The notes beneath the pieces were generated by a model. It made no database searches. It had not been told where the DNA came from and saw nothing but the letters and a program-made list of their open reading frames with translations. A stretch of DNA of 29,865 bases from a virus: positions 1-29,865 of IMG/VR virus record IMGVR_UViG_3300032006_000056; one strand, 5' to 3'. Made by a program: the position numbers and the translations under genes. The stretch's first letter is position 1; the number at the start of each line of letters is the position of its first letter. This document shows positions 1 to 29,865 of this stretch, one piece after another.

Positions 1-128
1 ACAACATCCGTGGGCGTGGTCGGGCTAACAACATCCGTGGGCGTGGTCGGGCTAACAACATCCGTGGGCGTGGTCGGGCTAACAACATCCGTGGGCGTGG
101 TCGGGCTAACAACATCCGTGGGCGTGGC
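1..128 (-). repeat. 27-bp perfect tandem repeat, 4.7 copies, inside coding sequence
   Basis: Copies start at 1, 28, 55, 82 and 109, and the last is cut short at about 127. The four full copies are identical. The period is a multiple of three and encodes SPTTPTDVV on the minus strand. The window edge falls inside the array, so the copy number is not known and the edge may be an assembly break. Confidence 0.95.
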
Positions 129-1103
129 CTGAGACTGAGACTGAGCCTGAGCCTGAGACTGAGCCTGAGCCTGAGACTGAGACTGAGCCTGAGCCTGAGC
201 CTGAGCCTGAGACTGAGCCTGAGACTGAGACTGAGCCTGTTCCCGTCCTTCAAGAAGCGATATTCGGTCGTTTGCCAAATTTTTGATTATTTCTTCTCGC
301 TCGTTTTCTGGCTTTCCAGCCAGCATTGCCTTTTCGTTTGACGTCAACCACTGTGGTGGGTGTTTATCGCCAATGGACTCTGAAAATTCCTCTTGCCAAG
401 CGTTGGCTAGGCGGATTATGGTCTGATCCTGTTCAGTGGTGCGCCATATTCGTCCGGTCATATTCAGCATTTCTCCATCAGCGCTTACATACCTAAAAGC
501 CCCGTCTGGACTTTCCACTAACATTGCTTCTGTTATTACTGGGTTGCCGTTCACTTCGCGTGTAAACGATACTGTTGTTTTCCCTATCGGTTTGAAACCA
601 CGGTCTCCCAGTTCTTCCAGGCGCTTATCCAAATATTCGCGTCTTTGCTTACCTTCTTCTGTAAGCTGCTCAAGTGCAGCCAACTTTGTCTGACGACCTA
701 ACTGCTCTTCGGCTTGTTTTGCGGCTTGCCGTTGCTGCATCAACTGCCCTGCAACGGTAGAAACGTCCCCCGCCAACGGAGCAGCTAAAGTTCTTCCCAA
801 GACCCCCACCGGAGACTCTCCGTACCCAGGTTGTGCGCCCATGGCTGCAAAACCACGCTGCGCTAAAGCCAGTCCCAATTGCATTTTGGCTAGTTCTTTT
901 GATTCTTGTAACTGTGCCGCGTAGTCTGGGCTTCCCAAAAAATCGGACAGCAAAGCTGTTCGTGTTTCCATTTCTTCTTTGGTAGGAAAAAATTCTTTTT
1001 GAAAACTCGGGCTTTGTCTTAAATAATCCAGTCCCGCAGCGTGTTGGTCTAAAAGGCTTTGAAGGCCACCTTGTCGCCTTGGAATATTGTTTTCGTCAGC
1101 CAT
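1..1103 (-). CDS. Partial glutamine-rich virion-associated protein with C-terminal repeats (3' end cut by window)
   Basis: The frame is open from the ATG at 1103 to the left edge, at least 367 codons with no stop, so the true C-terminus lies outside the window. Residues 1-285 are charged and largely helical, with a coiled-coil-like stretch near residues 125-180 (QQRQAAKQAEEQ, then KQRREYLDKRLEE). They are followed by about 19 Gln-Ala/Gln-Ser dipeptides and then a 9-residue repeat, SPTTPTDVV. It is the last visible gene of the tail module, 12 nt after the Met-rich gene, with a GGAG-type ribosome site before the ATG. By position it may be an internal virion or ejection protein. I do not recognise a family, and the function is unknown. 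Confidence 0.75.
   Translation of the reverse strand, partial: MADENNIPRRQGGLQSLLDQHAAGLDYLRQSPSFQKEFFPTKEEMETRTALLSDFLGSPDYAAQLQESKELAKMQLGLALAQRGFAAMGAQPGYGESPVGVLGRTLAAPLAGDVSTVAGQLMQQRQAAKQAEEQLGRQTKLAALEQLTEEGKQRREYLDKRLEELGDRGFKPIGKTTVSFTREVNGNPVITEAMLVESPDGAFRYVSADGEMLNMTGRIWRTTEQDQTIIRLANAWQEEFSESIGDKHPPQWLTSNEKAMLAGKPENEREEIIKNLANDRISLLEGREQAQSQSQAQSQAQAQAQAQSQSQAQAQSQAQAQSQSQATPTDVVSPTTPTDVVSPTTPTDVVSPTTPTDVVSPTTPTDV
129..240 (-). repeat. 6-bp coding repeat, about 19 units of Gln-Ala / Gln-Ser
   Basis: Units of CAG-GCT or CAG-TCT (minus strand) follow one another without interruption. They differ only at one base, which switches alanine and serine. The reading frame is kept. A tract like this can gain or lose units by slippage without breaking the frame. 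Confidence 0.95.
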
Positions 1104-1115
1104 AAAGGTCTCCTG

Positions 1116-1796
1116 TTAGACCATGCCTTGGCCCGTGGGCCCTGCACCTTGCAGCATTGCTTCTATCATCATCGGGTCCATCTCCATGGCTTCGGCTTCC
1201 ATGTCCGTGGGCCCTGGTCCTTGGGACATGTTTCCTACGGCGTCCACCAAGGCTCCGGTTTGTGCAGCCATGCCTTCGGCCATGCTTTCTTGAGGAGCGA
1301 TGCTTGTAATACCTTCGCCTGCACCGCCCATACCGGCCAGTTCTTCTTGCATTAACGCACCAATGCCCTGGTCGATCTGTGCCAGTTGAAGGGTAGGCTG
1401 CACCAGGGTCAACACAGAATCAGGGGTGCGAGCCGCGTCTTCAGGACCGACCACATCGGCAAGCCGTGCCCGGTACTGCTCGATGTCGGCCCCTTCGTCC
1501 CAGACGACGTTCATCAAGTCCCCAAAACTGGTAGCCATGTCAATGTCCTGCTTGGTGCGGTCCACTTCTGCGCTAATGACGTCTTCCATCCCTTGATCCA
1601 CCATTTGCTCCATGTCGGGAGGAGGCATCATCGCCATAGCAGGGTCCGTAGGAGGAGCCATTGCCATGTCTGGGGGAGGCATCATCGCCATAGCAGGGTC
1701 CATAGGAGGAGCCATCGCCATTTCTGGGGGCATCTCAGGAGGCATCATCCCTCCCGCCTGCATTCGGAACATTTTTCTGTCGTACACACCGGGCAT
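1116..1796 (-). CDS. Met/Pro-rich phage structural protein
   Basis: 226 aa. The first 65 residues are dominated by Met, Pro and Ala and hold two copies of an 18-residue unit (AMAPPxDPAMAMMPPPDM). The middle (about residues 85-150) is an ordinary helical segment with the pattern LADVVGPEDAARTPDSVLTL, which I have seen in marine phage proteins next to tail genes. The C-terminus is again Met- and Gly-rich. It lies 13 nt after the ejection-like gene and 12 nt before the partial gene, so the three are probably co-transcribed. The function is unknown. The low-complexity N-terminus suggests a flexible virion component. Confidence 0.75.
   Translation of the reverse strand: MPGVYDRKMFRMQAGGMMPPEMPPEMAMAPPMDPAMAMMPPPDMAMAPPTDPAMAMMPPPDMEQMVDQGMEDVISAEVDRTKQDIDMATSFGDLMNVVWDEGADIEQYRARLADVVGPEDAARTPDSVLTLVQPTLQLAQIDQGIGALMQEELAGMGGAGEGITSIAPQESMAEGMAAQTGALVDAVGNMSQGPGPTDMEAEAMEMDPMMIEAMLQGAGPTGQGMV
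1621..1728 (-). repeat. 54-bp direct repeat, two copies, in the Met/Pro-rich gene
   Basis: Copies at 1621-1674 and 1675-1728 differ at only a few bases and encode the 18-residue Met/Pro unit. A partial third copy begins further right (about 1738). Confidence 0.85.
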
Positions 1797-1809
1797 ATTG
1801 TTTCCTTAG

Positions 1810-2916
1810 TTAAGATGTAAAAAGGCCGCCTATATTTTTTATAGCCGCTGCGGTTCCAAGAAGGCCCGTACCTGCGCCTGCAACTTGCTGGAATAAACTA
1901 GGTGCAGGGGGTCGTGGCGCAATAACGCCTCTTATTGTGCTTTCTGAAGCAGGTGCGCCCTTGTAAATGTCGGACATGTAACTGACACGAGTGTAAGGCT
2001 CATACAACTGCCTTCTCCTGTTTTCCGCAGCCGCGTCGGCCATGGCTTGCTCAATACCCCGCCTCTGTTGTCCAAACTGCTGCATACTGGACAGGTTCTG
2101 CAACTGCTGACGTTGCGCTTGTTCGGCCGCCCCCAATTGCTGCTGTCCGAGACCGGCCTGCTGAACCCCGAGACCTGCCACTTGACCGCCAATTCCGGCA
2201 ATTCCTTGGCCCATAGCGGTTTGTTGTCCGGCAAGTCCTGTGTAAGCACCGGCTTGTGCCAGTTGCCGCTGTCGGGCTTGCTCAAACGCATTCTGGGCTT
2301 GGGTCAAAGCCGATTGGTAGCCTGCCGAGCGCAGTTGTGCCGCCGTTTTAGCTTGTCGATCAAGCACGTTGCGGACAATTTCGGCTCTTTCAATCCCCTG
2401 CCGGGAACCCCCAAAAGCTCCTGCGCCTACCGCCCCTGCGTCCAAGGTTCTTTGCGCTATATCGCCTTCTCGTTGGATGTCGGCCAAAGCCGCTTGCACC
2501 ACGGCTTCTTCGTAAGGGTCCATGTACTGCGAAACGGTAGTCGGGTCAAACTCCCCCGAAACCCCTGCCAAAGCACCATAAGCAGGAGCCAGTGCTGCCG
2601 TCGCTTCGTCAATACGAGAGACGCCTGTTCCAAATAAGTCTTGTGCCGTTCCCAGCGTTCCCAGTCCCGTGCCAATCGTGCCATAACCAGTAGTGGCAAG
2701 AGGAGCGTACCCCCCAATACCTGCCGTTCCCATGCCTCCTAAGTAGTCGTAAACCGAGGCTTCAAGAGGATCTGCGCCAATAACTTGTTGCTCTGGAAGC
2801 CGGATAGGGATGTTGGCAAGCGTTTTGCCTGCTTCTAAGAGACCTAGTTTATAGGCTTCAATATCAGGAGCTTCGCGAACAATCTGCTCGGTGACGGTAA
2901 TGTTAGGGTCGGCCAT
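1810..2916 (-). CDS. Probable internal virion / DNA ejection protein
   Basis: 368 aa. The N-terminal 50 residues are followed by a Gly/Ala/Thr-rich region. Then comes a long Gln/Ala-rich helical region (about residues 130-320) containing YMDPYEEAVVQ and GAFGGSRQGIERAE, a signature I associate with internal or ejection proteins of marine podoviruses. The C-terminus is glycine-rich and moderately hydrophobic (about residues 340-365), which could insert in membranes. It starts 3 nt after the stop of the 790-aa gene. The Ala/Gly/Gln composition also resembles T7-type inner core proteins. The assignment is by character and position only. Confidence 0.65.
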   Translation of the reverse strand: MADPNITVTEQIVREAPDIEAYKLGLLEAGKTLANIPIRLPEQQVIGADPLEASVYDYLGGMGTAGIGGYAPLATTGYGTIGTGLGTLGTAQDLFGTGVSRIDEATAALAPAYGALAGVSGEFDPTTVSQYMDPYEEAVVQAALADIQREGDIAQRTLDAGAVGAGAFGGSRQGIERAEIVRNVLDRQAKTAAQLRSAGYQSALTQAQNAFEQARQRQLAQAGAYTGLAGQQTAMGQGIAGIGGQVAGLGVQQAGLGQQQLGAAEQAQRQQLQNLSSMQQFGQQRRGIEQAMADAAAENRRRQLYEPYTRVSYMSDIYKGAPASESTIRGVIAPRPPAPSLFQQVAGAGTGLLGTAAAIKNIGGLFTS

Positions 2917-2918
2917 AA

Positions 2919-5291
2919 TTAAGCCCTCATCTCAAAGTTACGCATCATGTTATAAAGATTCTGTGCCCCACGGTAACGGTCGCCTTTGCCTGTGGGGTCA
3001 GCGCCACGAACCGCTCGTGCGTTTATGACGAACTCCCCATCCGACAACATGGCGGGAATGTCGTCCGAGCGTTCTGTGCCGGGGCCTTCTACCAACAAAT
3101 CGCGTTCTGGAAACTGAGCCAGCCCTCCGCCCTTAGCAAACAAGTATGGGTCTAAAGCTTGCCCAGAAAACGCAGTATCCGCAGCAGTTACCGGGGTACG
3201 CTCAGGGGCAGGCTCGCGTGAAAAGTTAGGATCAGGAATCAAAGCTGCGCCAATACCCGTGTTTAAGTTACCGGAGGGGTCGTTTGAAAAAGCGTAAGGG
3301 TTCAAAGAAGCCGCATCAAACGCATACGGCGATTCCGTGCTTGCCACAGGAGTGGTGACAACAGGAGCGGGTTGAGCTTCGGCAACCGTTGGAGCAAAGG
3401 CAGGGGTCGGATATGAAGGAACCGTTGCAATACCTCGGGTAAGCACGTCTGTATCTATGAGGTCGTCAAACTTCCCCGTGGCCTGTGCCACAGCCAATGG
3501 AAACCCCTTAGCCCCCGTCGAAGTAAGATTAAGGGCTTTTCCTATGGGCTTTATCATTTGCATTTGTGAAGCGACTCCCATTCCCGGTCCAATAGGAGGA
3601 AGTCGCATGGGACCAGAAAGATTAAAAACCCCTCCAGGTGTCTGTAGCTCCTGGGGGCCTATGTTTCTCCAGGAGGGTTCCGTGGCCTGAAACATCTCGT
3701 CGGCGATGCCCCTTGGCGCACTGCTTCGTATAACATATTCTTGGTATTGACCTACAGGCCAGATCATCGCACCTCTACGAGCCTGCGCCATTGGAGACTG
3801 GTATTCCCCATAAGTCTCGCCCCTTGTTCCCCAAGGAGTGCCTTCGCTCCTGTCTTCGCTCGTAATGTTTCCTAATGTTCCGCGATACACCTCGTAAGGA
3901 GTGCTTACGCCTGAAACATAAGTCTCAAAAGGGCGTGTTCGAGTAAAGGCTCCCCCCGGCATATACGGGTTTGTTGGCCGATAAAAAACACCCAACGGGT
4001 ACGGGTTTGTCGCAGGGTCTTCCACCGCAGGGTCTGGCATGTGATGCCACGCGACGTTCCCTGTAATGCCACTCAAATCGGTAGGTTTCGGGGCACCCAG
4101 CCACCCCGTGGCTCTAGGAATACCGCGAGCGTCTAAAGACCTTAAATAACGGGTGATGTCGGGTTCCTGAACAACGCCACCCTCTTGGTATTTAGGCGTT
4201 TCAACATGCCCTCCTTCTTTGGCAAAAAGGGTTGGCGAAAGAGAACGGTCATCAAGAAGAAAAGGGGCACGATGACGCTTTAGGCTTGCTTGGTACTCTG
4301 CATCGCTCTCGCCTGGTTTCCTGTCGGTGTACCAGAACGGGTTTTGCGCCTTTAATCGCTCCTCGTACTGTGCGAGGGTCAGTCCTTCAGGGTCGTCTAC
4401 ATCAAAACCCCCTAAAGCCTTGATGGCTCCAATTCCCAAAGCGCCTATGCCCAGTGCTTTGGGCCAGTTAAACTTATCCTCTTTGTCATCGTCTTTTGTT
4501 TCCTGTGTGCGACGTTGCTGTGTGCGATCTTGCTGTGCAGCTTCCTCAAGCAACGCTTTCTGGGCACCACGTCCTGCCGCTTGAGCTTCCCCCCTTCGTA
4601 GCGCTTCGCGAGAACTACCTTTTATCAACTCGCGCAACTCTTCTTTGGTTAATTCACCCTTTCCGCGAGTCGCCTTCTGGCCTGCCTTAGAGGCCTTAGA
4701 GGAAGGGAATTGGCGGTCTGTAGGATAATCCCACGGGCCCGCCCACGGGCCCGTTGCATCTGGGTTAAAAATTAAAACATCGTCAGGCTGGGGCTTAAAC
4801 ACGTTGTCCCACGCGCCTGTTGCTGCACCAATGACGTCTGTTCCAATGCCTTTAAATGTGCCATATATATCGCTTCCAATGCCTTTTACCGCACCATAAA
4901 CATCCCCCGGAATGTTCCCCAAGAAATCTCCTGCGGCACCAAAAGCATCAAAAATCTTGTCGAAAAAGAACTCAGGAGCCCCTGTTACAGGGTTAAGGCT
5001 GTTTAACTCGTCTCCAACAACGTATCGCCTCGGATCAAGGCCCATGTCGCGCATCTGGTTAAATAAAAGCGCCTTGACTTTTGGGTTGGCGTCAAGAACT
5101 TCCATCGGTACGACCGTCTCGCCCTCTGCCGCGTGGACCACATAAATGTCCCCGTTTCGTCCATATTCGGCCAGTTTTTGGGCCTCTTTCTGCAAAGAAC
5201 CCAGCCCAATCGGGGCTAACGCATAAGCCGGAGAAGCATCAAGAAAAGACTGTAGTCCTGTATCCGCGTGAGTGTAAGCCTGTGCTGCCAT
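2919..5291 (-). CDS. Large virion protein with tape-measure-like C-terminus
   Basis: I place the start at 5291, giving 790 aa. This ATG overlaps the stop of the upstream gene as TGATG, whereas the longer frame to 5345 would run through that gene. Residues 1-120 hold a compact domain (HAAEGETVVPMEVLDANPKV, then MGLDPRRYVVGDELNSLNP). Next come Gly/Asp-rich segments (about 120-180), a charged Arg/Glu/Gln region (about 200-270), and a long Pro/Gly-rich part. The C-terminus carries GPGTERSDDIPAMLSDGEFV, a motif common near the ends of phage tail or tape-measure-like proteins. It is probably a tail or ejection component, but the precise role is unknown. Confidence 0.65.
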   Translation of the reverse strand: MAAQAYTHADTGLQSFLDASPAYALAPIGLGSLQKEAQKLAEYGRNGDIYVVHAAEGETVVPMEVLDANPKVKALLFNQMRDMGLDPRRYVVGDELNSLNPVTGAPEFFFDKIFDAFGAAGDFLGNIPGDVYGAVKGIGSDIYGTFKGIGTDVIGAATGAWDNVFKPQPDDVLIFNPDATGPWAGPWDYPTDRQFPSSKASKAGQKATRGKGELTKEELRELIKGSSREALRRGEAQAAGRGAQKALLEEAAQQDRTQQRRTQETKDDDKEDKFNWPKALGIGALGIGAIKALGGFDVDDPEGLTLAQYEERLKAQNPFWYTDRKPGESDAEYQASLKRHRAPFLLDDRSLSPTLFAKEGGHVETPKYQEGGVVQEPDITRYLRSLDARGIPRATGWLGAPKPTDLSGITGNVAWHHMPDPAVEDPATNPYPLGVFYRPTNPYMPGGAFTRTRPFETYVSGVSTPYEVYRGTLGNITSEDRSEGTPWGTRGETYGEYQSPMAQARRGAMIWPVGQYQEYVIRSSAPRGIADEMFQATEPSWRNIGPQELQTPGGVFNLSGPMRLPPIGPGMGVASQMQMIKPIGKALNLTSTGAKGFPLAVAQATGKFDDLIDTDVLTRGIATVPSYPTPAFAPTVAEAQPAPVVTTPVASTESPYAFDAASLNPYAFSNDPSGNLNTGIGAALIPDPNFSREPAPERTPVTAADTAFSGQALDPYLFAKGGGLAQFPERDLLVEGPGTERSDDIPAMLSDGEFVINARAVRGADPTGKGDRYRGAQNLYNMMRNFEMRA

Positions 5292-5611
5292 CAAGAAATC
5301 TCCAAGACACTCGCAAAAGCGTAGATTTTGTTGGCGGTGTCGCAATTTAATATGAGCGTATCGCTGGCCTCAAGAACAAAAGGACCCGCGAGGGACGTGT
5401 CTGCGAGAGTTCCTATACTGTTCTTCTCTAACGTCACCGTTACAGAAGCGGAACTGTCGGTAATCTTAGGATACACCACTATAGTGCCACTGTGACTATT
5501 ATACAGTTGGATATTCTTTATGACAGCCTGTGTGGCGCTTGGGCAGGTATAAACCGTAACATCTCCTGTAGATCCCACCAAGGTAGCGACGTTTTTATAC
5601 GCGGAAGCCAT
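5291..5611 (-). CDS. Small beta-rich virion protein
   Basis: 106 aa. The sequence alternates hydrophobic and polar residues throughout (for example VTVYTCPSATQAVIKNIQLY and KIYAFASVLEIS), as in small beta-sandwich phage structural proteins. It has no signal peptide or membrane segment. Both ends are coupled to neighbours: the start overlaps the stop of the preceding 55-aa gene as TAATG, and its own stop overlaps the next start as TGATG. By fold type and position it could be a tail or decoration protein. I recognise it only as a type often seen in marine phage tail modules. Confidence 0.7.
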   Translation of the reverse strand: MASAYKNVATLVGSTGDVTVYTCPSATQAVIKNIQLYNSHSGTIVVYPKITDSSASVTVTLEKNSIGTLADTSLAGPFVLEASDTLILNCDTANKIYAFASVLEIS

Positions 5612-5778
5612 TAGTTCATAAACCAGTTAATGCCATTGGTGTCGTCTTCTCCGCTAATCACCGAAGGGATCTCCATTCGAGTCAAAGCGTCCTCAAGAGT
5701 ACGCACCAGGCGGATCATGGTGTCGGCGTCATAAGTCTGAGGAACCATAGGAAGGCTCGTTTCTAGTATCCTCGCCAT
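5611..5778 (-). CDS. Small unknown protein coupled to the gp10-like gene
   Basis: 55 aa, found by hand. It starts at the ATG at 5778, which shares its A with the TAA stop of the gp10-like gene (TAATG), and stops at 5611, overlapping the next ATG in the same way. The product begins MARILETSLPMVPQTYDADT and ends in GINWFMN, with an amphipathic helix (MIRLVRTLEDALTRME) in between. It fills the gap exactly, and the double overlap is strong evidence that it is translated. I do not recognise a family. A small tail chaperone or virion assembly factor would suit the position, but that is inference. Confidence 0.75.
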   Translation of the reverse strand: MARILETSLPMVPQTYDADTMIRLVRTLEDALTRMEIPSVISGEDDTNGINWFMN

Positions 5779-8051
5779 TACCTTCTCCCATCCGGTTGTA
5801 TATCAAGCCTAACATCGCCCAAAGTCCAGGAAATGTCGTCTGCGCTGCTCTGTACACGCAAAACGACGGAACGCGACCGAGACCTTACGTCCGACTGTTT
5901 GGTCGTGCTGGTCACGGCATTCGTAGAGTTGGTGGACAGGCTTTCTCCTGGAAAATTGCGGGTTTTCAGCACATAATCGACGCCGTTTCCAGCCGCGCTG
6001 GTAATGTCTATGTCAGGGATAATGCTTTTAACAAAAGCAAACTGGTTGCCGTCACCAATATCAAATACGGACGTTTCGATATAAGGAGACATGGCCGACC
6101 CGTCGTTGGTCGTCCCAGATTCGTGGTCAAAGATGTAGTTGCTGTCACTCACGGTCCCTGCGCCACGGGGTTTGCTAAGTAACCCAAAATCTACCCAAGC
6201 TGTGCGGGAAAGAGAGCCTATATCCCAAGTGTTGTCGGCATAATTGTACTTGGCATAACGGTCCACTTCGCTGCTGTCGGAAGAACAGTAGAACCAAAAA
6301 ACCTCGTCAAACATCCGATTAGAAGCTGCAAAAAACTTGAGCCTTTGCTCGTAGTTCATGTCGTCAAAGACATATCGAAGAACCGTGCATGGAATGGCTT
6401 GAATCTGGCCCGCATACATAAAGAAGTTCTCTGTGTCCATCCAAAACACGCGCTCGCCCGCAGAAATCGCCGCTTTGGGGGCCATAACAGAAAGGTTACT
6501 AGCCAATAAATTAAACGAAAAAGTAAAAGGAGGGCCGACAAAACGCATACTGTATAACGACGCATCCGTCCAAATAAGGATTTCTTGACGCGTCTCTACC
6601 GCAGTAATGATCTCAGAACCCGAAGAAAGGCGCTGAGAACCCGCCGTATTGGTCGCCGTAGGTGTCCAATTGACGGCACTTTCCTGGTCTGACCAACGGA
6701 CGAGCAGCAAGTCCTGTTTTGTCGTGTTGATGGTGTTTGCGCCTAAACAAATAACGTGACGATCTGTGTCCGACACAATAACCTGACGGGCAATGGTCGG
6801 AGCATCTGAGGCGTTTGTCTGGCTGCTTAGTGCCGTAGCTCTTGTAGACAAACCCAAAGAGGCTGTCCAGTAATAAATGTTATCGTCGCGAACATTCATC
6901 AGCAGGTCTTCGCCCCAGTTGTCTTGCGACCACAACCGAGTTTCACCAGAGGAAAAGGGCTCTACAGCATCGCCCCAACCATAAAAAGAATTGGCTTCCT
7001 TAACCACGTCATCATCAGAATGCGAAGCCGCGCTAGTTCCTCTGACGCCACGAACAACACCCGCGTCCAAATCATTGCTGGATTTTCCTGTGTACTGAAT
7101 CAACTCCGCATTAACTTGTATTAGACCTACAAAAGTTGCCGTGGCCCCGCTGGCATGAATGGCTGCGGTCGTTCCGTCTGCGGCTCTTGTAATGTCGCCA
7201 AGAATAGTGCCTGAATTGGTCTTGTAGGCAATGTTTTCGCTTCCAATTTTAATGGTTCCCTTAGAAGGCATCCCAGAAGAATCGGCCAAGCTAATTGTAG
7301 TATCTACCACTGCTACCGCAGCGCTAGTGGTCGTCGAAGCAGTCTCAAACGCCGAAGCGGAAGTCAGGGAAATAGTAGTTACGCTGTCGTTAATTCCCCC
7401 ATCAAGAGTGGTCTCTGAGTAGTCAAGCGTTGAACCATTCCAGTAACCTGAGCCCCATCCTGGTCCTAAAACAGATTCCGCTGTACTTACGTTGATTTGG
7501 TAGTTCGCAATGACAGCAGAGCCGCCACCAGCGGTAGAACCAGAAGTAGCACTTCCGCCGGTGTCTACTTTATAGCTGTTGGAAGATACAACCTGTGTAA
7601 TGGCGTGTTCTGTGTTTATCTGTGCCGCTGTTATCCCATCGGTGGTGGCAGCACCACTAAAGGTGACATAATCCCCTTCGCCTGCGCCATGAGCCGCCGC
7701 CGTTATAGTTATTTCCCCTGACCCAGCAGATCCTGTTGTAATGGGATTGGTCCCAAGAGTCGTAGTCGCACGAATCGGCGTTATGTCGTTATAAGAAGTC
7801 CCTTGCTCAATGTAGAACTTTTTATTCGTCCCGACTCCCATGAGCTTTAGCGCATCCAAAGTCACCCAAGCATTCAAAGACCTTGGTGTTCCAGCAACCG
7901 CTGTACCGCTTACTTTAGTCCAACCGCCCATTTTCTCTGGACGACCTTTCCTAAAACGTATCAGGTCAGAGTCAAACCAGCCCTGCTCATTCGCAAAAGA
8001 AGTGCTTTCACGGTTGATTCCCGGTCTAAACTTAACTCTGGTAATCGGCAT
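5778..8051 (-). CDS. Tail hub / DNA-stabilising protein, P22 gp10-like
   Basis: 757 aa. The N-terminus (residues 7-45, KFRPGINRESTSFANEQGW, then RKGRPEKMGGW) and LNAWVTLDALKLMGVGTNKK (59-78) are the hallmark of the P22 gp10-like phage stabilisation proteins found in many marine podoviruses. The rest (about 355-757) has the repeated Trp/Tyr/Asp pattern of a propeller-like tail hub. Two stretches look inserted. Residues 104-180 are Gly/Ser/Thr-rich with GGSATSGSTAGGGS. Residues 221-352 contain two copies of an IGSEN.AYK / AELIQYTGKS unit followed by an RG/GT.AA.H pattern. It is expected to sit at the distal end of the connector and close the portal channel after packaging. Confidence 0.8.
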   Translation of the reverse strand: MPITRVKFRPGINRESTSFANEQGWFDSDLIRFRKGRPEKMGGWTKVSGTAVAGTPRSLNAWVTLDALKLMGVGTNKKFYIEQGTSYNDITPIRATTTLGTNPITTGSAGSGEITITAAAHGAGEGDYVTFSGAATTDGITAAQINTEHAITQVVSSNSYKVDTGGSATSGSTAGGGSAVIANYQINVSTAESVLGPGWGSGYWNGSTLDYSETTLDGGINDSVTTISLTSASAFETASTTTSAAVAVVDTTISLADSSGMPSKGTIKIGSENIAYKTNSGTILGDITRAADGTTAAIHASGATATFVGLIQVNAELIQYTGKSSNDLDAGVVRGVRGTSAASHSDDDVVKEANSFYGWGDAVEPFSSGETRLWSQDNWGEDLLMNVRDDNIYYWTASLGLSTRATALSSQTNASDAPTIARQVIVSDTDRHVICLGANTINTTKQDLLLVRWSDQESAVNWTPTATNTAGSQRLSSGSEIITAVETRQEILIWTDASLYSMRFVGPPFTFSFNLLASNLSVMAPKAAISAGERVFWMDTENFFMYAGQIQAIPCTVLRYVFDDMNYEQRLKFFAASNRMFDEVFWFYCSSDSSEVDRYAKYNYADNTWDIGSLSRTAWVDFGLLSKPRGAGTVSDSNYIFDHESGTTNDGSAMSPYIETSVFDIGDGNQFAFVKSIIPDIDITSAAGNGVDYVLKTRNFPGESLSTNSTNAVTSTTKQSDVRSRSRSVVLRVQSSADDISWTLGDVRLDIQPDGRR

Positions 8052-8058
8052 TCAAAAC

Positions 8059-8307
8059 CTACTCAACGTATGCTTTGCCAGAAGCCACGGCGTCTGTGTA
8101 CGCAGTTTTATCGTTAGCTGAATTCCGATACCACTCTGTCGTCGCCTGCCATTCAAGATGGTCTGTATTCGCAGTTACTATCCGTTTGGCTTCGGTAGAA
8201 TCTATTTGATATAAATATCTATAAGTCCCATCAACTATAGAGTTGATAAGGTCTACGCTAGCATCCATCGTATCAAAATGTACTGCGATCTGGCTTTCTG
8301 TAGGCAT
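8059..8307 (-). CDS. Small conserved-looking hypothetical protein
   Basis: 82 aa, no cysteines or membrane segment, Trp/Tyr-rich at the C-terminal half (YRYLYQIDSTEAKRI, HLEWQATTEWYRNSANDKTA). It lies between the tail fibre gene and the gp10-like gene, 12 nt and 7 nt away, so it is clearly within the late operon. Position suggests a fibre chaperone or tail adaptor. No motif in the sequence supports a specific function. Confidence 0.7.
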   Translation of the reverse strand: MPTESQIAVHFDTMDASVDLINSIVDGTYRYLYQIDSTEAKRIVTANTDHLEWQATTEWYRNSANDKTAYTDAVASGKAYVE

Positions 8308-8319
8308 ACTTACGCTCCT

Positions 8320-10560
8320 CTACTCATCAGAACTATGTGATGCTTTCCATTGCTTGAGTTCTTCCACTTGCGCGGAAAGTTCTTTTACTGCGTTGACTAA
8401 ATACCAAGTGAGATTTCCGCTATTGACCGATTTAACCCCAGTCGATTCTTCATTTACTACTTCGGGCAAAACCTCTTCTATTTCTTGGGCGATTACCCCA
8501 AGTTGCACACCTTCTGTTTCGATGGCTGCGCTAGGGGGTACTTCAGTTATCTCATCTTCAGTTCTGTACTCAAAGTTACGAACCCGGATGTTGTTGATAA
8601 TGTCCAGCCCCTGCTCGTTGTCTTCTATGTTCTTCTTGATTCTCCTGTCAGAAGTCGTGGACCAATCGGCACTATTGTTGCCCTGATATACACCGCCGTT
8701 ATTGATAATAAACCCGGTGGTGTTGCCTTTACCTTGGCCGTTATAACCAATGACCGTTTCAGTTTGTGCGTCAGCCGACGAAGCAGAGGTGTATATACCT
8801 AGATGTACGTTGAAGTCCCCTGTCGTAAGTGCTGTAGAATGTGCAGCAGCGTTAAAACCAACTAAGGTATTCTCTGCCCCATCGGTCACATCGTCTCCAG
8901 CGTTCTTCCCTAAAAAGGTATTCTGCGCTCCTGTCGTTAGATCAGTACCTGCTTGATGCCCAATTAAAGTGTTCTGATGTCCTGTGTTTATTGCGTCCCC
9001 AGCATACGCCCCTACAACGGTGTTAGAGGCTGCGGTACTCATAGTGGTTAATGCGTCGTATCCTATAGCAACATTATCCCCGCCTGTGGTGGCAGCGTCC
9101 CCCGCCTGGAATCCAATATAGATATTCGCGTCTCCTGTTGTTACGGCAGTACCCGCTTCATCCCCAACACATACATTGTAGTTACCACCGGATTCAATCG
9201 TGTTACCCGCGTTCACTCCTGCAACAAAATTCGAGGTTCCTGCCGTGGTCGTAAATATGTTCCCCTTAAAATCTACGCCCGTAGTCCCAGTCGGAACCTG
9301 CATGACCACAGCATCGGCGTCGTTTTTGACCGTGACATCCCCTGTAGATCCCTGCCCCGTTAGGATAAGACCTTCAGTAGAGGTGTAGCCCACAGCAGCA
9401 TCATCTCCAGAAGCGGTATCTCCGGTGACGTTTAGGGTTCCGCCAGCAGTGAAGTCCCCAACTACGGTGACGTTAGTCGTACCTGTTGGGATCTCAAGGA
9501 CATCTGCGTCCGCGTCGTTTTTTATGGTGACGTCGTTGGTGCTTCCTTGGCCGGTCAAGATAAGACCCTCGGCAGAGGTGTAACCCATCGCAGCGTCATC
9601 ACCAGCAGCGGTGTCCCCGGTGACATTAAGCGTACCACCCGCAGTAACATCCCCGACTACGGTGACGTTAGTCGTACCTGTCGGGATCTCAAGGACGTCG
9701 GCATCGGCGTCGTTTTTTATCGTAACGTCGTTAGTACTTCCTTGACCTGTCAGGATAAGACCCTCGGCAGAGGTGTAACCCATCGCAGCGTCATCACCGG
9801 CAGCGGTGTCCCCGGTAACATTTAGGGTTCCGCCAGCAGTAACATCACCCACTACAGTGACATTCGTCGTACCTGTCGGGATCTCAAGGACGTCGGCGTC
9901 TGCATCGTTTTTTATCGTAACGTCGTTGGTACTGCCCTGCCCTGTTAAAATAAGGCCCTCGGCAGACGTGTATCCAATGGCTGCGTTATCACTAGCGGCA
10001 GTATCTCCCGCAGGCTCTACGGTGCCTGTAGCAGTCACATTACCTGTAACAGCCAACCCACCATCAATTGCAGCAGCCCCCGTGACTTCGAGAGAACCCA
10101 CCTGTAAATCCGCAAGGGCGTCTACAACCGCTGCGCCACTACCCGCACCGTCGCAATAAACAATGACGTTTTTTCCGTTTTGAACGGTGACATTTGCTCC
10201 AGAACCCTGAGAAAGAATAACGGAGTAGGGACCGCTAGAACCAGAATCTGTAGTGGCGTTTTCAATAATAAAATACGCCTTAGTTGTATTAGGAGCTATG
10301 GTAACTGTGTTGTTTGCACCCAAAGCTCCCGTAAACTTTATGACCCGGTACATACCGTCTTGAAGGTTCTCTGTCCCAGACCCAGGAGAAGCCTCTCTAA
10401 CAGTAAGAGTATGCGTAGTCCCGGAAAGGGCTACTGAAGTATAGGCAGCGATGCGGTCCAAAAGGTCCAGGTTATGGTTCGTAGTCGTACCCCATGTACC
10501 CGCCTGTTCTCCAGAACCGATTTTTTCTATGCCGTAGCTGGTTGTATATGAAGAAGCCAT
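8320..10560 (-). CDS. Tail fibre with C-terminal S74 intramolecular chaperone
   Basis: 746 aa. Residues 1-170 form a virion-attachment type N-terminal region. Residues 173-432 are four copies of a 65-aa beta repeat, two of them identical at the protein level. Residues 433-620 carry YadA-head-like GxNTxxG/AG repeats (NTLIGHQAG, NTFLGKNAG). From Ser637 the C-terminus matches the Peptidase_S74 chaperone: SDRRIKKNI, with the Ser and the Lys five residues later in the expected catalytic spacing, then GVIAQEIEEVLPEVV and a final coiled coil. In this family the domain trimerises the fibre and then cuts itself off before Ser. The protein probably binds the host surface. Confidence 0.88.
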   Translation of the reverse strand: MASSYTTSYGIEKIGSGEQAGTWGTTTNHNLDLLDRIAAYTSVALSGTTHTLTVREASPGSGTENLQDGMYRVIKFTGALGANNTVTIAPNTTKAYFIIENATTDSGSSGPYSVILSQGSGANVTVQNGKNVIVYCDGAGSGAAVVDALADLQVGSLEVTGAAAIDGGLAVTGNVTATGTVEPAGDTAASDNAAIGYTSAEGLILTGQGSTNDVTIKNDADADVLEIPTGTTNVTVVGDVTAGGTLNVTGDTAAGDDAAMGYTSAEGLILTGQGSTNDVTIKNDADADVLEIPTGTTNVTVVGDVTAGGTLNVTGDTAAGDDAAMGYTSAEGLILTGQGSTNDVTIKNDADADVLEIPTGTTNVTVVGDFTAGGTLNVTGDTASGDDAAVGYTSTEGLILTGQGSTGDVTVKNDADAVVMQVPTGTTGVDFKGNIFTTTAGTSNFVAGVNAGNTIESGGNYNVCVGDEAGTAVTTGDANIYIGFQAGDAATTGGDNVAIGYDALTTMSTAASNTVVGAYAGDAINTGHQNTLIGHQAGTDLTTGAQNTFLGKNAGDDVTDGAENTLVGFNAAAHSTALTTGDFNVHLGIYTSASSADAQTETVIGYNGQGKGNTTGFIINNGGVYQGNNSADWSTTSDRRIKKNIEDNEQGLDIINNIRVRNFEYRTEDEITEVPPSAAIETEGVQLGVIAQEIEEVLPEVVNEESTGVKSVNSGNLTWYLVNAVKELSAQVEELKQWKASHSSDE
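9265..10044 (-). repeat. 195-bp tandem repeats in the tail fibre gene, four copies
   Basis: Each copy encodes 65 residues containing GYTSAEGLILTGQGS and KNDADADVLEIPTGTT. The middle two copies are identical in protein and very similar in DNA. The outer two have diverged (the last has GDVTVKNDADAVVMQVP). The pattern is what unequal recombination within a fibre shaft would leave. Confidence 0.92.
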
Positions 10561-10570
10561 AATTCTATCC

Positions 10571-11401
10571 TTATGCCGCTACATCTTCCCAGTCTGGGGT
10601 TTGTGAGCCATCGACCTCAGACCAGTTAGGTGTTTGTGAATCTGATACCTCAGACCAGTTAGGTGTTTGTGAATCCGATACTCCAGACCAGTTAGGTGTT
10701 TGTGAATCCGATACTCCAGACCAGTTAGGTGTTTGTGCTTCGTCAATAAGGCTCCAAACATTGGTCTCTCCTGTACCGCCTGTGGCCGACACTCCCGTAG
10801 GAGTGACCGAAACATCACCCAAGAAAGTGATAGAACCAACGACACCTTCGCCTTCAACACCCGTGACTGAAACAATTTCCGATAAAATAATCGTAACGGA
10901 GCCAAGGGAGCCTGTTGCTGCAACACCCGTAACCGTAGTTGCGCTGGAAGCTGCAATTGTAACCGATCCCAAAGACCCTGTAGCCGATACCCCTGTGGGA
11001 GTAACACTTGCGCCTGCCGCAGGAGTGACCGTACCAACGGCTCCTGTCCCCGCAACTCCTGTGACCGTAACGGAGCCAGAAGCGGCAACCGTAACGGAGC
11101 CAAGGCCGGTTGTCCCCGCAACTCCTGTAGGAACAACGCTTGCGCCCGCTGTGACCGTAACGGAGCCAAGGCCGGCTGTCCCTGCGACTCCTGTAACCGT
11201 AACTCCGGCTCCTGCCGCAGGCGTAACCGTGCCAACGGCTCCTGTCCCTGCGACCCCGGAGACCGTAACGGAGCTAGAGGCCGAGATCGTGACAGTGCCA
11301 ACGGCTCCTGTCCCTGCGACTCCCGTAACATCAACGGCAAGAGGAGAGTTCCATGCACCCTCGTCCCAAGTTCCTCTTCCCCAGCCCGTAATGTTCGACA
11401 A
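10571..11401 (-). CDS. Repeat-built virion protein (22-aa and 11-aa repeats)
   Basis: 276 aa. After a short N-terminal WGRGTWDEGAW segment the protein is nine copies of a 22-residue unit around VTGVAGTGAVGSVT (GV at residues 27, 49, 71 and so on to 203, an exact period). It ends with five copies of an 11-residue unit around SDSQTPNWSEV (QTP at 223, 234, 245, 256, 267). It is probably a fibrous tail appendage or spike next to the tail fibre gene. The other minus frame (10579-11409) and the plus strand are also open here, which is a by-product of the repeats. This frame is preferred because it has a regular beta-like repeat and fits the operon spacing (10 nt to the fibre gene). Confidence 0.72.
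   Translation of the reverse strand: MSNITGWGRGTWDEGAWNSPLAVDVTGVAGTGAVGTVTISASSSVTVSGVAGTGAVGTVTPAAGAGVTVTGVAGTAGLGSVTVTAGASVVPTGVAGTTGLGSVTVAASGSVTVTGVAGTGAVGTVTPAAGASVTPTGVSATGSLGSVTIAASSATTVTGVAATGSLGSVTIILSEIVSVTGVEGEGVVGSITFLGDVSVTPTGVSATGGTGETNVWSLIDEAQTPNWSGVSDSQTPNWSGVSDSQTPNWSEVSDSQTPNWSEVDGSQTPDWEDVAA
10588..10740 (-). repeat. 33-bp tandem repeat encoding SDSQTPNWSEV units
   Basis: The string ACCAGTTAGG recurs at 10621, 10654, 10687 and 10720, exactly 33 bp apart, with a diverged fifth unit at the left. The period is three times 11, so the frame is kept. Confidence 0.95.
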
Positions 11402-11412
11402 ATCATCATCCC

Positions 11413-11868
11413 CTACGCAATTCTAATGATGGCCGTACTTGCGGCAGCGGCAGGAAAAGCAATCGTAAACGTACCCGCCGTACTCGTTTTATTACCACCA
11501 AAATCAAGCGCACAAACGGATTTGTTTGAATCGCTGCTGTTGTAAATTAAGGCCCCTCTGGCCGTAATCGTCGCCGTGGTGAAGCTAAAATCGGAAAAAT
11601 CTGTAAATCCAGTGGTGCCACTACTGCTAGGGTCTACTCTTGTTAGGCTACCGCCACCCGTCGTATAGCTTCCGCTTGAAGCCACCTCCCCGGTAGTAGT
11701 AAATGCCGTGCTGGCCGCACCCAGAGTAGCTGTGGTAGAAGATTTTCCGCCGCTACTTATAGCATACAAAGCTATTTTGAAGGTATCTCCGCCAGAACTT
11801 TTAAAATTATGCACCGCTTCAAGAAGCTCTTTCTTGAAAGATGTACACATAGCCGTTGTTATCGCCAT
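11413..11868 (-). CDS. Virion (tail or decoration) protein
   Basis: 151 aa. It begins MAITTAMCTSFKKELLEAVH, followed by TFKIALYAISSGG, a Ser/Thr/Gly-rich beta region and FGGNKTSTAGTFTIAFP near the end. I associate this pattern with a conserved structural protein of marine and other phages. It has no membrane segment or enzyme motif. It is followed 11 nt later by the 22-aa repeat protein, whose N-terminal GWGRGTW segment often neighbours such genes. The exact virion location is not known. Confidence 0.72.
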   Translation of the reverse strand: MAITTAMCTSFKKELLEAVHNFKSSGGDTFKIALYAISSGGKSSTTATLGAASTAFTTTGEVASSGSYTTGGGSLTRVDPSSSGTTGFTDFSDFSFTTATITARGALIYNSSDSNKSVCALDFGGNKTSTAGTFTIAFPAAAASTAIIRIA

Positions 11869-11869
11869 G

Positions 11870-12160
11870 TCACAAACTCCTCAAATTCTTTGCTAATTCA
11901 GGAAAACCTGATTCCCGCAACTTAGCGGCAATTGTCGCCCTATCCTGATCCACAGCATGTTTCATGTAATATACTATAACTTCGCGTAGGGTATCTTTAA
12001 AGGCTACCGCCTGTTCGCGAAGAGGCTCTGGAGCGTCCTTAGACACATAAAGTATCTTGTCTACGGCTTGTTGCGCCGTCTCTTCTATCGAAAACCCTCG
12101 GTTGTGAGTTGTTGCGACGGAAACTTCTCCCACAGAAAGTGAGGTGTCTACCTCAAACAT
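11870..12160 (-). CDS. Conserved hypothetical phage protein
   Basis: 96 aa, mostly helical and charged: EETAQQAVDKILYVSKDAP, then REVIVYYMKHAVDQDR and a C-terminal SGFPELAKNLRSL. A protein of this form is common beside the connector genes of marine phages. The gene overlaps the end of the Rossmann-like gene by 8 nt and stops 1 nt before the next start. The function is unknown. Its helical character and place suggest an assembly or chaperone role. Confidence 0.72.
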   Translation of the reverse strand: MFEVDTSLSVGEVSVATTHNRGFSIEETAQQAVDKILYVSKDAPEPLREQAVAFKDTLREVIVYYMKHAVDQDRATIAAKLRESGFPELAKNLRSL

Positions 12161-12881
12161 TGAGAGCCTCCTTCAAAACAACCACCCTATCGTTTCTGCC
12201 GTATAAAATGGGTCTTGCATCAGTGGGTTCAGGAGGAGCGGATTCGGACTTTTTTGATACGGTCAAAGAACCTTTAGACACAGACATAACCAAAGGGTCT
12301 TCCAACCTGTGGTAGCCATAAAGCTTTTCCTCTTCTGGCACGTTAGTGTCAAGAAGCGTGGAATCGTGGGCTACCTCAACGGCGATACCCCTAGCAATTG
12401 CCGAAGAGAGCCAAAACTCCGCACAGGCTCGTCCCGCTTCGGCCATCACAAGATTTGATTTATAGGAGTAATCAATGCCGTACAAGTAAAGCTTTTCGAC
12501 CTTTTGGTAGATGGCAAAAGCAATGGCATAAGGCACGGTGTTGTTGAAATAACAAAGCCCCGTAGCCTTAACCACCTCCTCAAGGGGATAAAGAACAGCA
12601 CCGGGAACTCTTTCATCCAACGTACAAGTGTATATAGGTCCTGGATGAGTACCCAATGTTCTACGAAGGGCTTCTGTTTGAGAGCCCGCATTTTCGGTGT
12701 CTAAAAACCTCGAAGCCGGGTCCATCATAAAAACACGGTCATGTTTTATGGGGACCATCATTGAGTTAATGACCCACACCTCATCAAAACTTTTCCCATT
12801 AGCCACGGAAGAGGTAAAAGTGCCTTGCGTACTGCCCAACCCTACAATCGCAACATGGGCTCCTTCCATGTCGCCTTTCAT
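12153..12881 (-). CDS. Rossmann-like protein, possibly DUF115/MptE-related
   Basis: 242 aa. The N-terminus AHVAIVGLGSTQGTF (residues 8-22) is a nucleotide- or substrate-binding glycine loop after a beta strand. Later segments YAIAFAIYQKVEKLYLYGID and GRACAEFWLSSAIARGI follow the alternating strand/helix order of a Rossmann-type fold. I have seen relatives in many phages, sometimes linked to the DUF115 / 6-hydroxymethylpterin pyrophosphokinase MptE-like family, but the link here is tentative. The start at 12881 overlaps the previous stop (ATGA); an internal ATG four codons later is also possible. An enzyme among connector genes is unusual; a nucleotide- or sugar-related role is inference. Confidence 0.6.
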   Translation of the reverse strand: MKGDMEGAHVAIVGLGSTQGTFTSSVANGKSFDEVWVINSMMVPIKHDRVFMMDPASRFLDTENAGSQTEALRRTLGTHPGPIYTCTLDERVPGAVLYPLEEVVKATGLCYFNNTVPYAIAFAIYQKVEKLYLYGIDYSYKSNLVMAEAGRACAEFWLSSAIARGIAVEVAHDSTLLDTNVPEEEKLYGYHRLEDPLVMSVSKGSLTVSKKSESAPPEPTDARPILYGRNDRVVVLKEALNV

Positions 12882-13522
12882 CGAACAGGTATCCTTACAC
12901 TGTCATATCTATACTGATCCTGAGTCTGTTTTCCCTCACCAAGGTTCTTTAACCACTCCAACGACTCTATAAACCTGTTGTTATAAAGAGACATTAAATC
13001 AGCCTCGCCCTTCATAAACGTATATGCTTCTACAAGGCTCCCGTATAAAAGGCACAACTCTGCGTTAGTTCCAAGCCAACTCGTACCATCGTCTGATGCT
13101 GTTATTGATTGCGGACGATAAAAATAATGGAGTTCCATGGTGTAGTTTGCGTCCGGTGTAGGAGCTAAAACCAAGCTGTCATCATCCCAGTCACCATAGT
13201 ATCTGGGAGTGCCTGTCGTGGCCGGGTTTGGTGTGTAATCCTGCAAAAACGTAATATGTTTGTACTCAAGAAATTCGTTAGCAGAACTGTTAACAACACT
13301 TAAAGAAAACGGGGATAAAAAGTCGGTTGGTTTTGCAAGAAACTTAACGGACTGAGTAGCAGATCCCGTGACGTTTTTACGGAAGTCGTCAAGCTGACAC
13401 TCTTTAAGGATACGCTCTTCTGCGTTCAAGATAAACCTGGATAACTGACTTACAAAAGTACTTTCCGCATTGTCGGTGTAGTCCTGAATCGCCGTTTTTA
13501 AAGTAGTAAAGGTAAAAGCCAT
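12878..13522 (-). CDS. Tail adaptor / connector protein (SU10 adaptor-like)
   Basis: I choose the ATG at 13522 (214 aa). It follows the upstream stop TAA by one base; an ATG three codons earlier would overlap it. Helical N-terminus (residues 1-45, ending NAEERILKECQLDDFRK), then a beta region with PTDFLSPFSLSV, FLEYKHITFLQDY and TPRYYGDWDDDSLVLAP, and a helical C-terminus. This matches the phage adaptor family typified by SU10, which joins the portal ring to the tail. It is next to the gp4-like connector, as expected for neck genes. Confidence 0.72.
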   Translation of the reverse strand: MAFTFTTLKTAIQDYTDNAESTFVSQLSRFILNAEERILKECQLDDFRKNVTGSATQSVKFLAKPTDFLSPFSLSVVNSSANEFLEYKHITFLQDYTPNPATTGTPRYYGDWDDDSLVLAPTPDANYTMELHYFYRPQSITASDDGTSWLGTNAELCLLYGSLVEAYTFMKGEADLMSLYNNRFIESLEWLKNLGEGKQTQDQYRYDSVRIPVR

Positions 13523-13523
13523 A

Positions 13524-14027
13524 TTATGCACTCACTGTTACGGGGCCTGCGGAAACCGTTCCGCCACCACCTTTTACGTCGCCGGTTCCAGCAGTTCCGC
13601 TAGAAGCAGTAAAGCTATAAGAATCGTCGTCTATTTTCGTGATCGAATAACCGCTGTCGCCCTCAAGGACAGCTTCTGTAAAGCCATCAAAATTCTCGCA
13701 ACTCCTGAACCTAACCGTGTCCCCTGTGCTTCTTCCATGCCCTGGCTCGTTCACAGTAATGACGGCTGACCCGCTGCTTCCAGAGGTAAACGGGTTGAAA
13801 GGAAGAAGAACCGTAACAGGTGGTTCTGTCCTGTCCGGTCGAGGGTTTCGTAAAGCCTGGGGGTCTGCTGGGGTAGCCACCACCGTAAGTTGAGGTTGTT
13901 TGGCCTCCCACTCATCTTTTCCGACAAGCATCCCGGTCCATTCTTTACGCATGTCCTTTAGCTTGTAAGCCGCACCGGACCTGTCCGAAATCCCCATGGC
14001 GTATTTTTCCGAAGCAAATCTTCCCAT
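13524..14027 (-). CDS. Minor structural protein sharing a module with the gp10-like tail hub
   Basis: 167 aa. Residues 1-75 are charged and contain KLKDMRKEWTGMLVG. Residues 80-158 are a beta module starting NPFTSGSSGSAVITV, then GDTVRF, GYSITKIDDDSYSF and a Gly-rich end. The gp10-like protein carries the same order (NPITTGSAGSGEITI, GDYVTF, HAITQVVSSNSYKV, GGG) at residues 102-180. Start at 14027 abuts the stop of the gp4-like gene (shared base). Probably a neck or tail component. The family is not recognised. Confidence 0.68.
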   Translation of the reverse strand: MGRFASEKYAMGISDRSGAAYKLKDMRKEWTGMLVGKDEWEAKQPQLTVVATPADPQALRNPRPDRTEPPVTVLLPFNPFTSGSSGSAVITVNEPGHGRSTGDTVRFRSCENFDGFTEAVLEGDSGYSITKIDDDSYSFTASSGTAGTGDVKGGGGTVSAGPVTVSA

Positions 14028-14917
14028 TACGAAACCGCACTTAAAGAATTGTAGGTAGGAACAAGAGTTATGTTGGCCTTATCCCGGTCTTCTTGAGCGG
14101 CTCTTATAAACTCCTCTTCATACAAAGCCTTTAAAACCTCTACTCTTTCCGGGGCTCTTTTTAAAGATATGTAATAAGCCAGCCCAGCAGCAAGACAGGG
14201 ATAAAACCGGAACGGTATCTCCATTGTGTCCACCGAAGCGTCCGCATCATCTATACGAACTAGACGGTCGTATATAAACTGGTCCGTACTGTTCTCTGGA
14301 ACAGGCCACACCGTAACAACAGGGGTAATCTGTCGGTTCACATAGAACTGAACAGGCCTTCCTGTAGTGGTCTTATTGGCAATCGCCAAGTACTCATCGC
14401 GACTCACTCTGGTTATAGAAATATCAGAATCGTCCCGCCTTATGACGCCAGAAAGAATATCAATAGTGGCTTGAGTGTCTTCCAAAGACGCGACTGAAGT
14501 TGTGGTAGTGGTTGCGCTGCTAGTTCCTCCGGTAATCGTTTCACCAGAAGTAAACGTCCCAGAAGGTACGGTTATTGTCATAGAAGTAGAATTGGGTTTT
14601 GTGATTACAGAGGCAGTTGCCGCACTCGTCCCACCTGTAATAGTCTCACCAATAGTAAAGCTACCGCTGGCGCTGACGTTTAGGGTAATGGTCCCGACAG
14701 GGTACTCAGAAATGTCTTTCGCAAGGGTTTGCGTAAACCTTTTCATCGTCCATCTGTTTAAACCACGGTTAGCCCAATCGGCTAACATAAGGTTCAAAGA
14801 CCTACGCGCCGTTTTAGCGTCATAACCTGTGCGTAACTCTAAACCGCAACGCTCAAAGGCTTCTTCTATGTACTCAGCCACATTGGGTTCAAAATCTTTA
14901 GATCCAGAAACAGCCAT
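14027..14917 (-). CDS. Head-to-tail connector / tail accessory factor, P22 gp4-like, with inserted repeats
   Basis: 296 aa. The N-terminus (FEPNVAEYIEEAFERCGLEL, then TARRSLNLMLADWANRGLN) and the segment DILSGVIRRDDSDISITRVS with DEYLAIANK and GRPVQFYVNR (152-196) follow the usual order of P22 gp4-type connectors that bind below the portal. Between them, residues 76-148 are not typical of the family as I know it. They hold two copies of a GxFTxGETITGGTSxAT unit (about 85-101 and 120-136). The C-terminal helix with YEEEFIRAAQEDRDK is typical. It is expected to seal the packaged DNA. Confidence 0.75.
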   Translation of the reverse strand: MAVSGSKDFEPNVAEYIEEAFERCGLELRTGYDAKTARRSLNLMLADWANRGLNRWTMKRFTQTLAKDISEYPVGTITLNVSASGSFTIGETITGGTSAATASVITKPNSTSMTITVPSGTFTSGETITGGTSSATTTTTSVASLEDTQATIDILSGVIRRDDSDISITRVSRDEYLAIANKTTTGRPVQFYVNRQITPVVTVWPVPENSTDQFIYDRLVRIDDADASVDTMEIPFRFYPCLAAGLAYYISLKRAPERVEVLKALYEEEFIRAAQEDRDKANITLVPTYNSLSAVS

Positions 14918-14937
14918 TATTCATTAAGCCTCTCATG

Positions 14938-15150
14938 TTACCCCCAGAGTGCTGTTTTTATGGCAACTCCCAGGTGGCTAAGAACCAAAACACCAACAGT
15001 CCATAAAATCCTTTGGAGACCGTCGATTGATTTCTGTATGTGGTAGAGATCGTTGCCTTTAATCGTATCTATCTTTTGGCAAAGCAACTTTATCTCTCCA
15101 CGAAGCTCTAGGATGTCTAGCTCATTCTGACGACTTAGATCATCCGGCAT
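14938..15150 (-). CDS. Small coiled-coil plus one TM protein (XhlA/holin-like)
   Basis: 70 aa. Residues 5-48 form an amphipathic, probably coiled-coil, helix (DILELRGEIKLLCQKIDTIK). Residues 50-67 (LWTVGVLVLSHLGVAI) are a single membrane segment, with a short tail. The layout is the same as XhlA-type phage hemolysin/holin partners. It lies between virion genes, 11 nt after the preceding stop. It may help release or membrane attachment. Assignment is by architecture only. Confidence 0.65.
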   Translation of the reverse strand: MPDDLSRQNELDILELRGEIKLLCQKIDTIKGNDLYHIQKSIDGLQRILWTVGVLVLSHLGVAIKTALWG

Positions 15151-15161
15151 TTTTCAAAACT

Positions 15162-15569
15162 CTATGAGTATTGCTTCAAGCAGTAGATAACTATGGAATA
15201 GGTATCCCCACTGCTATGCCCAACGGTCGTGAATTGTATATCCCCTGTCTTGCCACTAGACGCAGCAACGTTTGGGAGACCGCTAATGTCGGAGTAATCT
15301 AAGGTATCGGAATAATCAGCAGGGAGTTGTGCAGCAATAACGTCGGTAGAGGCGTCCCAAAGAACCTTGACGCCCATACCAACATTAGTGAAGACAATTT
15401 TCTGTATCCTAACCCCTGTGCAGGATGTCCCGTCCTGCCTTTTTGACAGTGCCGACACATCTACTTTAGTGACAGCAGCTTCGCCTGTACCGTCACTTGT
15501 ATTGGTGCAATAAACAACGACAGTTTTTGGTCCGTCTATTACATTCGTAGCAGTTACAGCATCAGCCAT
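15162..15569 (-). CDS. Beta-rich virion protein
   Basis: 135 aa with regular short beta stretches (KTVVVYCTNTSDG, GVRIQKIVFTNVGMGVKVLW, DIQFTTVGHSSGDTYSIVIY), two N-terminal half cysteines and one near the C-terminus, no membrane segment. It follows the 185-aa gene by 14 nt. The fold type and the place after the capsid gene suit a head decoration or tail protein. No specific family is recognised. Confidence 0.7.
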   Translation of the reverse strand: MADAVTATNVIDGPKTVVVYCTNTSDGTGEAAVTKVDVSALSKRQDGTSCTGVRIQKIVFTNVGMGVKVLWDASTDVIAAQLPADYSDTLDYSDISGLPNVAASSGKTGDIQFTTVGHSSGDTYSIVIYCLKQYS

Positions 15570-15583
15570 GTTTTAATCCTCTA

Positions 15584-16141
15584 CTATTCAAAGGGCGTTG
15601 CTAGAGTACCGTCACCATGCAAGAAGGCCTCGCAATGCCAAACAGCAGCCGTAGTCGCCTTCAAACGAATAATCCCACCAACTAACCAGCCTTGTGCTGC
15701 CGTACCGAGGTCAATCGTATCGTCATCACTGGCGTCTGGAATAAAGGTGTTGGTGTCCCCAGCCGTTGCTGGATCAAAAATTTGTGCGAAACCAGAATAA
15801 AGGTCACTGGCGTTGTCCGTATTGATCTGCCCCGCCCCAGTAAAGGTAGTCCCTACAATAAAGGTGTAGTGCAACCCTGCTGCTGCTGTGGGCAACGTAA
15901 CAACGATACCCGCTGCGCGGTTAAGGGTAAAAACTGCACCGGACTGGGTTGATTCAACGCTGTATGTCGCATCTTCTATTGAAACAACGTTGTCGTATGC
16001 AGAAACATACCCAGTAGTGGTTATGTTGCCGCTGCTATCAATGTCAAGATTAGTGGTAACTGCACCAGTTCCAGAAGCAATTGAGATTTGTTCAAAACCG
16101 TTTTCGGATCGAACTGGGCCGTTAAAAGTTGTATTTGCCAT
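15584..16141 (-). CDS. Virion protein, first gene after the capsid terminator
   Basis: 185 aa. It begins MANTTFNGPVRSENGFEQIS, continues with a Thr/Gly/Ser-rich beta region (GAVFTLNRAAGIVVTLPTAA) and ends WHCEAFLHGDGTLATPFE. The N-terminal pattern resembles head-fibre or decoration proteins of marine phages. It has the strongest ribosome site in the window, TAAGGAGG, 9 nt before the ATG, which predicts high expression. The capsid terminator lies just upstream, so it either depends on readthrough or has its own promoter in 16142-16223, where I could not identify one. Confidence 0.75.
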   Translation of the reverse strand: MANTTFNGPVRSENGFEQISIASGTGAVTTNLDIDSSGNITTTGYVSAYDNVVSIEDATYSVESTQSGAVFTLNRAAGIVVTLPTAAAGLHYTFIVGTTFTGAGQINTDNASDLYSGFAQIFDPATAGDTNTFIPDASDDDTIDLGTAAQGWLVGGIIRLKATTAAVWHCEAFLHGDGTLATPFE

Positions 16142-16223
16142 TTTGGCGTTCCTCCTTACAAAGGTTTAAATCTAGCGTCTTGTAAGAGTCTGCTGGGACA
16201 GTCGCCAGATCTATGTTTCCCAG

Positions 16224-16258
16224 AAAAAAGTAAGGGGAGGAAACCCCCCCCTTACTTT
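16224..16258 (-). terminator. Rho-independent terminator after the major capsid gene
   Basis: On the minus strand an 11-bp stem (arms 16227-16237 and 16248-16258, AAAGTAAGGGG / CCCCTTACTTT) with a 10-nt loop is followed by a run of Us (from the As at 16224-16229). It begins 7 nt after the capsid stop codon and should limit transcription into the tail genes. Confidence 0.88.
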
Positions 16259-16264
16259 GAGCCG

Positions 16265-17173
16265 TTAAGCCCCAGGTGAACCAAAAATGCCGCGTGGATC
16301 AGACCAGCCAAACGCATAACGTTCACGAGCCTTGTACCGCACATTTCCAGTGTCAAAATCACCTTCCATGGATGTCCTGACAGCAGTTCTATTGAACCCC
16401 TTCAGGCCGTTGGGTGCGTCGGTTATAATAAACCACGCATCCGTATCCGTGAGGAAGTGATTAACGGCATACCCTTGAGGAATCATTCCCATGTTCCTGA
16501 CAGCATTGACATCATTGTCTGCGCTACCAGGTCGTAGAGTTGATTCGAGCAAACGGTCAGCCGTAAACTGAAGCTCCTTCGGAACGATCAGTTTCTGCCC
16601 TTTGACAGCCACTTTCAGTCCGCGCTCATCAACAAAACCAGCAATGTCAATAAGAGCCTGCTCAAGGCTGGTCTCATTGAGGTCTGCTGCTGTTGAAAGC
16701 TCATTACGGAAAGTATTGCCGCTTACCAAAGTGTGCGCGGTGGAACAGAGTTCCAAACCATCACCACCAGTGTACGAGCTATCAAAAGCGTTATTAAGAA
16801 CCGAAGCGGCCTTAACTTGCTTTGTCTGGCTCATACTACGAGCAAGCGCCTTTGTGTACCGACCCGCAAGTCGGTCATAAAGGTTGTCCTCTATAGCTTC
16901 TTCCGTGATGGAGAAAGCCAAGGCAATTGTTTCCATGGTGTAACGAGCCGTGTACGCTTCCTGCGCGTCGTCAAACGACACCGCAGTCCCTTCAGATTTG
17001 GTAGGTGCCGAACCGAAGCCGGACAGCATCACCTCTTCTTCAAAGGCACGATCAGAACTTTCCATCGAAAAGATCTCTTCGTGTTCACGGTCATATTGGT
17101 CGTACTCCAAACCGAACAGTGCGTTCAGGCCGGGTTCCAACTCTTTAACAAGCTGCGCTCTACTAATAGCCAT
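16265..17173 (-). CDS. Major capsid protein
   Basis: 302 aa, no signal or membrane segment. It begins MAISRAQLVKELEPGLNALF, followed by an acidic E-loop-like region (EYDQYDREHEEIF) and TMETIALAFSITEEAIEDNL. The middle has GLKVAVKGQKLIVPKELQFT, and the C-terminal part NHFLTDTDAWFIITDAPNGL ends with the YKARERYAFGW and DPRGIFG segments typical of HK97-fold capsid proteins of marine short-tailed phages. It follows scaffold and an accessory gene and precedes a strong terminator, as a highly made capsid gene would. It has no visible N-terminal delta domain, in keeping with a separate scaffold. Confidence 0.88.
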   Translation of the reverse strand: MAISRAQLVKELEPGLNALFGLEYDQYDREHEEIFSMESSDRAFEEEVMLSGFGSAPTKSEGTAVSFDDAQEAYTARYTMETIALAFSITEEAIEDNLYDRLAGRYTKALARSMSQTKQVKAASVLNNAFDSSYTGGDGLELCSTAHTLVSGNTFRNELSTAADLNETSLEQALIDIAGFVDERGLKVAVKGQKLIVPKELQFTADRLLESTLRPGSADNDVNAVRNMGMIPQGYAVNHFLTDTDAWFIITDAPNGLKGFNRTAVRTSMEGDFDTGNVRYKARERYAFGWSDPRGIFGSPGA

Positions 17174-17185
17174 TTTAAACCCCTC

Positions 17186-17830
17186 CTATACGCCAGTGGT
17201 TGAAGGTGTACCAGCCGCAATAGCACCGTTATTACTATTGAAGTGGTTATTCAACCTGACAATTGCACCAATCCCCGCTGCCGAAAAATCTTCGTTCAAC
17301 GAGTCTTCGAGCCAACCCATTATCCTGAATTGCAGGGCCGCTGTGGTAGCAATCGTGCTGATTGCCAAACGACCATACGATACACCAGTGGTGTCAGAAC
17401 CAGTGATAAGGGTTGATCCGTTAGCGTTAGCAAAGACTGCGGCACGAGCCGTAGCTTTACTTGTCCACGATGCGTCCGTTGAAATCACATACAACTGCAT
17501 AGGATCATCGTTGACATACGCTTTGACTGGATGGTTACTATCTGCCCCAGATCCGGGCCAGTAATTACTCCACGTTGGTTTTCCAGTGCTACTCGCTACA
17601 TACTCGCAACCTTGAAAGACACCCAAAAAGCCAACTGTTCCACCAGCAGCCGCCCCTGGGGCGTCAATATAACCAGTGGAAAGAGGAATCACGGGTTCGC
17701 CGTGATAAATCTTGTTGGTGTTGCCATTCGCAATCTCGTACATCGAGTAGTTGGACATACCTGTGGAATTTGATGCACCGCCTTGTTTACTAAGAGGGCG
17801 CAAACCAAAGCTTCCATTGGTATTAGCCAT
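17186..17830 (-). CDS. Head-associated structural protein preceding the capsid gene
   Basis: 214 aa from the ATG at 17830; the AAGGAG site is 8 nt before it, whereas an ATG two codons upstream is only 2 nt from the site. Sequence: NGSFGLRPLSKQGGASNSTG, then YEIANGNTNKIYHGEPVI, a Gly/Ala-rich turn (GYIDAPGAAAGGTVGFLGVF) and DPMQLYVISTDASWT. This order is typical of a conserved marine phage protein encoded directly before the capsid protein. It is probably a decoration or capsid-stabilising protein. No enzymatic motif is visible. Confidence 0.75.
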   Translation of the reverse strand: MANTNGSFGLRPLSKQGGASNSTGMSNYSMYEIANGNTNKIYHGEPVIPLSTGYIDAPGAAAGGTVGFLGVFQGCEYVASSTGKPTWSNYWPGSGADSNHPVKAYVNDDPMQLYVISTDASWTSKATARAAVFANANGSTLITGSDTTGVSYGRLAISTIATTAALQFRIMGWLEDSLNEDFSAAGIGAIVRLNNHFNSNNGAIAAGTPSTTGV

Positions 17831-17872
17831 GTTCATTGCTCCTTAAAGCAAAAGGTTTTAAAACAGTAAGCC

Positions 17873-18340
17873 CTAATCCTTAGGACCCCCGAATGTAACA
17901 CGCGACTGACGCTCAGGTTTCTGAATCGCCATCGAATGATGCTGGTTTTCTTTGAACAGGTCATTGTCAACAGCTTGCATAGCATCCGAACTCATTTGCT
18001 CAAAGTATGCCTTCCGTTCTTCAACAATCTCTGTTGGTATTCGAGCCAGCAACAGTCCTCCAACGCCAAATACACCTTCGTGTCGGCCACCTTCAATGGT
18101 CGGTGCTTCAAAATCGGGGAACTCATCTTTCCGAACCAACTCCCAGCCCTCCCGAAGGCGAGCAGAGATATTTTTCCGGTCATCAAAGCCCCGAACTTCA
18201 GCACGAATCCACCTATGGGTGTAGCCTGCCGGTGCGGGAGGTGCGTCCAAAAGGGACGGTGGGCTCCAAGGCTTTCGAGCAGCTTTATTTGCTCGTGTCT
18301 TGGAAGCGCGAGGAGTTCGATCAATTGTCTCTTCAGTCAT
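17873..18340 (-). CDS. Conserved phage protein between scaffold and capsid
   Basis: 155 aa. A basic N-terminus (ASKTRANKAARKPWSPP) is followed by HRWIRAEVRGFDDRKNISAR, EGWELVRKDEFPDFEAPT and GVFGVGGLLLARIPTEIVEE. The C-terminus is RQSRVTFGGPKD. I have seen this pattern between scaffold and capsid genes of marine phages, and it is probably a head-assembly or portal-proximal protein. It follows the scaffold stop by 9 nt with an AGGAAAG ribosome site. Confidence 0.72.
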   Translation of the reverse strand: MTEETIDRTPRASKTRANKAARKPWSPPSLLDAPPAPAGYTHRWIRAEVRGFDDRKNISARLREGWELVRKDEFPDFEAPTIEGGRHEGVFGVGGLLLARIPTEIVEERKAYFEQMSSDAMQAVDNDLFKENQHHSMAIQKPERQSRVTFGGPKD

Positions 18341-18349
18341 TTGTCTTTC

Positions 18350-19237
18350 CTAGCGTTTGTATTTCGCGTACTCATCAAGAGGCACCCCAAGCTTCCCTGC
18401 AATTGCCACTTCACTTGGAGATAGTCTTACAGTTTTGCGCCCAGAACCACTGGAGCGGGTAGCAGAAGCCACGGCCTGTTGAGGGCGGCGGGTTTCTGAA
18501 GCGGAAGAAAAGTCTTCCCCATTAAATTTATGGGGAAAAGCCTCCCGCATTCTTTTGTCTACTTCATCGTAATACTCAGGAGTGTTGGTGTCAAAACTTT
18601 CTTCTTCCACCAGTTTCTTGTGAATTCCAAAGGCCGCAAAGGTCATGGCCTCATCTTCCCCAAACCACTCGTTTTTTGACGCCCATTCCTCTGCTTTAGG
18701 GTCTGGACGAACTGGAGCCTGCGCGGGAACACCTTGTTGGGCCTGCTGCTGGGCCTGTTGCTGCTGCGCTTGTACATAAGCCGCCGATTGGGCTTGCTGT
18801 AGTTTAGCTGCCTTTACGCGCTCTTCTTCAATCGCCAACTGAGCCATTTTCTTGTTTAGCTCGACTTGAGCCGCTGTGTCACTGGTCGCAATGGCTGTTT
18901 CCATGTCCCTTTGCAACGCTTCTGTCTGGGTGTTTACGCGGTCTTCGTATTCCGCAACATAACCCTTGTCCAGACTGTCCACACGGCTTTTAAGTTGCTG
19001 GTTTTCCGCTTGTATTTTGCGGGCGTATTCAATAGCGGCTTCTTGCTGACGTTCCGCCTCCCGCGCCTTTTTAGTTAAGCGGTCAATACGTTTTTTAACC
19101 TTTTTACTATAGTCTTCATGCTCTGTTTCAACGTTAACCTCCTGATTTTCAGGAGCCGCTATTGGAGCGTCTACGTTTACAGCGATGTCTTGACCTTCAG
19201 AAGGAAGATCAACGGTGGCCTCTTCTTGTTCAGGCAT
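18350..19237 (-). CDS. Capsid scaffolding protein
   Basis: 295 aa, highly charged and helical. An acidic N-terminus (1-42) leads to a long coiled coil (about 43-160, KKVKKRIDRLTKKAREAERQ and onwards), then a Gln/Ala-rich linker (155-172). A C-terminal part follows with EEWASKNEWFGEDEAMTFAA, YYDEVDKRMREAFPHKF and LSPSEVAIAGKLGVPLDEYA. This organisation (coiled coil, linker, basic C-terminal capsid-binding end) is standard for phage scaffold proteins, and the last motif is one I associate with marine phage scaffolds. It lies between GroES and the capsid genes. Scaffold is expected to leave the prohead on maturation. Confidence 0.82.
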   Translation of the reverse strand: MPEQEEATVDLPSEGQDIAVNVDAPIAAPENQEVNVETEHEDYSKKVKKRIDRLTKKAREAERQQEAAIEYARKIQAENQQLKSRVDSLDKGYVAEYEDRVNTQTEALQRDMETAIATSDTAAQVELNKKMAQLAIEEERVKAAKLQQAQSAAYVQAQQQQAQQQAQQGVPAQAPVRPDPKAEEWASKNEWFGEDEAMTFAAFGIHKKLVEEESFDTNTPEYYDEVDKRMREAFPHKFNGEDFSSASETRRPQQAVASATRSSGSGRKTVRLSPSEVAIAGKLGVPLDEYAKYKR

Positions 19238-19252
19238 GGTGTTTTCTCCATG

Positions 19253-19702
19253 TTAAAAATGCAGGATGTCTTCGGGCTCCTGTATAACCGCGATAACCTC
19301 ATCATCGTTTAGTACGCGGACCTCGCCCCCGTCTATCTTAAAACGAGCCCCCGCATAGCGACCAAAAATAACCCAGTCTTTTTCATTACACCACGGACCT
19401 TCTGGGAACTTCTCCGTGTCTTTGTATGCAAGCGGCCCTGCTTTTAGTACATAACCGCAAACCGTGGCTACCGATTCCCGGTCAATTACCGCGTCAGGAA
19501 TAATGACGCCGCTTTCCGTCTTACCTTTCCCTCTGTAAGGAAGAATAAGAAGACGCCACCCTGTGGGTTTGGGTAATCTCGTTAGAGAATCGGCATCAAG
19601 TCGCTCAGGGTCAAGAATTCTTTCGTCAGGCGTTACATACGCCTCTTCAACAGAAACTGAATTTTCTTCTGTACCTTCTTCAGGATCAGATTTATCAATC
19701 AT
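19253..19702 (-). CDS. GroES-like co-chaperonin
   Basis: 149 aa. Residues 44-149 have the GroES/Cpn10 order: PTGWRLLILPYRGKGKTESG, the mobile loop around SGVIIPD (64-70), then VCGYVLKAGPLAYKD, KDWVIFGRYAGARFKIDGGE and LNDDEVIAVI. Residues 1-43 are an acidic extension absent from the usual ~95-aa bacterial protein. No GroEL gene is visible, so it would cap the host GroEL, as T4 gp31 does for capsid folding. Placement directly before scaffold and capsid agrees with that role. The start overlaps the previous stop (TAATG). This is a functional analogue of T4 gp31, and host-range effects are possible. Confidence 0.85.
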   Translation of the reverse strand: MIDKSDPEEGTEENSVSVEEAYVTPDERILDPERLDADSLTRLPKPTGWRLLILPYRGKGKTESGVIIPDAVIDRESVATVCGYVLKAGPLAYKDTEKFPEGPWCNEKDWVIFGRYAGARFKIDGGEVRVLNDDEVIAVIQEPEDILHF

Positions 19703-19887
19703 TAGTCCGCCTTTTCCAAGATTTCTCTTAATTCCTCTCCTATATACTCTAAAGATTCAATGTTGCCAACCAGTTGTCGGTATTCCTCTATGTCTTTTAG
19801 AGTGCCGTTCATCATCATTTTGGCGATGCGCTCTCTTCTTTCGTCAATTGACGACAAAAGGTGCTGTGCCAGAAGTATTCCATCCAT
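19702..19887 (-). CDS. Small helical hypothetical protein
   Basis: 61 aa, one or two helices: GILLAQHLLSSIDERRERIA, then KDIEEYRQLVGNIESLEYIG and EELREILEKAD. No membrane segment. Both ends are coupled to neighbours (1-nt gap to the holin stop, TAATG with GroES). Short helical proteins of this kind are common in marine phage late operons. The function is unknown. Confidence 0.75.
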   Translation of the reverse strand: MDGILLAQHLLSSIDERRERIAKMMMNGTLKDIEEYRQLVGNIESLEYIGEELREILEKAD

Positions 19888-19888
19888 T

Positions 19889-20362
19889 TTATTTAGTCCC
19901 TGAGATATGCGCTCGTGCTTTGCTCATAGCTCTGTTTCCAAACCAAAAAGCAATAATCGCACTAAAAATAGCCTGTGTTTCAGGGTCCCAGATAGCCAGC
20001 ATTCCTGTACTCAATGCCGACCCCTCTGTATTTACCATGACGTATAACGTGACCCCTTTAATCGTACAGAAGAGTAAAAAGAAGGCGTAAGTAAGGACAG
20101 GGCGCACAGAACCCCGAAGACTGTTGACAAATCCTCCAGCGACAATCCCAGAATCGTGGGCATACAGTCCTTTCGTTTCTTCTATTTCTGCTTGGGCGTC
20201 CAGTTCAGCTATTTTAAGCGTCGATAACTGCTCGGCGTACTTGGCTTTTGCCTGAAGCATCGCGAGTTCTTGTTTATTGGCTTGTTTTTGTTTGAAGTAG
20301 CCGAGTATTTCGGGAACGATAGAAGTACCAAAGCCGAGTAAAGTCCCTAACAAGCTAACCAT
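19889..20362 (-). CDS. Holin-like protein, 3-TM GTA holin type
   Basis: 157 aa from the ATG at 20362, one base after the stop of the EF-hand gene. A GTG start five codons upstream (20377) is possible. It has an N-terminal hydrophobic segment (about 3-25), a charged helical middle (QAKAKYAEQLSTLKIAELDA), and two C-terminal membrane segments: SVRPVLTYAFFLLFCTIKG and QAIFSAIIAFWFGNRAM. This architecture, with the RPVLTY and FWFGNR motifs, matches the three-TM holin of gene transfer agents (Pfam GTA_holin_3TM). It likely makes the lethal hole for virion release. No endolysin is next to it. Confidence 0.75.
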   Translation of the reverse strand: MVSLLGTLLGFGTSIVPEILGYFKQKQANKQELAMLQAKAKYAEQLSTLKIAELDAQAEIEETKGLYAHDSGIVAGGFVNSLRGSVRPVLTYAFFLLFCTIKGVTLYVMVNTEGSALSTGMLAIWDPETQAIFSAIIAFWFGNRAMSKARAHISGTK

Positions 20363-20363
20363 T

Positions 20364-20741
20364 TTATCGTTTAGCACTCATATAAGCAGTCATTCCCATA
20401 TAGGCACCTACAATACCAGACATTCCTATATAAAAAAGGCCGAAAAGGTCTGCTAAGACCTCAATCCGGCTATCTGGGAAAATAGGCAGGAAAACAAGCC
20501 CCGTAAAAAGCAGCATTCCTATAAGAGAAAGCCACGCCATGTTTTTTTGCGCGTCTGCTTTTTCTTCTTGGGTTTCCGCTTCCTGTATAGCCTTTTTAGC
20601 GGCCAACTCTTTGTCGCTAACCACTCCGTCGCCGTCTATATCGTATTCTTCGTAAGCACTGTCTTTTTGCAGGTTCTTTTTGCCACGAGCCGAAGCTGAC
20701 TTCGTGCTTGTTTTTGGACGTATCCTTGGGCGAACCGCCAT
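20364..20741 (-). CDS. EF-hand plus two-TM small membrane protein
   Basis: 125 aa. A very basic N-terminus (1-25) is followed by a canonical EF-hand loop at residues 34-45 (DIDGDGVVSDKE: Asp 34, 36, 38; Glu 45 at position 12), a charged helix, and two membrane segments (about 70-88, LIGMLLFTGLVFLPIF; about 95-118, LFGLFYIGMSGIVGAYMGM). The loop has the full set of Ca-binding positions. Single EF-hands of this type also occur in dockerin-like domains. Ca-controlled membrane function is inference. It overlaps the stop of the PqqA-like gene as TAATG. Confidence 0.78.
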   Translation of the reverse strand: MAVRPRIRPKTSTKSASARGKKNLQKDSAYEEYDIDGDGVVSDKELAAKKAIQEAETQEEKADAQKNMAWLSLIGMLLFTGLVFLPIFPDSRIEVLADLFGLFYIGMSGIVGAYMGMTAYMSAKR

Positions 20742-20824
20742 TAAAACAACGGCTCCTCGTCGGGTGCGTAGGCACTGATCTCACAACTCAGGTTAATAAT
20801 GCGTAGTGTTGGTTTCTCGTACAT
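20741..20824 (-). CDS. PqqA-like precursor peptide
   Basis: 27 aa, found by hand. The product begins MYEKPTLRII, has Cys14-Glu15-Ile-Ser-Ala-Tyr19, and ends in the acidic PDEEPLF. PqqA peptides are 22-29 aa with Trp/Lys-Pro near the start and a Glu-x3-Tyr core that PqqE (radical SAM, with PqqD) joins through a carbon bond to make PQQ. Here Glu15 and Tyr19 have the exact spacing, and the KP and the acidic tail ending in Phe resemble alphaproteobacterial PqqA. The SD sequence GGAG is 5 nt before the ATG; the start is 2 nt after the upstream stop and its own stop overlaps the next ATG. No PqqB-E gene is present, so host enzymes would be needed. Confidence 0.68.
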   Translation of the reverse strand: MYEKPTLRIINLSCEISAYAPDEEPLF

Positions 20825-20826
20825 AG

Positions 20827-21234
20827 TTACTCCACACGGTTCCTAAGAACCTGCTCTTTCAAGTTATCTATCTCCATCTCCATCTTACGCGCATCCTCAC
20901 GCAAACGGTCGATATTTATTGTATTGTGCCGACCTGTCTCTAGCTCCACCGCCATCTTCTCTACCTGCTTCGTCAGGTGATTGATGAGCATAAACTGCTC
21001 CGAGTCATCAGGTAAGGCACCTAGCTCACCCAACGGCCAGCGGATACGGAAGTCTGTGTTCTTCTCCAGGTCTTTCTCAATCAGCTTAAAGTTCGTCTCA
21101 ATCGCGTTTAGCCGTTCTTGTATCCCGAAAAACGCCCAAACCCCCACAGCTACAGCCATAACGACTGAAATTAAGTTCTTCAAGCTCAGATCTACAGAAC
21201 TGCTGTCCCGTACTCGAATCGAGTCTTCGGGCAT
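20827..21234 (-). CDS. Membrane-anchored coiled-coil protein (holin/spanin-like)
   Basis: 135 aa. A short charged N-terminus (1-18) precedes one membrane segment (about 19-38, LISVVMAVAVGVWAFFGIQE). A long charged coil runs to the C-terminus, with KLIEKDLEKNTDF, SEQFMLINHLTKQVEKMAVE and DNLKEQVLRNRVE. The layout suits an i-spanin or a holin-associated protein with a periplasmic coil. I also recall similar proteins near holins of marine phages. The stop is 2 nt before the PqqA-like start. Alternative: a virion-associated membrane protein. Confidence 0.72.
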   Translation of the reverse strand: MPEDSIRVRDSSSVDLSLKNLISVVMAVAVGVWAFFGIQERLNAIETNFKLIEKDLEKNTDFRIRWPLGELGALPDDSEQFMLINHLTKQVEKMAVELETGRHNTINIDRLREDARKMEMEIDNLKEQVLRNRVE

Positions 21235-21245
21235 CGTCGTCCTCT

Positions 21246-21374
21246 TTACGGCAAAAAGCGAAGGAAAAAGAAAAGGACTGACTCTTTTACATCATCAACA
21301 TATACAACTGCACAACCCGCCAAGACCATTCCGGCTACCGCAACGCTTTTTAATACCCTTGTGTCTTTCAACAC
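21246..21374 (-). CDS. Small lipobox-containing membrane protein, GTG start
   Basis: 42 aa, found by hand. A GTG at 21374 is preceded by AAGAAG 7 nt upstream; no in-frame ATG is nearby. The product has a basic N-terminus (MLKDTRVLKS), a short hydrophobic stretch and LAGC (Cys21), as in a lipoprotein signal. The rest is short and hydrophobic (VLFFFLRFLP). If lipidated it could be an outer-membrane spanin (Rz1-like), but such proteins are usually Pro-rich. The gene sits next to the coiled-coil membrane gene, as in an Rz/Rz1 pair. The start choice and function are tentative. Confidence 0.45.
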   Translation of the reverse strand: MLKDTRVLKSVAVAGMVLAGCAVVYVDDVKESVLFFFLRFLP

Positions 21375-21392
21375 ATTGTTTCTTCTTAAAAA

Positions 21393-21551
21393 TTAAGAAC
21401 CAAAGTCTTTACGAAGGAGACCTACAACATTTGCCGCGATGCCTACCATAAGCATCAAAGGCAGTCCCATAAGGACGCCTACGCCGATAACAATGCTGCC
21501 TGTAGCCGCCCAAGAAGACGGTTCTTTAATGCGATCTTTTATCCAATCCAT
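21393..21551 (-). CDS. Small one-to-two-TM membrane protein
   Basis: 52 aa, found by hand. It begins MDWIKDRIKEPSSWAATGSI, then a long hydrophobic stretch (about 18-46, VIGVGVLMGLPLMLMVGIAA) and a basic tail (LLRKDFGS). The SD AGGAG is 6 nt before the ATG. The start MDWIKDR with PSSWAA is one I associate with small holin-like proteins of phages. It lies between the 56-aa gene and the lipobox gene. A pinholin or accessory holin role is possible. Confidence 0.7.
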   Translation of the reverse strand: MDWIKDRIKEPSSWAATGSIVIGVGVLMGLPLMLMVGIAANVVGLLRKDFGS

Positions 21552-21560
21552 CTTTATCTC

Positions 21561-21731
21561 CTAACGGTTGGCGTACTTACCGCCCCGTATCGCCTCGCCC
21601 ATACCCTTACAAGTACCCCGGACTACCTTGGCTTTTGCCACGTTAGGGGTCTTCTCCTCTTTCGGAGCATTGTAAGGAACAAAGCCTTGGTCTTTAACCT
21701 CTATCCCTTTGCGAACTCTTCCTACATCCAT
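21561..21731 (-). CDS. Small basic hypothetical protein after the portal gene
   Basis: 56 aa, found by hand. Product: MDVGRVRKGIEVKDQGFVPY, a basic middle (APKEEKTPNVAKAKVVRG) and GTCKGMGEAIRGGKYANR. No membrane segment. SD AGGAG lies 6 nt before the ATG, 13 nt after the portal stop. The C-terminal GxxKGMGxAxRGGKY pattern is one I have seen in short proteins of marine phages. The function is unknown. Confidence 0.78.
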   Translation of the reverse strand: MDVGRVRKGIEVKDQGFVPYNAPKEEKTPNVAKAKVVRGTCKGMGEAIRGGKYANR

Positions 21732-21744
21732 AACTTTCTCCTAG

Positions 21745-24183
21745 TTATTGTGCCTGGTTTCTCTGCTTTAAAAGCTCCCGCTCTTTGGCGGCTTGAATCC
21801 GAGCCGCCACAATTTCTTCAGAAGAATCAATCCGTTCCTGGCTTAACCTTGCGTTGGCCTCTGCCTTCTGCCGATCCAGTTCAAGCCTTGCTTGATCCAT
21901 CTGCGCTTCGTTCTGGTCTCTCTGCGCCCGCAACTGCAAGTCCTGCTCTTTAAGCGCGACCAACGGATCAGGGCCACCCTGTCCTTGGGCCGCAATTTGA
22001 ATGCTCAGTGCCTTCACTTCTTGCATTCCTTGCGAAATAAGATTAGCGACTGCGGCCTCTATCTCCAAAGCCTGTTCTGGACTGGGCGCTTGCCCCTGAA
22101 GTTGCTGAGAAACTTGTGCCATGACCTGCTCTTTGGATCTTATCGACACATGCTCCATAACGTGTTTCTGTAAAGCGGTGGCTACCGCAGGCATCTGAGT
22201 CACCAGCCCTGAAGAACCAAATACCAGATGCGCCATAATGTGAGCGTCATGGTTTTGCCCCTGGAAAGGCACCAACGGCAAAGTCTCCAAAGAATCCGAA
22301 TTCTCAATCGCCGGGTCTTTCGGTACGGGATCGCCCGCGTCTACCGGCTTGAGTATCGAATCGACGTCTTTTACCCCCACTGCATGGTACATACGGCGGA
22401 AAGCTTCATGTAGATTGTGCAATTCCGGTGCTGCACGGGCCAGTTCAAGCTCTGTTTGCGCCAACGTGACCCTTTGCGCCATCGAGAAGATGTTGGGGTC
22501 CGCTACAGGAACCACATCCACCCGGTCATCAAAATCCTCTGCTTTTACGGAGCGTTCTCCACCCACCACGTTGTAAGGATATTCCGGCGGCAAGTACTGC
22601 CCAAATACCTTTGCCAGTAGGTCAAACTCCTCTTTTTGCCCGTAATGCAGCCTCTTGTGTATGGCCGACATGACCTTGGCCCCTTGCTCAAGGAGCGCAA
22701 TCGTCGTCCCTACCGGAGACTGCTGGTTCCCGTCACCAACCTGAAGGTTGGATACCGCTGCAAAGCGTTGCCCCGCCTCTACACAGAAACCCATCAACTG
22801 GAACAATGTCTGATCCGCGCCCTTATAAGGAAGCAGCATCAACGAATCGCGTATCGCGCCCCCCGGTGCATCCACATCGCGGAATTCCCCAGGCGACAGC
22901 GGGTCGTCATCGTTGCGAATGCGAAGGCCCCGCGACTTAAAGCCCGCAGGTAAGTTCGACAGGGTTCCCGCATCAATAAGCTGCCGAAGGGCTGCCGTAG
23001 CCGTGCGGCTTAGGCCACCAATCATGTGAATCAAACCCAGGCCGTAAAAGCCAAAGCCCGGTAAAAACTTAAAGTGGACGAAATACTGCGTCTTTCTCTT
23101 CTCAGGATCTTCGGGGTCGTAGTTCCTACGAATACTGAGAACCTTCCCGTTGTTCTCCGAAATCGTCACCACATAGGGCAGCTTTATTCCGGTCGGCTCG
23201 CCGTCCTTCCCCTTATCCTCATACCCCTCAAGGTCTAAATGCACATGGCATTCAAGCAACGTGATGTCTGTATCCAGGTACGAAGGTTCCACACCAGAAA
23301 TATCGTTCATTTCCTCACGGACCTGTGACGGGTCCGACTGGTCCGGGGTCACTGGGACGTCGCGATAGAAGCCTGCAATCTGCTTCTTGCGAAGCTCGTT
23401 TTCGGTAATCTGAATCGCATGAGTGACGTTCTCTGCCGTTTCTAAATCGGTCGCTGTATACGGAACCACCAACTGCTCGGCGGGTACAAACTTACTGACC
23501 GCACGGCCTAAAAACTCGTCGTAATACACCTTCTTAAAAGTAGAACCCGAAAGCGGCAAGTAAAACAGCATCTGGTCAAACTCAGGCGTGTACTCCTTCA
23601 TGACACAGGTAATCTGGTAATTCATAAAGTGGCGCACACGCTCCGCCTGCTCCTCAACCTCTGCCGTCTGCTTGCCAATAATCTCCGTGCGTACCGGGCC
23701 TCCCGCAGGAAGAAGCTCGCCAAAAGCCTGCGCTTGAAACTGCGTCACGGCCTCGGCTAAAAGAGGATGGGTCACGCCCGTCGCACCACGGAACGGTTCT
23801 GCCCGTTCTTCGTACTTAAATCCTAAAAGCTCTAGTCCTGTGCGGTAAGCGTCTTCCCACTCTTTTCGTCCCGACTTGTTGGCTTCGTACTGCTCAATCA
23901 AGTTGGCCGCTACGGCATTGGACACCCGGTCGTCGAGGTCTTCAGCAAGGTTGGCGTAAAAGTCCTCTGATCCTTGGACCATGGACCGTGGGTCGAAATC
24001 CACGACCACTCCACCGTCATCTTCTAGTTCAATGCTCAGTCCCGGCGCTTCAATCACCGCGTCGCCTTCAATGACAACCTCGGCCTCATTGCCTTCGTCA
24101 AGCGCCACCGGAGGCAAAGAATCCCTGCGCTCTACCAAGGAAGCCGTACCGAAATTGCTGCGGGGAAGTGGGTTTCTAGCCAT
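21745..24183 (-). CDS. Portal protein
   Basis: 812 aa. The core carries the portal pattern of P22-like marine phages: EPFRGATGVTHPLLAEAVTQ, FGELLPAGGPVRTEIIG, then QAERVRHFMNYQITCVMKEY, LFYLPLSGSTFKKVYYD and ENELRKKQIAGFYRDVPV. Residues 1-75 are an acidic extension. The C-terminus (about 730-812) is a charged coiled coil with Gln (LDRQKAEANARLSQERI), the barrel-like end of long portals. It begins one base after the stop of the 351-aa gene, with GGAGG 4-5 nt upstream. It forms the ring at the capsid vertex and docks terminase and connectors. Confidence 0.87.
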   Translation of the reverse strand: MARNPLPRSNFGTASLVERRDSLPPVALDEGNEAEVVIEGDAVIEAPGLSIELEDDGGVVVDFDPRSMVQGSEDFYANLAEDLDDRVSNAVAANLIEQYEANKSGRKEWEDAYRTGLELLGFKYEERAEPFRGATGVTHPLLAEAVTQFQAQAFGELLPAGGPVRTEIIGKQTAEVEEQAERVRHFMNYQITCVMKEYTPEFDQMLFYLPLSGSTFKKVYYDEFLGRAVSKFVPAEQLVVPYTATDLETAENVTHAIQITENELRKKQIAGFYRDVPVTPDQSDPSQVREEMNDISGVEPSYLDTDITLLECHVHLDLEGYEDKGKDGEPTGIKLPYVVTISENNGKVLSIRRNYDPEDPEKRKTQYFVHFKFLPGFGFYGLGLIHMIGGLSRTATAALRQLIDAGTLSNLPAGFKSRGLRIRNDDDPLSPGEFRDVDAPGGAIRDSLMLLPYKGADQTLFQLMGFCVEAGQRFAAVSNLQVGDGNQQSPVGTTIALLEQGAKVMSAIHKRLHYGQKEEFDLLAKVFGQYLPPEYPYNVVGGERSVKAEDFDDRVDVVPVADPNIFSMAQRVTLAQTELELARAAPELHNLHEAFRRMYHAVGVKDVDSILKPVDAGDPVPKDPAIENSDSLETLPLVPFQGQNHDAHIMAHLVFGSSGLVTQMPAVATALQKHVMEHVSIRSKEQVMAQVSQQLQGQAPSPEQALEIEAAVANLISQGMQEVKALSIQIAAQGQGGPDPLVALKEQDLQLRAQRDQNEAQMDQARLELDRQKAEANARLSQERIDSSEEIVAARIQAAKERELLKQRNQAQ

Positions 24184-24184
24184 A

Positions 24185-25240
24185 TTACCTCCGCCTTAGA
24201 GACATCAAGCCGCCACGGTTTCTGTAGGAAGGGTTTCTCAAAGCCTGTTCAAAATCCTCTTCCGCATCAGCGTCGATAAAAATAAGCCCTTGGTAGCCCT
24301 CACTTTTGGGCACTGCGCGTGTGCCGTGACGAACTCCTAAACGACGTGGGTCACGTTCCCCTTTGTAGGGTTTAAATCCCTTAACCCCAAACTGATGTTC
24401 TCCTGGAGAACGCCTGTAGTGGTCAATGGCTTTTTGGTATATCGGTTGCATAAGCGGGTCATCCAAATCTAGGCCACGGCCACCCTCCATCATAGAAGCC
24501 AAATACACTATCTCCTCTCCAGTGGTTTCGGGGACAATAAGGGGCATGTTACGATTGACACCCTCCACTGGGAGATCAACTGAAATCTCAGACATCATGC
24601 GCAAATCTTCCGGTCGCTCTTCAGAAAACCCATAGGGACGCATTGTAAAAGGGTTCCATCCCATATCCAGGACGCTCAGTATATCTTCGGTTTCTCTTTC
24701 TCTTTCTTGTTCCTCCACTTGCTCCCTGAACGAGGGGTTCCTTACTTCTGCGCCGTCTTTGTACCCAAGCGGTCGGAAACCCATCATGCCTCCGTCACGC
24801 ATTCCGGTTGCCCTTCTGCGAAGTACTTCTCTTTCCATTTCTTTTGAAGTAAGTTCTTGGTCTGAAGGTAAATCGCGCACTACTCTCTGTCTCTCTATTT
24901 CATTTGCAACTCTTTCTGGTCCAATGCCGCCAGTCAAGCGGTCCCAGCCAGAAACAAGCATATCCCCTACAACGTCCGCGCCTTTTGAAAAATACCCCCC
25001 AATGTCTCGAACAGCTTCTCCCTGTGGGCCTTCTCTAACAGCGTCTAGTGAACGACCTAACAAACTCCTATTTCTTCTGGCTTTAAGCTCTTCCATAAGT
25101 CTTTCGACAGCCCTGCGTTTAACCCCCTCGGCTGCTCCAGGCATCGTTTGCTCAACAACGGCCACGGATTTTCCGTAGTCTTCTGCGTCTTGCTCACCTT
25201 TAGGGGTATACGGGAATTTTCGACCCATTACATTAGGCAT
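24185..25240 (-). CDS. Unknown protein upstream of the portal gene
   Basis: 351 aa, soluble, charged, Arg/Glu-rich. It begins MPNVMGRKFPYTPKGEQDAE, has a helical N-terminal half and the short motif MRDGGMMGFRPLGYKDG in the middle (about 146-162), and ends NPSYRNRGGLMSLRRR. Similar GG-rich motifs recur in marine phage proteins of unknown role. SD AGGAG is 8 nt before the ATG. It lies between the small basic gene and portal and so is probably part of head assembly. A second in-frame ATG, five codons in, is possible. Confidence 0.72.
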   Translation of the reverse strand: MPNVMGRKFPYTPKGEQDAEDYGKSVAVVEQTMPGAAEGVKRRAVERLMEELKARRNRSLLGRSLDAVREGPQGEAVRDIGGYFSKGADVVGDMLVSGWDRLTGGIGPERVANEIERQRVVRDLPSDQELTSKEMEREVLRRRATGMRDGGMMGFRPLGYKDGAEVRNPSFREQVEEQERERETEDILSVLDMGWNPFTMRPYGFSEERPEDLRMMSEISVDLPVEGVNRNMPLIVPETTGEEIVYLASMMEGGRGLDLDDPLMQPIYQKAIDHYRRSPGEHQFGVKGFKPYKGERDPRRLGVRHGTRAVPKSEGYQGLIFIDADAEEDFEQALRNPSYRNRGGLMSLRRR

Positions 25241-25265
25241 TTCATTTTCTCCTCTTGCAGCCTTT

Positions 25266-25460
25266 CTAAGCTACTTTTCCGCGAGTCTTCCCGCGACGCG
25301 CAATACCGTCTATAGGCTTCTTCTTTGTAGAAGCGCCTTTTTCTACGCCTTTAATTTTACCCTTATTTATGGAAGCGTAAAAGACACTTGTGCCTTTTTC
25401 CTTTCCATAGGTCTTAGCCATCTTGGCCTTGATCTTCTTGCCTTTTTTAGTCAGTGGCAT
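25266..25460 (-). CDS. Small basic conserved phage protein
   Basis: 64 aa from the ATG at 25460, one base after the upstream stop, with AAAGG before it. A longer start at 25496 would run through the upstream gene. Product: MPLTKKGKKIKAKMAKTYGK, then GTSVFYASINKGKIKGVEK and a Lys/Arg-rich tail. The YGKxKGTxVFYASxNKG pattern recurs in marine phages. Strongly basic, so DNA binding is possible. The function is unknown. Confidence 0.78.
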   Translation of the reverse strand: MPLTKKGKKIKAKMAKTYGKEKGTSVFYASINKGKIKGVEKGASTKKKPIDGIARRGKTRGKVA

Positions 25461-25461
25461 T

Positions 25462-25836
25462 TCAAAACCTTTTCTGATAGCCCATGTGAACACCACGGTT
25501 AAAGGGAGTCACTCTTCCTTGCGCCCCTAAAGTTCCTCCAAGCCCCAATGGGTTCTGAAGGAAATAGTAAGCCGACAGCCCAGGAGCCTCTCGTCCGCTT
25601 AAAGGCGTGTCGTACACCGGATATATGTTTCTGGGTAAAATTCTCTTGGGTCGCGGCAAACCCAAACCAAATGGATAGCCTCGGCCTCCATAAGATTCAG
25701 GTGACAGCGGCATCCCAACATCCATTCCTGTAGGACTGCCGTATATATCAGTAAGCAACGGCTTCTTTGATAAAAGAAACTCCGAAACGGTGGTTCCTTT
25801 GTCGCTAAGATCCTTGCCGTGTTTGTTCTTATCCAT
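25462..25836 (-). CDS. Hypothetical protein with Gly/Pro-rich middle
   Basis: 124 aa. N-terminus MDKNKHGKDLSDKGTTVSEF, then a Pro/Gly-rich region (PESYGGRGYPFGLGLPRPKR) and SAYYFLQNPLGLGGTLGAQG. No membrane segment or motif. It ends one base before the basic gene and starts 2 nt after a small ORF stop. Some marine phages carry a comparable gene in this place. The function is unknown. Confidence 0.72.
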   Translation of the reverse strand: MDKNKHGKDLSDKGTTVSEFLLSKKPLLTDIYGSPTGMDVGMPLSPESYGGRGYPFGLGLPRPKRILPRNIYPVYDTPLSGREAPGLSAYYFLQNPLGLGGTLGAQGRVTPFNRGVHMGYQKRF

Positions 25837-25838
25837 GC

Positions 25839-25994
25839 TTACGCCTTACCGCTTCTTGACAGCAACCGCTTAAAGATCTGTTTTTGTGGTCCTGGCAAAC
25901 CCCTTTTTGCTCGGGCTTTGCGTCCATAACGCGCACCGCTTGGGTACTTTTGTTGCAGGTTTCTGTTGTTGTCTCTTCCATCGGCACCCCCCAC
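25839..25994 (-). CDS. Possible small basic protein between two confirmed genes
   Basis: 51 aa from a GTG at 25994 to a TAA 2 nt before the next ATG. The product is basic with no cysteines: ADGRDNNRNLQQKYPSGARY, then GRKARAKRGLPGPQKQIF and SRSGKA. A competing frame (GTG at 26002, in a GTGA overlap with the upstream stop, to 25829; 57 aa, Cys-rich) also spans the region. I prefer this frame because of composition and its tidy join to the next gene, but neither has a convincing ribosome site. Confidence 0.4.
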   Translation of the reverse strand: MGGADGRDNNRNLQQKYPSGARYGRKARAKRGLPGPQKQIFKRLLSRSGKA

Positions 25995-25998
25995 GCGG

Positions 25999-26301
25999 TC
26001 ACTTTTTATTTGCTCGTGACGACTTTACCCGCGTAAGCTTCTTAATTACACCTACAGGGAAGATGTTCCGGTCGGAAAACACCTCGTCCCCCTCATCATA
26101 ACTGGAAAAGGTCCACACAAAGCTCTTATCCCGCTTAAAAAGGTAGGCGTTTGTGGTCATATAGGCCGCCTTCATGGCCTCGAATTCCTTAAACCCGGCA
26201 TGGCCGCTGTCTCCAAACACGTCCACCCACCGGATTTCGTAGAAGTAGTACTTCTTCTTGTTGATCGTGATGTGTTTGAACGTGGATTGCGGTCTAGCCA
26301 T
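25999..26301 (-). CDS. Conserved hypothetical phage protein
   Basis: 100 aa, Lys/Phe/Tyr-rich. Contains ITINKKKYYFYEIRWVDVFG, DSGHAGFKEFEAMKAAYMTT and DEGDEVFSDRNIFPVGVIKK. The WVDxxGDSxxxxFxEFxxM and FSDRNxFPxGxI pattern is one I recall from marine phages just downstream of terL. No known domain. It may be a small packaging or host-takeover protein. It is separated from the terL stop by 30 nt. Confidence 0.74.
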   Translation of the reverse strand: MARPQSTFKHITINKKKYYFYEIRWVDVFGDSGHAGFKEFEAMKAAYMTTNAYLFKRDKSFVWTFSSYDEGDEVFSDRNIFPVGVIKKLTRVKSSRANKK

Positions 26302-26331
26302 CGCGAGTCCCTACCCAGTAAAGTAAATCTT

Positions 26332-27795
26332 TTAGCCATAGTAACTCCGCAAATGCACCGACGGCTCTTTATCTACCCAGTCGTCGCTTGGAAGCTGTAC
26401 AAAGTTACCCTGACGGTATCGCATCAAGGCCTGCGTGGTGCTGTCTACAAGGTCGTCGTACTCGCCATGCGGGAAAGCCGCACATTCGTCGATGACCTCG
26501 TCCGCCCAACGTTCATCTGGTGCCCATATCATGCCACTTTCAAAAAGCGGCGACACGGAATGCACACGAGTTACCTTATCGTTTCCCTTACTGGGTGTAA
26601 AGTTTACTACGGGTATTCCGATTTGCCGCAATTCCTGTGTTAAAGGCAACCCCGATGCCTTTGCCTCCACGATGACCGTCTCGGGTTCCCAGAAGTTGTA
26701 CTGGGCCAGCGCCTGGTTCTTGAGTTCCGGGAAATCCCACCGCCCCTTCTTGGCGTCCAGCAAAATTAAGTGCGGGGGACCCCCTTGTTTTGGGGAGAAA
26801 ACCCCCCATGTGGTGATTGCACTATAATCCGCCGTTTCCCGCCTCGAAAAGGCCGTGTCGTAGCTCTGAATCACATATTCAAGCTCGGGAACCTCGTCTT
26901 CCTTCCAACGCTGCCACCACTCCTTCTTGATAATGGCCCCCTCTTCCGATGTGGGGTTCTGTTGCCACTGCGCGTTCCACTTGGCTACCGAAAGCGAGGC
27001 CTTGACCCCCTCCAACTCCTCCTTTTTCCAAAACTCCGGCCAGCACGACTGCCCGCTCGGCATCAATGCCGGAAACTCAATCACCTCCCACTGGTCTGCA
27101 TTTTCTGCATACCCTTGTGCCTTCAGCACTTTTGACGTCAAATCCTTCAGCGACCACCGCGTCATTACAATGACAATGGCCCCACCCGGCTGGAGCCTCT
27201 GCCGGGGACCCGAGGTGTACCACTCATAAGCCTGCTCTAAAGCCGTCTCCGAAAGCGCGTCCTGCTCCGAATGCGGGTCGTCAATAATCAATAAATCCGC
27301 ACCGCGACCCGTAATCGCACCCCCTACACCCGCCGCAAAGTACTCCCCTCCGTGGTTCGTGGACCATCGTCCCGCCGCCTTGCTGTCTGCCTGCAAGCCC
27401 ACATCATCAAAAACAGACTTGTACTCGCTCGTGTCCAGCAGGTTCCTGACCTTCCGGCCAAAACTCACCGCCAACTCCGCCGTATGCGTGGTCTGAATGA
27501 TCTTGGTCTTCGGCGCACGGCCAATGACCCACGAAGGAAACAAGTAACTGGCAAACTCCGATTTGGTATGACGCGGTGGCATGTTGATAATCAGCCGTTT
27601 GATCTTGCCGTTTGCAATGTCTTCAAACTTCTTTGCCACCATCCGGTGATGCGCCCCTGCAATAAACTCAGGCCACACCTTACGGACGTACTTTAAAAAG
27701 TCTTCCCGGCACCCTTTCACCTCGTTCATCTGAGCTAGGCGCAGTTCGAGCTTGAGCCTCCGGTCTGTGATCTCTGATGGCTCGCCATGGACCAT
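26332..27795 (-). CDS. terL: Terminase large subunit
   Basis: 487 aa. ATPase: Walker A-type loop PPRHTKS at 73-79, Walker B LLIIDD at 168-173 with the TRW coupling motif at 212-214. Nuclease: SYDTAFSRRETADYSAITTW with Asp313, VIVEAKASG with Glu377, and EYDDLVDSTTQAL with Asp447-448 and Asp451, giving the expected RNase H-like acidic set. The length is normal for the family. It cuts and pumps DNA into the prohead. No small terminase is beside it: the upstream neighbour is 500 bp of repeat-rich non-coding DNA. The start is ATG with GAGG about 5 nt upstream. Confidence 0.92.
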   Translation of the reverse strand: MVHGEPSEITDRRLKLELRLAQMNEVKGCREDFLKYVRKVWPEFIAGAHHRMVAKKFEDIANGKIKRLIINMPPRHTKSEFASYLFPSWVIGRAPKTKIIQTTHTAELAVSFGRKVRNLLDTSEYKSVFDDVGLQADSKAAGRWSTNHGGEYFAAGVGGAITGRGADLLIIDDPHSEQDALSETALEQAYEWYTSGPRQRLQPGGAIVIVMTRWSLKDLTSKVLKAQGYAENADQWEVIEFPALMPSGQSCWPEFWKKEELEGVKASLSVAKWNAQWQQNPTSEEGAIIKKEWWQRWKEDEVPELEYVIQSYDTAFSRRETADYSAITTWGVFSPKQGGPPHLILLDAKKGRWDFPELKNQALAQYNFWEPETVIVEAKASGLPLTQELRQIGIPVVNFTPSKGNDKVTRVHSVSPLFESGMIWAPDERWADEVIDECAAFPHGEYDDLVDSTTQALMRYRQGNFVQLPSDDWVDKEPSVHLRSYYG

Positions 27796-27810
27796 GGATA
27801 CCTCGCAAAC

Positions 27811-27824
27811 GTTCCACGTGGAAC
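27811..27824. promoter_or_regulatory. 14-bp perfect palindrome matching a parS core
   Basis: GTTCCACGTGGAAC reads the same on both strands. It equals the inner 14 bases of ParB-binding parS sites (family TGTTyCACGTGrAACA). It sits 15 bp from the terL start codon, so a bound protein there would also be near the terL leader. No ParB or ParA gene is in the window; a host ParB could bind it. Confidence 0.7.
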
Positions 27825-28013
27825 ACTAATCTAAGGGCTCGTTTAAGGCAATTTTTGCACCCCGTTAATCAATATGTTTTTTAACCATATTATTTGAGAA
27901 AAACAAAGCCAAGGCCATCGTCCGTGAGCGCGGAACTCCCGCGTCGGCCGTGGTGATTTAGCCACGCTAAAAGGCGCTTAGAGAAGAGATGGCGAGGACC
28001 CTTTCCCTGGGGG

Positions 28014-28104
28014 ACGCTTAAAAAACGCTAAAAAACGCTTAAAAAACGCTAAAACACGCTTAAAACACGCTTAAAACACGCTTAAAACACGCTTAAAACA
28101 CGCC
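28014..28104. repeat. Phased A-tract array, nine units every 10-11 bp
   Basis: The motif ACGCt/c starts at 28014, 28025, 28035, 28046, 28056, 28067, 28078, 28089 and 28100, each with a run of 4-6 As in between. The mean period is about 10.75 bp, close to one DNA helical turn, so the A-tracts face the same side and should bend the DNA. Iteron-like binding is the alternative. Confidence 0.85.
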
Positions 28105-28132
28105 CAAAAACCACGGTCATCGGTCATCGAAG

Positions 28133-28211
28133 CTCGAAAGCTCGAACCTCGAACCCTCGAAGCTCGGTTAACGGTTCTCGAACCTCGAACCTCGAACCTC
28201 GAACCTCGAAC
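28133..28211. repeat. CTCGAAC heptamer repeats
   Basis: Two tandem copies at 28141-28154 and five at 28177-28211, with related CTCGAA half copies around 28133 and 28156. They end in a hairpin (CGAACCG-GTGG-CGGTTCG, 28207-28224). Their function is unknown; they are non-coding on both strands. Confidence 0.85.
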
Positions 28212-28224
28212 CGGTGGCGGTTCG
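28207..28224. other. 7-bp stem, 4-nt loop hairpin
   Basis: CGAACCG (28207-28213), loop GTGG, CGGTTCG (28218-28224): perfect 7-bp arms. It overlaps the last heptamer copy. No U-run follows on either strand, so it is not an ordinary terminator. Confidence 0.6.
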
Positions 28225-28242
28225 GTACGATTCACGCGCCAC

Positions 28243-28260
28243 GGCCCGAGGCCTCGGGCC
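28243..28260. other. 18-bp perfect GC-rich palindrome
   Basis: GGCCCGAGG / CCTCGGGCC is self-complementary with no central spacer. It lies 24 bp beyond the terminator of the small membrane gene, upstream of the repeats. It could be an operator for a dimeric protein or a nuclease-resolved cruciform. Confidence 0.65.
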
Positions 28261-28284
28261 TTGATTCACTATTTGTTACGCCAC

Positions 28285-28319
28285 AAAAAAAGGACCACCC
28301 TCAAGGTTGAGGATGGTCC
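28285..28319 (-). terminator. Rho-independent terminator after the small membrane gene
   Basis: Minus-strand hairpin with 13-bp arms (28292-28304 and 28307-28319, one mismatch or wobble) and a 2-nt loop, followed by seven Us from the As at 28285-28291. It starts 24 nt beyond the stop codon at 28344. Confidence 0.9.
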
Positions 28320-28343
28320 CTGATGGACTATTTCAGATAGACC

Positions 28344-28487
28344 CTAGTCACTAGGCCATTCCGGGCGCGAAGCTCGGCTCTTGTCGACATTCAAAACCTC
28401 AGAAGGTCTGCTCGCTAAGTAAATCTCTCGAACAGACAGAAAACCAAAAACGCCAATAGCAACAACACAAAGCAAAACACCAATCAT
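28344..28487 (-). CDS. 47-aa single-TM protein, own transcription unit
   Basis: Found by hand, too short for ordinary gene callers. The ATG at 28487 has a full AAGGAG site 7 nt upstream. Product: MIGVLLCVVAIGVFGFLS forms one membrane segment at residues 2-18, then a basic-acidic tail (VREIYLASRPSEVLNVDKSR) ending EWPSD. No family recognised. Terminators flank it on both sides, so it is probably a single-gene unit with its promoter in 28488-28552, where I see no clear promoter. Such small inner-membrane proteins may alter host transport or superinfection; this is inference. Confidence 0.75.
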   Translation of the reverse strand: MIGVLLCVVAIGVFGFLSVREIYLASRPSEVLNVDKSRASRPEWPSD

Positions 28488-28552
28488 AAACAGACTCCTT
28501 TTTAATGATTACGTTTTAAGCTTAGCTAAATAGTCCCATATAGCCACGAAAC

Positions 28553-28584
28553 AAAAAAAACGGCCCCCAGTCTAGGGGCCGTTT
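28553..28584 (-). terminator. Rho-independent terminator after the GP88-like gene
   Basis: Minus-strand stem of 10 bp (28558-28567 with 28575-28584, AAACGGCCCC / GGGGCCGTTT), 7-nt loop, followed by Us from the A-run at 28553-28560. It lies 24 nt after the stop codon of the GP88-like gene. Confidence 0.92.
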
Positions 28585-28607
28585 GATTCAAGCGTGTACA
28601 AGCGATT

Positions 28608-29312
28608 CTAGGGAACGTCGACCACGAACCCTGACGTATAATCATGCCTCGCCGAACCCTTGGCTTTGAGGCCCAGCACCACAGACCCAGCAAGGACGTT
28701 TTCATAGTCAGATAAATCGCCGTTCACTACCTCACGTCCCAAAAACCGCGACGGCATTTTGTCACGAAACACCACGGCGATTGGCTCTTGATGTTTCAGC
28801 GCCTCCGTTACCTGACCTCGGTATGTGGGCTTCCCAGAATAGGAAAAGATAAGTTTATAATTCGCGGGAGTGTTCCCCAAACGGTGAACACGCTTCGTGT
28901 AATCCAAGAAAAACACATTTTCAAACTTCTCAATAATCCCCAGCGATTCCCAGCACACGTCGCTCAACACATTCAATCTCACCACCGGCAAAACCCCAGC
29001 CTTCGAGCAGACCTTTTCAAAACTAAAAATCTCTCTTTCTAGATGAAGTAAGAATTGCTCTTGGTGATCATAAAAATAATCCGCTTTGCGCTGTCGAGCT
29101 TCCTTGACGGGACGGAACACACCACGCCCAGCGCTGGCCAGGCAAGTTTCCGCGCAGCCCGCAGCCTTGGAAGCTGGACACAAAACGTTGTCTGGATAAA
29201 GAGAAAGCCCGGCAACTCGAATCCCTAAGTCTCTCTTATTTGTCTTTTCAAGTTTTGGATTCCCTCCTCCAGTGTCCAACAATTTAATCTCTTGATATTT
29301 GCGTAATTCCAT
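28608..29312 (-). CDS. GP88-like phage protein
   Basis: 234 aa. After EIKLLDTGGGNPKLEKTNK comes ALSLYPD-type sequence (AGLSLYPDNVLCPASKAAGC), then CAETCLASAGRGVF with conserved cysteines, KEARQRKADYFYDHQEQFLL, VVRLNVLSDVCWE, FFLDYTKRVHRLG and KLIFSYSGKPTY. The three-Cys and GR pattern is that of the GP88 family named after a mycobacteriophage gene, whose role is unknown to me. The cysteines suggest a metal or iron-sulphur site, which is inference. It has its own promoter (29358-29386), AAAAGGAG site and terminator, so it is regulated separately from the virion genes. Confidence 0.72.
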   Translation of the reverse strand: MELRKYQEIKLLDTGGGNPKLEKTNKRDLGIRVAGLSLYPDNVLCPASKAAGCAETCLASAGRGVFRPVKEARQRKADYFYDHQEQFLLHLEREIFSFEKVCSKAGVLPVVRLNVLSDVCWESLGIIEKFENVFFLDYTKRVHRLGNTPANYKLIFSYSGKPTYRGQVTEALKHQEPIAVVFRDKMPSRFLGREVVNGDLSDYENVLAGSVVLGLKAKGSARHDYTSGFVVDVP

Positions 29313-29357
29313 AATGACTCCTTTTGAACTAAGGCTTCTCCCTTAATTATGGGAATA

Positions 29358-29386
29358 ATTCTAGGCCAACCCTCCCAGTTTGGCAA
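29358..29386 (-). promoter_or_regulatory. Sigma70-type promoter for the GP88-like gene
   Basis: Minus strand: TTGCCA (-35, 29381-29386), a 17-bp spacer, TAGAAT (-10, 29358-29363). Each hexamer matches the consensus at five of six positions. It lies 46 bp before the start codon, and the repeat array is immediately upstream of it. Confidence 0.75.
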
Positions 29387-29424
29387 AAGAGCCGCAAAAA
29401 CCTCCGAGGGTAAACACCCAAAAA

Positions 29425-29565
29425 CGGACGCAAACTCGACGCGGACTCGACGCGGACTCGACGCGGACTCGGGCGGAACTCGGACTCGAACTCGGACGGA
29501 ACTCGGGCGGAACTCGGGCGGAACTCGGGCGGAACTCGGACGCAAACTCGAGCGAACTCGGACGC
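29425..29565. repeat. 11-bp repeats with an ACTCG core upstream of the GP88-like promoter
   Basis: The core ACTCG recurs about 13 times, mostly 11 bp apart (unit GGGCGGAACTC or GACGCGGACTC), with a few 6, 10 and 12-bp steps. It lies between the terminator of the upstream gene and the promoter of the GP88-like gene, and is non-coding. The helical-turn period suggests a protein lattice or a structural role. Confidence 0.85.
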
Positions 29566-29567
29566 AC

Positions 29568-29601
29568 AAAAAAAGGCCCCTGAAGAATTTTCAGGGGCCT
29601 T
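29568..29601 (-). terminator. Rho-independent terminator after the right-edge gene
   Basis: Minus-strand stem of about 11 bp (29573-29583 with 29591-29601, AAGGCCCCTGA / TCAGGGGCCTT), a 7-nt loop, then seven Us from the As at 29568-29574. It is 24 nt after the stop codon at 29625. Confidence 0.92.
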
Positions 29602-29624
29602 CGAGACTCGAGCTTCAAAAACGG

Positions 29625-29865
29625 CTAGTCAACAACCGCCCTAAGCCCTGCACCATTCCAATGTTTTATGACACCCTCCAGATCGTCCCCGGAATATCGC
29701 AAAACGTAAACGGGTTGCTTGGGGACATACCCATACCAGTTCAAGTAACCAAAACGAAATACATCACAGTCATCGGGCGAAGGGAGAGTCCCATCGGCCC
29801 AAGGCTCGCCCGGCTCCATTGGCTCCAGTGTCTTAATCCAACACTCATCGAAGTGCCCTGGCACC
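29625..29865 (-). CDS. Hypothetical protein, partial at the right edge
   Basis: 79 or more residues; the frame remains open to the edge. The only start-like codon is a GTG at 29862-29864, so the true start probably lies outside. Trp/Tyr- and Pro/Asp-rich: CWIKTLEPMEPGEPWADGTL, then FRFGYLNWYGYVPKQPVYVL and VIKHWNGAGLRAVVD. The pattern looks like a small globular beta protein. No family recognised. A terminator follows. Confidence 0.6.
   Translation of the reverse strand, partial: VPGHFDECWIKTLEPMEPGEPWADGTLPSPDDCDVFRFGYLNWYGYVPKQPVYVLRYSGDDLEGVIKHWNGAGLRAVVD

Follow-up and report, generated by a model that had tools for sequence, protein, structure and literature searches.

The question raised by this locus is whether a very short gene in the structural operon of a marine phage encodes a version of PqqA, and what a phage would do with it. 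Bacteria cut the cofactor PQQ out of the peptide PqqA; in many of them, PQQ serves the periplasmic dehydrogenases for methanol, ethanol, glucose and other substrates. The window, meaning the whole stretch of DNA analyzed, is a 29,865-base virus record with a G+C content of 50%. The features discussed below are listed in Table 1.

The product of the 84-bp, 27-codon ORF is MYEKPTLRIINLSCEISAYAPDEEPLF. Its ATG lies 2 bases past the stop codon of the upstream gene, its stop codon overlaps the start of the downstream gene (TAATG), and GGAG is found 5 bases before the ATG. The initial annotation had described a good ribosome site and coupling to both neighbors, and both descriptions were borne out, as were KP near the start (K4-P5), the E15-x3-Y19 core and an acidic tail with F27 as its last residue. 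The record also contains genes for a terminase (phrog_38), an SU10-like portal, a GroES-like protein and GP88. The operon had been labelled head/lysis; its terminase, portal and GroES-like genes agree with the first half of that label, but the downstream 'holin' matched Phage_holin_3_6 at 17.2 bits, below the cut-off of 28.4 bits. The GroES-like co-chaperonin gene (phrog_3188) occupies positions 19253-19702, within the structural operon. Low-complexity repeats lie towards the two ends of the window (1-260 and about 29400-29600), possibly as assembly stop points, with reading frames of NIRGRGRA / SQAQ type at the left end and RVRVRVPPE type at the right end.

Table 1. Positions of the peptide gene, its signals and neighbors in the window, and of PqqA genes in other phages
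Feature	Sequence	Position	Strand	Basis or remark
PqqA-like 27-aa peptide gene	Window	20741..20824	minus	ATG start; copies in L163 and L164
Codon 5, Pro of the K-P pair (K4-P5), leader-like N-terminal part	Window	20810..20812	minus	Sequence
Codon 15, Glu15, aligns to crosslinked Glu of PqqA	Window	20780..20782	minus	Alignments; 3/3 phage copies
Codon 19, Tyr19, aligns to crosslinked Tyr of PqqA	Window	20768..20770	minus	Alignments; 3/3 phage copies
GGAG, Shine-Dalgarno-like, 5 bases 5' of peptide ATG	Window	20830..20833	minus	Sequence
Upstream neighbor, 135-aa coiled-coil protein	Window	20827..21234	minus	phrog_20984; 'fibrinogen-like coiled coil' in some GenBank phages
Downstream neighbor, 125-aa membrane protein, EF-hand-like stretch	Window	20364..20741	minus	phrog_27150; weak holin-like match
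PqqA gene	Venkman (L286)	3004-3075		Between genes on the other strand; nothing annotated on PqqA strand
PqqA gene	Melnitz-1 (L285)	3001-3075		Nothing annotated on PqqA strand
PqqA gene	Uncultured Manatee Spring podovirus (L287)	2119-2190		Nothing annotated on PqqA strand
PqqA gene	MEP402 (L288)	621-692		Nothing annotated on PqqA strand
PqqA gene	P19250A (L474)	2001-2054		Nothing annotated on PqqA strand
PqqA gene	MEP301 (L475)	2001-2060		Nothing annotated on PqqA strand

IMG/VR was scanned with a pattern of the peptide's residues, which returned two further contigs, L163 (the same contig as L001) and L164; a second and a third pattern gave the same two. The peptide of L163 is identical to that of the window, that of L164 carries S13N, and Glu15 and Tyr19 are invariant in all three copies. 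The three genes differ at 8 codons, 7 synonymously and 1 non-synonymously, where a silent share of 21% is expected for unweighted changes. The chance of a 7:1 split is ∼1e-4 (unweighted), or 2e-3 if one third of changes are silent. Since seven of the eight differing codons are synonymous, the gene is under selection at the protein level; it is a real coding gene, more than a chance ORF. Pattern matches L161 and L162 were rejected as unrelated, having little in common with the peptide beyond MYEKP. When genome contigs were scanned for a pattern built on the residues of this peptide, 8 loci matched and no PqqA-like gene was among them; tblastn of the peptide against GenBank phages and plasmids gave no match.

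The surroundings of the gene change from contig to contig. An unrelated 160-aa gene lies upstream of it in L163, and the AAGGAG Shine-Dalgarno site 5 bases before the ATG is retained there despite the different upstream gene. On the 3' side, L163 and L164 have sequence that the window lacks, which in L163 contains a 59-aa gene, and other contigs with the neighboring coiled-coil gene carry different small genes after it. The peptide gene is a selected, movable small gene of narrow distribution. Its conservation beside the holin in marine phages, which the initial annotation had proposed as a check, proved narrow: three contigs carry the gene, the neighborhood changes and relatives have other genes in that place. 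In L163 (2-1540) the coiled-coil gene is 93% identical to that of the window and the terminase only 54%; the terminase lies close downstream, a gene order rearranged with respect to the window phage. The terminase of the window is 58-66% identical to those of HTVC027P, HTVC023P and 023Pt_psg01, and the coiled-coil gene beside the peptide is common to the window and this HTVC027P-like pelagiphage group. In contrast to the window, the search of GenBank phage records found no copy of the peptide, and in the relatives examined the coiled-coil gene is succeeded by different small genes.

Identity with PqqA was assessed with family models and profiles. PF08042 (cut-off 21.1 bits), a match to which had been suggested as a check, did not match the peptide even at E values as high as 10; three known PqqAs put through the same scan scored 36-45 bits. 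NCBIfam and PHROGs models did not match the peptide either. A mixed-PqqA profile scored it at 1.9 bits, a value reached by 4% of shuffles, and a profile of 115 PqqA sequences at 6.7 bits (0.2% of shuffles). An EIN/EVN-only profile was unconvincing at 4.6 bits (0.7% of shuffles). A KP-type EIN/EVN profile, from a subset picked after the fact, gave 10.4 bits, reached by 21 of 100,000 shuffles and ranking first among ∼15,400 short ORFs. The lack of any family-model match and the bare score with the mixed profile are consistent with an unrelated small phage peptide, for example a partner of the adjoining membrane protein, that is PqqA-like by convergence or chance.

The peptide was then compared directly with cellular PqqAs. 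PF08042 searches found PqqA over cut-off in 64 of 398 genomes of the phylum of G001 and 69 of 385 genomes of the class of G346, and a profile search, with a profile that included the window's peptide, found matches in 59 of 246 genomes of the order of G346, for which the label Rhodobacterales rests on plasmid matches. The comparison set comprised 135 distinct cellular peptides pooled from both kinds of search, and a set of 115 from PF08042 alone was used in the ungapped test. In the ungapped comparison the peptide's score was reached by 0 of 50,000 shuffles and by 0 of 20,415 other short ORFs from related phage contigs; with gaps, against the 135, it was reached by 1 of 20,000 shuffles and again by 0 of the 20,415 ORFs. 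These tests were run on a resemblance already noticed. A reader could have thought of many other families, so tail probabilities of 1e-4 to 1e-5 need discounting, which favors the unrelated peptide.

Against chance likeness stands the alignment itself, which keeps register along almost all of the peptide (start-to-P distance, P-x9-E-x3-Y and LF tail). The best cellular partners, MAWSKPSIREIECGMEINMYGPDEDGGVVLF and MAWTKPTLKEIACGMEINMYAPAEDEPVLF, are of the long-tailed alphaproteobacterial type (Rhodobacterales, Sinorhizobium), which at 30-35 aa is of the same length class as the 27-aa phage peptide. Common to both are aromatic-x-K-P close to the start, the P-x9-E, E-I-x-x-Y and Y-A/G-P motifs, and an acidic tail with LF at its end. 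KP is the commonest pair at the place of K4-P5 (56 of 135 cellular PqqAs); in the W-x-[KTA]-P region the peptide has K4-P5 and P-x9-E, with Trp replaced by Tyr2. It differs from the long-tailed type in W to Y2, G to S13, C14 for the usual M/L/F and N to S17, and its gene does not adjoin pqqB-E and has no Pfam match. Peptides of the long-tailed type are encoded on named plasmids from Salipiger, Mameliella, Alloyangia, Leisingera and Sinorhizobium, where many copies carry a pqqA annotation, and in G346 and G391 pqqE lies about 2-3 kb from the gene for such a peptide. Three viral contigs (L367-L369) have a VAEVACGMEINMYAKAALK stretch of alphaproteobacterial PqqA type. The PqqA likeness claimed at the outset was upheld by the similarity to the long-tailed type, the invariant E15 and Y19 and the protein-level selection, but not by PF08042, NCBIfam or PHROGs. 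Taken together, the alignments and profiles make homology with PqqA probable, short of proof.

PqqA is also found on other phages. A canonical PqqA query against GenBank phages matched the OM43 phages Melnitz (four isolates), Venkman, P19250A, MEP301, MEP401 and MEP402, and an uncultured podovirus from Manatee Spring. No PqqA annotation was found on the PqqA strand in the six records read, and the MEP401 match was likewise without a listed feature. At 23-30 codons such genes are short enough for automatic annotation to miss; short-gene cut-offs probably hide those of the isolated OM43 phages and of the podovirus. In the text of the Melnitz paper, PQQ is mentioned solely as an ingredient of the medium (PMC9004378). 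A PqqA has been published for Lake Baikal phage VP_266, whose population is predicted to infect methylotrophs and encodes methanol dehydrogenase (PMC7678222), and pqqA is among the viral genes listed in a reservoir study (PMC13188868). In IMG/VR the canonical pattern was found in at least 120 contigs (L165-L284), most with good ribosome sites. Matches at 100% in 'Acinetobacter phage MD-2021a' were rejected as phage genes, the contig carrying a bacterial pqq operon and chromosomal genes. That record (L476, CAKLQF020000010.1) covers a bacterial ppk and pqq operon region and is apparently a mislabelled chromosome contig.

A scan for PqqE over cut-off or a PQQ_2 match was negative in all 40 viral records covered (the window and two sister contigs included; many are fragments), and found both in two control bacteria. 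For PqqA-bearing viral records other than the window the count is 0 of 36, and of ∼30 covered among the at least 120 canonical contigs none had PqqE over cut-off or a PQQ dehydrogenase domain. The window, a virus record that may be a fragment, has terminase and portal genes and the lone pqqA-like gene, and neither PqqE nor a PQQ_2 domain. A lone pqqA-like gene without PqqE is likewise the arrangement in the phages of methylotrophs (VP_266; Melnitz, Venkman, P19250A, MEP301/401/402). The OM43-phage PqqA is of the canonical short type (MWTKPSATEMRFGFEVTMYVMNK) and belongs to other phage groups, whereas that of the window is divergent and lies inside a structural operon. Phage pqqA is a kind of gene already known, and the window gene is a divergent version. 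This precedent, together with the in-register match and the absence of an equally good PqqA match among the 20,415 other short ORFs, makes an unrelated peptide unlikely.

We lean towards the reading that the peptide is a phage version of PqqA, divergent in sequence, with which the phage supplies host PqqB-E. The N-terminal part of PqqA binds PqqD, and PqqE joins Glu16 to Tyr20 (PMC10906245). In Acinetobacter PqqA, replacement of Glu by Asp or of Tyr by Phe abolishes PQQ, and PqqA is produced in large excess over the enzymes (PMC2294125). Given this excess and the roles of PqqD and PqqE, a phage need only add precursor; since one PqqA is consumed per PQQ and the enzymes are reused, an 84-bp gene would be enough for a phage that gains from more PQQ. 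The gene most likely derives from an alphaproteobacterium whose own PqqA is long-tailed. Co-translated with structural genes, the peptide would probably appear at a late stage of infection. If it behaves as PqqA does, its N-terminal half (Y-E-K-P...) may dock on host PqqD and host PqqE may link Glu15 to Tyr19, after which host proteases, PqqB and PqqC would complete PQQ for the PQQ-dependent dehydrogenases of the host. Likeness to the Rhodobacterales-type PqqA is no proof of the host; the nearest sequenced phages mostly infect SAR11 (pelagiphages), and the window contains no tRNA genes as a host clue.

A reworked PqqA that uses host PqqD/PqqE for something other than PQQ, whether as a viral decoy or as the precursor of a distinct Glu-Tyr crosslinked peptide, is rather improbable, although from the residues concerned the altered Y2 and S13 would leave room for either. 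As a decoy, a PqqA-derived peptide would bind PqqD (or PqqE), be poorly processed, and slow host PQQ production or divert the machinery. Trp is present in 135 of 135 cellular PqqAs (selection of the set partly required W), and the residue two before Glu is G in 132, A in 2 and S in 1; the phage peptide has Y2, S13 (N13 in L164) and C14 for M/L/F, as if freed from efficient turnover. Yet the serine has that one cellular counterpart, blocking PQQ has no known benefit, and the retention of E15 and Y19 in all copies is needless for a decoy and appears to fit a substrate better, so that we regard a decoy as quite improbable. That host PqqD/PqqE or a related radical-SAM enzyme crosslinks the peptide into a product other than PQQ is very improbable: the E-x3-Y core is kept while the flanking S13, C14 and S17 diverge from PqqA, but the window has no PqqE-like enzyme, nothing of such a kind is known, and the long PqqA-type tail (..YAPDEEPLF) is retained.

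With a divergent PqqA as the preferred reading, the phage probably feeds or interferes with host PQQ production. If several unrelated phage groups bring only the consumable precursor peptide and rely on the host for the enzymes, PqqA would be among the cheapest of phage metabolic genes.
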